Assembly: GCF_005771495.1 (NCBI RefSeq) | Contig: NZ_VAUW01000002.1 | Coordinates: forward strand, 186,001-250,000 | Source: Maribacter sp. ACAM166 | GTDB lineage: Bacteria > Bacteroidota > Bacteroidia > Flavobacteriales > Flavobacteriaceae | Length of the DNA: 64,000 bases | Reading direction: 5' to 3' | In this document: positions 1 through 64,000 of the stretch, piece after piece | How positions within the stretch are numbered: the first letter of the stretch is position 1 | Layout of the letters: each line of letters starts with the position of its first letter | Position numbers and translations under genes: made by a program | The notes under the pieces: model-generated | Seen by the model: the letters and a program-made list of their open reading frames with translations, nothing else | Databases searched by the model: none | Told to the model about the DNA's origin: nothing

Positions 1-123
1 ACTAACAATATAAGCACTGGTCCAACCGGCAAAACCCATTAGCAAACTAACTATACCAAACCAAAGCATCATTTTTTTTGCCCTAGCATTCTTCTCTTCA
101 GCTGTTCCTTGTGTTAAATCCAT
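1..123 (-). CDS. ctaE: Cytochrome c oxidase subunit III, N-terminal fragment
   Basis: Only the first 41 codons lie in the window; the gene runs off the left edge. The reading frame opens MDLTQGTAEEKNARAKKMML and enters a first membrane helix (WFGIVSLLMGFAGWTSAYIV), which matches the start of heme-copper oxidase subunit III of flavobacteria. The subunit is an integral membrane part of the aa3-type terminal oxidase; it carries no metal itself. The ATG lies one base after the TGA of cyoE, so the two are surely co-transcribed and probably translationally coupled. Subunits I and II are encoded about 21 kb away in this window next to the act genes. The identification rests on a short piece, but the gene context supports it. 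Confidence 0.8.
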   Translation of the reverse strand, partial: MDLTQGTAEEKNARAKKMMLWFGIVSLLMGFAGWTSAYIVS

Positions 124-124
124 A

Positions 125-1027
125 TCAACCTAAAAATTTATCTATTACATATACTATTTGCATCAACGTAATATAAATAACGCTTGCCAACATTAATTTT
201 CTTGCCGAAGCATTATCCTTTTGAGTATATAACTTAAACGCAAAACCAAGCATAACAGCCCCCATCAAAAAAACCAATATAGCCGCGGCAACTGATAATT
301 TCAATCGCCCTGTTATACCAAATACAGGTATTACCGAAATAACCATCATCCAAATGGTATACATTATTATCTGTAGTACCGTAGAAGCATCTTTTTTACC
401 CGTAGGCAACATTTTAAATCCACCACTCTGGTAATCATCATTCAACATCCAACCTAAAGCCCAAAAATGTGGAAACTGCCAAAAAAACTGAATCATAAAT
501 AAGGTTCCCGATTCGATTCCAAAATCATCAGTAGCTGCAACCCAACCTAACATAAAAGGTATTGCTCCAGGTATCGCTCCAACAAAGACAGCTAAAGGAG
601 TTATTGTCTTTAACGGAGTATAAACACTCGTGTATAGAAATATGGAAATTGCCCCAAACATTGCCGTTTTAGGATTCAATAAATACAACGCTAAAATTCC
701 AATTAGAGTTAGAGCTACCGCTATAGTCATAGCAGAATTAACAGTCATTCTACCTGCTGGAATAGGCCTATTTTTTGTTCGCTTCATTAAAGCATCCAAG
801 TCTCTTTCTATGACCTGATTATATGCATTACTTGCGCCTACCATGCAGTAACCACCAAAGGACAACAAGAGAACCTGCATCCATTGTATTTCATAGGCTC
901 CCAAAAAGTACCCAGCAATAGAAGAAAAAACGACGCTAATTGCCAATCTAGCTTTGGTAATCTCCTTAAAATCAGCAAAAATTAACGCTAACGCATTATT
1001 TTTCGACAAACCCACGGCCGTTTTCAT
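125..1027 (-). CDS. cyoE: Protoheme IX farnesyltransferase (heme O synthase)
   Basis: A 300-residue UbiA-family polytopic membrane protein that transfers a farnesyl group to protoheme IX, giving heme O, the precursor of heme A for the aa3 oxidase. The first Asp-rich prenyl-diphosphate/Mg site is visible as NAYNQVIERDLDAL (residues 67-80, with N67, D76 and D78), followed by TKNRP (84-88); the second is DDYQSGG (197-203). Several long hydrophobic segments cover the rest. Length is normal for the family. It is followed directly by ctaE (one base apart), so heme synthesis and oxidase subunit are made together. A good promoter lies just upstream (TTG-N20-TATCTTTG). Also called ctaB. Confidence 0.95.
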   Translation of the reverse strand: MKTAVGLSKNNALALIFADFKEITKARLAISVVFSSIAGYFLGAYEIQWMQVLLLSFGGYCMVGASNAYNQVIERDLDALMKRTKNRPIPAGRMTVNSAMTIAVALTLIGILALYLLNPKTAMFGAISIFLYTSVYTPLKTITPLAVFVGAIPGAIPFMLGWVAATDDFGIESGTLFMIQFFWQFPHFWALGWMLNDDYQSGGFKMLPTGKKDASTVLQIIMYTIWMMVISVIPVFGITGRLKLSVAAAILVFLMGAVMLGFAFKLYTQKDNASARKLMLASVIYITLMQIVYVIDKFLG

Positions 1028-1047
1028 AGTTCATTTAAATAGATTCG

Positions 1048-1078
1048 CAAAGATAACCCCCTAGTGATATTTCTGCAA
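1048..1078 (-). promoter_or_regulatory. Promoter of cyoE-ctaE (Bacteroidota type)
   Basis: Reading the minus strand, TTG (1078-1076) is followed by 20 bases and then TATCTTTG (1055-1048), which fits the Bacteroidota consensus TTG-N17-23-TAnnTTTG. Transcription would start near 1041, leaving a leader of roughly 15 bases before the cyoE ATG at 1027. Confidence 0.6.
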
Positions 1079-1289
1079 CCTTAACCTTTTATTTCTTCTG
1101 TATTTGATCCTAAACAAAATAAGCTTTTTAGCCCTAGGAATGAACGATTTGAACCGCTTGGAATGAGAACCGACGAGGTATCCAACAGAAGAAAGATTTA
1201 ACATTCTATAAAAACCATCCGTTTTCAAACTTCCTCCAATACCCCTAATGAAGAGCATCGGGGAATTCTATTGATTAAATCCATTTTTA

Positions 1290-2140
1290 ACCCTTACTAC
1301 ACTAATCCGTATGTATTTCTATTGTTGGAGTCAAGAGGATGCCACAACAATAACAACAGACAGTGTGCCAAAAGACCTCTACATGACCACAGGACAAAGA
1401 GGTAATCTTGACCTATATACCAGTTCAACCCAAGCGTACATGTTTGATAATCAATTTTCTCGATTAAATCAGAAAATCAACTAAGCTATTGCACCGCCTA
1501 CTAACAAGCCAGCTGTTTATTTATTCGACATACATACGCATGGAAACCAGACCGCTGAAAATACTAAATTCAATTCGAAAGAGGTGTATTTTATTCCACG
1601 CAATACTGTTAGAATTTCTTTGAAAAACTGACTTCTGAAAAATCAGAACTTACCATAGAAATACCACTAGAGATACGTTTTTCTGAAGAACTCAAATTTC
1701 ACGAAGATTAAGAAACCCCAATGGTTTTTAATGCACAAAGCGTTCGCACTAATTAGTGACACAATGATCTACTTTATAAAACTAATGTCAATCTTATGAG
1801 TGATCCCCATTTTTAAAGTCGATATCCTTTTACCGATTGAGATAATGGCGGAACTGTTAATGTTTATATCGCGGCTCAGAAAAAGGCGTTAATGATTATT
1901 AACGACAATACATTTATACCTTGCAACGGAAGACCAACAAACAAAAAATTACAACTAATATTGCCATGCTTGCGCATAATTAAGCGAACATACTAGCAAC
2001 CATAACATCTGGAAAGATTTTAGAAACGATAAAGATGAGTGCAATAATACCAAGGGAATATACTGGTAATTATGGGACTGGATTCATTAATCCTCAACGA
2101 CTGAGAACGGCATTTTAAACGAGTTTAAAAAATAGATTTG
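1290..2140 (+). pseudogene. Decayed metallo-beta-lactamase-fold hydrolase
   Basis: No long open frame exists here, yet fragments in successive frames read as one MBL-fold protein in the right order. They are: LYMTTGQRGN with an early beta-strand region; an in-frame stop; then HTHGNQTAEN where the family has HxHGDHTGGN; a frame change to SDPHF, stop, SRYPFTD, stop, DNGGTVNVYIAAQKKAL; IPCNGRPTNKK where the family has IPGHG; and finally YGTGFINPQR near the end. At least five stops and about two frame changes are present, and the zinc-binding residues are eroded (D lost in HxHxDH, H lost in PGHG), so the product is certainly inactive. The family resembles secreted quinoprotein-relay or cyclase-like MBL hydrolases. 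Boundaries are approximate. The rest of the 1028-2227 interval holds the cyoE promoter, a doubtful basic 65-codon frame and a terminator. Confidence 0.85.
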
Positions 2141-2169
2141 CAGTACACTGTGGTCTCAACATAATATAA

Positions 2170-2205
2170 AAAAAAATCCCGAGTAAATTACTCGGGATTT
2201 TTTTA
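2170..2205. terminator. Bidirectional rho-independent terminator
   Basis: A near-perfect hairpin, AATCCCGAGTAA pairing with TTACTCGGGATT (2175-2186 with 2188-2199; the tip opens to form the loop), is flanked by an A-run on the left and a T-run on the right, so it can work on both strands. On the minus strand it follows tonB (stop at 2228). Confidence 0.85.
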
Positions 2206-2227
2206 TATTATGATGCGGTTATATATA

Positions 2228-2932
2228 CTATTGTAACTTAAAGTTAATTGGAATACTAAAAGGAACACGAACCGCTCTACCTCTTTGCTTACCAGGTGTC
2301 ATTTTTGGAAGCTTGTTGATAATTCTTGCAGCTTCTGCCTCTAAGTTTTTATCAGGTCCTCGCATTCTAACGTTACCGATACTACCATCTTTTTGGATTA
2401 CGAACATAATACTAACCCTACCTTGGACGCCCATTTCTTGAGCAATTTCTGGATAACGGAAGTTCTTACCGATATGCTTTTGAATCATCGTGTTAAAACA
2501 AGCTCTTTTATCACTTTCGTTTTCACAACCTGGAAAAATTGGAACATCTTCAATAACAGCAAAAGGAACATCTATATCTTCTTCAATTTCATCAACGATT
2601 ACATCGTCAACTTCAACGATTTCTTCTTCTTGACTAGTTTCCGTAGACTCAATTACGGTTTCTTCAACCTCTTCTTCATCCTCTACCACCTCAATAATTT
2701 CAGGTGCAGCAGGTGGCGGTGGAGGTGGTGGAGTTTTAATCTGTTCAGTCATTGGAACCTCTTCATCCAATAAATCATCCACATTCATAGAAATATCGTA
2801 GTCATTGACTTCATCATAAGTCTTCCACTCGAATGCCACATAAGTAAATAGCATTACTGCGAACAGTCCGATAACAAAGTAAAAACTACTATTCTTTGTT
2901 AAATCCGCCTTGGGATTCTTTTTAGGTTCCAT
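2228..2932 (-). CDS. tonB: Energy transducer TonB
   Basis: A 234-residue TonB protein that couples the inner-membrane proton-motive force to outer-membrane TonB-dependent receptors. It has a short cytoplasmic start, one membrane anchor (about residues 17-35), and a run of seven prolines followed by a strongly acidic Glu/Asp/Val linker instead of the usual Pro-Lys linker. The C-terminal TonB domain begins at the Bacteroidota-typical PIFPGCE and includes YPEIAQEMGVQGRV, the FVIQKDGSI strand and a final PINFKLQ. Window partners could include the receptor at about 50.7-53.1 kb. It stands alone between a terminator and vanZ; no ExbB/ExbD genes are seen here. Confidence 0.92.
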   Translation of the reverse strand: MEPKKNPKADLTKNSSFYFVIGLFAVMLFTYVAFEWKTYDEVNDYDISMNVDDLLDEEVPMTEQIKTPPPPPPPAAPEIIEVVEDEEEVEETVIESTETSQEEEIVEVDDVIVDEIEEDIDVPFAVIEDVPIFPGCENESDKRACFNTMIQKHIGKNFRYPEIAQEMGVQGRVSIMFVIQKDGSIGNVRMRGPDKNLEAEAARIINKLPKMTPGKQRGRAVRVPFSIPINFKLQ

Positions 2933-2994
2933 ATATATTCAATTTAGTGATTGCTAATTTAACTAATTAATCCATAAAAATGCAATTAAAATTT

Positions 2995-3387
2995 TCATTT
3001 TAACGACAGTTTCCGTAAAAACAAAAAACGTAAGAGCAACATTGCTACAATAGCTCCGGTAGAATTGGCAAGTACATCTAACGAATCTCCATGTCTATTA
3101 ACTGTAGCTACATGTTGTAATACTTCAATAACTATGCCATATAAAATTGAGAATAAAGTAATGTGCCACAATAACTTAAGCGTATTACTCCCTTGCCATT
3201 CTCCTTTGGTTTTCGCTACAAAAGCCAGTATGACCATTACAAAATAGAAGGTAAAATGAACGGCCTTATCCATATGAGGAATATTGAACCGAGACGTGTC
3301 TACCCCCGAAAAAGAAAATAAGCTGAAAAATGTTACCAACACCATCCAGCTTATGAATATTACTTTATACTCTAGGTTTTTACCCAC
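2995..3387 (-). CDS. VanZ family membrane protein
   Basis: A 130-residue protein with four hydrophobic segments and the VanZ-family pattern: a conserved [12 protein letters not shown] in the second segment and YGIVIEVLQ plus [15 protein letters not shown] near the end. The family is named for a teicoplanin-resistance protein, but in flavobacteria its function is unknown and it usually follows gcvH, as here. Translation begins at a GTG that overlaps the last 8 bases of gcvH, which indicates an operon with translational coupling. A later ATG would remove the first membrane helix. Confidence 0.85.
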
Positions 3388-3760
3388 CTATGATTTCTTC
3401 ATAAGCAGCAGCACTCAACAAATCATCAAGCTCACTACTATTCGTAAGTTTAATTTTCACCATCCATCCTTCACCATAAGGGTCAGAATTTACTTTTTCA
3501 GGATCACCTTCTAATGCTTCATTAAATTCTATTATCTCACCAGATAAGGGCGAAAACAAATCAGAAACCGTTTTTACAGCTTCTACTGTACCGAAAATGG
3601 CTTCACGCTCTAGTGTTTCATCTAAAGTATCTACTTCCACATATACAATATCACCTAATTCGCCTTGAGCAAAATCAGTAATACCGACGGTTGCAATATC
3701 ACCGTCAATCTTTACCCATTCATGGTCTTTTGTATATTTTAATTCAGCTGGTATATTCAT
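3380..3760 (-). CDS. gcvH: Glycine cleavage system H protein
   Basis: A 126-residue lipoyl carrier protein that shuttles the aminomethyl group of glycine between the P, T and L proteins of the glycine cleavage system in the cytoplasm. The lipoylation site is K63 in [11 protein letters not shown], and the flanking [12 protein letters not shown] and [12 protein letters not shown] segments are diagnostic. Length matches the family (about 125-130). Genes for the P, T and L proteins are not in the window. It is the first gene of a two-gene unit with vanZ and has a clear promoter 30 bases upstream. Flavobacteria commonly keep sprA, gcvH, vanZ and tonB together. Confidence 0.97.
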
Positions 3761-3789
3761 TATTCGAGTTTAATGTTTTTTTACTTCGG

Positions 3790-3820
3790 CAAATGTATAG
3801 TATTCCAATAAGGTTATCAA
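3790..3820 (-). promoter_or_regulatory. Promoter of gcvH-vanZ
   Basis: On the minus strand TTG (3820-3818), 20 bases, then TACATTTG (3797-3790), an exact TAnnTTTG box. The expected start site is near 3783, about 23 bases ahead of the gcvH ATG. This suggests gcvH is transcribed independently of sprA. Confidence 0.6.
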
Positions 3821-3892
3821 AAAATTTATAGTAGTTATAGGCTGAAATAAGTTATTGGTACAACACGTAATTCGCAATAACCAAATGCAGTT

Positions 3893-6800
3893 TTAATTTC
3901 CAAAATTATACCGAATTGTAAATCCTGTATTAATGGTTGTCTGCGGGAAAGCAGTAGAAACAGCAAATTGAGAGAATGAATGATCATAAAAGAACAGTGC
4001 ATTCAAACTTTTACTAAGCGCATAATCTGCGGTAAATTTAAGTGATAATAAATTTTGCCCAGAGGTAATTTGATTATTATCGATGTCTAAATTTCTAATA
4101 ATCGTAATATTATCACGTAAGGTAACATCGGCCTTTAAGTTTAAATCCCCCTTTAATCTTGTTTTGTTTCCACCAATATTGGTTACAAACTTAACATCCT
4201 TAAAACGATAGCCCATTCCTAGAGTATATTCTTTACCGTTAATTTCAGTCATAAGATTATTATCGAAGCTTAATGACATAGCCCTATCTGTTCTCACTTC
4301 AGCTAAAACACTAATAGAGTTTTTCATTTCAAAATCTACCCGCACCAACGGATTAAATTGATCCGTAAGCACCACATTATTTAAAATTAAATCTGATAAT
4401 AAATCTCCATTCTCATTATTCACTTGAGGCAACCCATCATTACGCAGTTGAACTTTTTCAAGATTGGTCTGATAAGAGTTAATGCTATATGCAGAACGGT
4501 AACCATGACTCAATGAAAAACGTTTGAATTTCTTTTTGAACCATTTGTTCTTCATCAATCCGGTGTACTTAATACTCCAATTAGGTATTGGTATATCTCT
4601 AAAAGTATCTAAGTTTACACGACCTGCATCTTGACCCGTATACGCAGCGAAAAATGCCGGTAACAAAACCTCTTGCTGAGTTTTACCATATAATTGTGGA
4701 AAACCGTCTTCATCTATAGTACCTGCTGCTTCACCTCTATCAGCAACTAATCGATTAGCGATAGTTATTCTATTTTCCTTGAATTCAGCGAACGTATCCG
4801 AATCAAATTCATCACTCTTACCAAATGCAGTACCAATCATCATGGTAGAAATACTAAAGCTGCCATAATTATTACCCAATTGTACAATATAATCTTGATC
4901 TGTAACATTAAAATTCTCCTGATAACTATTTGAATATTGTCTATCAGCAACCAAATCAATAGTAATATCCCTAGTTGGTTGAGCCGTAGCCGTAATGTTC
5001 AATTGTTTATTTGTTCTTTGGATGAATTGCTCATTAAACTCAGGGAAAGTAGTTAACCACCCATTACGTGCAGCCTCGAATCGTACATCTGCTTGACTAC
5101 CAAAAATAAAACCAATAGTTGGTCTTGCGGTACCGATAAATCCGACAGACTGTGTATACCCCGGAAGCACAGTTCCATTATTTTCGCTATAATTCAGGTT
5201 CAACCTTTTAACCATGGTTACAATATCGACCACGGTATTGAACATATCACTTGTCTTCCCTTTAATTTTTTCCTGACCCTCTGCAAGCACGCCAGCCTTG
5301 TCTCTTCTTATTGGCCCAACCGCAGAAGCTTTTGGCGCTTCTCGCTTTTTAAGTCCTAACATGTCATAGAATTTTTGCAATGTCAATGATGATGTTATTG
5401 TATGTGTATTGGCATTCTGTACGGTGTTAATATCTGTACCAACAACTTCCCTCAAGGCATCACCACCACGTTGCCAATCAAAATTACTGGTGTAGGTATA
5501 TTGAGTGCTAATAAAATCTAATGCCGGTATTTTCGCAAATGGAACTTCATAATTCAATTGCATCTGTTGCGAATGCCTGTTCGGTTCACCAATATCGAAG
5601 AATCCGTCCCATAGCCCTAATTCATTATTTATTCTATCAACGGATTCAGTTGGCTTATCCTCATTAAAATAATTTCGAACAATATTATTATTAGAAGCCG
5701 TAAGATTCAATCGTAAAGATTTGGTCAAATTATAATTCACGGCATATTGCCAGTTGAACAAGTAATTACGCTGTTGCAGCTCTGGCAACTCCAACCTATC
5801 AACGCCTTCTTCACGCACATCTCTAAAACGTTGTGCGTTAAATTGTCTATTAATATTTGAGTTAACACCAATAGTAGCTGGCAATACATTCAAATTCAAA
5901 TCTTTTAACCATTGCCAGTATTTACCTGTAAAAAGTGAGTCTTTCTTAGCTAATGGTGCAAATTCAACCGGTTCAAAACTATGGTTGTATACAAAACCAG
6001 TGTTGATACTTTGATCTCGTAATTGCGCTATTTCAAAATCGCGATGATCCGTTTCGTTATACGAATAATTAAACGTAAAGTTTTCTACATCGTAGAAATT
6101 GGCATCTGCTTCTTCGCCCCGATCCTTACGCACACCAATCAAGTTGATGCTGGTTCTTTTCGTATAATCTTCAGCCTGTTCCCTAATCTCGTCAGCTGCT
6201 TCTTGATTTGGCGCAGCGTTAATTAAATCATCGAGTTTTAAATCATCATATACAGGGTCAAATTCTGGGGTGATAATCTGTTCAGAAATTCCGTAATTAA
6301 AAGGTAATTGAATTCCCCATTGTTTTGGAAGTAATTGCCCTACGTTTACATTGGTGACTATATCATAAGAAATAGCATCTTCCCTAGCGCGCTCATTTGG
6401 CATCTGATCGATAGTACCAAAACCTGAAGTACTTGTACTACCGGTCGCACTTATATTTGCAAAATCTGCTATATTAGCATCAACAGATGCTACTGCTGCC
6501 CAACCACCGTTATTATCTAAACCTGCTAGACGAAGTTCATTAAACCACACCTCTCCCCTAGCCGGTAGATTATCTTGATTCTTAACCCCTACCATAATAG
6601 TACGGATACTTCCCAAGGAAGGGTTACCTTTTATTCCAATTCGTACCCTTCCCGGTGTTCGTATATCAAATTCGTTTACCGGAATAACATCTCCATTATC
6701 CACTTCGAAAAATCGTATTTCACTTAAATCACCTCCCGTAATCCAAAGTGATTTTACCTTATTCAAATCGCTAAGTGTAACATTCAGCTCATTTATCTCT

Positions 6801-9800
6801 GGCCATATTTCACTATCTGAAACGGCCGTAAATGGCGTAAACTGCAATGGAAGTTCTATTTGATAATAATTTTGGGAAAAATCGGTACCCATACGTAAAA
6901 ACCCAACCAAAGGTGTCGATGTATCTGCATAATCACTATCAACAATTTTCTCAGCATGCATGAACATTTTCAATTGTTCATACTGCCGGATATCAATATT
7001 TAGATTCTTGAATACCCCTCGAGCGTCTTGAGCTTCCAAATTTTCAACCAATAATGAAAGTGATTGCTCATTCTGACGTATTATAGTGTTGTTATTATTT
7101 AACTGCTCTCTTATAACACCTGGGGGCAACACATAAGGAATTGGACTTCTATTACTATTCTCTTCAATATTGACCGTATTCACATCTAAGGTAGCACCAT
7201 CATCTGCCGGATTATTATCGATATCTGGGTCCTGCAAGCTTTTAGTATATGTACGCCAATCTCCCCTGACCAAATCTAAGGTAGCGAAACGCAGTACCGT
7301 AGGGCTATTGAAACCTGTCATATACATTCGCATAAAACTGATTGATCTAAAATCGGTAATACCACCAACAGCATCAGTAAAATCACTTAACGGAATTTTG
7401 TATTGAATCCATCGGTAACTGACCTCATCACCGTTAGGTATTCTATTACCAGAAGCTACTCCCTCCCTAATATCAGTTACATACTCATCATTAATGGTTG
7501 TATTTGGCTTTATAGCAATACGATACTCATAGTAACTATTTACTGTATTCATAGTTAAATCGCGGTCAATATCCTCTACGTCAGGCAATGTTGTTGACCC
7601 TCTATTGGTATTTGTTACGGCAACTGGCGAATTACCATCAGGACTATTAAAATCAACATAGCGCTCTAGAATACTCCCTTCCCTATTCAAATAATATTGA
7701 TAGTTGTCCAAGGCAGGATCATCACCCTCATTATTCGTGAAGATTGTACTTTCATTACTATCGTTTAATCCATCAAAACCAATATCCTGCAAACTTCTAT
7801 TAGGCTCACTAGCATCGAACGCATAGATCAATGATTGTGTTGCCGGCACTTCACCCCAAGAGGTCGGTGCCACAAAATCATTACTATCTACACCTGGCAA
7901 TCCGTTTTCGTACTGCTTCTTACCATCGCGCAAAATATCTTCAGAAATATTCCCTAAGTTTAGTACCAGTTCCCCAGCACCCGTAGATATACCATCAACA
8001 TAGGGATCCATCACCCAAAACTGAACAAACTCAACATTACTCTGCTCGAAATCGGTACTACTTAACGAGCGCATCATACCACCCCACCTATTACTAGACC
8101 CTTCACTTTCAAAATTAGGATTGTTATTGTAAGGACCCTTTGTAGCTGGATAATACACCATATCTAACGTTCCCTGCACTTGTGTCTGACCTTGAGCAAC
8201 ATCAGTTTGCGGAAAAACCTCATCGATAAAAACTCTACGGGTCGGGTTAATAGAAATATCATCCTTATTAATACCCGCCGGACTTTGATTGGTATAAAAT
8301 ATAGGATCAATAGTATACCAAGATAACTTGGCCCTACCATAACCGTTTAACAAATTATCTGGATCTTCTGGCGAACTTCCAAAGAGTTGACCTCCATTTC
8401 CAAATTCCAGAGGCATACTTGAAATAGTCCACCCAAGGGATGCCCGAATATCAATTAATGCCTGTGCTCCTTCAAAATCGTCTAAATACGTAGTGGTCTC
8501 TCCTTCAAAATTAGCATTCTTTGGAGAATTTGGCTTCAACATGGCCATTTCTGCACGTACCGATACATTTGATGGAACATCAGTATCTATATTCGGAAGC
8601 TTGTTGACCATTCGAGTCAACCAAGGTACTTCGGTAGAAAAGTTACCGTTTAATCCGAAAATCGTATTGTTAACTGGTTCTACACCAAAGTTGGCCTTTT
8701 GGGTCAATGGTCTTTCATTTAAGTTCAGTAATGTACCGCCCAAAATAAAATTTTTACTGAATTGATGCTCAATATTAACACCCGTAAAACGACGTGTTTG
8801 TTGACCGAAAACAGCATTATTCTCTACCGATATATTAATAGGAACATTAGATGCCTCTAAACTAGGATCTAATATTTGCACTGTTCCTGCTTGATAATTT
8901 ACGGTATAATCGATTCCTTCTTGTAATTGTCTACCTCCTGCGGTTACCCTAACAGAACCTCTGGGAACATTAAATGCCCCTATAGGAATACCGTTACTAC
9001 CTTCTGATTTATACTTCCCTTTTAAAAGGAACTTATTTTTTTCAGGGTCTTGCAAAGCTGCTGACTTTGTTAACTCGTACATATCCCGAAATACGTACTG
9101 CTCTTGATTTGCGTTATATGCGGATGTATTGTTGTACTGCCCACTATTACCGTTCTCCAATTCCTCAAACAAAAACTGACCAAAAGGTTCTACTTTGGTA
9201 AATATTATTCGACCACCTTGTATGTCTATAGTCTGCCCAGGTACAAAATCAAAGAAACCATCCCCACCAGGTTGTATATCATTATAGACATTCAATCTAT
9301 CCATGTTAAAGACACTTAATAAAATTCGCTCATCAAAGCCTTCTGGCCAACCAGTACCAGGTCCTTCTTCAACAGGTGTTATATAATTTCTTGGTGTAGG
9401 ATTAGAATATAGAATATTCAACTTAAAATCTTCCTCACTTAAACGAAATGCACCCGTTGCATAAATATTCTTCATCATCAAATCCCAAATAGGATCATTG
9501 ATGTTCGTAATATTACTTTTTAATAATTTGAGGATTAACGTATTGTTTTCAATAATTGGATTAGTACCTTGAGAAATCGTAGTCGCATCTAAACCCCCAT
9601 TGGCAAATTCACCAACCTGAAAAACTTCTCCTTGAAACGTATATTGGAAAGCAACACCCAATACCTCATCATTACTTAACCGTTGGCTTAAAGAGATATA
9701 CCCTAATTGGGTATTAAAATCAAAATCTCTACCCTGCTCAAGTTTTCTTGCATTTTCCAACAATGCATAATCAAACCCTTGATTTGGATTATACCCTCCT

Positions 9801-10996
9801 GAAAAGCTACCTCCGTTAAAACCGCCTTCAACGGTAGCTATTTCTCTAATATTGTCATTAAGCGCACCGCCATTACCAATTAATGCGGGGTCAAAATCAT
9901 TGGCATTGTTCCTAGGCCTTAAATCACTAGGTCCATTAAAAAACCCAGCAGCATTACCATTATTCTGCCCCACCCTAGTTTTTGTAGCATCTGCCTCACC
10001 TAAATCTTGAATAGCAACCACATTACGAACATTCAATGTTTGCTGACTTCTATTTGTAACCCAAACCTCTATACGTGTAATTTGAACCTGACTCTGTACA
10101 TACGGATAGGTAGAAAGTGCACGATCATAATTATCCCTAAAATATTGCGATAAGAAGAAATGTCTATTCTCGTCATAGTCCAATGCGGTCAATGAGAATT
10201 CATTTAGTGTTCCACCACCTTGAGCTACAACCGTATTATTTTGTGAACGTTGTTCAGAAAATACGGCTGTAACCGAAGTTTTACCAAACTGTAATTTGGT
10301 CTTGACACCAAAAAGACTCTGCGCTCCTTGAATCAATGAGCTATTTAATGGCATGTTCACATTACCAACTTCAATAGATTGTAATATATCATCTTCAGTA
10401 GGCATATAGTCTAACTTGACTATATTTTGAAAATCGAAAGTAGCTTCGGTATCATAATTGGCATTAACCTGTAAACGTTCACCAATTTTACCCAACATAC
10501 TAAGACTGATGCGTTGATCAAAATCAAATGAAAGATTGGTTCGATTTCGTGGAGAAAGTGAAGGGTTATCATTTTTCTGCCAAATCACCCCTAAATCCAT
10601 CGCAACAGAACCTTGTGGTATAATCTCAATTGTATTACCCCCAAAAATGGATTGAAAAAAGTTATTGTTTACATAAAAATTAGGAAGTAAGTTTTTACGC
10701 GCTTCTTCGCTACCTTCCTTTTTTCCGGAATAAGCATCTGATTTTTCTTTGAAATACGATTTAATCCCTTCCTTTTTAATTAGGTCAAAATATTGATCTG
10801 GGGTAAGAATAATTGGGTAGCCAATATTAAAATTACCTACGCTTTCATTATATATGTAGCGATCAAGTTTAGGATCATACACATATTTAGAAACGATACT
10901 TTCAGGATTTTCTATTAAAATCCTACCTAAATCGTATCCAGTTTTTACAGAATCAATCTTCTGCTCCTCAATTTCTTGCGCCATGGTGACTCCCAT
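3893..10996 (-). CDS. sprA: SprA, outer-membrane translocon of type IX secretion
   Basis: A giant protein of 2367 residues (from the first ATG) matching the SprA/Sov family. SprA is the very large outer-membrane beta-barrel pore through which type IX secretion exports adhesins and enzymes, and it is needed for gliding in Flavobacterium. Visible hallmarks are the size, the Asn-, Asp- and Tyr-rich composition, many alternating beta-strand segments, and a final aromatic strand (FTIRYNFGN) typical of outer-membrane barrels. The ATG start lies inside the signal peptide: the open frame continues upstream through KNLKTSFKYNFLFFIFFAFM, and the only plausible start there is an ATT at 11056-11054. I give the conservative ATG coordinates, but the real protein probably starts at that ATT (about 2387 residues). 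It follows ruvA on the same strand, and gcvH lies downstream. Confidence 0.95.
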   Translation of the reverse strand: MGVTMAQEIEEQKIDSVKTGYDLGRILIENPESIVSKYVYDPKLDRYIYNESVGNFNIGYPIILTPDQYFDLIKKEGIKSYFKEKSDAYSGKKEGSEEARKNLLPNFYVNNNFFQSIFGGNTIEIIPQGSVAMDLGVIWQKNDNPSLSPRNRTNLSFDFDQRISLSMLGKIGERLQVNANYDTEATFDFQNIVKLDYMPTEDDILQSIEVGNVNMPLNSSLIQGAQSLFGVKTKLQFGKTSVTAVFSEQRSQNNTVVAQGGGTLNEFSLTALDYDENRHFFLSQYFRDNYDRALSTYPYVQSQVQITRIEVWVTNRSQQTLNVRNVVAIQDLGEADATKTRVGQNNGNAAGFFNGPSDLRPRNNANDFDPALIGNGGALNDNIREIATVEGGFNGGSFSGGYNPNQGFDYALLENARKLEQGRDFDFNTQLGYISLSQRLSNDEVLGVAFQYTFQGEVFQVGEFANGGLDATTISQGTNPIIENNTLILKLLKSNITNINDPIWDLMMKNIYATGAFRLSEEDFKLNILYSNPTPRNYITPVEEGPGTGWPEGFDERILLSVFNMDRLNVYNDIQPGGDGFFDFVPGQTIDIQGGRIIFTKVEPFGQFLFEELENGNSGQYNNTSAYNANQEQYVFRDMYELTKSAALQDPEKNKFLLKGKYKSEGSNGIPIGAFNVPRGSVRVTAGGRQLQEGIDYTVNYQAGTVQILDPSLEASNVPINISVENNAVFGQQTRRFTGVNIEHQFSKNFILGGTLLNLNERPLTQKANFGVEPVNNTIFGLNGNFSTEVPWLTRMVNKLPNIDTDVPSNVSVRAEMAMLKPNSPKNANFEGETTTYLDDFEGAQALIDIRASLGWTISSMPLEFGNGGQLFGSSPEDPDNLLNGYGRAKLSWYTIDPIFYTNQSPAGINKDDISINPTRRVFIDEVFPQTDVAQGQTQVQGTLDMVYYPATKGPYNNNPNFESEGSSNRWGGMMRSLSSTDFEQSNVEFVQFWVMDPYVDGISTGAGELVLNLGNISEDILRDGKKQYENGLPGVDSNDFVAPTSWGEVPATQSLIYAFDASEPNRSLQDIGFDGLNDSNESTIFTNNEGDDPALDNYQYYLNREGSILERYVDFNSPDGNSPVAVTNTNRGSTTLPDVEDIDRDLTMNTVNSYYEYRIAIKPNTTINDEYVTDIREGVASGNRIPNGDEVSYRWIQYKIPLSDFTDAVGGITDFRSISFMRMYMTGFNSPTVLRFATLDLVRGDWRTYTKSLQDPDIDNNPADDGATLDVNTVNIEENSNRSPIPYVLPPGVIREQLNNNNTIIRQNEQSLSLLVENLEAQDARGVFKNLNIDIRQYEQLKMFMHAEKIVDSDYADTSTPLVGFLRMGTDFSQNYYQIELPLQFTPFTAVSDSEIWPEINELNVTLSDLNKVKSLWITGGDLSEIRFFEVDNGDVIPVNEFDIRTPGRVRIGIKGNPSLGSIRTIMVGVKNQDNLPARGEVWFNELRLAGLDNNGGWAAVASVDANIADFANISATGSTSTSGFGTIDQMPNERAREDAISYDIVTNVNVGQLLPKQWGIQLPFNYGISEQIITPEFDPVYDDLKLDDLINAAPNQEAADEIREQAEDYTKRTSINLIGVRKDRGEEADANFYDVENFTFNYSYNETDHRDFEIAQLRDQSINTGFVYNHSFEPVEFAPLAKKDSLFTGKYWQWLKDLNLNVLPATIGVNSNINRQFNAQRFRDVREEGVDRLELPELQQRNYLFNWQYAVNYNLTKSLRLNLTASNNNIVRNYFNEDKPTESVDRINNELGLWDGFFDIGEPNRHSQQMQLNYEVPFAKIPALDFISTQYTYTSNFDWQRGGDALREVVGTDINTVQNANTHTITSSLTLQKFYDMLGLKKREAPKASAVGPIRRDKAGVLAEGQEKIKGKTSDMFNTVVDIVTMVKRLNLNYSENNGTVLPGYTQSVGFIGTARPTIGFIFGSQADVRFEAARNGWLTTFPEFNEQFIQRTNKQLNITATAQPTRDITIDLVADRQYSNSYQENFNVTDQDYIVQLGNNYGSFSISTMMIGTAFGKSDEFDSDTFAEFKENRITIANRLVADRGEAAGTIDEDGFPQLYGKTQQEVLLPAFFAAYTGQDAGRVNLDTFRDIPIPNWSIKYTGLMKNKWFKKKFKRFSLSHGYRSAYSINSYQTNLEKVQLRNDGLPQVNNENGDLLSDLILNNVVLTDQFNPLVRVDFEMKNSISVLAEVRTDRAMSLSFDNNLMTEINGKEYTLGMGYRFKDVKFVTNIGGNKTRLKGDLNLKADVTLRDNITIIRNLDIDNNQITSGQNLLSLKFTADYALSKSLNALFFYDHSFSQFAVSTAFPQTTINTGFTIRYNFGN

Positions 10997-11077
10997 GAAA
11001 GCAAAAAATATAAAGAATAAAAAATTATACTTAAAAGAAGTTTTAAGATTTTTAATCGCCCCGTATTTTTAGACTTA

Positions 11078-11659
11078 TTACAAATTTTTGAGCGCGAGTT
11101 TGATGATATTCTCTACGCTTAAGGAAGTATCTTGACTAAGCACTTTATCGACAACCCTTTCTGCCTGTTTACGTGCGAAGCCTAGAACTTCTAAAGCAGA
11201 TAACGCTTCATCTTTATTTGTATTGTTTGCACTTAGTGAAACTTCGTCTATATCATAGACTTTTAATACCTTGTCTCTAAGATCTAAAATAACACGCTGG
11301 GCTGTTTTGGTTCCTATTCCTTTTATCGCTTGAATGGCTGGTGCGTCGCCATTAGCAATTGCATCCCTTATTTGCGATGGAGACATAGAAGAAAGCATTG
11401 TTCTTGCAATGTTAGATCCAATACCTGAAACTGATATCAAAAGCCGAAATATTTCACGTTCAGATTTTTCCACAAACCCATAAAGAGTATGTGAATCTTC
11501 CTTCACTTGAAGGTGGGTAAATAGAGAAATACTTTCATCTTCAGGTAATTTCGAAAAGGTATTTAATGAAATATTTACAAAATAACCTACGCCGCCACAT
11601 TCAACTATGACATGTGTTGGATTTTTTTCTACTAATTTTCCTCTTAAGTGATGTATCAT
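11078..11659 (-). CDS. ruvA: Holliday junction DNA helicase subunit RuvA
   Basis: A 193-residue protein of the family that binds four-way DNA junctions as tetramers and loads the RuvB motor for branch migration. The N-terminal OB-fold domain (MIHHLRGKLVEKNPTHVIVE...) is followed by two helix-hairpin-helix motifs, GISGIGSNIA-like (SVSGIGSNIARTML, about 82-95) and AIKGIGTKTAQRVI (about 117-130), and a C-terminal RuvB-contacting domain ending in IIKLALKNL. Length is standard. It sits between maeB and sprA on the same strand; ruvB is 5 kb away on the same strand rather than adjacent, so the two subunits are expressed from separate units. Confidence 0.97.
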   Translation of the reverse strand: MIHHLRGKLVEKNPTHVIVECGGVGYFVNISLNTFSKLPEDESISLFTHLQVKEDSHTLYGFVEKSEREIFRLLISVSGIGSNIARTMLSSMSPSQIRDAIANGDAPAIQAIKGIGTKTAQRVILDLRDKVLKVYDIDEVSLSANNTNKDEALSALEVLGFARKQAERVVDKVLSQDTSLSVENIIKLALKNL

Positions 11660-11672
11660 ATTCCCTTAAATT

Positions 11673-11710
11673 AAATAGGGAAATTAAGTCTATCACCTAT
11701 TTCCCTATTT
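11673..11710. repeat. 12-bp inverted repeat between maeB and ruvA
   Basis: AAATAGGGAAAT (11673-11684) is repeated in inverted form as ATTTCCCTATTT (11699-11710) with a 14-base gap. It could form a hairpin in the maeB-ruvA intergenic transcript or be a protein-binding site. No T-run follows on the minus strand, so it is a poor terminator. Confidence 0.4.
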
Positions 11711-11731
11711 CTATTTTATTGTGAATTTAAC

Positions 11732-14026
11732 CTATTTTGTCTCTTTAGCCTTTTTACGCTTTTCACGTTCTTGAGCATCAATCACGGCAACTGCTGCCAT
11801 ATTTACAATTTCATCAACACTAGCCCCTAATTGCATAATATGTACCGATTTTCTCAAACCGACCATAATTGGCCCAATTGAATCTGCACTATTTAATTCT
11901 TTTAGTAATTTATAGGTGATGTTGGCCGATTCTAAATTTGGAAAAATCAATGTGTTTACTGTTTTTCCTGCAAGTTTTGAAAATGGGAAATTACTTTGAT
12001 GCAACTCTTTGTTTAACGCGAAATCTGTTTGAATTTCACCGTCAACAACTAAGTTAGGTCTATTTTCGTGCAGAATTCGAACCGCTTCCCTTACTTTTCT
12101 TGCATTTGTATGTGTAGAAGAGCCAAAGTTAGCATAACTCAACATTGCCAAAACCGGGTCGAACCCAAAGGTTGAAGCTACATTAGCGGTCATTTGAGCT
12201 ATATCTGCAAGTTCTTCAGCATTTGGCTCAATATTTATAGAGGTATCTGCTAAAAATAAGGGGCCCCTTTCAGTAATCATAATATTTACAGTAGCCACTT
12301 TCTTTACACCAGCAGCCCTACCTATCACCTCCAAAATTGGTTTCACCACCGTTGGATATGCCCTTGAATAACCCGATATCATTCCATCGGCATCACCTTC
12401 TAAAACCATCATAGCGCCAAAATAATTACGTTCCCGCATTTTTATTTTCGCACTGTAAAAGGTAACTCCACTACGTTTACGGCTCTCCCAATATTTAGTG
12501 GCGTACCGAATATGACGCTCATCAAATTCTTCTGACATTGGATCAATGATAACAAGATCGGCATCAAACTCCAATTCCTTCTTAAATTCTAAAATGACAT
12601 CCTTTCTACCTAACAGTATAGGAACTGCAATACCTTCTTCGTGTACAATCTGAGCTGCTTTTAAAACATCTAGGTGATCTGCCTCTGCAAAGACAATATT
12701 CTTCGCATTAGTGCGAGCTCTACCGTGTAACAAACGAACAACTTTATTATCGTTGCCAGAACGTAGCATTAATTCTTCTCTATACTTATCCCAATCTTGA
12801 ATAGGCGCTTTTGCAACACCACTTTCCATTGCCGCTTTGGCAACGGCTGGGGGTATTTCGTAAATTAGACGCTGATCATTAGGTTTCGGAATAATATATT
12901 CTTTTCCAAAAGTCAGCCTGGTTTCACCATACGCTATATTTACTTGCTCTGGCACCGGTTGTTTTGTTAAATCGGCCAATGCTTTTACTGCAGCCATTTT
13001 CATAGCCTCGTTAATTGCGGTTGCCCTAACATCTAAAGCTCCCCTAAAAATAAAGGGGAAACCTAGTACGTTATTAACTTGGTTTGGATGATCAGATCTT
13101 CCCGTAGCCATGATGATATCCTTACGGGCAGCAATTGCTATATTATAATCTATTTCAGGATCTGGGTTTGCCATTGCAAATACAATCGGATTGTCTGCCA
13201 TGGAGATTAGCATTTCTGGAGATACTATATTCGCAATGGAAAGGCCTACAAATACATCTGCATTTACCATGGCCTCATCAAGCGTATCTATTTTTCTATC
13301 TGTAGCGAATTCTTTCTTAGATTCTGCTAGATTTTCAGCGTCTTTTCGAATAACACCTTTGCTATCTAGCATGACAATATTCTCTGCCTTAGCACCAAAA
13401 GCTTTGTACAATTTAGTACATGAAACAGCCGCCGCACCAGCACCGCTAATTACAATACGAACTTCATCCATTCTCTTATTAGAGATTTCCAATGCATTTA
13501 ACAGGGCAGCCGAAGAAATGATTGCTGTTCCATGCTGATCATCATGCATTACCGGAATATCAAGTTCCTCCTTCAATCGGCGTTCTATCTCAAATGCTTC
13601 AGGAGCTTTTATGTCTTCAAGATTAATCCCGCCAAAGGTTGGGGCTATCATCTTAACCGTTTCAATAAATTTCTCTACATCTTCGGTATCTATTTCTATA
13701 TCTATACCATCGATATCGGAAAAAATCTTAAAAAGAAGAGCTTTCCCTTCCATAACAGGCTTAGATGCCTCGGGCCCTATATTCCCTAATCCTAAAACAG
13801 CAGTTCCATTTGAGATAATGGCTACTAAGTTCCCCTTAGAAGTATATTTATAAACGTTTTCTTTATCCTTTGCTATTTCCAAGCATGGCTCTGCTACTCC
13901 GGGCGAATATGCCAGTGCAAGATCTCGTTGTGTGCTATACGGTTTTGTTGGAACAATTTTTATCTTACCAGGCTGTGGTTTTGCATGGTAAATAAGCGCT
14001 TCCCTTCTTTGCTTTTCCTTGCTCAT
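11732..14026 (-). CDS. maeB: NADP-dependent malic enzyme with phosphotransacetylase-like domain
   Basis: A 764-residue two-domain enzyme that oxidatively decarboxylates malate to pyruvate with NADP+, supplying NADPH and pyruvate. The malic-enzyme half (about 1-430) shows AYSPGVAEPC, GTAVLGLGNIGP, the metal-binding DDQHGTA stretch and the nucleotide-binding VISGAGAAAVSC. The C-terminal half (about 430-764) is a phosphate acetyl/butyryl-transferase-like domain, which in the characterised E. coli MaeB is regulatory rather than catalytic. Length matches the MaeB class. It is the first gene of the maeB-ruvA-sprA run; a TAAATTTG box lies 21-28 bases before the start, without a clear upstream TTG. 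Confidence 0.96.
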   Translation of the reverse strand: MSKEKQRREALIYHAKPQPGKIKIVPTKPYSTQRDLALAYSPGVAEPCLEIAKDKENVYKYTSKGNLVAIISNGTAVLGLGNIGPEASKPVMEGKALLFKIFSDIDGIDIEIDTEDVEKFIETVKMIAPTFGGINLEDIKAPEAFEIERRLKEELDIPVMHDDQHGTAIISSAALLNALEISNKRMDEVRIVISGAGAAAVSCTKLYKAFGAKAENIVMLDSKGVIRKDAENLAESKKEFATDRKIDTLDEAMVNADVFVGLSIANIVSPEMLISMADNPIVFAMANPDPEIDYNIAIAARKDIIMATGRSDHPNQVNNVLGFPFIFRGALDVRATAINEAMKMAAVKALADLTKQPVPEQVNIAYGETRLTFGKEYIIPKPNDQRLIYEIPPAVAKAAMESGVAKAPIQDWDKYREELMLRSGNDNKVVRLLHGRARTNAKNIVFAEADHLDVLKAAQIVHEEGIAVPILLGRKDVILEFKKELEFDADLVIIDPMSEEFDERHIRYATKYWESRKRSGVTFYSAKIKMRERNYFGAMMVLEGDADGMISGYSRAYPTVVKPILEVIGRAAGVKKVATVNIMITERGPLFLADTSINIEPNAEELADIAQMTANVASTFGFDPVLAMLSYANFGSSTHTNARKVREAVRILHENRPNLVVDGEIQTDFALNKELHQSNFPFSKLAGKTVNTLIFPNLESANITYKLLKELNSADSIGPIMVGLRKSVHIMQLGASVDEIVNMAAVAVIDAQEREKRKKAKETK

Positions 14027-14144
14027 GTTCTTGTATTTTAAAAAATCAAATTTAAAGGTAATCTTTAAAAAAGCGTGAAAAGAAAGTATTTTTATGTGAA
14101 CAAAATTAGCACCTAGATAAGCGCTTCTAAAATCAATAAACTAA

Positions 14145-15464
14145 TTATAATTCTAGAACTTCTTCCTTATTTTCCTCATTCAAACGCATTGCAAAAATAG
14201 CAGCAAAAGCAAACAAGGCGCCTGCAAATAACATTGCATTGATGGCGTTACTACCTAATAGATACTTATAGATAGGTCCGAATGTTAGGGTTTCAATACC
14301 CATAGGAATAACAATCATCATATTTAGTATTCCCATATACACCCCTCGCCTTTCTTGCGGCACCACTTTGGAAACCATTGTATATGGTATTCCCATCATT
14401 GCGGCCCACCCTACACCGAACAACACCATAGGTACTAAAACCAATAGAGGGTCTTGAATATATGGAATGGAAAATAAAGCTATTGCTGTACCTGCCAAAC
14501 TTAAAGCGTACACTTTTTTACCGCCACATTTAAGCGTTAAAGGCACTAATGCTAACGCCACAAGCATCGTAACTATATTATAAGTCAAACTCATTTGTGC
14601 CGATTGTGATGCCGCTTCACCCGTAGAATACCCCATGGTAAGCTTAAATAATGGGGTTGTATACTGCCAATAAATAAACAGAGCATACCACTGAAAAAGA
14701 TAAACAGCACCTAGCTTCCACATGAATTTTGGCATTTTCTGAATAGACTCTGAAATCTCTTTGAAGGGTAATGCGATTCGCTCAGCAAAAGGCTTTGCTT
14801 TCGCTTTATTAATTTCTGACAACTCTTCAGAACTAGGCGGAATTTCAGGCGTTTTTAAAACAGACCATAAAATGGTAGTAATCGATAGAATAGCTCCTAT
14901 ATAAAATGAGTAATACAACCAAGTGGGTATAGATCCAACTACCTCTACAGATTCACCCGAAAACAGGTATTGAAACAAAACAATAGAACCATTAGCCAAA
15001 AGTATACCAGCACCAACAAATAAACTTTGCATTTGATATCCTAAACTCAATTGCTTTTCGGGTAATTTATCACCAACAAAAGCACGATAAGGCTCCATAG
15101 CCATATTATTCCCCACGTCTAAAATCCATAATAGCCCTACGGCAAACCATAATACAGGACTTGTTGGGAAGGCAAACAAACATAAACTACCCAAAATTGC
15201 ACCAATCAAAAAATAAGGTTTACGACGGCCCCATCGAGCTGACCAAGTTTTATCAGACATAGCCCCTATGATAGGCTGCACAATCAATCCCGTAATTGGG
15301 CCTGCAATATTTAAGATTGGAAGCATGTCTTCTGGCGCACCTAAATATAAAAATATTGGGTTAATTGCTGTTTGCTGTAGTCCGAAACTATATTGGATGC
15401 CTAGAAACCCAACATTCATATTAAATATCTGCCAAAAACTAAGACTCGGTTTACTTATTTTCAT
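14145..15464 (-). CDS. MFS transporter, SLC45/sucrose-symporter-like
   Basis: A 439-residue protein with about twelve hydrophobic segments. The loop between helices 2 and 3 reads [19 protein letters not shown], the RWGRR(K/R)P signature of the glycoside-pentoside-hexuronide/SLC45 sugar symporters. A second signature-like loop, [17 protein letters not shown], precedes helix 10. It most likely imports a di- or oligosaccharide with protons; the sugar cannot be read from the sequence, and no glycosidase or SusCD genes flank it. It stands alone between queG and maeB on the same strand. The 166 bases upstream hold no obvious promoter. Confidence 0.8.
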
Positions 15465-15631
15465 CTCGATTGATTAATCTCTACTCTAGAACACCATTAC
15501 GATATTCGTATTAAATAGATATAAATATTTAGGATTTTATACTATTTACTGCCCAGCAATATAATATAATTAAGTCTTTGTTCAATTAATCCAACAAACA
15601 AAAACTAGCGCAAACGATTGAGTAGAAAATT

Positions 15632-16558
15632 TTATTGTAGAAATTCAATATTTCTGGTGATCCCTGCAAATTTGGTACGTTTAACTGCAGATTTTTTAAA
15701 GACTTTTTTAAAGACATCTTCTGTAATTTCCTCCCAGTCCTTTTTTGTCATGGAAAGTAGATCTGGATTCGGATTGAACAGCGGCTCAGCGTGTGGTTTA
15801 GAAAATTTGTTCCAAGGGCAAACATCTTGACAGATATCACACCCAAATGCCCAATCATCAAAACTACCTTTAACTTCGATGGGTAACTCATTCTTCAACT
15901 CGATAGTAAAATAAGAAATACATTTACTACCATCTACAACATAAGGCTCCACGATTGCTTGAGTAGGGCAAGCATCTAAACATGCAGTGCATGTGCCACA
16001 ATGATCTGTAACCGCATGATCATATTCAAGTTCTATATCCACAATAAGTTCTGCAATGAAATAAAAAGACCCAACCTGTTGAGTCAGTAGGTTACTATTT
16101 TTACCAATCCAACCTAAACCGCTCTTAGCCGCCCAGGCCTTATCTAATACTGGAGCTGAGTCTACAAACGCCCTACCATTCACTTCGCCAATTTCTTCAG
16201 AAATAAATTCTTGAAGTTCTCTTAATTTAGATTTTATGACATGATGATAATCTTGCCCATAGGCGTATTTGGAGACCTTATAGGTGTTTTCGACTTGTGT
16301 TTCCTCTGGATAATAATTTAGGAGAAGCGAAATCACAGATTTTGAACCTTCTACCAATAAACGCGGATCCAATCTTTTGTCGAAATGGTTTTCCATATAC
16401 CCCATTTCGCCATTCATGTTTTTATGAAGCCATTTCTCTAATCTAGGAGCTTCTTCCTCTAAAAAATCTGCCTTAGATATACCGCATGATAAAAAACCAA
16501 GGCGTTTGGCTTCGGTTTTAATACTAGCTGACCATTTAGATTTTATATCGATACTCAA
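15632..16558 (-). CDS. queG: Epoxyqueuosine reductase QueG
   Basis: A 308-residue cobalamin-dependent iron-sulfur enzyme that performs the last step of queuosine synthesis on tRNA, reducing epoxyqueuosine in the anticodon wobble position. Two [4Fe-4S] motifs are clear: [12 protein letters not shown] (C187, C190, C193, C197) and CDICQDVCP (C240, C243, C247), with a further C213. [13 protein letters not shown] (about 131-143) carries the presumed proton-donor Asp133. The start appears to be TTG, whose last two bases are the first two of the ruvB TGA (TTGA overlap), and no usable ATG exists nearby; this implies translation coupled to ruvB. The C-terminus is slightly shorter than the E. coli protein, as in other Bacteroidota, lacking the HEAT-like extension. 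Confidence 0.95.
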
Positions 16559-17577
16559 AATAAACCTGGTTGATTTCCACCTTTAACTCTTCCAAGGTGT
16601 GTATAGGCTAGTTCAGTGACTTCACGACCACGAGGGGTTCTCATTATAAATCCTTGTTGAATTAAAAAGGGCTCATAGACTTCTTCAATTGTTTCAGAAC
16701 TTTCAGATACTGCGGTAGCCAATGTAGAAATCCCAACTGGGCCACCTTTAAATTTATCGATAATGGTCAATAAAATCTTATTATCCATTTCGTCTAACCC
16801 ATGTGCGTCAACATTTAATGCCTTAAGACTAAACCTAGAAATTTCCATATCAATTGACCCATTCCCCTTTATTTCGGCGAAATCTCTTACCCTTCGCAAC
16901 AAGGCATTACAAATTCTAGGTGTGCCTCTACTTCTACCAGCAATTTCAATAGCCGCATCTTGAGTAATGGGCACTCGTAATATTTCGGCACTACGTTCAA
17001 CAATTGTAGAAAGTAATTCGGTGGAATAATATTGCAACCTACTTTGAATACCAAATCGAGCACGCATTGGGGCAGTTAATAATCCTGAACGCGTGGTTGC
17101 CCCTATCAACGTAAATGGATTTAAATTAATTTGAACAGAGCGTGCGTTAGGCCCTGTTTCAATCATTATATCGATCCTAAAATCCTCCATTGCAGAATAC
17201 AAATACTCTTCTACTATAGGGCTTAATCTATGAATTTCGTCAATGAATAATACATCGCGCTCATCTAAGTTTGTTAACAGACCCGCTAAATCTCCTGGCT
17301 TATCTAATACTGGGCCAGAGGTAATTTTAATACCCACTCCCAACTCATTCGCTAAAATATTTGCTAACGTTGTCTTACCCAAGCCCGGCGGGCCATGAAA
17401 CAACGTGTGGTCCAGCGCCTCACCCCTTCTATTTGCAGCTTCTACAAACACTTTAAGATTTTCAAGCACCTGCTCTTGACCTGTAAAATCGTCAAAGTTT
17501 ATTGGCCGTAAAGCTCTTTCAATATCCAGCTCTTCATTGGAGAAACCTTCGGCAGATGCGTCTAAATACTCGTTCAT
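16555..17577 (-). CDS. ruvB: Holliday junction branch-migration ATPase RuvB
   Basis: A 340-residue AAA+ motor that forms hexamers on DNA either side of a RuvA-bound junction and drives branch migration. The Walker A motif GPPGLGKTT is at 62-70, Walker B is LFIDEIHR, sensor 1 and the arginine finger lie in [19 protein letters not shown], and sensor 2 is [17 protein letters not shown]-terminal winged-helix DNA-binding domain ends the protein ([18 protein letters not shown]). Length is typical. A TATCTTTG box lies only 8-15 bases before the ATG, so the mRNA may be nearly leaderless. It overlaps queG by 4 bases, forming a two-gene operon. Confidence 0.97.
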
Positions 17578-17707
17578 ATCCTAACAAAGATAGACAAACA
17601 CAAGACAACTTCATCAGTAAGTATTTTTCTGAATCCGTTTTTATTAATACCTAAAGTAAGCGTTAAATACTATCTAAGATTGAACATTAAATTTGTAAAT
17701 TCATCTT

Positions 17708-19972
17708 ATGACTAAAGAAAATTACACTTCCGATATTCTCCAATATATTCCTGTTTTTTATATCATTTGGTCGGATAACCTATTATCGGCATCGGAAATA
17801 AATGTAGTTGAAAAAGCTATTTCTGAGGATGACAGCTTAGGAACAGAAGCTAAAAAACAGCTTCGTACCTGGTTAGACGTAAAGCATCCACCAAAAGACC
17901 AATTATTTAAATATTGGAAACAGTTGATTGCAAATAGCGGTGTCAAACTGGTAGAACATGAAACATACCCGTTAACAGCCTTTAGTCAAAAAGTTGCGTC
18001 ACACTATCATAATGAAATTTCTTTCAATGATCATCTCAAACAAATAGAAGTTAATTTAGGCATTCAACCCAATCATTACAATCATTTGTTTGATGTACAA
18101 ATTGATGTGACTAAAAACTCAATTCACTATGACTCAAATAAGATAGATGCGATTTTAAAAGGAGACAATGCCGATGTAGTCGATACGTTTAGAACTGTTT
18201 TAAATGATCCAATATTTACTTGGAGAATTCGTAGAGACAAAGAGGATTTTCGAAATCATGTTTTAAAACAAGTAGCGTTTTTGGCCGACAAAGGCTATGG
18301 TGCTATGGCTTACCCAGAAGCCTATGGTGGAACCAATGATATGGAAGGTTATGCAGCAATTTTCGAAAACCTTATGTACGTTGATGGTAGTTTGACTATA
18401 AAATTCGGCGTTCAATTTGGGCTATTCGGTGGGAGCATTCAGAAACTAGGCACCAAAAAGCATCATAAGAAATATCTTCACAGAGCAGGTTCTGCCGATC
18501 TATTAGGCTGCTTTGCCATGACAGAAACAGGTCACGGATCAAATGTTAGAGGAATAAAAACTACCGCAACATTTGATAAAAACACAGATAGCTTAGTCAT
18601 TCATACCCCTGGGGAAAATGACAATAAAGAATATATAGGTAATGCATTACATTCTAAAATAGCATCTGTTTTTGCACAACTCATCGTTGATGGCAAAAAT
18701 GAAGGAGTGCATGCAATTTTAGTTCCTTTGAGAAATGATGCGCATGTACTTTTACCAGGTATTAGAATAGAAGACAATGGCTATAAATTAGGCCTGAACG
18801 GAGTTGATAATGGTAAAATATGGTTCAACCAGGTTTCAGTTCCCAAAGCGAATCTACTCAATAATTACGGGACCATTCTGGCTAATGGCGCCTATTACTC
18901 CGAGATTAAAAATCCGAACAAAAGATTCTTTACGATGCTAGGCACATTAGTGGGCGGCAGAATCTGCGTAGCTAGAGCTGGCTTAGGAGGCGCAAAATAC
19001 GCCCTAACTGTAGCAATTAAACATGCTTTAAAAAGAAGACAATTCAATGATAGTGTAAAAATACAAGAAGATTTATTGATGGATTACCCTTCCCATCAAC
19101 TACGCTTGACACCATTAGTAGCAAGCGCATATGTCTACCATATTACACTTGACAAAATGATGCACTTATACTGCGACGAATCACAACCCGACAAAAGACA
19201 AGTGGAAACCCAAGTTGCAGGGCTCAAATCTATTATAACTTGGTATGCAAATGACGCAATTCAAGAGTGTAGGGAGGCTTGTGGAGGCAAAGGGTATCTT
19301 TTAGAGAACCGTATTGCAGATTTAAAAGGTGATGTTGACATATTTACCACCTTTGAAGGGGATAACAATGTTTTATTACAGTTAGCAGCGAAAGGGGTGT
19401 TATCTGATTTTAAAGCTGAATTTAATAGTGCCGGTTTTGTGACAGTATTAAAGTTGTTAAGTAGTCAATTAAGTGATAAGCTAGCTACAATAAATCCGCT
19501 TTACACCAATAAGGTAGACAAGGACCATCTCTATAACCCCAAATTTCACCTTCACGCATTTGAACATAGAACTAGAAGATTAACGTATACACTAGCAATG
19601 CGTATTAGGGGTTACATTAAGAAAGGAATACCCTCTTACCAAGCATTTTTGAAGGTACAATCTCACCTAATCACCCTTGGTAAGGCTTATAGTGTAGAAT
19701 TGGCATACAAATCATTTTTAGCGCACAATAACCGCATAAAAGATCCAGAATACAAAGCGCTTTTTGAAAAACTAGGAACTTTGTATGCATTGCATGAAAT
19801 ACGAAAAGAGTCATCTTGGTATTTGGAACAAGGATACCTTGGTGGTACAAAATCTAAAGCTATACGTCAACGGGTTGAGCGTTTGTGCACAGAGCTAAGG
19901 CCTCATTTAGATATTCTAGTAGATGGCTTCGGAATTCCAGACCATTGCCTCACAGCGCCTATAGCGAACTAA
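17708..19972 (+). CDS. Acyl-CoA oxidase-like FAD enzyme
   Basis: A 754-residue protein of the acyl-CoA dehydrogenase/oxidase superfamily, which introduces the trans-2 double bond in fatty acyl-CoA beta-oxidation. A family-typical FAD-contact segment, LLGCFAMTETGHGSN, lies near residue 270, and GGKGYLLENRI with DVDIFTTFEGDNNVL lies near 520-550. The length, well above the about 380 residues of ordinary acyl-CoA dehydrogenases, and the extended C-terminal helical part match acyl-CoA oxidases of the eukaryotic peroxisome type. Whether it passes electrons to oxygen or to an electron-transfer flavoprotein cannot be told. A TAAATTTG box lies 13-20 bases before the ATG. The stop overlaps the stop of the convergent downstream gene by 3 bases. 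No other beta-oxidation genes are beside it. Confidence 0.85.
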   Translation: MTKENYTSDILQYIPVFYIIWSDNLLSASEINVVEKAISEDDSLGTEAKKQLRTWLDVKHPPKDQLFKYWKQLIANSGVKLVEHETYPLTAFSQKVASHYHNEISFNDHLKQIEVNLGIQPNHYNHLFDVQIDVTKNSIHYDSNKIDAILKGDNADVVDTFRTVLNDPIFTWRIRRDKEDFRNHVLKQVAFLADKGYGAMAYPEAYGGTNDMEGYAAIFENLMYVDGSLTIKFGVQFGLFGGSIQKLGTKKHHKKYLHRAGSADLLGCFAMTETGHGSNVRGIKTTATFDKNTDSLVIHTPGENDNKEYIGNALHSKIASVFAQLIVDGKNEGVHAILVPLRNDAHVLLPGIRIEDNGYKLGLNGVDNGKIWFNQVSVPKANLLNNYGTILANGAYYSEIKNPNKRFFTMLGTLVGGRICVARAGLGGAKYALTVAIKHALKRRQFNDSVKIQEDLLMDYPSHQLRLTPLVASAYVYHITLDKMMHLYCDESQPDKRQVETQVAGLKSIITWYANDAIQECREACGGKGYLLENRIADLKGDVDIFTTFEGDNNVLLQLAAKGVLSDFKAEFNSAGFVTVLKLLSSQLSDKLATINPLYTNKVDKDHLYNPKFHLHAFEHRTRRLTYTLAMRIRGYIKKGIPSYQAFLKVQSHLITLGKAYSVELAYKSFLAHNNRIKDPEYKALFEKLGTLYALHEIRKESSWYLEQGYLGGTKSKAIRQRVERLCTELRPHLDILVDGFGIPDHCLTAPIAN

Positions 19973-20796
19973 TTCTTTTCCTTCTCTAAACGAGAAGTGT
20001 CCAAAAAGTCTACTATAGTAATTTTAGGGTCTCCGTATAATTTCGTTTTAGATGCTCCTTTTGAGTTAAGTATAAAGTTATTAAGAGCCCTTATTTCAGC
20101 ATCCGGTGAATCTTCGATATCTAAATAGACTTCCCGAGATTGTAAATCAGAAGCCTTAAGAGAGCTGTTTCCATATAATTTAGCCTTCAATATATCAGCT
20201 GTTCCCTCAATTTTCGCAGAAGCGTTCTTATACATATAGATCTTGTTATAAGCACCAGTAGTGTACATTTTAACATCAATTCTATCCTTTAACGTAATAG
20301 TTAATGAATCACTGGCCAAATTAAAATCTCCTGAACTAATTTCATCCATTGTAATATCCATTATATCTGAAGTCGCATTTAATTCAAGTCTCGACGTACC
20401 AGAAGTTACCACCTTTAAGGTATTTGTAGAAATAACATCCTTCATGCTAATTTTACCATTAAGCATCCTTAAGGAATTTAACTCTTGAAAGAAAATAGTA
20501 ATTTCAAGCTTTTTCTTAGATGTTATATTATAAAATGAAGAAATCATCAATGTACCATCTTCTACTTTGAATTTTAATACATCTACCAGGTTATCGTCCA
20601 ATTCCAGTACGTACCCCTCTTGTGAAGATTTTTGAAGTACAATATCCAAATCGTCAATCAATTCGATAGCCGTAAAAGATTCCAAATCTTTGCGTACCTC
20701 TATAACATTTTTATTGCCTTTAATTTTGGGTTTACGCTGTGAATAAACTTGCACGGAAACTATTGAAATTAAAAAAAGAAAGACTAACTTTTTCAT
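19969..20796 (-). CDS. DUF2807 (head GIN domain) exported protein
   Basis: A 275-residue protein with a clean signal peptide (MKKLVFLFLISIVSVQVYS|Q). The mature part matches the putative auto-transporter adhesin, head-GIN family (DUF2807), opening with the EVRKDLESFTAIELIDD-type strand and followed by repetitive beta-strands with regularly spaced small residues, suggesting a right-handed beta-helix. The function is unknown; such proteins are common cell-envelope components in Bacteroidota. It converges with the acyl-CoA oxidase gene (3-base overlap of the stops), so it is transcribed alone. Confidence 0.75.
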   Translation of the reverse strand: MKKLVFLFLISIVSVQVYSQRKPKIKGNKNVIEVRKDLESFTAIELIDDLDIVLQKSSQEGYVLELDDNLVDVLKFKVEDGTLMISSFYNITSKKKLEITIFFQELNSLRMLNGKISMKDVISTNTLKVVTSGTSRLELNATSDIMDITMDEISSGDFNLASDSLTITLKDRIDVKMYTTGAYNKIYMYKNASAKIEGTADILKAKLYGNSSLKASDLQSREVYLDIEDSPDAEIRALNNFILNSKGASKTKLYGDPKITIVDFLDTSRLEKEKN

Positions 20797-20882
20797 AAAC
20801 TATTCTCTTAAATAAAGATGGAAGGTATTCATTTTTCTGTAATCAAAAAATAACTTAGGATTTTCTTAAGAGCTCTAACGAA

Positions 20883-20912
20883 AAATGCCCAACTATTTCT
20901 AGTTGGGCATTT
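20883..20912 (-). terminator. Terminator of the act-cta respiratory operon
   Basis: AAATGCCCAACT (20883-20894) pairs with AGTTGGGCATTT (20901-20912) around a 6-base loop, followed on the minus strand by a T-run. It lies 18 bases after the ctaD stop and ends the eight-gene respiratory unit. Confidence 0.85.
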
Positions 20913-20929
20913 TATAAATATATCATTTC

Positions 20930-22753
20930 TTAATGATTCATCTCTTCTTCACCTTCCTGTAGAGGAATATTCTGTGGAACGAAATCTTGACCTGGAATTA
21001 TATACTCACCATTGTCATCCACTTTACTATAATCATAAGCCCATCTATGAACTTCCGGTATGTCACCCGCCCAGTTACCATGAACATGTTTTTGTTCAGC
21101 TGTCCACTCTAATGTATTAGACTTCCATGGGTTTTTAGGACCAACTTTCCCATAGAAAACACTATATAAAAAGTTAGCTACGAAAACCAATTGAGCTGCC
21201 CCTGCAATGATAGCAAAAACCGTCATTAATACTTGAATATCTGCAAGTTCGTCGAACATCGGAAAAGCCGTATTTTCATAATATCTTCTTGGAACACCAG
21301 CCATACCTACAAAGTGCATTGGGAAGAAAACTCCGTAGGCACATATTGCCGTAACCCAGAAGTGTACGTAACCCAAATTCTTATTCAGCAGTTTACCTTC
21401 AAACATTTTTGGGAACCAATGATAAACTCCGGCAAACAAACCGTACAGAGCAGAGATACCCATAACTAAGTGGAAGTGTGCAATTACAAAATAAGTATCA
21501 TGAACATTTATATCTAATGTACTGTCACCTAAAATAATCCCCGTTAATCCACCCGTAATAAAAGTTGACACCAGACCAATTGAAAATAGCATGGCAGGGT
21601 TTAATTGCAAATTACCTTTCCATAGGGTTGTTATATAATTAAATGCTTTTACTGCAGACGGAATAGCAATTAAAAGCGTTGTAAAAGTAAACACAGACCC
21701 CAAAAATGGATTCATACCAGAAATGAACATATGGTGACCCCATACGATTGTAGAAAGGAAAGCAATCGCGAGAATGGAAGCAACCATGGCGCGGTAACCA
21801 AAAATAGGTTTACGTGCGTTAGTTGACATTACTTCTGATGTAATACCCAATGCAGGCAACAATACAATATACACCTCCGGATGACCTAAGAACCAAAATA
21901 GATGCTCATACAACACAGGTGAACCACCTTGATAATGCAAAACTTCACCTTGAATAAAAATGTCCGAAAGAAAGAAAGAAGTACCAAAACTTCTATCCAT
22001 TATGAGTAGCAATGCTGCTGCCAACAATACTGGAAACGAAATAACTCCAATTATTGCAGTTACAAAGAACGCCCAAATAGACAAAGGTAATCTTGTCATC
22101 GACATTCCTTTTGTTCGTAAATTTATAACAGTCACGATATAATTCAATGAACCTAACAATGAAGACGCAATAAAAATCGCCATTGAAACTAACCAAAGGG
22201 TCATACCCATACCAGAACCTGGTTGAGCCATTGGCAGAGCACTTAATGGCGGATAGATAGTCCATCCTGCAGCTGCCGGTCCTGCTTCAACAAATAAAGA
22301 GATAACCATTATCACACTAGACACAAAAAACATCCAATAAGACACCATGTTAAGGAAACCGGATGCCATATCGCGTGCGCCAATTTGCAAAGGAATTAAT
22401 AGATTACTGAACGTCCCACTTAATCCTGCAGTTAAAACAAAAAAGACCATTATGGTTCCATGCATTGTAACTAATGCTAAATAGACATCAGCATCCATTA
22501 CACCACTAGGAGCCCATTTTCCGAGAAGCGCTTCAAAAATAGGGAATGACTCACCAGGCCAAGCCAATTGCATTCTAAACAATAATGACATTGCTATACC
22601 AATAAACCCCATTACCAAAACACCCGTAATTAAGTATTGTTTGGCAATCATCTTATGGTCTTGACTAAAAATATATTTAGTCACAAATGTTTCTTTGTGA
22701 TGATGTCCATGATCATCTTGTGCGTGATCATCTACATGTGCTGTTCCTGACAT
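20930..22753 (-). CDS. ctaD: Cytochrome c oxidase subunit I (aa3 type)
   Basis: A 607-residue, 12-helix catalytic subunit that holds heme a, heme a3 and CuB and reduces oxygen while pumping protons. The low-spin heme ligand lies in TMHGTIMVFF. The CuB and crosslinked-Tyr motif is WFLGHPEVYIVLLPALG, the further CuB histidines are in WGHHMFISG, and the a3/a ligands are in HDTYFVIAHFHLVMG. The N-terminus is unusually rich in His and Asp (about residues 5-19) before the first helix. It is the last gene of the act-cta unit, immediately before the terminator, consistent with the Act-oxidase supercomplex described for Flavobacterium johnsoniae. Confidence 0.97.
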   Translation of the reverse strand: MSGTAHVDDHAQDDHGHHHKETFVTKYIFSQDHKMIAKQYLITGVLVMGFIGIAMSLLFRMQLAWPGESFPIFEALLGKWAPSGVMDADVYLALVTMHGTIMVFFVLTAGLSGTFSNLLIPLQIGARDMASGFLNMVSYWMFFVSSVIMVISLFVEAGPAAAGWTIYPPLSALPMAQPGSGMGMTLWLVSMAIFIASSLLGSLNYIVTVINLRTKGMSMTRLPLSIWAFFVTAIIGVISFPVLLAAALLLIMDRSFGTSFFLSDIFIQGEVLHYQGGSPVLYEHLFWFLGHPEVYIVLLPALGITSEVMSTNARKPIFGYRAMVASILAIAFLSTIVWGHHMFISGMNPFLGSVFTFTTLLIAIPSAVKAFNYITTLWKGNLQLNPAMLFSIGLVSTFITGGLTGIILGDSTLDINVHDTYFVIAHFHLVMGISALYGLFAGVYHWFPKMFEGKLLNKNLGYVHFWVTAICAYGVFFPMHFVGMAGVPRRYYENTAFPMFDELADIQVLMTVFAIIAGAAQLVFVANFLYSVFYGKVGPKNPWKSNTLEWTAEQKHVHGNWAGDIPEVHRWAYDYSKVDDNGEYIIPGQDFVPQNIPLQEGEEEMNH

Positions 22754-22811
22754 AACCGTAATCTTTGTTTTATTAATTTTCTTATTATAGCCTTTTCTAT
22801 TTGAGGAGTAA

Positions 22812-23915
22812 TTATTCCTCTACTGATGCCGAATCTAATGTATTAAACGCCGGGCTAGCATCATCTTGCATCACCGTTTCGGCAAAGGTTGATTGCCCTT
22901 TCATCCATTCATTGTACTCTTCTTCAGTTTCTACAATGATTTTCATTTGCATATTATAATGTGATTTTCCACAAATCTTATTACAAAGCAAGATATAATC
23001 AAATTTCCAAGGGTCTAGAACCTCCCCAGTACTAACAGATTTTTCGGCACGTATTATATTAGTTCTTTTCACCTTAGCAACCACATCTGGATTAGCTCTC
23101 ATTTCTTCAGTCGTATAGATTGGAGTAAATGAAAACTCAGTGATCATTCCAGGAACACAATTCATTTGAGCCCTAAAGTGTGGCATAAAAGCAGAATGCA
23201 AAACATCTTGAGAACGCATTTTAAAATTAACCTTTCTTCCTATTGGCAGGTGTAATTCCTTAACGATAACATCATCGTGAGCGTACGTATCGCCTTCATC
23301 TAAACCTAATACATTAGCTTTATCAATATCTATCATTCTTACATTTGCACCACCTAGTACATTATCAGCACCACCATATCTTGCCGTCCAGTTAAATTGC
23401 TGCGCATAAAGCTCTACAATTAATGGGTCATCCTCATCATTCACATCCATTATGTTTGTCCATGTGTATAGACCCCAAAGGATAAGACCTGCCAACACGA
23501 TAACCGGTATGATTGTCCAAATAAACTCTAAACGATCATTATCAGCATAAAACAGTGCCTTTTGACCTTCTTTACCACTATACTTATATCCAAAATAATG
23601 CAATAATCCTTGGGTTATAGTTTGAACTATAAAAATAATGATCATAGAAACTAACATCAAATCATCATACTCTGCCCCATGTGCAGATCCAGCTTCTGGC
23701 AAGAGAAATTTACTATACTTCCAAAAACTGAAAATAGTAATTCCATATATGAATATCAAGAAACCGAATAACATGTATCCATTATTCTTATTGTCGCTAT
23801 TTGTAGCAATTTGATGTTTAGCAGTTTTAAGCTGTGATAATTCAAATATTTTAGTCAACTGCCAAATGGCAATCGCTACAAGTACAAGAACAGCTAAAGT
23901 TAAAAATGTCGTCAT
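22812..23915 (-). CDS. ctaC: Cytochrome c oxidase subunit II
   Basis: A 367-residue subunit that takes electrons into the CuA centre and passes them to subunit I. It has an extended membrane part (hydrophobic stretches at the extreme N-terminus and near residues 50-70, 85-105 and 130-150) followed by a periplasmic cupredoxin domain. The CuA site is CNKICGKSHYNM (C311, C315, H319, M322) with the earlier His in DVLHSAFMPHF. The usual Glu between the two Cys is replaced by Lys; that residue ligates only through its backbone, so CuA should still form. No CxxCH is present, so it is not a caa3-type fusion. It lies between actF and ctaD. Confidence 0.95.
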   Translation of the reverse strand: MTTFLTLAVLVLVAIAIWQLTKIFELSQLKTAKHQIATNSDNKNNGYMLFGFLIFIYGITIFSFWKYSKFLLPEAGSAHGAEYDDLMLVSMIIIFIVQTITQGLLHYFGYKYSGKEGQKALFYADNDRLEFIWTIIPVIVLAGLILWGLYTWTNIMDVNDEDDPLIVELYAQQFNWTARYGGADNVLGGANVRMIDIDKANVLGLDEGDTYAHDDVIVKELHLPIGRKVNFKMRSQDVLHSAFMPHFRAQMNCVPGMITEFSFTPIYTTEEMRANPDVVAKVKRTNIIRAEKSVSTGEVLDPWKFDYILLCNKICGKSHYNMQMKIIVETEEEYNEWMKGQSTFAETVMQDDASPAFNTLDSASVEE

Positions 23916-23947
23916 TGTGTATATAAATGTTATACTTTACTTATCAA

Positions 23948-25282
23948 TTAATAATGAAAGTTTTTACTTTCTTCAATAAATGGATTCCTTTTTGGCTGCA
24001 AAGGAGCAGATGCTAGAGCTCTAAAAATCCAGAATATAAATAACCCCGTAAAAAATAATACAGAACCAATTTCAGGAATACCAATATACCATTGATCCCC
24101 CACAGTTGATGGCATAATTGCGTTAAAAATATCCATATAATGCCCTGCCAAGATTACAATCCCTGTCATTACAACAAACCAATTGATTCTTTTATAATCA
24201 CTATTCATCAAAAGTAGAACAGGGAATAAAAAATTCATAGCAACCATACCAAAGAATGGTAAATTATAATCAGTAATTCTAGTCACAAAATAGGTTACCT
24301 CCTCAGGTATGTTTGCATACCAGATAAGCATAAACTGAGAAAACCATAGGTATGTCCAGAATATACTCATACCGAACATAAATTTTGCTAAATCATGTAT
24401 ATGACTGTTATTCACATCTGGTAATAATCCTTTTGATTTTAAATAAATAGTCACCATTGCAATTACGGTAATACCAGACACGAACATACTAGCAAAAATA
24501 TACCAACCAAATAAGGTACTAAACCAATGTGGCTCAACACTCATAATCCAATCCCAAGACATAATAGATTCTGATATTAAATAAAACACAAGGAATGCTG
24601 CCGAAATTCTAAAGTTTAATTTAAAATTCGAGTTGTCTTCTGATTCATCTTGTCGTAAAGATAATTTCCTAGAGTACTCTCTATACCCAATCCAACCTGC
24701 TAAAAATATTGCTGCTCTAATTAAGAAAAATGTTGGATTTAAGTATCCTGATTTGCCCAGCAACAGGGCATCATGAGCAACAACATCTTCATCAACCCAT
24801 ATAAATAGATGATTCATGTGCAACATTGAAAGCAAGAGTATCACGAAAATAATAATTCCTCCAGGAACTAAATAAGCAGTTATACCTTCCATTACCCTAA
24901 ATAATAATGGTGACCAACCTGCTTGCGAGGCACGTTGTATAGCATAGAATGCCAAAACACCCAATGCTATCATAAAAAAGAAAAATGCCGCAACATATAA
25001 TGCTGCCCATGGTCTATTTTGTAATTTATCTAACAAATGCTGATCATGAGAAGCGTCATGTTCTTCACCATGCGTATCTGCTTCTGCGTGATTATTTTCT
25101 TGTGGCGTTTGAGAAGCTTCAACCACATGTACATCGCCATGACTTTCATCATGACTTGATACTATTGCTTTAGCTTCTTCTATACTTCCCGGAGCCATAA
25201 CAAATCCACCAACGATTCCTAATGCACCAATTATCATTAGAACAATGGAAGTTATTTTAAGTCTATTTGAAAACGTATACAT
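23948..25282 (-). CDS. actF: Alternative complex III membrane subunit ActF
   Basis: A 444-residue polytopic membrane protein of the NrfD/PsrC-like type, about ten helices, the second quinol-side membrane core of alternative complex III (the first is ActC). Between helix 1 and helix 2 it carries a very His-, Asp- and Glu-rich hydrophilic segment (about residues 40-85, with repeated HGE, DESH and ASHD elements). That segment is not part of the fold and could bind metal. Its position directly between actE and ctaC, with short gaps, follows the standard actABCDEF order. Assignment is by gene order plus membrane topology; the short motifs are weak. Confidence 0.88.
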   Translation of the reverse strand: MYTFSNRLKITSIVLMIIGALGIVGGFVMAPGSIEEAKAIVSSHDESHGDVHVVEASQTPQENNHAEADTHGEEHDASHDQHLLDKLQNRPWAALYVAAFFFFMIALGVLAFYAIQRASQAGWSPLLFRVMEGITAYLVPGGIIIFVILLLSMLHMNHLFIWVDEDVVAHDALLLGKSGYLNPTFFLIRAAIFLAGWIGYREYSRKLSLRQDESEDNSNFKLNFRISAAFLVFYLISESIMSWDWIMSVEPHWFSTLFGWYIFASMFVSGITVIAMVTIYLKSKGLLPDVNNSHIHDLAKFMFGMSIFWTYLWFSQFMLIWYANIPEEVTYFVTRITDYNLPFFGMVAMNFLFPVLLLMNSDYKRINWFVVMTGIVILAGHYMDIFNAIMPSTVGDQWYIGIPEIGSVLFFTGLFIFWIFRALASAPLQPKRNPFIEESKNFHY

Positions 25283-25297
25283 AGTATTGTTTACCTA

Positions 25298-25858
25298 TTA
25301 TTTGGTTAAATCTTGTTTCAATTGCATCACATATTCCGATACTTGCCACATTTCCTCTGTATTCATTTGAGATGAATATGATCCCATAGAATTCAATCCA
25401 TAATGAATTGTATAATACGTACTACCGATTGTAATATTTCTTATTGGGTCTGCATAACTAGGAACACCCAATATTTTCTCTCTTTTCACCAAATCACCTT
25501 TACCATCACCCTTACCACCGTGACATATTGCACAGTAAATAGTGTACAGCTGGCCACCCTTGGCTAAATTCTTATCGGTTTTCATCGAATCTAAAGGATT
25601 TATTTGTAACCTCGCAAGTTCCTTTCCTTCTGGTGAATTTTCTATTTCGTAAGGCAACCAACCTCGGTTTATTGTATTAGCAGGTGGTAACAAAGCCTCT
25701 GACTGATTAGGCAAGAAATCTGCCTCACCATATGTTTCATAACCTACTGGCTCATACATGTTAGGCATGTATTGATAATTCCGTACAGTCTTATCATGAC
25801 AAGAACTTGCCACTACTACCAAAGCTAATAAAATTACTATATTTTTAAAACTGTTCAT
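25298..25858 (-). CDS. actE: Alternative complex III monoheme cytochrome c lipoprotein ActE
   Basis: A 186-residue lipoprotein: signal peptide with lipobox VASS|C (Cys20 lipidated), then a cytochrome c domain with one heme site CAICH (109-113) in the context GGQLYTIYCAICHGGKGDGK. It sits on the periplasmic face of alternative complex III and is the likely electron exit towards CuA of the oxidase. It is separated from actD by 2 bases and from actF by 15. Confidence 0.92.
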   Translation of the reverse strand: MNSFKNIVILLALVVVASSCHDKTVRNYQYMPNMYEPVGYETYGEADFLPNQSEALLPPANTINRGWLPYEIENSPEGKELARLQINPLDSMKTDKNLAKGGQLYTIYCAICHGGKGDGKGDLVKREKILGVPSYADPIRNITIGSTYYTIHYGLNSMGSYSSQMNTEEMWQVSEYVMQLKQDLTK

Positions 25859-25860
25859 AT

Positions 25861-26391
25861 TTAATGACTGTTTTTTTCTGTAACATTAATTTCAACTGCG
25901 CCAGTATCCATCAACAAATCCTTTAATTCTTGCTCATTATCATGGATTTCAATTTCCATTAAAAAGTGATCATCCGTAGTTCTAACATCAGGGTTTTCAG
26001 CTTCTTTAAAAGGCCATAACCTACTTCTTAAGTAAAAGGTAATTACCATTAAATGCGCTGCAAAAAATACAGTTAGCTCGAACATAATAGGCACAAACGC
26101 AGGCATATTCTCGATATAACTAAAACTAGGTTTACCACCGATATCTTGAGGCCAATCATCTATCATGATGTAATTCATCATAACAACCGAAACAACTAAC
26201 CCTACACAACCATACAGGAAGGACGTTATCGCTATTCTTGTAGGAGCTAATCCCATAGCCTTATCCAGACCATGCACAGGAAAAGGACAATATACCTCTT
26301 CAATATGAAGCTTCGCTGCTTTAACCCTTTTAACGGCAAGCATAAGAACATCGTCGTCGTCGTAAAATGCATGTATAACTTTAGATGCCAT
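25861..26391 (-). CDS. actD: Alternative complex III subunit ActD (DUF3341)
   Basis: A 176-residue protein with a soluble N-terminal alpha/beta domain (VIHAFYDDDDVLMLAVKRVK..., DUF3341) followed by two membrane helices (about 55-78 and 98-120) and a charged C-terminus. In known alternative complex III structures ActD is a two-helix subunit packed at the cytoplasmic side of the membrane core. VYCPFPVHGLDKAMG, conserved in the family, precedes the first helix. It is 2 bases from both neighbours actC and actE, so the three are tightly coupled. Confidence 0.92.
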   Translation of the reverse strand: MASKVIHAFYDDDDVLMLAVKRVKAAKLHIEEVYCPFPVHGLDKAMGLAPTRIAITSFLYGCVGLVVSVVMMNYIMIDDWPQDIGGKPSFSYIENMPAFVPIMFELTVFFAAHLMVITFYLRSRLWPFKEAENPDVRTTDDHFLMEIEIHDNEQELKDLLMDTGAVEINVTEKNSH

Positions 26392-26393
26392 AA

Positions 26394-28139
<1,746 letters not shown>

Positions 28140-28171
28140 AGATTTTTGTTATAATTACTTTCTTGTATTGC

Positions 28172-31100
28172 TTATGCTTCGTTGGTATTCCTAACTTTAA
28201 CATGGTAAAAAACATTTGGCTTAGTACCCACATGTTCCAATAAATGATACATACGGTCACTCTCCTTTAATTCTGCAATTTCACTCTTTTCATCATTAAT
28301 GTCCCCAAACACTATGGCTCCACTACTACAAGCAGAAGAACATGCGGTATGAAACTCCCCATCTTCAATAACTCGCCCATCCCGTTTGGCATCCAAAATT
28401 GTCTTTTGTGTTTTTTGAATACACATAGAACATTTTTCAATTACACCTCTTGAACGAACATTAACATCTGGGTTCAATACCATTTTACCCAAATCGTTAT
28501 TCATATGAAAATCGAACTCATCATTATTGTTATATAAGAACCAATTGAACCTACGAACTTTATAAGGACAGTTGTTTGCACAATATCTGGTACCAACACA
28601 TCTATTATAGGCCATTTGATTCTGACCTTGTCTACCATGCGACGTTGCCGCAACTGGGCAGACTGTTTCACATGGAGCATGATTACAGTGTTGACACATT
28701 ACAGGCTGAAAGGCAACTTGTGGATTACTTGATGGGTCTTCTAACTCCCCAAAACCACTTAAAGACCCCTTATCGCCGGTTAACCCGTCAAACTCATCTT
28801 TCTTAGTATTATCTTGCTCAAACGTTTCTTCTGAAGAATAATATCTATCGATACGCAACCAGTGCATATCCCTAGACTTTCTTACCTCAGCTTTACCTAC
28901 AACAGGAACATTGTTTTCAGCGTGACATGCGATAACACATGAACCACAACCAGTACAGGAATTTAAATCAATAGACATATTAAAATGATGCCCTATAGAT
29001 CGATCAAAACTATCCCATAAATCAACAGAAGTAGCGGGTACTTCTTGATGATCTAAAGAAACCATAGGAACCTCATTCCACTCTGAATGATTCTTTGTAT
29101 TAAATATCTCTAAGGTAGTTTCCTTAATGATATCCCCTCTTCCCATTAGAGTTTTATGTAATTGCATACAGGCAAATTCATGATTACCTGTCACTTTCTC
29201 AATACTCACCGATTGGTTGGCACTAAAACCATCATATAACAAAAAGGCATTAACACCTGTCTGCATATCCTCTTTCAATCCTACTTTCTTTCCGTACCCA
29301 AATGACAAACCAACAGAACCTTTAGCTTGACCTGGTTGCACCACAACTGGAACTTGGTCCAAACTCACACCATTAACGGTAAGTTTAACATAGCTTCCAT
29401 CCATACCACCATTAGCAACATTCACATTCTCAACACCCAATTCAATTGCATCAGATTTTGAAATAGTTACATAGTTATCCCATGAAACCCTAGAAATAGG
29501 ATCTGGAAATTCTTGAAGCCAAGGATTGCTTGCTTGTTGACCATCACCCATACCTATTTTAGAATACAACGTAAGCTCCATGCCATCACTAGTTGTATTG
29601 GCCAAACTACGAATTGCGGAAGCTATAGGCACAATCGCAGAAGCCTCTGCAGCGTTTGCTGACGCAACAATATCTTGAGTATTCCCTTCTGCATCAACAC
29701 TCATTGTATCTGCACTAAAAACACCATCCTGCAATGCTTGGTTCCAATTAGCACCGTTCAAAATAGATGCTGCCCAAGTCTGCTTTATGTAATCATAATA
29801 TGTTTGATTACTTCCTAACCATTCCAATGCTACAGTTTGAAACTGCTTTGTATCGAACAATTCTTTTATTGTAGGCTGCATTAAGCTATAATGCCCCTTC
29901 TTAATTTGAGTATCACCCCAGGATTCTAAATAATGATTGGAAGCCGCAACATATTCTACAGCCTCTGTAGTGTCATTCCAATTTGTAGAAAATGCAACTG
30001 AAAGATCCACCTTCTCTAACCCTTCTTTAAAATCTGAAGCATTAGGCAAAGAATATAACGGATTAACCCCATCCATAATAAGAGCTCCCACTCTACCGGC
30101 CTTCATATCTGCGATTAGTCCATTGACCGCTTTTACATCACCTTTTCTAGTATATTTAGGAGCAGTTACGTCAAACGCCTTACTACCTAACATTTCGTTA
30201 ATAGCCAAAACAACCGCTTGAGCATTAACATCATCTAAACCTGTAACAACAACTGCGCTTGACCCAGCTTTCTTTATTTCAGCAGCCAGCGTATCAACAG
30301 CGGCATCATATTCTGAACTATTTCCTCCAACTGATGATCCGTTTAATTTACCATATAACTTCGCCAATACTACTTTTTGAGCACTAGGCTTCATCGCTAT
30401 ACGCTTATCGGCATTCGCACCGGTCAAAGACATATTCGCCTCTAACTGCACGTGTCTAGACATTTTTCCATTTTTAGGAACACGCCCTCTAGAATAACCC
30501 GCATCATAACCACCACCTTGCCAATCAGCAATAAAGTCGGCACCAAAAGAAACAATTAAACTCGCCTTCTCAAAATCATAATCAACTAACGCACGCTGAC
30601 CATATTTATTTTCAAAAGCAGTTAAAGCAGCATCTTCAGAAATAGCATCGTAAGTTACGTGAACCACATTCTCATTAGCTACCAACAATTCCCCCAACAA
30701 ACGATCCGTAGACGGACTAGCATAAGTCTGAGTCATCAAAGCAATTTTCTTAGAAGAGCCTTTCAACTCTTCCATTTTCGCTTTTATAGTGGCATTTAAC
30801 ACATCCCATTCAATCGGCTCTCCATTAGCCATTGGCCCCTGCAATCTAGTACTATCATATAAGGATAGAATAGAACCTTGAATTCTTGCATTAGCAGCGC
30901 CACCAACTTTAGCTATAGTATTATTCTCCACCTTAATAGGTCGACCTTCACGGGTCTTAATCAAAATGCTTGCAAAGTCATAACCGTTCGCAATGGTAGT
31001 TGCATAAAAATTTGCAACACCAGGAACAATGTTTTCCGGAAGCACAACGTAAGGGATAGATTTAATTACTGGACCCTCACACGCTGCCAAAGAAGCTGCA

Positions 31101-31291
31101 GCTGTACTAAAACCAACATATTTCAAGAAATCCCTACGATTAGTATTTGTCGTGGACAAGGTTTCCTTGTCACCCAAAAAATCATCAACAGGAATCTGCT
31201 CTACAAATTCGTTTTGTCTTAGCGCCTCAACAATGGAATCATCTGGATTTAACTCCGCTTCGTTTTTCCAATATTTTTTGTTTGATGCCAT
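28172..31291 (-). CDS. actB: Alternative complex III iron-sulfur subunit ActB
   Basis: A 1039-residue periplasmic subunit combining a molybdopterin-oxidoreductase-like domain without cofactor (about 80-700) and a ferredoxin-like C-terminal part that carries the iron-sulfur clusters relaying electrons from quinol to the ActA hemes. A Tat-like motif NRRDFLKYVGF (from residue 51) followed by SLAAC (Cys71) suggests a Tat-exported lipoprotein. The four cluster motifs are CTGCGSCVIAC, CQHCNHAPCETVCP, CVGTRYCANNCP, and CSMCIQ paired with CSSACSSGA. Three [4Fe-4S] and one [3Fe-4S] cluster are expected from the family. It follows actA by 35 bases and precedes actC. Confidence 0.96.
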   Translation of the reverse strand: MASNKKYWKNEAELNPDDSIVEALRQNEFVEQIPVDDFLGDKETLSTTNTNRRDFLKYVGFSTAAASLAACEGPVIKSIPYVVLPENIVPGVANFYATTIANGYDFASILIKTREGRPIKVENNTIAKVGGAANARIQGSILSLYDSTRLQGPMANGEPIEWDVLNATIKAKMEELKGSSKKIALMTQTYASPSTDRLLGELLVANENVVHVTYDAISEDAALTAFENKYGQRALVDYDFEKASLIVSFGADFIADWQGGGYDAGYSRGRVPKNGKMSRHVQLEANMSLTGANADKRIAMKPSAQKVVLAKLYGKLNGSSVGGNSSEYDAAVDTLAAEIKKAGSSAVVVTGLDDVNAQAVVLAINEMLGSKAFDVTAPKYTRKGDVKAVNGLIADMKAGRVGALIMDGVNPLYSLPNASDFKEGLEKVDLSVAFSTNWNDTTEAVEYVAASNHYLESWGDTQIKKGHYSLMQPTIKELFDTKQFQTVALEWLGSNQTYYDYIKQTWAASILNGANWNQALQDGVFSADTMSVDAEGNTQDIVASANAAEASAIVPIASAIRSLANTTSDGMELTLYSKIGMGDGQQASNPWLQEFPDPISRVSWDNYVTISKSDAIELGVENVNVANGGMDGSYVKLTVNGVSLDQVPVVVQPGQAKGSVGLSFGYGKKVGLKEDMQTGVNAFLLYDGFSANQSVSIEKVTGNHEFACMQLHKTLMGRGDIIKETTLEIFNTKNHSEWNEVPMVSLDHQEVPATSVDLWDSFDRSIGHHFNMSIDLNSCTGCGSCVIACHAENNVPVVGKAEVRKSRDMHWLRIDRYYSSEETFEQDNTKKDEFDGLTGDKGSLSGFGELEDPSSNPQVAFQPVMCQHCNHAPCETVCPVAATSHGRQGQNQMAYNRCVGTRYCANNCPYKVRRFNWFLYNNNDEFDFHMNNDLGKMVLNPDVNVRSRGVIEKCSMCIQKTQKTILDAKRDGRVIEDGEFHTACSSACSSGAIVFGDINDEKSEIAELKESDRMYHLLEHVGTKPNVFYHVKVRNTNEA

Positions 31292-31326
31292 ACGTATTAT
31301 CTGTAATTAGCTTCTTTATATTATTA

Positions 31327-32700
31327 TTAATAGTGACACTTTCCACATTCTAAACCACCCAATTGAGCAGCTGTCAAATTATCTACACCATACTTTTTAG
31401 AAAGTTCAGCATGAATTTTTTCGTAATATGCATTACCCTCAACCTTAACATTGGTTTCTCTATGACAGTCGATGCACCAACCCATCGTTAAAGGTGAATA
31501 CTGATACATAATTTCCATTTCTTCAACTGGACCGTGACATGTTTGACATTCAATACCAGCAACCGAAACATGCTGTGAATGGTTAAAGTATGCAAAATCT
31601 GGAAGGTTATGAATACGAACCCATTCTACTGGTTGGCTCTCACCCGTATACTTTTGATTTTCCTCATCCCACCCTACAGCTTTATACAATTTCTTTATCT
31701 CGCCTGTATAAAATTCATTCGTATACCCATTTTCAATATCCTCCTTAGAAGGTCCTTCTGGATTACCCGTATATTCATAAATAGATTTATGACAGTTCAT
31801 ACAAACATTTAAGGATGGAATTCCTGAGTGCTTGGATACCCTTGCAGAAGAGTGACAGTACTTACATTCAATCTTATTATCACCTGCATGGATTTTATGA
31901 GAATAATGTATTGGCTGTATAGGTGCGTAACCTTGATCCACACCAACTTGCATCATCCAACCATATGCAAAATATGCACTACCTAATAAAAGAAATATTG
32001 TGGTCAGCAATACCAAGAACTGATTCTTAGCAAAAGCCTTCCAAATCGGAGTTCTCTTTTCTGCCTTTTCCTTTTCAACAACAATTCCACTGGCAGCAGC
32101 AATTCGTTGCAATGTTTTATTCACCAACAATAACATCACCACTAACAACCCAAAAACCAATACTAAAGCAGCGAGGATAATTTCATTAGAAACACCTGAT
32201 AAATTTCCAGCACTGTTCGCTGAAGACTCAACAGTACCGACAGCGGCTGTCGGAGCAGCTGCTGGCGCAGCAGCGGTATACGCTAAAATATCATCAATAT
32301 CACCATTAGACAAGGTCGGAAAGGCAGTCATAGCAGCCTGATTGTACTCAGCATAGATCTTATTTGCATATGCATCACCAGACTTAATCATTCCAGAACT
32401 ATTGTTAATCCAACTATAAAGCCATTCTTTACCCAAACCTTCTTCCTCTTCAAGCCTACTAGCCACATTAGCCAGAGCAGGTCCTGTCATTTTACGGTTC
32501 AAGGCATGACATGCCGCACAATTTTGATTGAACAAAGCCTTTCCATTTATCGCATCACCGCCACCAGCGGCCGCTTCTATAGAAGCGGATTCAGAAGTAA
32601 CATCATCTTGCGACTGTACTGAACCTGTAAAAAGTAAAAAAGCTATTAGGGTAAATCCTAAAATTTTAGAAAACTGATTTCGGTATGGAACCTTTTTCAT
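31327..32700 (-). CDS. actA: Alternative complex III multiheme cytochrome ActA (six heme c sites)
   Basis: A 457-residue first gene of the act-cta operon. After a signal-like hydrophobic start there is an N-terminal monoheme cytochrome c domain (CAACH, C61-H65, with a GPALANV loop). A hydrophobic helix follows at about residue 173-195, and another at about 222-245. Then comes a C-terminal region with five further CxxCH sites: CKYCH, CMNCH, CQTCH, CIDCH and CGKCH at the very end. The five-heme part is the conserved ActA core that takes electrons from ActB; the N-terminal single-heme domain is an addition relative to the minimal pentaheme form. A TATTTTTG box lies about 90 bases upstream. Confidence 0.94.
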   Translation of the reverse strand: MKKVPYRNQFSKILGFTLIAFLLFTGSVQSQDDVTSESASIEAAAGGGDAINGKALFNQNCAACHALNRKMTGPALANVASRLEEEEGLGKEWLYSWINNSSGMIKSGDAYANKIYAEYNQAAMTAFPTLSNGDIDDILAYTAAAPAAAPTAAVGTVESSANSAGNLSGVSNEIILAALVLVFGLLVVMLLLVNKTLQRIAAASGIVVEKEKAEKRTPIWKAFAKNQFLVLLTTIFLLLGSAYFAYGWMMQVGVDQGYAPIQPIHYSHKIHAGDNKIECKYCHSSARVSKHSGIPSLNVCMNCHKSIYEYTGNPEGPSKEDIENGYTNEFYTGEIKKLYKAVGWDEENQKYTGESQPVEWVRIHNLPDFAYFNHSQHVSVAGIECQTCHGPVEEMEIMYQYSPLTMGWCIDCHRETNVKVEGNAYYEKIHAELSKKYGVDNLTAAQLGGLECGKCHY

Positions 32701-32785
32701 ATATCGAATATTTCTATCGGAATCTTGGCATAATTTTGGTCACAGATGAAACCTATTAATACTCATCAAATGCCTAAATCGATGA

Positions 32786-32814
32786 CAAAAATACGACATA
32801 GAATTTATTTGAAA
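32786..32814 (-). promoter_or_regulatory. Probable promoter of the act-cta operon
   Basis: On the minus strand TATTTTTG (32793-32786) fits TAnnTTTG exactly, but the upstream element 17 bases before it is TTTC rather than TTTG. If used, the mRNA has a leader of about 80 bases before actA. Confidence 0.35.
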
Positions 32815-32871
32815 AATGTTAATGTATTTATAATTTACAATTTAGAAATGTTCTAAATAAACCTCGATTTA

Positions 32872-32900
32872 TTTGTTTAATCCTTAATAATTTACTTTTG
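32872..32900 (+). promoter_or_regulatory. Promoter of the SPOR-domain gene
   Basis: TTTG (32872-32875), 17 bases, TACTTTTG (32893-32900). Both boxes match the Bacteroidota consensus. The start site is expected near 32907, about 26 bases before the ATG at 32933. Confidence 0.6.
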
Positions 32901-32932
32901 TAAAAATTCAAAATAAAACTATATTGTAGGTT

Positions 32933-33304
32933 ATGAAAATACTAAGCTCCATAGCACTTTTTGCGTGTTTTACAAACTTTGGTTATTCCCAAAGTGCAAA
33001 AGTGAACATTCAACAAGATCAAAAAATCGACCAACTGCTTGAGATTTATAAGTCTTCTCTGAGCAACAATGAGTATTACAGAATACAAGTTGGTTTTGGT
33101 GATTACGTCACAGCTCAAAATATAAAGGCAAACGTTGAAGTGGATTTTCCCGACTTACTATCTAAGATTGATTTCGACTCACCAACCTACCGAGTTCGTG
33201 TTGGTAAGTTCACTTCTAAACTAGATGCGGAACGCAAGTTCAACGAGGTGAGAATAAAGTACCCAGACGCCATGTTATTAAAACCAAAAAAATCGACCAA
33301 ATAG
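32933..33304 (+). CDS. Exported SPOR-domain protein
   Basis: A 123-residue protein with signal peptide MKILSSIALFACFTNFGYS|Q and a single SPOR domain over about residues 45-120 (NEYYRIQVGFGDYVTAQNI ... YRVRVGKFTSKLDAERKF). SPOR domains bind peptidoglycan stripped of stem peptides, which usually marks the division septum. Such one-domain exported SPOR proteins are common in flavobacteria, with no defined individual role. It is monocistronic with its own promoter and terminator; its TAG stop lies inside the terminator hairpin loop. Confidence 0.85.
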   Translation: MKILSSIALFACFTNFGYSQSAKVNIQQDQKIDQLLEIYKSSLSNNEYYRIQVGFGDYVTAQNIKANVEVDFPDLLSKIDFDSPTYRVRVGKFTSKLDAERKFNEVRIKYPDAMLLKPKKSTK

Positions 33305-33318
33305 GTCGATTTTTTTTA
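33289..33318. terminator. Bidirectional terminator between SPOR gene and infB
   Basis: AATCGACC (33291-33298) pairs with GGTCGATT (33304-33311), flanked by A-run and T-run. It serves both the convergent SPOR gene and the rimP-nusA-infB operon, whose infB stop is at 33353. Confidence 0.85.
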
Positions 33319-33352
33319 TTCAATTATAAAGAAACTGTTAACTCACAATCTA

Positions 33353-36241
33353 TTATTTTGATTTCAATTTCTTCTTAACAGCAACTTCTAGAAATGCTTC
33401 TACAATATCACCTTCAACAATGTCATTGTAGTTCTTAATTTGAAGTCCACAATCATAGCCTTTAGCAACTTCTTTAACATCATCCTTAAATCTCTTTAAA
33501 GACGAGAAGGTACCTGTGTAAATCACAACTCCATCTCGTATTAATCGGATATTAGAGTTTCTAAATATTTTACCACTTGTAACCATACAACCGGCAATAG
33601 TTCCAATTTTAGAAATCTTAAATGTTTCCCTTATTTCTGCTGTACCTGAAATCTCCTCTTTCATTTCTGGAGATAACATACCTTCCATTGCGTCTTTAAG
33701 GTCATTGATTGCCGCATAAATAATAGAATACACGCGAATATCAATCTCTTCTTTTTCGGCAATAGCCTTTGCATTACCCATTGGCCTCACATTAAAGCCA
33801 ATAATAACAGCATCTGAAGCCGATGCCAACAATACGTCTGATTCTGTAATAGGACCAACTGCCTTGTGTATAATATTTACCTGAATTTCATCTGTAGAAA
33901 GTTTTTGGAAGGAATCTGTAAGTGCCTCTACAGAACCATCAACATCACCCTTCAGGATAATATTAAGCTCCTTAAACTCACCAAGAGCAATCCTTCTTCC
34001 GATTTCGTCAAGCGTAATATGACGTTGAGTTCTAACTGACTGCTCACGTTGTAGTTGAGATCTTCGAGAGGCAATTTGTTTGGCCTCACGTTCGTCTTCT
34101 AATACGTAGAACTTGTCTCCTGCTTGTGAAGCACCATCAAGACCAAGAATAGAAATTGGTCTAGAAGGACCAACTTCGCTCACGATATTGCCTCTTTCAT
34201 CTTGCATCGCCTTTATTTTACCACTTGTGGTACCGGCCAACACATAATCTCCAATCTTAAGTGTACCTGATTGCACCAAGACAGTTGATATATATCCTTT
34301 ACCTTTATCCAAGAACGCTTCCACAACTGTACCCGTTGCACGTTTATCAGGATTTGCCTTTAGCTCTAAGATTTCAGCCTCTAACAATACTTTTTCTAAT
34401 AATTCTTTAACCCCTGTTCCTGTTTTTGCTGAAATATCATGAGATTGAACTTTACCACCCCAGTCTTCTACCAACAAATTCATTTGCGCCAGTCCTTCCT
34501 TAATCCTATCTGGATTGGCTGTTGACTTATCAATTTTATTTATTGCAAAAACTATCGGAACACCAGCAGCTTGTGCATGGCTAATAGCCTCTTTCGTCTG
34601 TGGCATAATATCATCATCGGCAGCAACTACAATTATAGCAATATCGGTCACTTGGGCACCTCTAGCACGCATAGCAGTAAACGCCTCGTGACCCGGTGTA
34701 TCCAAGAATGCAATTCGCTCACCATTCTCTAACGTTACACCATAAGCACCAATGTGCTGTGTAATTCCTCCACTTTCTCCAGCAATTACATTCTCTTTAC
34801 GAATATAATCCAACAATGAAGTCTTACCATGATCCACGTGACCCATTACGGTAACGATAGGAGCTCTTGGTTTCAAATCTTCAGGTGCATCCACCACCTC
34901 AACAATACTCTCCTCTATATCTGCGGTAACGAAATCTACTTCATATCCAAATTCATCAGCTACAATAGATAATGTCTCAGCATCTAAACGCTGATTCATA
35001 GTTACCATTATACCTAAAGACATACAAGCCGAAATAATTTCAGTTGTAGAAACACCCATCATTGTAGCGACCTCAGTTGCCGTAACAAACTCAGTTACTT
35101 TAAGAACTTTGTTTTCTAATTCTTGTTGTTCAATATCCTTTTCCGTTTGCTCACGGTGTTGGTCCCTCTTACTCCTTCTGTACTTGGCTCCTTTACCCTT
35201 CTTAGATTTACCCTGTAATTTCTCTAAGGTTTCACGTACTTGTTTTTGTACATCTACTTCTGTAGGCTCCACCTTAGCTACAGTTGCAAACCGACCTCTA
35301 CCTTTACGGTCACCCGTAGTTGCAGGTGGCCTACTTTGCCTTGGTGCAGCAGGATTCTTTGTTACAATACGCCTTCTTCTCTTTTTACGATCTATCGCTT
35401 TATCAGCAGGCTTTTTCTCTTCTTTCTTTTTCTTCGGCTTTTCAAATTTGCTAAGGTCAATTTTTGCACCCGCTATTTTCGGTCCGGTTAACTTTTGATA
35501 TTGAGTCTCAATTGTTATAGGCTGATCAGATTCTGGTTGACCAGGTTCCGCAGGTTCTTTTGGAGCCTCTTTTTCAACTTCTTCCTTTTTAGCTGCCTCA
35601 ACTTTAGGTTCAGCCGCTTCTTTTGGAGTCTCTTCCTTTTTAGCTACCTCAACTTTAGGTTCCACTTTTTTAGGTTCCTCAGCCTTCGGCTTTTCAGCTT
35701 TAGGTTCTTCAACTTTAGGCGCTACTTTTTTAGATTCTACCTTTTCAACAACTGGATTTTCCTTAGGCTCCTCCTCCACATCCTTTACAGGCTCCTTAGC
35801 CTGCACTTTTGCCTTAGGCTTAACCTCTACTTTCGGAGTTTCCTTAGCAGGGTCCTCTTTCTTCTTTTTTGGATTAAGGTCGATTTTACCTACCATTTTA
35901 GTTCCGGCAAGTTCGACTTTACCAACTATAATAGTCTTCTCAGCATCAGCGTTTCTTCGCTCACGGACCAAGCGACGATCTTCTTGTTCTTTTTCTAATT
36001 GAACTCGAATTGCCTCTTTTTCTTTACGCTTCTCTTCGCCAACTTCCTTAGATGCCACTTTTTTGCTCTTATCCGTTTGGAACTCATCAAGCAAAACCTG
36101 ATAAACATCATCCGAAATTTTAGTGGTAGGCCTCGCTTCCACATCATGTCCTTTTCCATTCAGAAAGTCCACTGCCCTATCCAAGGAAATATTAAGCTCA
36201 CGAAGAACTTTATTAAGCCTTATTTTCGCATTGTCTGCCAT
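33353..36241 (-). CDS. infB: Translation initiation factor IF-2
   Basis: A 962-residue GTPase that brings initiator tRNA to the small ribosomal subunit. Residues 1 to about 55 form the N-terminal IF2N helix domain. Residues 60-380 are a very long low-complexity Lys/Glu/Pro/Ala region ([20 protein letters not shown] repeats), then a second IF2N domain near 385-430. The G domain starts near 464 with GHVDHGKTS, then DTPGHEAF and NKIDKS; domains II-IV follow. The protein is longer than the E. coli factor (890) because of the repeat region, as in many Bacteroidota. It is the last gene of rimP-nusA-infB. Confidence 0.98.
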
Positions 36242-36282
36242 AAATACTGATTCCCGTTCTTTATTTAAGTGCTAATATATAG

Positions 36283-37515
36283 CTAATCTTCTAATTCTTC
36301 TTTTAGGATACGCACAACTTCTACAATTGTTTCCTCTTCTAAATCTGTACGCTTCACTAAATCAGTAACATCTTGTTCCAAAACACTACGAGCTGTATCC
36401 ATTCCAATCTTCTTGAATTCTTCAATTATCCAAGCATCAATTTCATCTGAAAACTCTGTTAATTCCACATCTTCCTCTACACCTTCGCGGAATACATCAA
36501 TTTCATAACCTGTTAACTGACCCGCCAATCTTATATTATGACCACCTCTACCTATTGCCTTTGAAACCTCTTCTGGTTTCAAGTACACCTGAGCTGTCAT
36601 CTTCTCATCGTTCAACTTAACAGAAGAAACTCTCGCTGGACTTAACGCCCTAGTAACCAATAATTGCGGGTTAGCTGTCCAGTTAATTACATCTATATTC
36701 TCATTACCCAATTCACGAACAATACCGTGAATTCTAGAGCCTTTCATCCCCACGCAAGCACCTACTGGATCGATACGATCATCGTAAGAATCAACAGCCA
36801 CTTTTGCTTTTTCACCAGGAATTCGAACAACCTTCTTCACTGTAATTAAACCATCAAAAACCTCCGGTATTTCTTGGAAGAATAATTGCTCCAAAAATTT
36901 AGGAGAACTTCTTGACATTATAATAGTAGGTTTTGCACCCTTCAACTCCACACTTTCGATAACACCTCTTACATTATCACCCTTACGGAAAAAATCAGAT
37001 GGTATCTGTCTATCTTTTGGAAGAATTATTTCATTCCCCTCATCATCTAACAAAATTATAGCCTTATGACGAATATGATGCACCTCCGCTGTATAAATCT
37101 CACCTTCTAAATCCTTAAAGTGCTTATAAATAGTGGTATTGTCATGCTCATGTATCTTAGAAATTAGATTTTGACGTAATGCCAAAATAGCCCTTCTTCC
37201 CAAATCTATTAATTTCACCTCTTCAGACACATCCTCACCAACCTCAAAATCAGGCTCTATCTTACGAGCTTCTGACAATGAAATCTCCTCATTCGGTTCT
37301 TCAACCTCGCCATCGTTAACTACAATACGGTTACGCCAAATCTCTAAATCCCCTTTATCAGGATTTATAATGATATCAAAGTTATCATCTGAACCAAACT
37401 TCTTCTTAAGTGCATTTCTAAAAACATCTTCCAGAATGGCCATCAATGTAACCCTGTCTATGAACTTATCGTCCTTAAACTCTGAGAAAGATTCAATTAA
37501 CGCAATATTTTCCAT
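36283..37515 (-). CDS. nusA: Transcription termination/antitermination factor NusA
   Basis: A 410-residue RNA polymerase-binding factor that modulates pausing, intrinsic termination and antitermination. It has the N-terminal polymerase-binding domain, an S1 domain (GEIYTAEVHHIRHKAIIL, about 132-190) and two KH domains (CVGMKGSRIHGIVREL and AIGRGGHNIRLAGQLTG). A short acidic end replaces the two acidic repeats found in E. coli (495 residues); that shorter form is normal outside gammaproteobacteria. It lies 12 bases after rimP and 41 before infB. NusA is a plausible regulator of its own operon through the hairpin ahead of rimP. Confidence 0.97.
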   Translation of the reverse strand: MENIALIESFSEFKDDKFIDRVTLMAILEDVFRNALKKKFGSDDNFDIIINPDKGDLEIWRNRIVVNDGEVEEPNEEISLSEARKIEPDFEVGEDVSEEVKLIDLGRRAILALRQNLISKIHEHDNTTIYKHFKDLEGEIYTAEVHHIRHKAIILLDDEGNEIILPKDRQIPSDFFRKGDNVRGVIESVELKGAKPTIIMSRSSPKFLEQLFFQEIPEVFDGLITVKKVVRIPGEKAKVAVDSYDDRIDPVGACVGMKGSRIHGIVRELGNENIDVINWTANPQLLVTRALSPARVSSVKLNDEKMTAQVYLKPEEVSKAIGRGGHNIRLAGQLTGYEIDVFREGVEEDVELTEFSDEIDAWIIEEFKKIGMDTARSVLEQDVTDLVKRTDLEEETIVEVVRILKEELED

Positions 37516-37527
37516 TGGTAATTACAA

Positions 37528-37989
37528 TTAAAATTTTAATACAACTTTTGCTTTAATAATATCTGAAAAATTTAACTCCTCTTTTTTCTGAACGGTAACC
37601 TTTCCTTTCCCAATCGGCTTAGGCTCTCTTGCCTTCCACTCTAAAACAATGGAATCATCCGTAATGGCAGTCAAATTACCTTCAAACGTATTGTCATTAG
37701 TGCGGACTTCAAGTTTTCTTCCAATATTTTTTAAATATTGCCGCGGAATAACTAATGGAGCAGCCGCTCCTGCCGAGGCAACTTCAAGGGAAAAATCATG
37801 TTCATCTCGATCTAAATTATGCTCAATGGCCCGACTGATTTTAATACAATCACTTACCGTAACCCCATGATCACCGTCTATTATCACTTGGATGCTATTA
37901 TCAGCCCCCATAGTGAAATCAATCAAAAAGAGTGATGGATCTTCTTCAAGACCTTGTTGCAATAATTCTTTTACTTTTTCCTTTAGCAT
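37528..37989 (-). CDS. rimP: Ribosome maturation factor RimP
   Basis: A 153-residue protein needed for maturation of the 30S subunit. The N-terminal alpha/beta domain contains DGDHGVTVSDCIKISRAIE and EVASAGAAAPL (the family's EVSSPGLxRPL position). The C-terminal SH3-like domain covers about 80-153. Length matches the family. The normally conserved SSPG is here ASAGA, a substitution seen in Bacteroidota. It is the first gene of the rimP-nusA-infB operon, with a strong promoter about 70 bases upstream and a leader hairpin between promoter and ATG. Confidence 0.95.
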   Translation of the reverse strand: MLKEKVKELLQQGLEEDPSLFLIDFTMGADNSIQVIIDGDHGVTVSDCIKISRAIEHNLDRDEHDFSLEVASAGAAAPLVIPRQYLKNIGRKLEVRTNDNTFEGNLTAITDDSIVLEWKAREPKPIGKGKVTVQKKEELNFSDIIKAKVVLKF

Positions 37990-38007
37990 AAATAGTAAGT
38001 AATAAAA

Positions 38008-38028
38008 GAGGGGACTAATTGTCCCCTC
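38008..38028 (-). promoter_or_regulatory. Leader hairpin with U-run ahead of rimP-nusA-infB (possible attenuator)
   Basis: In the mRNA sense GAGGGGAC-AATTA-GTCCCCTC forms a perfect 8-bp GC-rich stem with a 5-base loop, followed directly by TTTTATTA and then, about 10 bases later, the rimP ATG. It lies downstream of the only clear promoter and upstream of the first gene, so it is positioned as an intrinsic terminator within the leader. There is no preceding minus-strand gene to terminate. Confidence 0.6.
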
Positions 38029-38057
38029 ATGAATACTTTTATATCCTTTCAGCGATG

Positions 38058-38087
38058 CAAATATACAATAATTTTAATTTCCTACAA
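38058..38087 (-). promoter_or_regulatory. Promoter of rimP-nusA-infB
   Basis: On the minus strand TTG (38087-38085), exactly 19 bases, then TATATTTG (38065-38058). Both elements are consensus. The start site is expected near 38051, giving a leader of about 60 bases containing the hairpin at 38008-38028. Confidence 0.7.
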
Positions 38088-38211
38088 TAGCAGATGAACA
38101 CCTAATTAATTCACAATTTATACAATCAAGTAAAATTATAATACTTTAAGAATAAGCTCTGTTCCTAATTTGTGGTATTTTTAACTCTTGGCCAACCTAA
38201 AAACGCCCTCA

Positions 38212-39576
38212 ATGGAAATTCTATCTTCTTATAACCTTATTATTGGCGCATCACTTATCGTAGTCTTGTCCTTCTTTTTTAATGGTATTTCTAAAAAAAC
38301 CAATATCCCGGCTGTTTTGATGCTTATTGTTTTAGGTATAATTATTAAAATAGGATTAGAATTTTTCATACCCGAAGTTCCTAATTTTAAAGGTTCCTTA
38401 GAAATACTAGGCACAGTCGGTCTAATCATGATTGTACTTGAAGCCGCTTTAGAATTAGAACTAAAAAAGGAAAAAATATGGCCAATACTTAAATCTATGG
38501 CCATTGCGTTAATAGGGTTAATTGGCTCAACATATGTAGCTGCTTTAATTCTCTACCAATTCATCCCTAACATGACAATGGAGTCTGCGTGGCTATATGC
38601 AACACCGCTATCCATTCTATCAAGCGCAATAATTATCCCCAGTGTTGGAGGGCTGAGTGAAAAGAAAAAAGAATTTCACATTTACGAAAGCACCTTCTCA
38701 GACATTATCGGCATAATGATGTTCTACTTTCTAACCGGCAAGCTTAATCCCGCAGAAGACACAGGAGCAGTAGGCTTTGCAGGAAATTTAATTCTAACCA
38801 TACTAATAGCCTTAGTCACCAGTTATGCTATCATATTGATATTTCAGCGTATAAAGAGTCAGGCAAAGCTATTTTTACTCATTGCCGTTTTACTTCTCCT
38901 TTACGCCATTGGCAAAAAGATGCACTTATCTTCTTTAATTATTATTCTGGTTTTTGGACTTATCGTTAAAAATGTAAATCTTTTCTTCCCTGGAAAAACC
39001 AAAATTTTTTTAGAATCTGAACGGATGAAACAAATTTACCATGAATTACACATCATAACCTTAGAAACTGCTTTTGTAGTGCGCACATTCTTCTTTGTTA
39101 TATTCGGCATCACCATCGTATTGTCAACACTGTTAAGTGTAAATGTGGCTATAGTTAGCCTACTCATTATCGCATCAATCTATGCAATTCGATTTATAAT
39201 CTTAGTTGTTTTCGTCGGAAAGGATATGCTACCACAGCTTTTTATTGCACCACGAGGTTTAATCACGGTCTTATTATTTTATGCTATACCAGAACAAGCA
39301 CAAATAGAGGGGTTTGAATCTGGAATTCTATTATTTGTAATTATTGCAACAAGTTTAGTCATGACTTGGGCAATGATTCGCGATAAACACCAGATGAGAA
39401 CAATGCTCGATGAAATTGACGAAGAAATATTAGATCGCAATATAGCCGAAGATGCATTACGTGAATCTAAAAACACGGAACACCACCCGACACGTTTACA
39501 CGTTAGTAAGGCAAAAGAAAATAATATATCAAGTAACAAAATCGTCAAAGAAGATTCTGACGATAAACTACCTTAA
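38212..39576 (+). CDS. Cation:proton antiporter (CPA family)
   Basis: A membrane protein of 454 residues from the ATG at 38212 (the frame opens earlier only through a TTG). About twelve hydrophobic helices are present, with SSAIIIPSVGGLSE and TFSDIIGIMMFY in helices 4-6, the region corresponding to the ion-binding site of CPA-type Na+/H+ antiporters, and a PRGLITVLLFYAIPEQ segment near the end of the membrane part, typical of the CPA1 (NhaP/NHE-like) group. The last about 60 residues are a hydrophilic, charged cytoplasmic tail. It probably exchanges Na+ or K+ for H+ for pH and salt balance; ion specificity cannot be read. It is divergent from rimP and stands alone. Confidence 0.82.
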   Translation: MEILSSYNLIIGASLIVVLSFFFNGISKKTNIPAVLMLIVLGIIIKIGLEFFIPEVPNFKGSLEILGTVGLIMIVLEAALELELKKEKIWPILKSMAIALIGLIGSTYVAALILYQFIPNMTMESAWLYATPLSILSSAIIIPSVGGLSEKKKEFHIYESTFSDIIGIMMFYFLTGKLNPAEDTGAVGFAGNLILTILIALVTSYAIILIFQRIKSQAKLFLLIAVLLLLYAIGKKMHLSSLIIILVFGLIVKNVNLFFPGKTKIFLESERMKQIYHELHIITLETAFVVRTFFFVIFGITIVLSTLLSVNVAIVSLLIIASIYAIRFIILVVFVGKDMLPQLFIAPRGLITVLLFYAIPEQAQIEGFESGILLFVIIATSLVMTWAMIRDKHQMRTMLDEIDEEILDRNIAEDALRESKNTEHHPTRLHVSKAKENNISSNKIVKEDSDDKLP

Positions 39577-39597
39577 CTTAAAACAGAAGGGCACAAA

Positions 39598-39930
39598 TTA
39601 ATTAGGCATATAAGAAGCTTGCACCTCTTGTCTATCAATGTACGCTTGTGAATCTGCCTCACCCAAACTGTCAACCTCTTTACGGAATCTAAGAATCATA
39701 AGTGTATCTAACTGCTTACCTATGCTATCCTGCATGGTACGCCAATTTTTAGCATTCATTTTATGATTTAACTCCATTATCTTATTAAAGCGATCCAAGT
39801 TATAGCGATTGGCCTTCCATGCATGGGCAGTACTTTCCTCATGCTTGACATCTTGAAGGTAAAGACCGACACTGAATCCAACAACAATAACAACAAGGAG
39901 AATCTTTAAAACTTTTGGGGAAAGGCTCAT
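39598..39930 (-). CDS. Small membrane-anchored protein of unknown function
   Basis: A 110-residue protein I do not recognise. One hydrophobic segment (about residues 8-26, KILLVVIVVGFSVGLYL) anchors it. The remainder is a hydrophilic, probably helical domain rich in Lys, Asp, Met and Gln (NRYNLDRFNKIMELNHKM, then TMQDSIGKQLDTLMILRF), suggesting a periplasmic coiled-coil-like region. No cysteines remain after the anchor. It converges with the antiporter gene (21 bases between stops). The frame is clean with a normal ATG, so I think it is real. Confidence 0.6.
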   Translation of the reverse strand: MSLSPKVLKILLVVIVVGFSVGLYLQDVKHEESTAHAWKANRYNLDRFNKIMELNHKMNAKNWRTMQDSIGKQLDTLMILRFRKEVDSLGEADSQAYIDRQEVQASYMPN

Positions 39931-40150
39931 AAAGTAAGGTTAATTAAAGTGCTAAAGTAAGAAATACTATTGCCTAAATGGTTTCTTTTCCGATGAATTA
40001 ATAACGTTATCAGTTTAAATGTAAATAAATAAACTTAATGCTATAGCCCCTTTCCTATTCAACAGTTCTCTTATTTATCCACTAAATTGACGCACTACTG
40101 CAGGAGAAAACCATCATACAAAGAATCTCGAGTTAGACCATATCAAATGC

Positions 40151-40184
40151 AAAAATCCCAACATCAAATGACATTGGGATTTTT
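40151..40184. terminator. Terminator downstream of tRNA-Gln
   Basis: AAAAATCCCAA (40151-40161) pairs with TTGGGATTTTT (40174-40184) around a 12-base loop. On the minus strand it ends in a T-run 13 bases after the tRNA 3' end. The symmetric A/T flanks make it bidirectional. Confidence 0.8.
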
Positions 40185-40196
40185 TATTCTTATTAG

Positions 40197-40267
40197 TTGG
40201 CCCACAAGGATTCGAACCTTGAATGACGGTACCAAAAACCGAAGTGTTACCATTACACCATGGGCCA
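40197..40267 (-). tRNA. tRNA-Gln (anticodon UUG)
   Basis: The minus strand folds as a 71-base cloverleaf. The acceptor is TGGCCCA/TGGGCCA with discriminator A and the U1-A72 pair typical of glutamine tRNA. The D arm is GTGT-AATGGTA-ACAC, and the anticodon arm TCGGT-TTTTGGT-ACCGT has anticodon TTG with one T-T mismatch at the base of the stem. The T arm is CAAGG-TTCGAAT-CCTTG. The CCA tail is not encoded. A consensus promoter and a terminator frame it, so it is a single-gene unit. Confidence 0.95.
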
Positions 40268-40285
40268 ATATCTTCTAAGAGGGTG

Positions 40286-40316
40286 CAAATTTAAAACAAA
40301 GTTTGGTTTCACCAAA
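40286..40316 (-). promoter_or_regulatory. Promoter of tRNA-Gln
   Basis: On the minus strand TTTG (40316-40313), exactly 19 bases, then TAAATTTG (40293-40286). Both boxes match the consensus; the start site falls near 40279, about 12 bases before the mature tRNA 5' end. Confidence 0.7.
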
Positions 40317-40435
40317 CATTTTTTACGGTAATAATTAAAAAAATACTCCTTTCTTCTTATTAAAGGTTTATAAAAATAGTACAAACATATCTATATTAAT
40401 TAGTAAATTCGCCACTTAGGTTTAACCCAAGTTTC

Positions 40436-43400
40436 ATGTTTTCAAAGAACTACCAGAAGTGGGACATCATATTAGGATGGTCCGTATTTTTTATAGCCCT
40501 TATTACCTATTTTATTACCGTTGAACCCACCAATAGTTTTTGGGATGCGGGTGAATATATAGCAACAGCTGCCAAATTACAAGTAGGTCACCCGCCAGGG
40601 GCGCCTTTATTACAAATGATTGGTGCTTTCTTTTCCATGTTCGCCTTAGAACCTAACAAGATTGCCATGATGGTAAATCTAGTCTCTGGAGTATCTAGTG
40701 CATTTACCATTCTTTTCATGTTCTGGACGATTACCAATATTACCAGAAAATTAATTGATAAAGATGGACCTTTTACCAATAGCAAAGCAATAGCAGTCTT
40801 CGGTAGTGCACTAGTAGGATCCCTCTCATTTACATATTCAGATAGTTTTTGGTTTAATGCTGTAGAAACTGAAGTGTACGCAACGGCCAGTTTTATAATG
40901 GCATTGTTGCTGTGGTTGGGTTTAAAATGGACAGACAATTTAGAAGATCCGCGTGGCAACCGATGGATTATACTAATATCGTACGTTGTAGGCCTTACTT
41001 TTGGAATTCAATTTATGGGCTTTTTAGCAATACCTTCTATAGGCCTTTTGTATTATTTCAAAACGTATAAAGAGACAACGGTTAAAAACTTTCTTATTGC
41101 GAATATTGTGGTAATTACCTTATTGATGCTCGTATACAAGTTCTCACTCACCTATGTACTCCAACTATTTGGCTGGGGAGAAGTATTCTTCATCAACAGT
41201 ATAGGATTACCTTTTAATTCTGGCTCTATTATCATTGGATTAGGATTCATAGCTGCTTTTTATTTTGGCTTAAACTATACCCGAAAAAACAATTATAGAA
41301 TTGCAAATACGATTGTTCTTTGCTTAATGTTTTTATTTCTAGGGTTCTCCTCTTGGTTAATGCTTCCTATACGTGCTAATGCAAATGTCGTTATAAACGA
41401 GAATAACCCCGAAGATGCAAGAGCACTTTTGGCTTACTATAATAGAGAACAATATCCAGGGGTAGATAGCCCTGTGTATGGCTCCTATTATTCAGATATG
41501 TTCGCCCCTGCTGGTGAAGACCAAGATGGTAAACCAAAATACGAAAAGGATTACACACTGGGCAAATACATCATCGTCAATAAATTCAAGAACGCTGTAC
41601 AAGGCCCAAACCCCAAACACAAAGGACTTTTACCTAGAATGTGGAGTTCCCAGAATGCGGAAAATTATATGCGCTATTTCGGAGCATTAGATTTTAAAAT
41701 AACACAAACTAACCAGGAATTAAGACAAGCTGTAGATCAAGTTAAAACAGGTTTTGATAACGGCGAAATTGGGGCTGATCAGTACATTAGCTTTTTAAAA
41801 CGTTTTGATGAATATATTGAAGTTCAGCCGCCTACAGTTTGGGAGAATGTAAGATACATGGTTGAATTTCAGTTCAACTATATGTATTTACGTTATTTTA
41901 TGTGGAATTTTGTTGGAAAGCAGAATGATGTTCAAGGACGCTATAACGATAATGGAAACTGGTTAAGCGGCATTAATTTCTTAGATAGCTGGCGACTTGG
42001 CAGTCAAGATAATTTACCGAGCGATATCAAAAATAATCCAGGCAGAAATACCTATTTCTTTCTACCGTTGCTTTTAGGAATTATAGGTATTGTATTTCAA
42101 TTCTCTAAAGATAAAAAGCAATTTTGGGTACTATTGATTTTCTTCCTTTTCACAGGTTTGGCCATTCAATTTTATACCAATCCTGGTATATTTCAACCAA
42201 GGGAGCGAGATTACTCTTTGGTTGGTTCCTTTTATATTTTTGCATTGTGGATGGGTCTAGGCGTATATGGACTTTATGATGGGTTTAAGGATTGGATAGC
42301 ACCCAAAATTCTTGCTCCTGCCATAGTAATTTTAACCTTACTTGCTGTACCAACCGTTATGGCAGTGCAAAATTGGGACGACCATGACCGATCTAATCGT
42401 TTTACCGCAAATTCATCTGCAAAAGCGTATTTAGATTCCTGTCAAGAAGATGCTGGTGCCATACTCTTTACCATAGGTGATAATGACACCTTCCCTATTT
42501 GGTATGCCCAAGAAATAGAAAAATATAGAACAGATGTGCGTATTGTTTGTACCAGTCTTTTTGAAACAGATTGGTATGTAGACCAGATGAAGAAAAAGGC
42601 CTATCAAAGTGACCCAATTCCTTCTCAAATATCACATGAAAAATATAGGCTGGGGTCTCGAGATGTATTGTACCACCAAGGTATTACCGAAAACAGATGG
42701 CCTATTAAAGACTTCATCAATTGGATTGATAGTGATAAACCAAGAACTAAACTCAAATATCTTTTTGAACAAAATGGTGCTGATTTAAGTCAGTATTCAG
42801 AGGATACCCAAAACATGGTTTACTATCCTACTAAAAAAATAAGGGTACCCGTTAACAAACAAAATGTTTTGAGCAGTGGTTTGGTTAAACAAAAAGATGC
42901 AGACTTGATTGTTGATTTTATTGACATCGACTTACCAGGTGCGATAACCAAAAAGAGTATGATGATGTTGGATATTTTAGCCAATAATGATTGGAAACGT
43001 CCTTTATATTTTTCTGGTGGTAGCTTTGATGATGCAGAATACCTATGGATGAAAGATTATCTTCAATTGGATGGTTTGGCGTACAAATTGGTTCCTATTC
43101 GTACTGAACGCCCTAATGCATTTGAATTAGGAAGAATTGATACCGAATTGATGTACGACATTGTAAAAAATTGGGATTGGGGTAATGCAGGTGGTGATAT
43201 TTACCATGACACCCAGACACGCATACAAAGCGTATCTTTTAGAGGTAATTTAGCCCGATTGACAGAGGCCTTGATCAAAGAGAATAAAATGGGTAAGGCA
43301 AAAGACATCATTGAAATTGCCATTACCAATATGCCCGTTGATAAGTTTGGATATTACACCTTGGTAGAACCTTTTATTGATGGCTACTATAAAGTTGGTG

Positions 43401-43786
43401 AAAGTCAAAAAGCACGAGCGCTATTTGAGGTTTTAAAGAAAAAATATCAAGAACGCTTAGCGTATTATGCTTCCATAAGTTTAGATGAACAATACAGTAG
43501 TATAGATGATATTATTGCCGATATGGAGGCCTACAGAAGAAATATAGATATCATTATAACTAATGATACTGAGGGCGTAGCTGAAAAAGAAACGTTGATC
43601 TTTAATGAATACATCGATAAATTCCAACATTTCTATAAAGATGAAGATGCCATGGAAGTGCCTGAACGGGGGCTTGAATCTGACCCAGACATGATAGACA
43701 CTTTACCCGTTTCAGATACTATTTTGCCAGACAACACAAGAACAGACATCTTACAAGACACCGTTGGTATATCAATACAACAATAA
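40436..43786 (+). CDS. DUF2723 (TMEM260-like) large membrane protein, probable GT-C fold
   Basis: A 1116-residue protein with about a dozen membrane helices in the first 650 residues and a hydrophilic C-terminal region. The N-terminus carries the DUF2723 signature: a first helix ending YFITVEPTNSFWDAGEY, with the acidic pair followed by KLQVGHPPGAPL. This arrangement resembles GT-C glycosyltransferases, where an acidic residue in the first extracytoplasmic loop is catalytic. The human relative TMEM260 is a protein O-mannosyltransferase, so a role in protein O-glycosylation at the envelope is a reasonable inference, but it is unproven for this group. The soluble tail (about 900-1116) has helical repeat-like character. 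It stands alone with a hairpin after its stop. Confidence 0.8.
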   Translation: MFSKNYQKWDIILGWSVFFIALITYFITVEPTNSFWDAGEYIATAAKLQVGHPPGAPLLQMIGAFFSMFALEPNKIAMMVNLVSGVSSAFTILFMFWTITNITRKLIDKDGPFTNSKAIAVFGSALVGSLSFTYSDSFWFNAVETEVYATASFIMALLLWLGLKWTDNLEDPRGNRWIILISYVVGLTFGIQFMGFLAIPSIGLLYYFKTYKETTVKNFLIANIVVITLLMLVYKFSLTYVLQLFGWGEVFFINSIGLPFNSGSIIIGLGFIAAFYFGLNYTRKNNYRIANTIVLCLMFLFLGFSSWLMLPIRANANVVINENNPEDARALLAYYNREQYPGVDSPVYGSYYSDMFAPAGEDQDGKPKYEKDYTLGKYIIVNKFKNAVQGPNPKHKGLLPRMWSSQNAENYMRYFGALDFKITQTNQELRQAVDQVKTGFDNGEIGADQYISFLKRFDEYIEVQPPTVWENVRYMVEFQFNYMYLRYFMWNFVGKQNDVQGRYNDNGNWLSGINFLDSWRLGSQDNLPSDIKNNPGRNTYFFLPLLLGIIGIVFQFSKDKKQFWVLLIFFLFTGLAIQFYTNPGIFQPRERDYSLVGSFYIFALWMGLGVYGLYDGFKDWIAPKILAPAIVILTLLAVPTVMAVQNWDDHDRSNRFTANSSAKAYLDSCQEDAGAILFTIGDNDTFPIWYAQEIEKYRTDVRIVCTSLFETDWYVDQMKKKAYQSDPIPSQISHEKYRLGSRDVLYHQGITENRWPIKDFINWIDSDKPRTKLKYLFEQNGADLSQYSEDTQNMVYYPTKKIRVPVNKQNVLSSGLVKQKDADLIVDFIDIDLPGAITKKSMMMLDILANNDWKRPLYFSGGSFDDAEYLWMKDYLQLDGLAYKLVPIRTERPNAFELGRIDTELMYDIVKNWDWGNAGGDIYHDTQTRIQSVSFRGNLARLTEALIKENKMGKAKDIIEIAITNMPVDKFGYYTLVEPFIDGYYKVGESQKARALFEVLKKKYQERLAYYASISLDEQYSSIDDIIADMEAYRRNIDIIITNDTEGVAEKETLIFNEYIDKFQHFYKDEDAMEVPERGLESDPDMIDTLPVSDTILPDNTRTDILQDTVGISIQQ

Positions 43787-43813
43787 AAGCTTTGGACCAA
43801 GGTCCAAAGCTTT
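43786..43813. terminator. Palindromic hairpin between convergent genes
   Basis: AAAGCTTTGGACC (43786-43798) pairs perfectly with GGTCCAAAGCTTT (43801-43813), with two bases between. It begins at the stop of the DUF2723 gene and lies before the end of the convergent thioredoxin-like gene. The T-run is short, so termination strength is uncertain. Confidence 0.55.
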
Positions 43814-43840
43814 AGCAGTAATTAAAAATTAGTTTTGAAT

Positions 43841-44137
43841 TTAAACGTATTCTTTCAGAATACCTATAAGTGTATTGGCATCTTGTTCGCCACTTTGGCG
43901 CCAAACCATTTCACCTTGTTTGTAAATCATTAAAGTTGGTAAGCCTTTAACACGCAAAGCTTGCGAAAGTTCCTTGTTTTTATCTACATCAATCTTAATT
44001 ACCTTTCCTTTATTACCTAAAGCTGCGGCCACATCCTTAAGAACAGGATGCATTGCGGCAGACTGTTCATTCCACTCTGCATAAAAATCCAGAAGAACAG
44101 GTACTTTTAAATCTATAAGCTCACCAAATTTAGACAT
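43841..44137 (-). CDS. Thioredoxin-fold protein lacking both active-site cysteines
   Basis: A 98-residue protein with a complete thioredoxin fold: strand VPVLLDFYAEW, helix MHPVLKDVAAAL, strand KVIKIDVDKN, and the cis-proline loop VKGLPTLMIYKQGE (P67). Where thioredoxins have W-C-G-P-C it has W-N-E-Q-S (residues 22-26), and no cysteine occurs anywhere in the protein. It therefore cannot do dithiol exchange; a binding or structural role, like other redox-dead thioredoxin folds, is more likely. The frame is intact with no sign of decay. It is isolated on the minus strand next to a metallophosphoesterase gene. Confidence 0.85.
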   Translation of the reverse strand: MSKFGELIDLKVPVLLDFYAEWNEQSAAMHPVLKDVAAALGNKGKVIKIDVDKNKELSQALRVKGLPTLMIYKQGEMVWRQSGEQDANTLIGILKEYV

Positions 44138-44231
44138 AAAAAAAATGCTTTACTATGTTAGCCAAATGTAATAAAAATTGTTAAAACACTACCCTTAGCA
44201 ACCTATTTGTAGCACTGCAATAGGGTTAAAA

Positions 44232-45461
44232 TCATGTTAATGCCTTTTTTCGTAACGTAATCACGGTGATTTCAGGCCAAATACCTACCCTACCAGGATA
44301 TCCTAAAAAGCCAAAACCTCTATTTACATTGATAAATTGACCCATTTCCTTATAAATACCAGCCCAATAAGGATATCTCCATTTAACTGGGCTCCATTTT
44401 ATCCAACCGGGTATTTCAATTCCAAACTGCATACCATGCGTATGTCCGCTTAGGGTTAAATGATAGTGATACGGGTCATTGATTACTTCCATCTCCCAAT
44501 GAGACGGATCATGACTCATCAAAATCTTAAAATCATTCTTATCTATCTGTGCTGCTGCTTTTTTAAGATCCCCGGCTTTTTTAAAACCGCCTTTGCCCCA
44601 ATTCTCTACACCTAACAAGGCAATTTTATCAGACCCTTTCTGTAAATAACGATGCTCATTAAGCAACAAATCAAAACCCATGTCTTTCTGCAAAACTTTT
44701 AAATCTTCTAAATTTTGGTGCTTAAGCTCTTCCGTTTCCCACGGAATGTAATCCCCATAATCATGGTTGCCAAGCACAGAAAATTTACCATCTTTCGCTT
44801 CTAAAGTTGAAAATAAATCTGCCCACGGAAGCATTTCAGAGGTCATATTATTGACCATATCGCCTGTAAAGAATAGCACATCACTCTTTTGCTTGTTAAT
44901 TAAATCAACACCATATTCAATCATCTTTCTATCATCAAAACTACCACTATGAATATCTGAAATTTGGGTAATTTGATAGCCGTCAAAACCATCCGGTAAA
45001 TCTTCAAACTCTAATGTATATTTCAAGACCTTAAAATTGTACTTGCCTTTGTACATGCCATACAACAATGCACCAAAGGGTATGGAAGCTATACCAAGCG
45101 CTAGCAAACTCAAGAATCGCCTACGTGCGGGTAAACCAAATTCCTTATCCACTCCATAAATTTTCATATAAAGTCCAGAAATTATTCTATATATATCTTC
45201 AGAGAATAAAAATATAATCGTGATAATATTGAAGGTAAGTATGGTCAATAAAAACCCAAACGCATAACTTTTAGAGATACTCAAAACCCTACCTGTCTCC
45301 TCACCTACCGTGAATTGGTATATAAAATTGAACATTACCGTCAAAGAGATAATAATGTAGAAGTAAGACCACCACGGTTGTTTCGCTATGGTTTTTAATG
45401 CCTGTAACACATAAAAACCCAATGCTACATAAGCTAAGGCGAAAATCATCCAACGTATCAT
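44232..45461 (-). CDS. Membrane-anchored calcineurin-like metallophosphoesterase
   Basis: A protein of 409 residues from the ATG at 45461 (an upstream TTG would add 11 residues; the ATG begins right at the first hydrophobic helix and is preferred). The N-terminal half has four or five membrane helices. The C-terminal catalytic domain shows the two-metal phosphoesterase motifs in order: QISDIHSG, FTGDMVNN, LGNHDYGD, MSHDPSHW and LSGHTHGMQFG. This is the YkuE/YaeI-like group, whose relatives act on phospholipid-linked or nucleotide substrates; the substrate here is unknown. It lies 23 bases from cutC on the same strand and may be co-transcribed with it. Confidence 0.88.
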   Translation of the reverse strand: MIRWMIFALAYVALGFYVLQALKTIAKQPWWSYFYIIISLTVMFNFIYQFTVGEETGRVLSISKSYAFGFLLTILTFNIITIIFLFSEDIYRIISGLYMKIYGVDKEFGLPARRRFLSLLALGIASIPFGALLYGMYKGKYNFKVLKYTLEFEDLPDGFDGYQITQISDIHSGSFDDRKMIEYGVDLINKQKSDVLFFTGDMVNNMTSEMLPWADLFSTLEAKDGKFSVLGNHDYGDYIPWETEELKHQNLEDLKVLQKDMGFDLLLNEHRYLQKGSDKIALLGVENWGKGGFKKAGDLKKAAAQIDKNDFKILMSHDPSHWEMEVINDPYHYHLTLSGHTHGMQFGIEIPGWIKWSPVKWRYPYWAGIYKEMGQFINVNRGFGFLGYPGRVGIWPEITVITLRKKALT

Positions 45462-45517
45462 AGCTGTTTTTTCACAAAGATATCTGTATAACAATGGTAT
45501 ACCTGCTCATTTACATT

Positions 45518-46240
45518 TTATTTAACCTTACTTAAAACCGCTTTAATATTCTCAATTTGAGTAACGGCTAGGTGGTCATCACTTAGAAAACTACTTGAAT
45601 TCATTGAAATCAAAGGTTTTGTTGGTAATTGTTTAACCATTGCAGTTCCTGATAAATGCACTACGTTAAAACCCTTTTCCTTAAACAAGTTCACATTAGT
45701 TGCGTTGATTCCGGAGCCTGGCATTATTTGAACTTGAGAACTTCGTTCATTTAAATCGATCAATACATCAATGCCTTCGGGCGCAGATTTTTGTTGACCA
45801 GAAGATAAAATATAATCTACTTGTACTTTTTCTAGTTGCTTTAGTGCTTCCATAGGGTCTATAATCCAATCAAATGCTCTATGGAATGTAAATGTTAAAT
45901 CACGAGCTGCCGACTTCAATCTTTGCAAACGCTCAACATCTAATCTGAAATCTTTAAAAAGCACTCCGGAAACTATTCCTTCAAACCCCATTTCTACACA
46001 TAATTCAATATCCGTAATCATTATATCAAACTCTACATCGGTATATGAAAAATCACCACTTCTTGGGCGAATTAATATGTGAACAGGAATAGACACCTGT
46101 TCTTTTACTGCTTTCAGTACTCCATAGGATGGCGTTAAACCACCCACGGCCAACTCGGAACATAGCTCAATACGATCTGCTCCAGCGCGTTCAGCCACCA
46201 AGGCAGATTCCAAAGAATTAGCACAAATTTCAACTAGCAT
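45518..46240 (-). CDS. cutC: CutC family protein
   Basis: A 240-residue TIM-barrel protein. The N-terminus MLVEICANSLESALVAERAG, the motif DRIELCSELAVGGLTPSYG and VHILIRPRSGDFSY are hallmarks of the CutC family. CutC was linked to copper homeostasis in E. coli, but its molecular function is unsettled and some copper effects were later attributed elsewhere, so the name should be read as a family label. Length is normal (about 245). It is divergent from the asparaginase gene (41 bases between starts) and precedes the phosphoesterase gene. Confidence 0.92.
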   Translation of the reverse strand: MLVEICANSLESALVAERAGADRIELCSELAVGGLTPSYGVLKAVKEQVSIPVHILIRPRSGDFSYTDVEFDIMITDIELCVEMGFEGIVSGVLFKDFRLDVERLQRLKSAARDLTFTFHRAFDWIIDPMEALKQLEKVQVDYILSSGQQKSAPEGIDVLIDLNERSSQVQIMPGSGINATNVNLFKEKGFNVVHLSGTAMVKQLPTKPLISMNSSSFLSDDHLAVTQIENIKAVLSKVK

Positions 46241-46281
46241 ATTGTTATATTTAAGGCCACTAAAAGTAAAGAACCCAACCC

Positions 46282-47268
46282 ATGAAAAGAAGAAAATTCT
46301 TAAGAAATTCTAGCACTGTAGCTGCAGGAATAATTTCTGCTCCCATTTTGGCATCGTGTAACGACCAACAACCGGAAAAAAGAACTGATATAACACCAAT
46401 TCTACCTATAGCCATTTGCACTTGGGATTTTGGCAATGCCACAGCCAAAGCTTGGGAGGTACTACATGACGGGGGTAGTTCGTTAGACGCAGTTCACCAA
46501 GGCGTAATGATAGAAGAAAATGATTTAAGAAATACTACCGTTGGAAATGGCGGAAGACCGGATCGTGATGGAAATGTAACCCTAGATGCTTGTATCATGG
46601 ATAAGGATGGGAACTGCGGCGCAGTTTTGGCTATGCAAAATATTGCCAATCCAATATCCGTAGCTAGAAAAGTAATGGAAGAAACACCTCATGTTATGTT
46701 GGCCGGAAAAGGTGCGGAGCAATTTGCCTACGAGCAGGGTTTTGAAAAGGTCAACCTGTTAACTAAAAAAACGAAGGAAGATTGGTTAGAATGGAAAAAA
46801 ACATCTCAATACAAACCTATCATCAACATAGAAAACCATGACACCATTGGCATGTTGGCTATTGATGAAAAAGGAGATATTGCCGGGGCTTGTACAACCA
46901 GCGGCATGGCATACAAGATGGCAGGTAGGGTTGGAGATTCGCCTATCATTGGTGCTGGACTTTTTATAGATAATGAGGTTGGCGGAGCAACGGCTACCGG
47001 TGTTGGTGAAGAGGTTGTTAGAACTGTTGGTAGTTTTCTAATTGTAGAATTGATGCGACAAGGAAAATCTCCTCAAGAAGCTTGTGAAGAAGGTGTAAAA
47101 CGTATTATCGCAAAAAATAAGGATAAGCAAGATTTTCAGATTGGATTTATTGCTATTAATAAAAAAGGCGAAACGGGCGGCTACTGCATCCATCCGGGTT
47201 TCACGTATAGAACGTATACCAAAGATGGACATGTAAACAACCCATCAAATAGTTATTTAGAAAGTTAA
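46282..47268 (+). CDS. Glycosylasparaginase (N4-(beta-N-acetylglucosaminyl)-L-asparaginase)
   Basis: A 328-residue Ntn-hydrolase that cleaves the GlcNAc-asparagine bond of N-linked glycopeptides. The precursor is processed before the nucleophile Thr188 in NHDTIGMLAID. GACTTSGMAYKMAGRVGDSPIIGAG follows, carrying the substrate-binding Arg and Asp. The N-terminus has a twin-arginine-like start (MKRRKFLRNS) and the lipobox ILAS|C (Cys26), so it is probably an exported lipoprotein, in line with breakdown of host or algal glycoproteins outside the cytoplasm. It is divergent from cutC; polA follows on the same strand after 103 bases. Confidence 0.93.
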   Translation: MKRRKFLRNSSTVAAGIISAPILASCNDQQPEKRTDITPILPIAICTWDFGNATAKAWEVLHDGGSSLDAVHQGVMIEENDLRNTTVGNGGRPDRDGNVTLDACIMDKDGNCGAVLAMQNIANPISVARKVMEETPHVMLAGKGAEQFAYEQGFEKVNLLTKKTKEDWLEWKKTSQYKPIINIENHDTIGMLAIDEKGDIAGACTTSGMAYKMAGRVGDSPIIGAGLFIDNEVGGATATGVGEEVVRTVGSFLIVELMRQGKSPQEACEEGVKRIIAKNKDKQDFQIGFIAINKKGETGGYCIHPGFTYRTYTKDGHVNNPSNSYLES

Positions 47269-47371
47269 ACGATTCGTTTTAGAAAGATTTAATACCCAAC
47301 CGCAAGGCTAATCTTTCGCATTGTTTCCCTTTCAATTTGTACTTTTAACCCCATACTATCTAATTTTCAAA

Positions 47372-50218
47372 ATGGCAGATCAAAAAAGACTCTTCTTGCT
47401 AGATGCATATGCATTAATATTCCGTGGCTACTATGCCCTGATAAAAAATCCAAGAATAAATTCACAGGGTATGGACACCTCTGCGATTATGGGATTCATG
47501 AATTCTTTGTTCGACGTAATCCGTAGAGAAAAACCAGACCATTTAGCCGTTTGTTTTGATAAAGGAGGAAGCGCAGAACGTACCGAGATATTTCCAGAAT
47601 ACAAGGCAAATAGATCAGAAACACCAGATGCCATTAGAATTGCAGTACCCTATATTCAAGATATCTTAAAGGCAATGCAAATTCCCGTAGTTGTAAAAGA
47701 AGGCTGGGAAGCAGATGATATTATAGGAACTTTAGCTAAACAAGCAGAAAAGGAAGATTATAAAGTTTTTATGGTAACCCCAGATAAAGATTTTGGCCAG
47801 CTCGTATCAGAAAATATATTCATGTACAAACCCGCCCGTATGGGGAATGGTATAGAAATTTGGGGAATACCAGAAATACAAAAACGCTTTGGAGTAGAAC
47901 GACCAGAACAGGTTATTGATTATTTAGGTATGATGGGTGATGCAAGTGATAATATTCCGGGCTTACCTGGTGTTGGTGATAAAACAGCAAGAAAGTTTAT
48001 TGCTGATTTTGATACCATGGAAAACCTCTTTGAAAATACTGATAAGCTTAAAGGTAAGATGAGAGAAAAGGTAGAAGCCAACAAAGAATTGGGGCTATTA
48101 TCCAAAAAATTGGCTACTATTTGTTTAGATGTTGATGTGACTTTTAATGCTGATGATTATCAGATGTCTGAACCGAATGCTGAAAAAGTTCAGAAAATCT
48201 TTGAAGAACTAGAGTTTAGAAGGCTCAAAGACCAATTTATAAAGCTATTCTCAACTGAAACTGAAACTGAAACTGAAGAAACCCAAACAGAAGTTTCTGG
48301 CACACCAAAACCAAAAAAAGAGGCTCAGGATGCAGGAACAGGTCAATTTTCATTGTTTGGAGGTAGTGGAGACACACCATCAACTATTAAAGACTACTCA
48401 AGCAGACAGACAATTGCCGATGTGGCTCATGCTTACCAAAGTGTAGCGCCCGGTATGGCCTTAAAATTGTTTTTTCAAAATTTAATGAAACAAACTTCGG
48501 TATGTTTTGATACCGAAACTACAGGATTAGACCCCTTAACTGCGGAATTAGTGGGAATTGCCTTTTCTTGGGAAGCAACCAAAGGATTTTATATTCCGTT
48601 CCCAGCAGATACGAAAGAAGCACAATCACTCATAGAAGAACTACGTCCGTTCTTTGAATCTGTGCAAATTGAAAAAATAGGTCAAAATCTTAAATATGAT
48701 ATTAAGGTTTTAGATAAATATAAGGTTGATGTAAAAGGACCTTTGTTCGATACTATGCTGGCCCATTATCTGATTAATCCAGATATGCGTCATAATATGG
48801 ATATATTAGCAGAAACTTACCTTAATTATACTCCGATTTCCATAACAGAACTAATTGGAAAGAAAGGAAAGAACCAATTAAGCATGCGAGATGTACCGGT
48901 AGAAAAACAAACAGAATATGCCGTCGAAGATGCCGACATCACTTTTCAATTAGCACAACATTTTAGGCCAGAATTAAAAGAAGCAAACACAGAGAAATTA
49001 TTTCAAGATATTGAAATCCCTCTACTGCGTGTATTGGCCGACATGGAACTGGAAGGTATCAATCTAGACAATGAGTTTTTGCATTCTCTTTCTTCAGATT
49101 TAAATAATGACATAGCCACATTAGAAAAAAAGATTTACGAGGCTGCCAGCGAAGAATTCAATATAGGCTCTCCAAAACAATTAGGGGAAATACTATTTGA
49201 CAAAATGAAGCTTGTCGATAAGCCTAAAAAAACAAAAACCGGTCAGTATTCCACTGCGGAGGATGTACTCTCTTATTTAGCAAAAGACCATGAAATCATT
49301 CAAAATGTATTGGATTATAGAGGCCTAGCTAAATTAAAAAGCACGTATGTAGATGCCTTACCCGAACAGGTGAAACCCTCAACAGGCAGAGTTCATACAG
49401 ATTATATGCAGACAGTTGCTGCAACGGGCCGTTTAAGTAGTAACAACCCCAATTTACAGAACATTCCAATCCGAACGGAGCGTGGCCGTCAAGTCCGCAA
49501 GGCTTTTATTCCTAGAGATGAGAATTACACCTTGTTAGCGGCAGATTATTCTCAAATTGAATTGCGAATTATTGCCGCGTTAAGCGAGGAAACCACCATG
49601 ATAGAGGCTTTCAAAAACGGGGAGGATATTCATGCATCTACGGCCTCAAAAGTATTTGATGTACCATTGGATGAAGTTACTCGTGAACAGCGTAGTAATG
49701 CAAAAACCGTAAACTTCGGAATTATTTATGGGGTATCGGCCTTTGGTCTAAGCAATCAAACAGATTTATCTCGTTCAGAAGCAAAAGAATTGATAGACAC
49801 CTACTACAAAACCTATCCAAAGCTAAGAAACTACATGAGCGAACAAGTAGATTTTGCTCGTGATAATGGTTATGTGCAAACAGTACTAGGCAGAAGAAGA
49901 TACCTTAAAGATATTAATGGAAGTAATGCCATGGTTCGCGGTGCTGCCGAACGAAATGCTGTAAACGCACCTATTCAAGGTAGTGCTGCTGACATCATTA
50001 AAATTGCAATGATTAATATTCATAAAAAATTGGAAGAAGGCAAGTACAAATCTAAAATGCTCCTTCAAGTACATGATGAATTGGTATTCGACATCTACAA
50101 ACCAGAACTGGAAAAAATGAAAACGCTAATCAAGTCAGAAATGGAAAACGCTTACACCTTAGATGTTCCATTAGATGTGGAAGTTGGTTTAGGTGAAAAC
50201 TGGCTGGTGGCACATTAA
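47372..50218 (+). CDS. polA: DNA polymerase I
   Basis: A 948-residue enzyme for Okazaki fragment processing and repair synthesis, counted from the ATG at 47372 (MADQKRLFLLDAYALIFRGY); the frame extends 17 codons upstream only via TTG. The 5'-3' exonuclease domain (1 to about 290) contains DKGGSAERTEIFPEYKANR and GDASDNIPG. An acidic Thr/Glu linker follows at about 295-350. The 3'-5' proofreading domain has intact exo motifs DTETTGLD, NLKYDIK and YAVEDADIT. The polymerase domain has DYSQIELRI, RSNAKTVNFGIIYG and VHDELVFD. All three activities look functional. Length is close to the E. coli enzyme (928). Confidence 0.97.
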   Translation: MADQKRLFLLDAYALIFRGYYALIKNPRINSQGMDTSAIMGFMNSLFDVIRREKPDHLAVCFDKGGSAERTEIFPEYKANRSETPDAIRIAVPYIQDILKAMQIPVVVKEGWEADDIIGTLAKQAEKEDYKVFMVTPDKDFGQLVSENIFMYKPARMGNGIEIWGIPEIQKRFGVERPEQVIDYLGMMGDASDNIPGLPGVGDKTARKFIADFDTMENLFENTDKLKGKMREKVEANKELGLLSKKLATICLDVDVTFNADDYQMSEPNAEKVQKIFEELEFRRLKDQFIKLFSTETETETEETQTEVSGTPKPKKEAQDAGTGQFSLFGGSGDTPSTIKDYSSRQTIADVAHAYQSVAPGMALKLFFQNLMKQTSVCFDTETTGLDPLTAELVGIAFSWEATKGFYIPFPADTKEAQSLIEELRPFFESVQIEKIGQNLKYDIKVLDKYKVDVKGPLFDTMLAHYLINPDMRHNMDILAETYLNYTPISITELIGKKGKNQLSMRDVPVEKQTEYAVEDADITFQLAQHFRPELKEANTEKLFQDIEIPLLRVLADMELEGINLDNEFLHSLSSDLNNDIATLEKKIYEAASEEFNIGSPKQLGEILFDKMKLVDKPKKTKTGQYSTAEDVLSYLAKDHEIIQNVLDYRGLAKLKSTYVDALPEQVKPSTGRVHTDYMQTVAATGRLSSNNPNLQNIPIRTERGRQVRKAFIPRDENYTLLAADYSQIELRIIAALSEETTMIEAFKNGEDIHASTASKVFDVPLDEVTREQRSNAKTVNFGIIYGVSAFGLSNQTDLSRSEAKELIDTYYKTYPKLRNYMSEQVDFARDNGYVQTVLGRRRYLKDINGSNAMVRGAAERNAVNAPIQGSAADIIKIAMINIHKKLEEGKYKSKMLLQVHDELVFDIYKPELEKMKTLIKSEMENAYTLDVPLDVEVGLGENWLVAH

Positions 50219-50660
50219 CACCATTTTTAATCGAGATGTTAAACCATCTTAAAATCACAAGAAACACATTTCAAATTCTGTTACGTATTTACAGGTTTAT
50301 TGCACCTAAGTGTAAATACCATGAAAAATCTAGTCTTGTATTTACTTTTTATCTTCACTATTCATGTAGGTTTTCCCGATCAAACAAGACTGAAACAAGT
50401 TTTGACACTAAGAACACGATAAAAGAGTATTCCCAAACCCTGCTCCGAACGTAATTAATATTTTAGGTCTTAAAACTCACCTAACGCACCAATTAGTATA
50501 ACTGATATACACGGCAGCTAAGTTAGTTCGTATCAGTGCGTTATTAAGCACAACGCACTTAAATTTCAGTAGTGGATTTAGAACAAGGAGTATATCTTGT
50601 AACCATTTAATAGGAGCACTAACGGGTACAGCGTAAATTTTTTAAGCAATACTATTCCAC
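50219..50660. other. Intergenic stretch with possible decayed secreted-protein gene
   Basis: A 442-base gap between polA and the convergent TonB-dependent receptor gene. It has no intact gene. On the plus strand a 33-codon frame at 50321-50422 starts like a signal peptide (MKNLVLYLLFIFTIHVGF). The neighbouring frames continue with protein-like text (SNKTETSFDTKNTIKEYSQ, then NPAPNVINILG) before many stops, which suggests a frame-shifted remnant of a small exported protein. The family could not be recognised. The right part (50460-50660) shows nothing further. Confidence 0.3.
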
Positions 50661-53108
50661 TTATTGAAAAACAAAATTATAAGTCAATGAAATCAACGGA
50701 CTATTCAAAATGGAAAGTTCATACGATCCTAATGGGCTACCTAAAAAAACATCTGCATCTACTCCTGGCTGACGTTGGGAATAATAAATATTAAATGGAT
50801 TTCGCCTGCTGTAAACATTATAAACGGTAAATGTCCAATCGCCGACCCATCGCTTATTGACTTTCTCACCATATTTAACATTCCATGAGAAATCTAATCT
50901 ATGGTAAGGTCGAAGTCTAGCATTGTTACGTTCAATAAAAATTGGAACATCAATATTCTCCAATTTGAAGACACTATTCGCTACCGTATAAGGTCTTCCG
51001 GTTTGACCAGTAAAATTAAAACTCCATGTATTATATTTATCCCCTTCAAAATTGATTGTGGAATTGATTACATGTGGTCTATCAAAATCTGAAGCATACC
51101 ACTTATTATTGTTTATTCTATCAGCAAGCTTTTCATTATTAGACCTCAGTAAACTTCTTGACCAAGTGTAGTTCAACCAGCCGTTCACCTTACCGCTAGA
51201 TTTCTTTATACTAAACTCAACACCGTATGCTTGACCATCTCCCTGAATTACATCACGCTCCAAAAACTCTTCAAGAAAGAAATCGGCACCAGGCTTAAAT
51301 GTTAAGTTGTTTTTGGAATCTCGATAGTAACCTTCTAAACCCAGTTCAATTGTATTATTTGCAAAATTTTTATAAATCCCTAAACCATATGCATCACTTA
51401 TTTGTGGCTTTATATATGAATCAGCAGTCTTCCATCTAGAAGTGGGCAAAGGAGTTGTCGAATTATATACATTTTGAAGGTATTGATTCAATCTTGCATA
51501 ACTAGCCTTAATCGAGGTAGTTTTGTTTAACTTAATATTCGCCCCTAATCTTGGTTCTAACCCATTATACGTTTTAACCCCTGCCCCGCTTTCAAATTCA
51601 GTAACACCCAACAACAAACCAGTGGTCTGATCTATTTGCGCCTGCTCAAAAGGCCCTACAAGAACATAATGACTAAATCTTAAGCCGGCAGAAACAGCCA
51701 CATTTTCAACTGGTTTAAAATTTACATTAGCATATCCTGCAAATTCGTAGCTATTTTCTTTAGCCAAAGAAACGGCCTCAACACTATTACTATTTCCTGG
51801 TCGTAATTCTCCCGGGCTAATCTGATACTTGTTTGCCTGAATTCCCAAATAATAGTTTAGATCAGACTTAATTTCTTTAGAAAATTCTGATGCAAAACTT
51901 TGATAATTAATTTTCGATTCGAATTCAATTTCATTAGGATTATCGACTTCAGGAAAGATAGTTTTTGGCGAATAATCGCTCACCACCAAGAATGTTCTAA
52001 GATTACTTTGATCATTGAAAGAATGCCTCCAATTCAAGGTGCCGTTTAGGGTTTTAAAATCATACTGGTTATTTTTTGCATTAATATTCTGTATTTTAGT
52101 TATCAAGTCCAGTTGATAATAATCTTTACTATAAAACCCCGTAAAAGTTACTTGATCATCTTTTGTTGGTAGATATAACAATTTTAACGTACTGTCATAA
52201 AATTTAGCTTTTGTATCCTTTAAGCGTTCTGAAACCAAGGGTAACAAAAAATCTGTTAGACCTGCCCTTCCACCAAGCGTCATCATAAGCTTATCCTTAA
52301 TGATAGGTGTTTCAATATTCAAACGACTTGAAACAATACCTATACCACCACTTAACTTAAATTTATCTACATATGGATTTTTAACCTTTATATCCAAAAC
52401 TGAGGTTATTCTACCACCATAACGCGCAGGTATATTTGCCCTATACAAGTCAACACTAGAAATCACATCTGGGGTAAATACAGAAAAAAGACCAAAAAGA
52501 TGTGTTGGGTTAAAGACCGGTGCATTATCCAATAATAATAAATTTTGGTCTAAGGCGCCACCCCTAACTGATAACCCATTACTGATTTCACCTGCATTAT
52601 TTACACCTGCCAATAGCGTCATACTTCTAAGAACATCTGCTTCCCCAAGACCTGATGGTATTTTTTTTAACTCTTGTGTTTGTAATTGTAATGCTCCCAT
52701 TTGCGGTAATTCTAAATTATCATTTATCCGCTTTGCTCGAACTATTACTTCAGAAAGCTGTTCTTGTTCTTCAATAAGGTTGATTTTTATATTCTGTCTA
52801 GAATTTAGGCTCACGGTAACCGTCTCACTTTTAAAACCTATATAATTGACATTAACCGAATAGGAATCTTGAGGAAGATTTATAGAAAAGATTCCATTGT
52901 TATTGGTAATTCCTCCGCAAGAACATTGATCTATCGTTATTTCAGCACTCTCCAAAGGTTGTTTGGTCAACTCATCGAATACCTCAACAACCAAACTATA
53001 TTCTTGGGCTTGAAGCGAACTTGAACAAAAAATTATAAACACCAACCCTAAAAAAAAATAGAAGGCCTTCCTTATAAAATGACTACCTGTTTTATTTAAT
53101 TCATCCAT
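50661..53108 (-). CDS. TonB-dependent outer-membrane receptor
   Basis: An 815-residue receptor. A signal peptide ends near SSSLQAQ (about residue 35). A carboxypeptidase-like regulatory beta-sandwich domain follows (about 37-120). The plug domain (about 135-235) contains LPQMGALQLQTQELKKIPSG, GLSVRGGALDQNLLLLD and ARYGGRITSVLDI. A 22-strand-type barrel ends in SLTYNFVFQ. It probably takes up a small ligand such as a siderophore or other nutrient; no ligand can be named. It overlaps its upstream partner, the DUF4249 lipoprotein, by 13 bases, and that pairing is recurrent in Bacteroidota. A cysteine pair in the carboxypeptidase-like domain (DQCSCGG) is notable. Energy would come from TonB, for example the one at 2.2-2.9 kb. 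Confidence 0.93.
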   Translation of the reverse strand: MDELNKTGSHFIRKAFYFFLGLVFIIFCSSSLQAQEYSLVVEVFDELTKQPLESAEITIDQCSCGGITNNNGIFSINLPQDSYSVNVNYIGFKSETVTVSLNSRQNIKINLIEEQEQLSEVIVRAKRINDNLELPQMGALQLQTQELKKIPSGLGEADVLRSMTLLAGVNNAGEISNGLSVRGGALDQNLLLLDNAPVFNPTHLFGLFSVFTPDVISSVDLYRANIPARYGGRITSVLDIKVKNPYVDKFKLSGGIGIVSSRLNIETPIIKDKLMMTLGGRAGLTDFLLPLVSERLKDTKAKFYDSTLKLLYLPTKDDQVTFTGFYSKDYYQLDLITKIQNINAKNNQYDFKTLNGTLNWRHSFNDQSNLRTFLVVSDYSPKTIFPEVDNPNEIEFESKINYQSFASEFSKEIKSDLNYYLGIQANKYQISPGELRPGNSNSVEAVSLAKENSYEFAGYANVNFKPVENVAVSAGLRFSHYVLVGPFEQAQIDQTTGLLLGVTEFESGAGVKTYNGLEPRLGANIKLNKTTSIKASYARLNQYLQNVYNSTTPLPTSRWKTADSYIKPQISDAYGLGIYKNFANNTIELGLEGYYRDSKNNLTFKPGADFFLEEFLERDVIQGDGQAYGVEFSIKKSSGKVNGWLNYTWSRSLLRSNNEKLADRINNNKWYASDFDRPHVINSTINFEGDKYNTWSFNFTGQTGRPYTVANSVFKLENIDVPIFIERNNARLRPYHRLDFSWNVKYGEKVNKRWVGDWTFTVYNVYSRRNPFNIYYSQRQPGVDADVFLGSPLGSYELSILNSPLISLTYNFVFQ

Positions 53109-54220
53109 ACTTCTGGCTGTATCGCTGTTTTAAATCTACTTTCATTACAAGGAGCTTCTATAGTTGCAGGGGCTGGGTAGGGGGACATAAATGTTGGCTC
53201 AATGCTCATGGGCATTTGAGGGTCTAACTGATTTTCTGGAATATTACCTCTTTCAATAAAAATATCAATTGTTGATGTCGCAGCAGCAGTGAACCTTCCA
53301 AACACAAAATCGTCGGCATCGTTTGGGTTGAACATATTACCTATTAAAGCGGCTGGTGGCGGTGCATTAAACCCACTACTATTATCGACCAAGTCTTTTA
53401 AGACTTTATAATAATCATATGCATCTGGAGTCAATGATAACTGTTGGATTTCAACCACGATGTTCTCTTTTGTATATAGAGGTACATTGGCAACTATCAA
53501 ATCAGTAGTAGTTTTTCCGTCAGAAAATTTATCATCAAATATTGATATACTTTCTGGGTATCTAACTTTCCAACAATCTGTATCACATGTGTAACTAAAA
53601 TAATCTGGCGTAGCTATATCTGTCGGACCACATAATCCCCCACGGTAAATACCATCAAAACAAACTTGGCAAATAAGTAAGTTTTCATAAGATTTGAATG
53701 TCCAATAATAGTAATTTTCTTCACTAATCGGATCATTGAAAGTTATTGAAACAGCATGACCAGGTTCAAAAGATCCTGTTCCGTTATTAAATTGCAATTC
53801 AGGATTATAGGTGGCCTTTATATTTGTAATAGGAACAGATTCTAATACCGTTTCTGATTGTGAATAGTATTGCCTTCCATCTTCCAAGGTAATTTGTATT
53901 TCCCATTGCTCACCCACATTAGCCTTAAATTCAATTGAAGGTACATAAGCGCCTTCTAATTCTACCAATTCAACTGTTTGGCCAGACACAGAATTCACAA
54001 AAGATACTGAGGCACCTTTTTCAAATTTTGTTTTGTTTATTCCAAACTCATTTACAGATTTGTTAATTATCACGTATGAACCACCTTTAACAGTCGTAGC
54101 AATACCTTCTATAAAAACCAGCCCTTCTTTAAACTCAAATTCAGGCTCTACAGGATTTATGCAACCCAAATATACAAGTGATAATAAAGCAAAAAAATAT
54201 TTGATACTTATCTTATTCAT
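53096..54220 (-). CDS. DUF4249 lipoprotein, partner of the TonB-dependent receptor
   Basis: A protein of 374 residues from the ATG at 54220. The longer open frame adds 23 residues that would spoil the signal peptide, so the internal Met (MNKISIKYFFALLSLVYLG|C) is chosen; Cys20 is the lipidated residue. The mature protein starts INPVEPEFEFKEGLVFIEG, which is the typical DUF4249 opening, followed by beta-sandwich-like strands and a Cys-rich section around DTDCWKVRYPESISIFDD. It probably sits on the outer surface as a helper of the receptor encoded immediately downstream (13-base overlap), analogous to SusD-type partners, but its function is not established. A promoter with TTG-N19-TACCTTTA lies 30 bases upstream. 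Confidence 0.85.
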   Translation of the reverse strand: MNKISIKYFFALLSLVYLGCINPVEPEFEFKEGLVFIEGIATTVKGGSYVIINKSVNEFGINKTKFEKGASVSFVNSVSGQTVELVELEGAYVPSIEFKANVGEQWEIQITLEDGRQYYSQSETVLESVPITNIKATYNPELQFNNGTGSFEPGHAVSITFNDPISEENYYYWTFKSYENLLICQVCFDGIYRGGLCGPTDIATPDYFSYTCDTDCWKVRYPESISIFDDKFSDGKTTTDLIVANVPLYTKENIVVEIQQLSLTPDAYDYYKVLKDLVDNSSGFNAPPPAALIGNMFNPNDADDFVFGRFTAAATSTIDIFIERGNIPENQLDPQMPMSIEPTFMSPYPAPATIEAPCNESRFKTAIQPEVWMN

Positions 54221-54249
54221 TTGATTTAAAACGATGTTGCGGAAAGTTT

Positions 54250-54279
54250 TAAAGGTACCCTTAATTACAACATATCCAA
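54250..54279 (-). promoter_or_regulatory. Promoter of the DUF4249-receptor operon
   Basis: On the minus strand TTG (54279-54277), 19 bases, TACCTTTA (54257-54250), one mismatch to TAnnTTTG. The start site is expected near 54243, just upstream of the chosen ATG at 54220, which supports that start over the longer frame. Confidence 0.5.
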
Positions 54280-54286
54280 CTTTACA

Positions 54287-54318
54287 CAAAAAAACCCCTT
54301 CAACAAATTGAAGAGGTC
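54287..54318 (-). terminator. Terminator after the small lipoprotein gene
   Basis: On the minus strand ACCTCTTCAA and TTGAAGGGGT (54318-54294) form a stem around CAAA-type loop bases (one G-U pair), followed by a run of seven T. It lies 23 bases after the lipoprotein stop at 54341 and insulates it from the receptor operon. Confidence 0.75.
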
Positions 54319-54340
54319 ATAATCATATTAAACATATATA

Positions 54341-54847
54341 CTATCGCTTTACAAAAATCAATTGACCACTATCCGTAAAATCTGGAATTTCCAAATCTGC
54401 CGCATCTACCATCATTATAGCACCGTCAATTGACACGTCAACTAGTACTGTATCTCCATTAGTATCGACTATTGAAATAATACTACCATCAAAAGTATAT
54501 ATACTTGATTCTTCATCAGTTTGTGTAGGGCAAGGTATATCAAGACCTGTTGAAGTTGCATTAATCTCTACATAATTAGCTGAATTACTAGCCGTGGCAG
54601 TCAAATCTTCATTAAATTGTAGCGTTACGATATAGCAATCCTTATTGGTTAAAAAATCTAGTATTTGTTTGCCAAATTTTGCGTCATCGCTGGCTGTATT
54701 ATTATCAATAACAAGCTCGGTGGCGTCCCATGTTCCTATTATTGCATTAAGTGCCACTTCCTGTTCTACTATAGCATCATTTTTATCTGAACTACATGAA
54801 AAAAGCACCATTATCAACGCTAGAAGGGCTGAAAAATTTTTATACAT
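54341..54847 (-). CDS. Small lipocalin-like lipoprotein
   Basis: A 168-residue lipoprotein: signal peptide MYKNFSALLALIMVLFS|C, then a Ser/Asp linker, then a compact beta domain starting IIGTWDATELVID, the G-x-W opening typical of lipocalin-like domains in Bacteroidota. Two cysteines (in NKDCYIVT and DIPCPTQ) could form a disulfide. The function is unknown; proteins of this type are common envelope components. It is transcribed alone, terminated before the DUF4249 operon. The upstream neighbour is a decayed gene. Confidence 0.7.
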   Translation of the reverse strand: MYKNFSALLALIMVLFSCSSDKNDAIVEQEVALNAIIGTWDATELVIDNNTASDDAKFGKQILDFLTNKDCYIVTLQFNEDLTATASNSANYVEINATSTGLDIPCPTQTDEESSIYTFDGSIISIVDTNGDTVLVDVSIDGAIMMVDAADLEIPDFTDSGQLIFVKR

Positions 54848-54939
54848 AATTGTTAGATTTGGTTAACAACCTCTTAAAACGAAATTATCGTCATATTATT
54901 TCACAACCAAATAAAACTGCATATAAAATTAGATCCCTT

Positions 54940-55815
54940 CTAAAGAGTAAAACGATACGTAGCTTTTAACAAAAAGGTATTATCTTACTTCTTCCCAAAT
55001 ATTTGCCCATCCAATGCAATTGCGCAAGAATCCGTATCCACAGAACTAAAATCAGGGTTTACGGTCAAATCATTTGTTCATTCAGTTTTTGCAGCTAACC
55101 CCCGTATCTAATTTGTAGTCCTGCGCATCTCTGAAAAGATTTCCTTCTTGAGCAAAATAAGAATCAAACTGATTTACCAAAACCGTTATATTTTTAGTTG
55201 CTTTTGAGGCTGAACATCTATTATTCATTTTAATATAACTCAGTAACCTACCCAACTTGAGGCTACTAACGAAATAGGCTGCCATATTAAGCGCTCTTGC
55301 TTCCTGAAAAATTGTTTTTGAACTTGGAGCCATGGATTTGATTGTTTTCAGAACCACACTTTAATTGACTTAGAGGTGTTTTCATTTCTGCTGTTCATCG
55401 TCTATATTGGAAGCCGTGTACCAGATAAGATTCCAACTTGTATGAAAATAATCTCCGTTTTGAGAAATAAACTTATCCCCTTCACACCTCCAGCAAAATC
55501 ATGATATGAAAAGCCCGTTTGTTTATTATTATAACTATCAATGTTCACTTCTAGCCCATCGCCGGAAAAATTATCACTTCTAGCTAAATGCTTTTCAATT
55601 TTAAAAGGGTCACTGTCAACACACTTAATGGCAACATTATGGATATTTTGCTTCATATGTAATCTTAAATTATGTAGGTTGGCTAGCTAATTTTCCAGTG
55701 TTTTAAGTCAAATACGGTAAAATTGGCTCCCCAAGTAACATTATGCCTACTAACATCATTTAAAACTATGGCAACGACGATTGACTCACAAAAAGATAAA
55801 GGTGTTGTTGTATAT
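54940..55815 (-). pseudogene. Decayed DUF5916 (CBM9-like plus outer-membrane barrel) gene
   Basis: Reading the minus strand, fragments in changing frames line up with one DUF5916-family protein. In order they are LNDVSRHNVTWGANFTVFD, GKLASQPT-stop-FKITYEAKYP, NVAIKCVDSDP with LARSDNFSGDGLEVNIDSYN, GFSYHDFAGGVKG, and KFISQNGDYFHTSWNLIWY. These are followed by EMKTPLSQLKCGSENNQ, LQVQKQFFRKQERLIWQPIS, LTVNPDFSSVDTD, and after a large internal deletion the last barrel strand DNTFLLKATYRFTL and a stop at 54942-54940. Intact members are about 700-850 residues; only about 260 remain, with several stops and frame changes. The short open frames at 55082-55357 and 55402-55656 are pieces of this remnant, not genes. 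The product class is an outer-membrane protein of unknown function. Confidence 0.85.
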
Positions 55816-56060
55816 TCCTTGAGTACTTAATTTAGATTATTCTACGTGGAAACAATTGAAACAACTAAAAAAAACATGATATTCGCAAAAGATATTTTAA
55901 TCATTATTAAGACTTAATTTGGTTGATTGATTTTGATATTTAAGTGATGATTAAAAATTAGCAAGGTTGCAGAATCGATTTAAAAAGTATCAAGTTTAAT
56001 AGTATTTTGGCACTAAAAAATTGAATTTGAAATAAAAAAGAAAAAATTTAGAAACAAGTA
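55816..56060. other. AT-rich intergenic region, no gene seen
   Basis: Between the decayed DUF5916 gene and the rplM promoter I see only AT-rich sequence with scattered stops in all frames and no strong hairpin. Its left edge may hold the eroded signal-peptide end of the pseudogene. Confidence 0.5.
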
Positions 56061-56091
56061 TTTGCAATTCAAGTTAATAATTGTAGATTTG
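56061..56091 (+). promoter_or_regulatory. Promoter of rplM-rpsI
   Basis: TTTG (56061-56064), exactly 19 bases, TAGATTTG (56084-56091): a full match to the Bacteroidota consensus. The start site is near 56098, so the mRNA would begin within or just after a small hairpin CCCGT-TTG-ACGGG (56095-56107). Confidence 0.75.
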
Positions 56092-56139
56092 CAGCCCGTT
56101 TGACGGGATTGATTATAATAATAGTTAAAAATAGCAGTA

Positions 56140-56595
56140 GTGGATACATTAAGTTATAAGACCGTTTCGGCCAACAGAACAACTGTAAACAAAGAGTGGT
56201 TATTGGTAGATGCCGAAGGAGAAACATTAGGACGCTTGGCTTCCAAGGTTGCCTATTTGTTGAGAGGAAAACATAAACCAAATTTCACTCCACATGTAGA
56301 TTGTGGTGATAATGTGGTTATTATCAACGCTGAGAAAATTGTTCTTTCCGGAAACAAATGGTCTAGCAAGGTATATTTAAGATATACCGGTTATCCAGGT
56401 GGTCAGCGTACTACTTCCGTAAAACAACTTTTGGATAAAAACCCAGAAGGTATACTTGAAAAAGCTATAAAAGGAATGCTACCTAAAACAAGATTAGGTG
56501 CAGAACTTTTTAGAAACTTAAAAGTTTACGCAGGTACTACTCACGGACAGGAAGCACAAAAACCTACTGTAGTTAATTTAAAAGAGATTAAATAA
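56140..56595 (+). CDS. rplM: 50S ribosomal protein L13
   Basis: A 151-residue ribosomal protein that binds 23S rRNA early in large-subunit assembly. Diagnostic segments are [46 protein letters not shown] and MLPKTRLG. The start is GTG, preceded by no usable ATG; the length fits the Bacteroidota form. It is followed after one base by rpsI, the standard L13-S9 pair, under the strong promoter at 56061-56091. Confidence 0.97.
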
Positions 56596-56596
56596 G

Positions 56597-56983
56597 ATGG
56601 ACGTTATTCATAAAATTGGCCGTAGAAAAACTGCCGTTGCAAGAGTATATATTTCTGATGGAAATGGTGATATCACCATTAACAATAAAGATTTTAATGT
56701 ATATTTTCCAACAGCTACACTTCAATATAAAGTAAAACAACCTTTTACCTTAACTGAAAGCTTAGACACTTACAATGTAAAAGTAAATGTTTACGGTGGT
56801 GGTATGACAGGTCAAGCAGAAGCTATACGTCTTGCACTAGCTAGAGCAATGTGTGAAATTGATGCTGAAAATAGAATTATCTTAAAACCAGAAGGTTTAT
56901 TAACAAGAGATCCAAGAATGGTGGAACGTAAGAAATTCGGTCAGAAGAAAGCCCGTAAGAAATTCCAATTCTCGAAACGTTAA
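56597..56983 (+). CDS. rpsI: 30S ribosomal protein S9
   Basis: A 128-residue small-subunit protein whose C-terminal tail reaches the P-site tRNA. The sequence starts IHKIGRRKTAVARVYI and ends with the conserved basic tail KKFGQKKARKKFQFSKR. The central region, YGGGMTGQAEAIRLALARAM, is typical. It is co-transcribed with rplM (one-base gap) and followed by a terminator. Confidence 0.98.
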   Translation: MDVIHKIGRRKTAVARVYISDGNGDITINNKDFNVYFPTATLQYKVKQPFTLTESLDTYNVKVNVYGGGMTGQAEAIRLALARAMCEIDAENRIILKPEGLLTRDPRMVERKKFGQKKARKKFQFSKR

Positions 56984-57001
56984 TACGTATCATAAAATTA
57001 C

Positions 57002-57030
57002 CAGGCACCTTTTATGGGTGCCTGTTTTAT
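57002..57030 (+). terminator. Terminator of rplM-rpsI
   Basis: CAGGCACC (57002-57009) pairs with GGTGCCTG (57017-57024) around TTTTATG, followed by TTTTAT. It starts 19 bases after the rpsI stop. Confidence 0.85.
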
Positions 57031-57105
57031 ATATTTTTTATCATACTGGAACGTCCAGTAAATTAACAAGTTCATTGAAAGTCTATTACGGACAATTAAA
57101 AATCC

Positions 57106-57187
57106 TTTGATTATTAAAATCGAAGGTAAATTAGTTTAGCATCTAAATGATAAAGGCTTTTGCTTATGCAAATACCACTTTATCATT
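57106..57187 (+). promoter_or_regulatory. rpsB promoter and structured 5' leader
   Basis: TTTG (57106-57109), 22 bases, TAGTTTAG (57132-57139) is a near-consensus promoter that would start the mRNA near 57146. At that point a two-part hairpin begins: outer stem AATGATAAAG (57146-57155) with CTTTATCATT (57178-57187), inner stem TTTGC-TTAT-GCAAA (57159-57172). The whole structure ends 32 bases before the rpsB ATG. Ribosomal protein S2 controls its own mRNA in other bacteria, so this may be the S2-binding leader, though that is inference. Confidence 0.5.
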
Positions 57188-57219
57188 GCTAATTCATAAG
57201 AACGTAAACTAAATTTAAA

Positions 57220-58338
57220 ATGGCGAGAGTCGAAGTAAAACAACTATTAGAAGCAGGTGTACATTTTGGACACCTAACAAGAAAGTGGAATCCAAACATG
57301 GCTCCTTACATCTACATGGAGCGTAACGGTATTCACGTTATCAATCTTTACAAAACAGTTGCAAAATTAGACGAGACCAATGAGGCTCTTAGCAAAATTG
57401 CAGCATCAGGTAGAAAAATACTTTTCGTTGCTACCAAAAAACAAGCAAAAGACATCGTTGCTGAAAAAGCTGCAAATGTAAATATGCCTTACATCACAGA
57501 AAGATGGCCAGGTGGTATGTTGACCAATTTCGTTACCATTCGTAAAGCGGTAAAGAAAATGGCTACAATTGATCGTATGAAGAAAGATGGTACATTTCTT
57601 ACGCTGTCTAAAAAAGAAAGACTTCAAGTAGATCGTTTACGTGCAAAATTGGAAAAAAATCTTGGTTCTATTTCTGAAATGACACGTTTACCAGGTGCAT
57701 TATTTATTGTTGATACAATGAGAGAGCACATCGCTGTTAAAGAAGCACAGAAATTAAACATTCCAATCTTTGCAATGGTTGATACAAACTGTGATCCTAG
57801 AGATGTAGATTATTTGATACCATCTAACGATGATGCTTCAAAATCTATTGATATCATTATGACCGAAGTAACCAACGCTGTTGCCGAAGGTCTTGCCGAA
57901 CGTAAGTCTGAGAAAGGTGATGCAGCTGAAGGTAAATCTGAAAGCAAAAAAGAAAAAGCTCCTAAGAAAAAGGAAGTTGTAGAGACTCCAGAACCAACCC
58001 CAGCTCCAGTTGTTGATAAAGTTCCTAATGTTGAAGTAGATGTTGAGGCGACTCAAAAAGCAGTTGCTGAAGATGCGAAAGCGGAAGCGGATGATTTAAC
58101 AAAAGTTGAAGGAATTGGACCTAAAGCAGCAGAAGCATTAGTTGCTGCAGGTATTTCTACTTATACTGACCTTTCAAAAGGAAATGCAGATAAGATAAAA
58201 GAAATCTTAACAGAAGCTAGTTCTAGAATGGCACATTTGGATCCAACTTCTTGGCCAAAGCAAGCAAAAATGGCTGCTGATGGTAAATGGGATGAGCTTA
58301 AAGAATGGCAAGAAAACACTAAAGGTGGTGTAGAATAA
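57220..58338 (+). CDS. rpsB: 30S ribosomal protein S2 with C-terminal helix-hairpin-helix extension
   Basis: A 372-residue protein. Residues 1 to about 230 are a normal S2 (EAGVHFGHLTRKWNPNM, ERWPGGMLTNF, DTNCDPRDVDYLIP). This is followed by a charged Lys/Glu/Pro linker (about 228-288) and an added helix-hairpin-helix module at 291-372 (TKVEGIGPKAAEALVAAGI, SWPKQAKMAADGKW). E. coli S2 ends near residue 241, so about 130 residues are extra. The same module occurs at the end of ActC in this window. The extension has the same codon style and sits in one uninterrupted frame. S2 joins the 30S subunit late and helps dock S1 in proteobacteria. tsf follows 68 bases later, the standard rpsB-tsf pair. 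Confidence 0.97.
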   Translation: MARVEVKQLLEAGVHFGHLTRKWNPNMAPYIYMERNGIHVINLYKTVAKLDETNEALSKIAASGRKILFVATKKQAKDIVAEKAANVNMPYITERWPGGMLTNFVTIRKAVKKMATIDRMKKDGTFLTLSKKERLQVDRLRAKLEKNLGSISEMTRLPGALFIVDTMREHIAVKEAQKLNIPIFAMVDTNCDPRDVDYLIPSNDDASKSIDIIMTEVTNAVAEGLAERKSEKGDAAEGKSESKKEKAPKKKEVVETPEPTPAPVVDKVPNVEVDVEATQKAVAEDAKAEADDLTKVEGIGPKAAEALVAAGISTYTDLSKGNADKIKEILTEASSRMAHLDPTSWPKQAKMAADGKWDELKEWQENTKGGVE

Positions 58339-58406
58339 GTTACTACATTTTTGATATAAATAAATTAAGAATAACCCCTAAAAAGGGTGCACTAAAAGTT
58401 AAAGAA

Positions 58407-59231
58407 ATGGCAAAGATTACAGCTGCAGAAGTTAATAGGTTAAGAAAAACAACTGGTGCAGGAATGATGGATTGCAAAAAAGCCTTAGTAGAAGCTGAAG
58501 GTGATTTTGAAAGTGCAATTGAAATTCTTCGTAAAAAAGGTCAAAAAGTTGCAGCAAAAAGAGCCGACAGAGATTCTTCTGAAGGTGCTGCAATCGCAAA
58601 AGTTAGTGAAGATCACACGAATGGTGTTATCATCTCCCTTAATTGTGAAACCGATTTTGTAGCTAAAAATGAAACTTTTGTTACGTTAGCAACAGAATTA
58701 GCAGACTTGGCAATCAATTTTGATTCAAAAGAAGCTTTTTTGACTGCAGATTTTAAAGGCATGACTGTTCAAGAAAAGCTTATCGAACAAACTGGTGTTA
58801 TCGGCGAGAAAATTGAAATTGGAGGTTTTGAAACATTAAGTGCGCCTTTCGTTGGCTCATATATTCATGCTGGTAATAAAATTGCAGTTTTAACTGGACT
58901 TTCAGCGGCAGTTAATGGCGCAGAGGAAGTAGCTAAAGATGTTTCTATGCAAGCAGCAGCTATGAACCCAGTTGCTTTGAACGAAGACGGTGTAAATCAA
59001 TCGGTGATAGATAAAGAAATCGAGATTGCAAAAGATCAGTTACGTCAAGAAGGAAAGCCTGAAGCAATGTTAGAAAATATCGCAAAAGGTAAATTAAAGC
59101 GTTTCTTCAAAGACAACACCTTGGTGAATCAAGATTTCATCAAAGACAGCAAACAAAGTGTTTCCCAATATGTAAAATCAGTTGACTCCAACTTAGAAGT
59201 TACGGGTTTCAAAAGGGTTGCATTAGGTTAA
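58407..59231 (+). CDS. tsf: Elongation factor Ts
   Basis: A 274-residue nucleotide-exchange factor that regenerates EF-Tu-GTP. The N-terminal UBA-like domain reads VNRLRKTTGAGMMDCKKALVEAEGD. The core contains SLNCETDFVAKNETF, the segment that contacts EF-Tu, followed by a C-terminal dimerisation-type domain ending QSVSQYVKSVDSNLEVTGF. Length matches the family. It is co-transcribed with rpsB and followed by a strong terminator. Confidence 0.98.
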   Translation: MAKITAAEVNRLRKTTGAGMMDCKKALVEAEGDFESAIEILRKKGQKVAAKRADRDSSEGAAIAKVSEDHTNGVIISLNCETDFVAKNETFVTLATELADLAINFDSKEAFLTADFKGMTVQEKLIEQTGVIGEKIEIGGFETLSAPFVGSYIHAGNKIAVLTGLSAAVNGAEEVAKDVSMQAAAMNPVALNEDGVNQSVIDKEIEIAKDQLRQEGKPEAMLENIAKGKLKRFFKDNTLVNQDFIKDSKQSVSQYVKSVDSNLEVTGFKRVALG

Positions 59232-59252
59232 TTACAAGGTAACAAACTCAAC

Positions 59253-59289
59253 AAAAAACCGTCTTACTATAAAAAGTAGACGGTTTTTT
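59253..59289. terminator. Bidirectional terminator after tsf
   Basis: AAAAAACCGTCT (59253-59264) pairs with AGACGGTTTTTT (59278-59289). It ends rpsB-tsf on the plus strand and can also serve the convergent M61 peptidase gene, whose stop is at 59324. Confidence 0.85.
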
Positions 59290-59323
59290 ATTTACCCTAA
59301 TTCAGAATTCAAATATCCAGTAC

Positions 59324-61192
59324 TTATTTTTTTAACCATGCTTTACGCAAGATGAGTTTATTTTGATTCGCTTCTTTTTTGGGCATAATTTTTCTAACCC
59401 TTTTTACAGGTGACCCAACCGAGCCTTCGATAGCTACTCTCTCACCATTTCGTTCTACGGTTATTTGAATAACCTTATCCGCAGTCCATGCGAAACTTTC
59501 ACCAATAATAGGCCGTAAGGATTCTATTGTGATTTCCTTTCCATCTATTTTTTTAATGACATCGCCACCTTGAAGATTTAAATCAGTATAAAAAGAGTTT
59601 AATTTAATTCCCTTTCTTATAAATATCACACTATCATTTTCAATATCTACATCAATATAAGGAATTTCACCATCAAAGAAATAGCCTGTATGTTCTTCTA
59701 CATCTAAAATTGACAAGCCAACCTTTTCAAGGTAAACTTCATAATTAATGGGAGTATCACCAACCACATGTTCTTTAAAAAATAAATCAACCTCTGGGTA
59801 GGTCATTGACACTATTTCATTAATCAATGCATCATCTTCAAACGGATTGTTAGCCCCATATTTTTCAGACAATTCCTTTAATAGCCACAAGACTCCTTTT
59901 TCTCCTTTACTTTTTTCACGTAATAACAAATCCAATGACATATTAATCAAAGCACCCTTCTCATAAACATTTGCATAATTTTCTTCATAGGGTTCCTCTA
60001 AAATATTTTTGCTCATTACAGTAAAGGACATGTTGTCGTCATAATTTTTTGAATTGTCCATCTTAATCAACATTCTATTATAGAATTCATCTTCCGAAAT
60101 TAAACCTTGATGGATTTGAAAAAGGTTAGCAAAATATTCGGTTGTACCCTCGTACATCCATAAATGCTGAGACATTATAGGATTATTAAAATCAAAGAAT
60201 TGTATTTCTTTGGAGTGTACCGTCAACGGTGTAACAATATGAAAAAACTCATGAGAAACCACATCCATCATAGCCTCCTCCAACTGTTTTAGCGGCATAG
60301 CTTCAGGCAAAACGACCACGGTAGAAGTATGATGTTCCAAAGCACCAAAACCCTGCGCATCTGCCTTGTTTAAGTCAGATAGATAGAGTAGAATATTATA
60401 TACTTGAGTAGAATTCACCTCTCCCAAAAACTTCTTTTGTGCGCCCATCATTGTAACCATCCTATCTTTCAGATCTTTAGCTTTATAAACTCCGTTTGGT
60501 GAAAAGAGACTTAAGGTTATTGTAATTCCATTAATTTCAAACGTTTCGCTATTCGGCTTTGCATACATAATTGGATTATCGATAACTTCGAAATACCTAT
60601 TAGCAAAGAACACATCCTTACCTTCTAAACCAGCATCTCCTTTATTATTTAGTGAAGTGGTAGAAACCAATGATTTTGGTTTCATAATCTCTATTTGATA
60701 GGGTTTCTCTTTATATCCATCAAAATAGCCTACGAAACCATGAAGGTTGAGCATGTAATTATTTCCTTGTGAAATATTAGTACCAGCAGGTGAAAAAACA
60801 GCATCTACCACATCATTTTCAGTATCGTACGTATCATTAACCCAATACTGTACCTTATCAAGTTGCGTTCCATTTGAAATACGCCATGAGTTATCATCTA
60901 ATTGAGTGGCCATTAACTGCGCACCATCGTAATCGATTGCCATAAAATCTTGAATATACTTTCCATAATTATCAGTACTATACGTCCCTGGAACTGTCTT
61001 TGGAATTCTATATACTACTGTTTCTGATGTAAATGAACCCGGATTCAACTCAACTTTCACTCGGTCCTCGACAACATTTACCAAGTCTATCTTTGTGATA
61101 ATTGGACTGTTTTCAATAGATAAAAGTGCCTTTCCGGCACCACAAGAAGTTAAAATTAAGGCAAGGGCAAAAACTATTACTGTTTTTCTCAT
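59324..61192 (-). CDS. M61 family glycyl aminopeptidase-like lipoprotein with PDZ domain
   Basis: A protein of 622 residues from the ATG at 61192. A TTG-initiated frame adds three residues; the ATG gives a proper signal MRKTVIVFALALILTS|C, so a lipoprotein is predicted. The zinc-metallopeptidase motif is HEFFH (314-318) with the downstream Glu in MWMYEGTTEYFANL. A beta-rich N-terminal M61 domain (about 30-190) precedes it, and a C-terminal PDZ domain with LQGGDVIKKIDGKEI (about 535-600) follows. M61 enzymes remove N-terminal Gly/Ala-type residues from peptides; the exact substrate is unknown. It probably acts in the periplasm. It is divergent from pyrH. Confidence 0.9.
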   Translation of the reverse strand: MRKTVIVFALALILTSCGAGKALLSIENSPIITKIDLVNVVEDRVKVELNPGSFTSETVVYRIPKTVPGTYSTDNYGKYIQDFMAIDYDGAQLMATQLDDNSWRISNGTQLDKVQYWVNDTYDTENDVVDAVFSPAGTNISQGNNYMLNLHGFVGYFDGYKEKPYQIEIMKPKSLVSTTSLNNKGDAGLEGKDVFFANRYFEVIDNPIMYAKPNSETFEINGITITLSLFSPNGVYKAKDLKDRMVTMMGAQKKFLGEVNSTQVYNILLYLSDLNKADAQGFGALEHHTSTVVVLPEAMPLKQLEEAMMDVVSHEFFHIVTPLTVHSKEIQFFDFNNPIMSQHLWMYEGTTEYFANLFQIHQGLISEDEFYNRMLIKMDNSKNYDDNMSFTVMSKNILEEPYEENYANVYEKGALINMSLDLLLREKSKGEKGVLWLLKELSEKYGANNPFEDDALINEIVSMTYPEVDLFFKEHVVGDTPINYEVYLEKVGLSILDVEEHTGYFFDGEIPYIDVDIENDSVIFIRKGIKLNSFYTDLNLQGGDVIKKIDGKEITIESLRPIIGESFAWTADKVIQITVERNGERVAIEGSVGSPVKRVRKIMPKKEANQNKLILRKAWLKK

Positions 61193-61347
61193 AGCAAGCA
61201 ACGATTAAATATACTTTTAGTATATGGATACCAAAGATAGAAAATATGCCAGATCCCATTCTAAAAGAATAATGAACCGGTTGAATACAATATTGCCAAC
61301 ACCCGTCAAATATTTTCATTATTTTTGATGGCAAATAAAAAATTGAA

Positions 61348-62055
61348 ATGCACTACAAAAGAATTCTTCTAAAGCTTAGCGGTGAAGCCCTAATGGGTGA
61401 AAAGCAATATGGTATCGATTCTAATCGACTTAACGAATACGCAGAAGAAATTAAGGAAGTAGTTGAAAAAGGTATTGAGGTAGCAATTGTCATTGGAGGC
61501 GGAAATATTTTTCGTGGCCTTACTGGCGCCGCAACAGGCATGGATCGTGTACAAGCAGACCACATGGGTATGTTAGCTACTGTAATAAATGGGCTCGCCC
61601 TACAAAGCTCACTAGAACTGAGTGGCGTTCAGACTAGACTGCAATCAGCAATAATGATTAATGAGGTAGCTGAACCTTTCATTCGAAGAAGAGCAATGAG
61701 ACACCTTGAAAAAGGCAGGGTAGTTATATTTGGTGGTGGTACAGGAAACCCCTATTTCACGACAGATTCTGCAGCTGTATTAAGAGCCATAGAAATAGAA
61801 GCAGATGTAATACTTAAAGGTACCCGTGTAGACGGCATCTATACTGCAGATCCAGAAAAAGATAAAAGTGCCACTAAATTTGATTCAATATCCTTTCAAG
61901 ATGTGTTGACAAAGGGGCTTAAAGTAATGGACACAACGGCCTTCACTTTAAGTCAAGAAAATGAACTACCTATTGTAGTTTTTGATATGAACAAAAAAGG
62001 AAACTTACTTAAAATTGTTGATGGCCAAACTATTGGCACTAAGGTCAACGTGTAA
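61348..62055 (+). CDS. pyrH: UMP kinase
   Basis: A 235-residue amino-acid-kinase-fold enzyme that phosphorylates UMP to UDP in pyrimidine synthesis. The sequence starts [31 protein letters not shown] is the phosphate-binding glycine loop, and [31 protein letters not shown] and [13 protein letters not shown] are all typical. Length matches. A TATTTTTG box lies 21-28 bases before the ATG. frr follows after 44 bases, the conserved pyrH-frr pair. Confidence 0.98.
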
Positions 62056-62099
62056 TTTTTGGTACAGTTTATGGTTTGAAAAAGTAATATTCTCATTAT

Positions 62100-62654
62100 A
62101 TGAACGAAGAAGTACAATTTGTCTTAGACTCAACAAAAGAAAGCATGGATGCTGCTATATCGCATCTTGAACGTGAATTTTTAAAAATTCGCGCAGGAAA
62201 AGCGAGTCCTGCTATGTTGTCAACTGTTTTAGTTAATTATTATGGTTCGCAAACCCCATTATCGCAAGTAGCCAATGTGAACACACCAGATGGACGTACT
62301 ATTTCGGTTCAACCATGGGAAAAAGGAATGCTTCAAGAGATTGAGAAAGCAATCATGAATGCAAATTTAGGCTTCAACCCTATGAACAATGGCGATATGA
62401 TTATCATCAATGTTCCGCCACTTACAGAAGAACGAAGAATACAATTAACAAAACAAGCAAAAACTGAAGCAGAACATGCAAAAGTAGGCGTACGTAGTGC
62501 CAGACAAGATGCCAACAAAGAAATTAAAGATCTTGACATTTCTGAAGACCTTCAAAAAAATGCTACTGCCGACGTACAGGATTTAACTGATGTTTTTACT
62601 AAAAAAATAGATGATTTCTTAATGAAGAAAGAAACTGAAATTATGAAAGTATAA
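62100..62654 (+). CDS. frr: Ribosome recycling factor
   Basis: A 184-residue tRNA-shaped protein that, with EF-G, splits post-termination ribosomes. Diagnostic segments are LEREFLKIRAGKASPAML, VNYYGSQTPLSQVANVN, the ISVQPWEKGMLQEIEKAI stretch, and NVPPLTEERRIQLTKQAK. Length is exactly typical (about 185). It is co-transcribed with pyrH. Confidence 0.98.
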   Translation: MNEEVQFVLDSTKESMDAAISHLEREFLKIRAGKASPAMLSTVLVNYYGSQTPLSQVANVNTPDGRTISVQPWEKGMLQEIEKAIMNANLGFNPMNNGDMIIINVPPLTEERRIQLTKQAKTEAEHAKVGVRSARQDANKEIKDLDISEDLQKNATADVQDLTDVFTKKIDDFLMKKETEIMKV

Positions 62655-62734
62655 TATTGAAGATTAAATTCATAAAACTATGCTATCCTAGCAAGGTCGT
62701 TTAGATTTAGTAGTGTCAATTTTAAACTTTTCAA

Positions 62735-62767
62735 TTTAGGAACAAATGTACCTATTGGTTACCTTTG
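62735..62767 (+). promoter_or_regulatory. Probable promoter of the MMPL transporter gene
   Basis: TTTA (62735-62738), 21 bases, TACCTTTG (62760-62767), the second box a full match. The start site is near 62774, about 12 bases before the ATG at 62786. Confidence 0.45.
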
Positions 62768-62785
62768 GCACCTGCAAAAACAATT

Positions 62786-64000
62786 ATGGCAGCTAAACTT
62801 ACTAAGGGATTTTGGCCAAAAACGGCAAACATTATTCTCCGTAACAGGATCCTAATAATATTTTTAATCACTGGATTTACAATTTTCATGGCCATGCAAT
62901 GGCAATATATGCGATTTTCCAGTTCGCAGACCAACCTATTACCAGATGACCACCCAGTCAACCAACAATACCAAGACTTTCTTAGTAAGTTTGGCGAAGA
63001 AGGTAACGCAGTGGTTTTCGCCATACGAGACAGTGCACTTTTTAAACCTGAAAACTTTAATAGGTGGAATAAACTAAGTAAGCAACTAGGTGCATTCCCA
63101 GAGGTAGAATTTGTTCTATCTACCGACAATTTACAAGAACTTGTTAAGGATAATGAGAAGCAAGAATTTAAAATGCAACCTTTAATTTCTCGTGAATTAA
63201 CTACTCAAAAAGAAATCGATAGTATTACCAATCATTTATTCAACAACCTTCCTTTTTATGAAAATCTAATCTACAATAAGGAAAGTCGCACATTACGTAC
63301 CATTGTTTATTTAGATAAGGACATTGTAAATACCTCTGTAAGAAAAGACTTCATTCTACAGGATTTGAATACCCTGGTCAAGAATTTTGAAAAGGAAACC
63401 AGTTTGGACGTTCATATTTCTGGTATGCCCTACGTAAGAACAATGAATTCGCAGAATATTATCGATGAAATCGGTAAATTTATCTTGGCTGCTCTTGGCG
63501 TTACCTCAATAATTTTCTTCTTTTTTTTTAGAAGTATTCGAGCTACATTTATTTCGATGTGCGTCGTTATTATTGGCGTAATGTGGGCCTTTGGCTTACT
63601 AGGCCTATTACAGTATGAGATTACGGTTCTTACTGCCCTTATTCCCCCTTTAATTATCGTGATAGGAATCCCCAATTGTATTTTCTTAATCAATAAATAC
63701 CAACAAGAAGTCAAAAAGCATGGTAATCAGGCACTATCCTTACAGCGGGTAATATCAAAGATCGGTAATGCCACATTAATGACCAATATTACCACAGCAT
63801 CTGGTTTTGCAACATTCATCATAACAGATAGCAAACTTTTAAAGGAATTTGGTATTGTAGCTTCCATTAATATCATAGGCATATTCATCATATCCCTACT
63901 TATTATTCCAATCGCATATAGCTTTATGCCATTGCCCAAAACAAAGCACTTAAAACATTTGAATAAAAAATGGATCGATGCCTTTGTAAGTTGGATGGAA
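62786..64000 (+). CDS. RND/MMPL family transporter, N-terminal part
   Basis: An open frame of 405 codons that runs off the right edge. It begins MAAKLTKGFWPKTANIILR. A first membrane helix (about 21-38) is followed by a large periplasmic loop with SSSQTNLLPDDHPVNQQYQD, then helices from about residue 230 onward. PPLIIVIGIPNCIFLINKYQ and SKIGNATLMTNITTASGFATF are conserved MMPL/patched-like segments. It belongs to the hydrophobe/amphiphile efflux-3 (HAE-3) branch, proton-driven exporters of lipids or hopanoid-like molecules; the substrate is unknown. Full members are about 770-800 residues, so roughly half is present. Confidence 0.88.
   Translation, partial: MAAKLTKGFWPKTANIILRNRILIIFLITGFTIFMAMQWQYMRFSSSQTNLLPDDHPVNQQYQDFLSKFGEEGNAVVFAIRDSALFKPENFNRWNKLSKQLGAFPEVEFVLSTDNLQELVKDNEKQEFKMQPLISRELTTQKEIDSITNHLFNNLPFYENLIYNKESRTLRTIVYLDKDIVNTSVRKDFILQDLNTLVKNFEKETSLDVHISGMPYVRTMNSQNIIDEIGKFILAALGVTSIIFFFFFRSIRATFISMCVVIIGVMWAFGLLGLLQYEITVLTALIPPLIIVIGIPNCIFLINKYQQEVKKHGNQALSLQRVISKIGNATLMTNITTASGFATFIITDSKLLKEFGIVASINIIGIFIISLLIIPIAYSFMPLPKTKHLKHLNKKWIDAFVSWME

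Follow-up and report, generated by a model that had tools for sequence, protein, structure and literature searches.

A portable helix-hairpin-helix tail on ribosomal protein uS2 of Maribacter is found at the C-terminus of ten kinds of ribosomal protein

Introduction

Ribosomal protein uS2 of Maribacter sp. ACAM166 runs on for about 130–145 residues beyond its S2 domain, which raises the questions of what this extension is, whether it is peculiar to uS2 and what it could do on a ribosome. The gene lies in a stretch of 64,000 nucleotides, called here the window, for which an original prediction had proposed that a binding module was added to S2. We have compared the extension with the other proteins of the same genome, with those of related genomes and of other phyla, and with known structures and protein models, and we weigh below the functions that the results allow.

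Results

The uS2 protein of the window ends in a folded helix-hairpin-helix domain

The S2 domain is complete in the window's uS2, with residues 9–224 covering model positions 1–216 of 216 (Pfam); the protein scores 302.9 bits with TIGR01011 (cut-off, 76.3) and is the sole S2 match of the whole genome (Table 1). The S2 domain thus ends at residue 224 of 372, which bears out the about 130 extra residues noticed originally. Residues 291–329 match the helix-hairpin-helix (HhH) model HHH_5 (PF14520) with 32.4 bits, above the Pfam gathering score of 27. The context of rpsB is ordinary, and we take its neighbours to be rplM, rpsI and tsf, names recognised from the sequence. The nearest tail in a scan of named genomes, which may omit records of the window's own genome, is 92% identical and belongs to a Maribacter MAG (best 80 of at least 453 relatives).

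Table 1. Positions in the window of the tailed proteins, their parts and the neighbours of rpsB
Feature	Position	Strand	Basis
NrfD-family protein, 581 aa, short-type tail at end	26394..28139	-	Pfam NrfD
ActC short-type HhH tail, residues 512-579	26403..26606	-	PRK12373 match, E 2e-18
rplM (uL13) and rpsI (uS9), upstream of rpsB, ordinary context	56140..56983	+	ORF list
rpsB, uS2 with C-terminal HhH tail, 372 aa	57220..58338	+	ORF bounds exact, ATG start
uS2 core, residues 1-224	57220..57891	+	Pfam Ribosomal_S2 9-224, 302.2 bits
Charged low-complexity linker, residues 225-288, predicted disordered	57892..58083	+	AF2 pLDDT, length variation
HhH tail domain, residues 289-372	58084..58335	+	HHH_5 match 291-329; AF2; purifying selection
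tsf (EF-Ts), downstream of rpsB	58407..59231	+	ORF list

The window's uS2 stays below the curated scores of the NCBIfam models PRK12311 (S2 with C-terminal extension; 279.7 versus 526 bits) and NF051451 (S2 sunset domain variant; 263.5 versus 710 bits), and we discarded the sunset variant, the isolated tail having no NF051451 match at E 0.001. A leader RNA regulating the fusion was likewise discarded, tRNA being the only Rfam match in the window at gathering scores.

AlphaFold2 (AF2) folded the tail alone (86 aa, 61 sequences) into six helices with a mean pLDDT of 85.7. In the full-length model the linker (residues 233–288) has a pLDDT <50, and ten-residue blocks between residues 291 and 370 average 70–90; the S2 core is poorly modelled in this run (27 sequences; whole mean 61.5), so we used the model only for the disordered linker and the independent domain. 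Together with the HHH_5 match, these results agree with the HhH module behind a charged linker that had been proposed. The GhG hairpin of the tail model is preceded by a short helix (7–9) and followed by a helix at 15–23; it is intact in all 108 distinct ribosomal tails compared, a set without bL20, and reads GhGPK in 99 of them.

Solved folds near the tail model include Pol theta (Z 8.9), RadA (Z 7.7), Pol beta (Z 4.7) and the NusA AR2 domain (Z 7.2), where Z below about 8 (13 for helical bundles) may reflect a common arrangement only. Foldseek with the tail model returned nothing at E 0.001 or better; a viral origin of the domain was dismissed after the search of BFVD gave no match at that threshold. 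The mean net charge of ribosomal tails is −4.2 for uS2 (−5 in the window), −2.1 for bL21, −5.3 for bS1 and −7.3 for bL17, and that of three tails labelled phasin by eye is +0.7. As judged by eye, the long-type tails of loci L106–L185 nearly all end in W-D-E-L-x-x-W/L-Q-D-x-x-x-G-G, no more than a few residues from the C-terminus.

Selection maintains the tail

We compared 27 tailed S2 genes, that of the window and those of 26 named loci. Their tails have 82–86 residues and a median pairwise identity of 76.8%, their linkers 37–85 residues and a median identity of 32.6%, and the cores a median pairwise identity of 90.8%. Of the 351 pairs, those with dS between 0.2 and 2 numbered 124 for the core, 127 for the linker and 58 for the tail; their median dN/dS was 0.04, 0.46 and 0.09, respectively, values that are rough because many pairs are saturated in dS. 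For the near relative L106, the dN/dS components were 0.006/0.475 in the core, 0.149/0.635 in the linker and 0.032/0.792 in the tail. The ratio of 0.09 in the tail against 0.46 in the linker indicates that the tail is maintained by purifying selection while the linker drifts. A chance likeness of low-complexity tails is excluded by this selection and by the near-fixed tail length.

The genome contains four copies of the tail

Four proteins of the genome carry the HhH tail: uS2, bL21, ActC and a membrane-type protein. Searching the genome with the S2 tail retrieved bL21 (57% identity) and a protein of 193 residues whose N-terminal part has a hydrophobic segment (40%). The NrfD-family protein of Table 1, which we take to be ActC of Alternative Complex III, is far less similar, its end having 25% identity to the S2 tail and E 0.13 in a single-sequence whole-genome search. 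Nevertheless, the ends of uS2 and ActC match the same NCBIfam models (NuoE PRK12373, L21 PRK12278, S2 PRK12311 and PhaH) and align through D-L-x-K-V-x-GIGP ... W-x-x-QA. We place ActC in the tail family because the NuoE model PRK12373 hits both ends (for ActC, Table 1; for S2, E 3.5e-7), a route independent of our own profile; the kinship of both ends, asserted in the original prediction, therefore stands, although the likeness is distant. That profile, A2, has four rows and gives strong scores to all four copies, a partly circular result because it was built from those same copies. The HHH_5 gathering score (27) is reached by bL21 (34.7), whereas ActC (13.9) and the membrane-type protein (16.7) fall short.

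Beside the membrane-type tail protein, the genome (locus L004, contig C57, 2154-2923) shows a pair of short ORFs (108 and 120 aa); its relatives L053 and L044 have an OmpA-family gene of about 305 aa at the same place. The gene may be broken or misassembled here, and the 108 aa ORF had no OmpA match in Pfam.

Distribution in Bacteroidota and in the family of the window

A2 matched 53 of 296 Bacteroidota genomes at E 0.001, and we classified the hosts in 38 of them, the other 15 having mostly weak matches, with G013, G034 and G254 as exceptions. For domains of at least 55 residues, and aside from some further matches of the same genomes, these 38 genomes hold 36 tail proteins of TM type (the label given by default to hosts that we did not recognise; as judged by eye, most begin with a hydrophobic stretch), 13 bL21, 11 ActC (one assigned by frame length alone) and five uS2, besides three bL27, two bS1, two bL17, two glycogen-binding-domain proteins and one uL16. 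A tailed uS2 was thus found in 5 of the 296 genomes at E 0.001, with hosts classified in 38 of the 53 matching ones.

In the family of the window, the 61-row profile A3 had matches at E 0.001 in 113 of 139 genomes (138 genera). Host calls, made from matching places and reading frames, put it on uS2 in at least 25 genomes, on bL21 in at least 71 (short-type bL21 tails, as in G103 and G118, lie outside the 71), on both in at least 12 and on either in at least 84; among the matches listed, neither was tailed in 55 of the 139. An association of both tails was rejected, the 12 genomes with both comparing with 12.8 expected from 25 and 71 of 139. The original prediction had staked itself on HhH homology and on the presence of the tail in closely related S2 proteins. 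HhH homology is evident, and G653, the sole genome of the same genus sampled, has the tail; within the family, the second expectation holds for those 25 or more genomes but the tail was not found on uS2 in the rest, among the matches listed.

In five of the 139 family genomes (G612, G649, G681, G694 and G709) the copy on bL21 was the only one found at E 0.001, and a single copy on one ribosomal protein was also all that was found in G002, G045, G103 and G218; G231, likewise counted as single-copy, has one further unclassified match. These calls were made with a long-type profile, which may miss divergent short-type copies. The named tailed loci include the genera Maribacter, Muricauda, Flagellimonas, Robiginitalea, Zeaxanthinibacter and Arenibacter, which points to Flavobacteriaceae as the family sampled. 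Loci L098 (G118) and L099 (G103), from the same family as the window, have a bL21 tail of the short type, whereas that of most tailed relatives is long-type.

The tail ends many different proteins in several phyla

Ten kinds of ribosomal protein, belonging to both subunits, carry the tail at their C-terminus: uS2, bS1, bS16, uL15, uL16, bL17, bL19, bL20, bL21 and bL27. Non-ribosomal hosts include RNA polymerase beta' (one genome), ABC ATPases and PHB depolymerase, as well as NuoE and phasins, recognised by motif. A special link of the tail with S2, implied in the original prediction, is therefore not supported: the same tail sits on 50S proteins, on RNA polymerase and on proteins of transport, respiration and storage.

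Our scan of named genomes used one peptide pattern and kept, from at least 453 confirmed relatives, the 80 most similar to the S2 tail, which biases its host counts to uS2 and bL21: bL21 28, uS2 26, bS1 5, bL27 4, bL17 2, ActC 2 and other 13. On reading, the last group contains four bS16, bL19, uL15, a further bL27 and a bL21 fragment; the rest are RNA polymerase beta' with three copies, glutamine synthetase, a TM protein, a small unplaced protein and a fragment. Pfam confirmed one example each of S2, S16, S1, L15, L16, L17, L19, L20, L21, L27, Rpb1 domains and Gln-synt, and also GH57, PHB depolymerase, two ABC ATPases, AMPK-CBM and NrfD. The bL19, uL15, uL16, bL20 and RNA polymerase hosts come from one assembly each, and bins can be mixed. 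The tail ends no more than 30 residues from the C-terminus in 144 of 145 rows, which comprise the 80 named loci and 65 later rows, some repeating one gene, apart from the Bacteroidota survey set.

Matches extend to other phyla. Of 299 genomes from the phylum of locus L149 (record title, Gammaproteobacteria), 96 had a match at E 0.001; in the part of the list examined, the tails are mostly of the short type and sit on NuoE, bL21, TM proteins, phasins, ABC ATPases and, twice, uS2, the hosts being assigned from motifs or by eye. The phylum of L137 (record title, Pirellulaceae) had matches at 1e-6 in 9 of 199 genomes, and its sampling yielded the bL20 host (L246) and a coiled-coil-like protein (L248). 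Fusion to RNA polymerase was rejected as a common pattern: it appears in one genome, G297, and six of the nine matches of this phylum are unclassified. In that genome (L137:76-3249, contig C213), RNA polymerase beta' ends in three HhH tails. Tandem copies occur at L081, L082 and L163, the last being a bL27 of 501 aa from an uncultured Saprospiraceae with three tail copies and a linker of DADAKAKA repeats. In contrast to the acidic ribosomal tails, that of the glutamine synthetase at L167:1888-3243 has a net charge of +9, and its linker is basic too.

uS2 and bL21 acquired the tail repeatedly

In a quick tree of 214 tails, from which the gene fragment L176 was removed, a branch of support 99 parts long-type from short-type domains, and at least 62 host changes are needed; the alignment is short and 103 of the 207 inner branches stay open. 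The window-type uS2 tails (27 rows, support 99) are nested in a group (support 96) that also holds nine bL21 tails, which looks like a transfer of the tail between the two proteins. The window's uS2 tail falls in the long-type group and the three phasin-labelled tails (by eye) in the short-type one, PhaH itself being outside the tree.

AU tests across phyla covered 98 of the 214 tails, hand-chosen, with groups defined by host, yet after the first tree was known. A single clade was rejected for the 13 uS2 tails (p 0.001), to which the L149 phylum contributes two, and for the 19 bL21 tails (p 8e-7); it was not rejected for the 12 ActC tails (p 0.154). Our firm conclusion is that uS2 and bL21 acquired such tails more than once. 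Within Bacteroidota, one uS2 clade was not rejected (p 0.23; 67 rows, five divergent bL21 rows and duplicates being left out). The tree suggests that the uS2 tail of Arenibacter arose independently, as a second origin, but in view of this test we did not retain the idea.

Relation to known domains and proteins

PhaH is a phasin of Caulobacter crescentus, reportedly described by Salinas et al. in 2023. The isolated S2 tail matches the C-terminal part (168–212 of 234) of the NCBIfam model PhasinPhaH (NF045508) with E 1.7e-5. According to the account of PhaH in a review (PMC13052382), its N-terminus binds PHB granules and its C-terminus binds DNA nonspecifically via an HhH domain, the granules being spread along the nucleoid; PhaH is also covered in PMC12028471. 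PhaH resembles the tailed uS2 in being a protein with a function of its own that ends in an HhH domain. It differs in that its host is a granule protein, and the phasin-labelled tails (by eye) are short-type and near neutral, whereas the S2 tail is long-type and acidic and has an extra conserved GKWDELKxWQ helix.

The models PRK12311 (S2), PRK12278 (L21) and PRK12373 (NuoE) show the same domain at the same position of the same hosts, and all three are matched in their C-terminal region by the isolated tail, but they are whole-protein models that name the host only; none of the NCBIfam matches of the tail and host proteins is a model dedicated to the tail domain. A PDB search also matched the S2 tail to Protein-O of the Dinoroseobacter shibae RC-LH1 (8yy9), whose C-terminal domain is described as lying on a long flexible loop, invisible in cryo-EM, as present on NuoE, an ATP synthase subunit and an annotated endonuclease, and as obscure in function (PMC12079452). 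Its host, however, is a membrane protein, and the section of that paper on the domain does not mention ribosomal proteins. HHH_5, RadA, Pol theta and NusA AR2 have fold class and hairpin motif in common with the tail, although the HhH domains of the last three are parts of DNA-repair or transcription proteins and not portable tails. A COG3743 match is recorded on Halomonas PhaC2 in the relevant text of PMC8686332.

Ends of this kind were therefore already known on S2, L21 and NuoE from NCBIfam, as was a domain common to NuoE and other proteins from the section cited (PMC12079452). Among the open-licence PMC papers listed, we found none, judged by title and abstract, on HhH tails of ribosomal proteins or on their spread to ten, and what we did not find in print is the grafting of the same tail onto ten kinds of ribosomal protein.

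Discussion

What could such a tail do on a ribosome? That it binds nucleic acid or protein, as originally proposed, is plausible from its HhH homology. Our preferred reading, which we hold tentatively, is that the uS2 tail is a portable C-terminal HhH tether to a shared partner, likeliest nucleoid DNA. The disordered linker would let the folded domain reach out from the ribosome and hold a partner present in every cell, not necessarily another copy of the domain. The likeliest partner would be nucleoid DNA, bound without sequence specificity, and ribosomes might thereby be kept near the chromosome or spread along it. We favour DNA by analogy, because the homologous PhaH is reported to bind it via its HhH C-terminus (PMC13052382, in its account of PhaH). 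A universal partner is favoured because some genomes showed a single, ribosomal copy at our thresholds, so that a partner of the same family seems unneeded. Likewise, since ten proteins of both subunits carry the tail, attachment seems to matter and position on the ribosome does not. A tether is also suggested by the folded tail behind a disordered linker, by a dN/dS that is low in the tail and higher in the linker, and by the C-terminal position of nearly all copies. The near folds, including DNA-repair HhH domains, and the intact GhG hairpin speak for a DNA tether; the acidic ribosomal tails, unfavourable for nonspecific DNA binding, speak against it, as do NusA AR2 among the near folds and a Foldseek search without a match at E 0.001. 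NusA AR2 binds proteins. Nor does nucleoid attachment obviously explain the membrane-type and ABC-transporter copies.

The acidic tails and the NusA AR2-like fold would suit a protein docking tag, in which the domain binds itself, a membrane-anchored sister beside the OmpA-family gene, or an adaptor, and in which tailed ribosomes and respiratory complexes would collect at the membrane or form clusters. Of the 22 classified Bacteroidota genomes in which a ribosomal protein is tailed, 17 have a membrane-type copy (ActC, or TM by eye); the TM copy adjoins an OmpA-family gene in L053 and L044, both loci checked by Pfam, and a similar gene of 272–306 aa by eye in L038, L045, L052, L055, L059 and L075; and there are the tandem copies. 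However, no sister was found in the single-copy genomes (the five with bL21 and the four others named above), eight genomes of group g2, presumably Flavobacterium, have a TM copy without a ribosomal one, and the TM copy of L071 has no OmpA-like neighbour. We consider docking unlikely and rank it second, after the DNA tether.

A role within the ribosome, with the tail binding rRNA, mRNA or a factor and tuning assembly or initiation, is improbable. uS2 sits near the mRNA platform and bS1, the HhH hairpin is intact and the tail is conserved, all of which would fit; but 30S and 50S proteins alike carry this domain, as do many proteins outside the ribosome, and 55 of 139 family genomes have no tail on uS2 or bL21 among the matches listed. 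The contact with rRNA, or the part in initiation without Shine-Dalgarno pairing, that had been suggested for the tail thus finds no support, given also the rarity of tailed uS2 in Bacteroidota (5 of 296 genomes). Two PDB chains, 9oy8_H (uS2, 254 aa) and 7jil_R (bL21, 147 aa), are too short for a tail; we take them to be from the Flavobacterium johnsoniae ribosome, whose density therefore cannot decide the role of the tail, and the text seen of a paper on that ribosome (PMC9976891) does not name uS2. Least probable of all is that the tail is largely a passenger, encoded by a 3'-end segment that is mobile or duplicates easily and is tolerated at exposed C-termini. The many hosts, the 62 or more host changes on a tree with half its forks open and the patchy presence across genomes would be expected of a passenger. 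Against this stand the purifying selection and near-fixed tail length while the linker drifts, the rejection of single clades for uS2 and bL21, i.e. the same hosts taken more than once, and a copy on uS2 or bL21 in at least 84 of 139 family genomes.

Bacterial ribosomes may be held actively to the nucleoid or the membrane, or size and crowding alone may sort them. The tail, added to ribosomes repeatedly through at least ten different proteins, can be removed without touching the ribosome core, which opens the question of ribosome placement to experiment in marine Flavobacteriia that can be cultured and in bacteria of other groups. For annotation, the results warn that long S2, L21 and NuoE proteins have one domain in common. 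It is conceivable, if doubtful, that the HhH domain is a general addressing tag that, by hopping among C-termini, ties ribosomes, RNA polymerase, respiratory complexes and granules to a common scaffold. Were this so, the scaffold would be the nucleoid or a membrane-anchored hub, and several phyla would have independently built anchored ribosomes.
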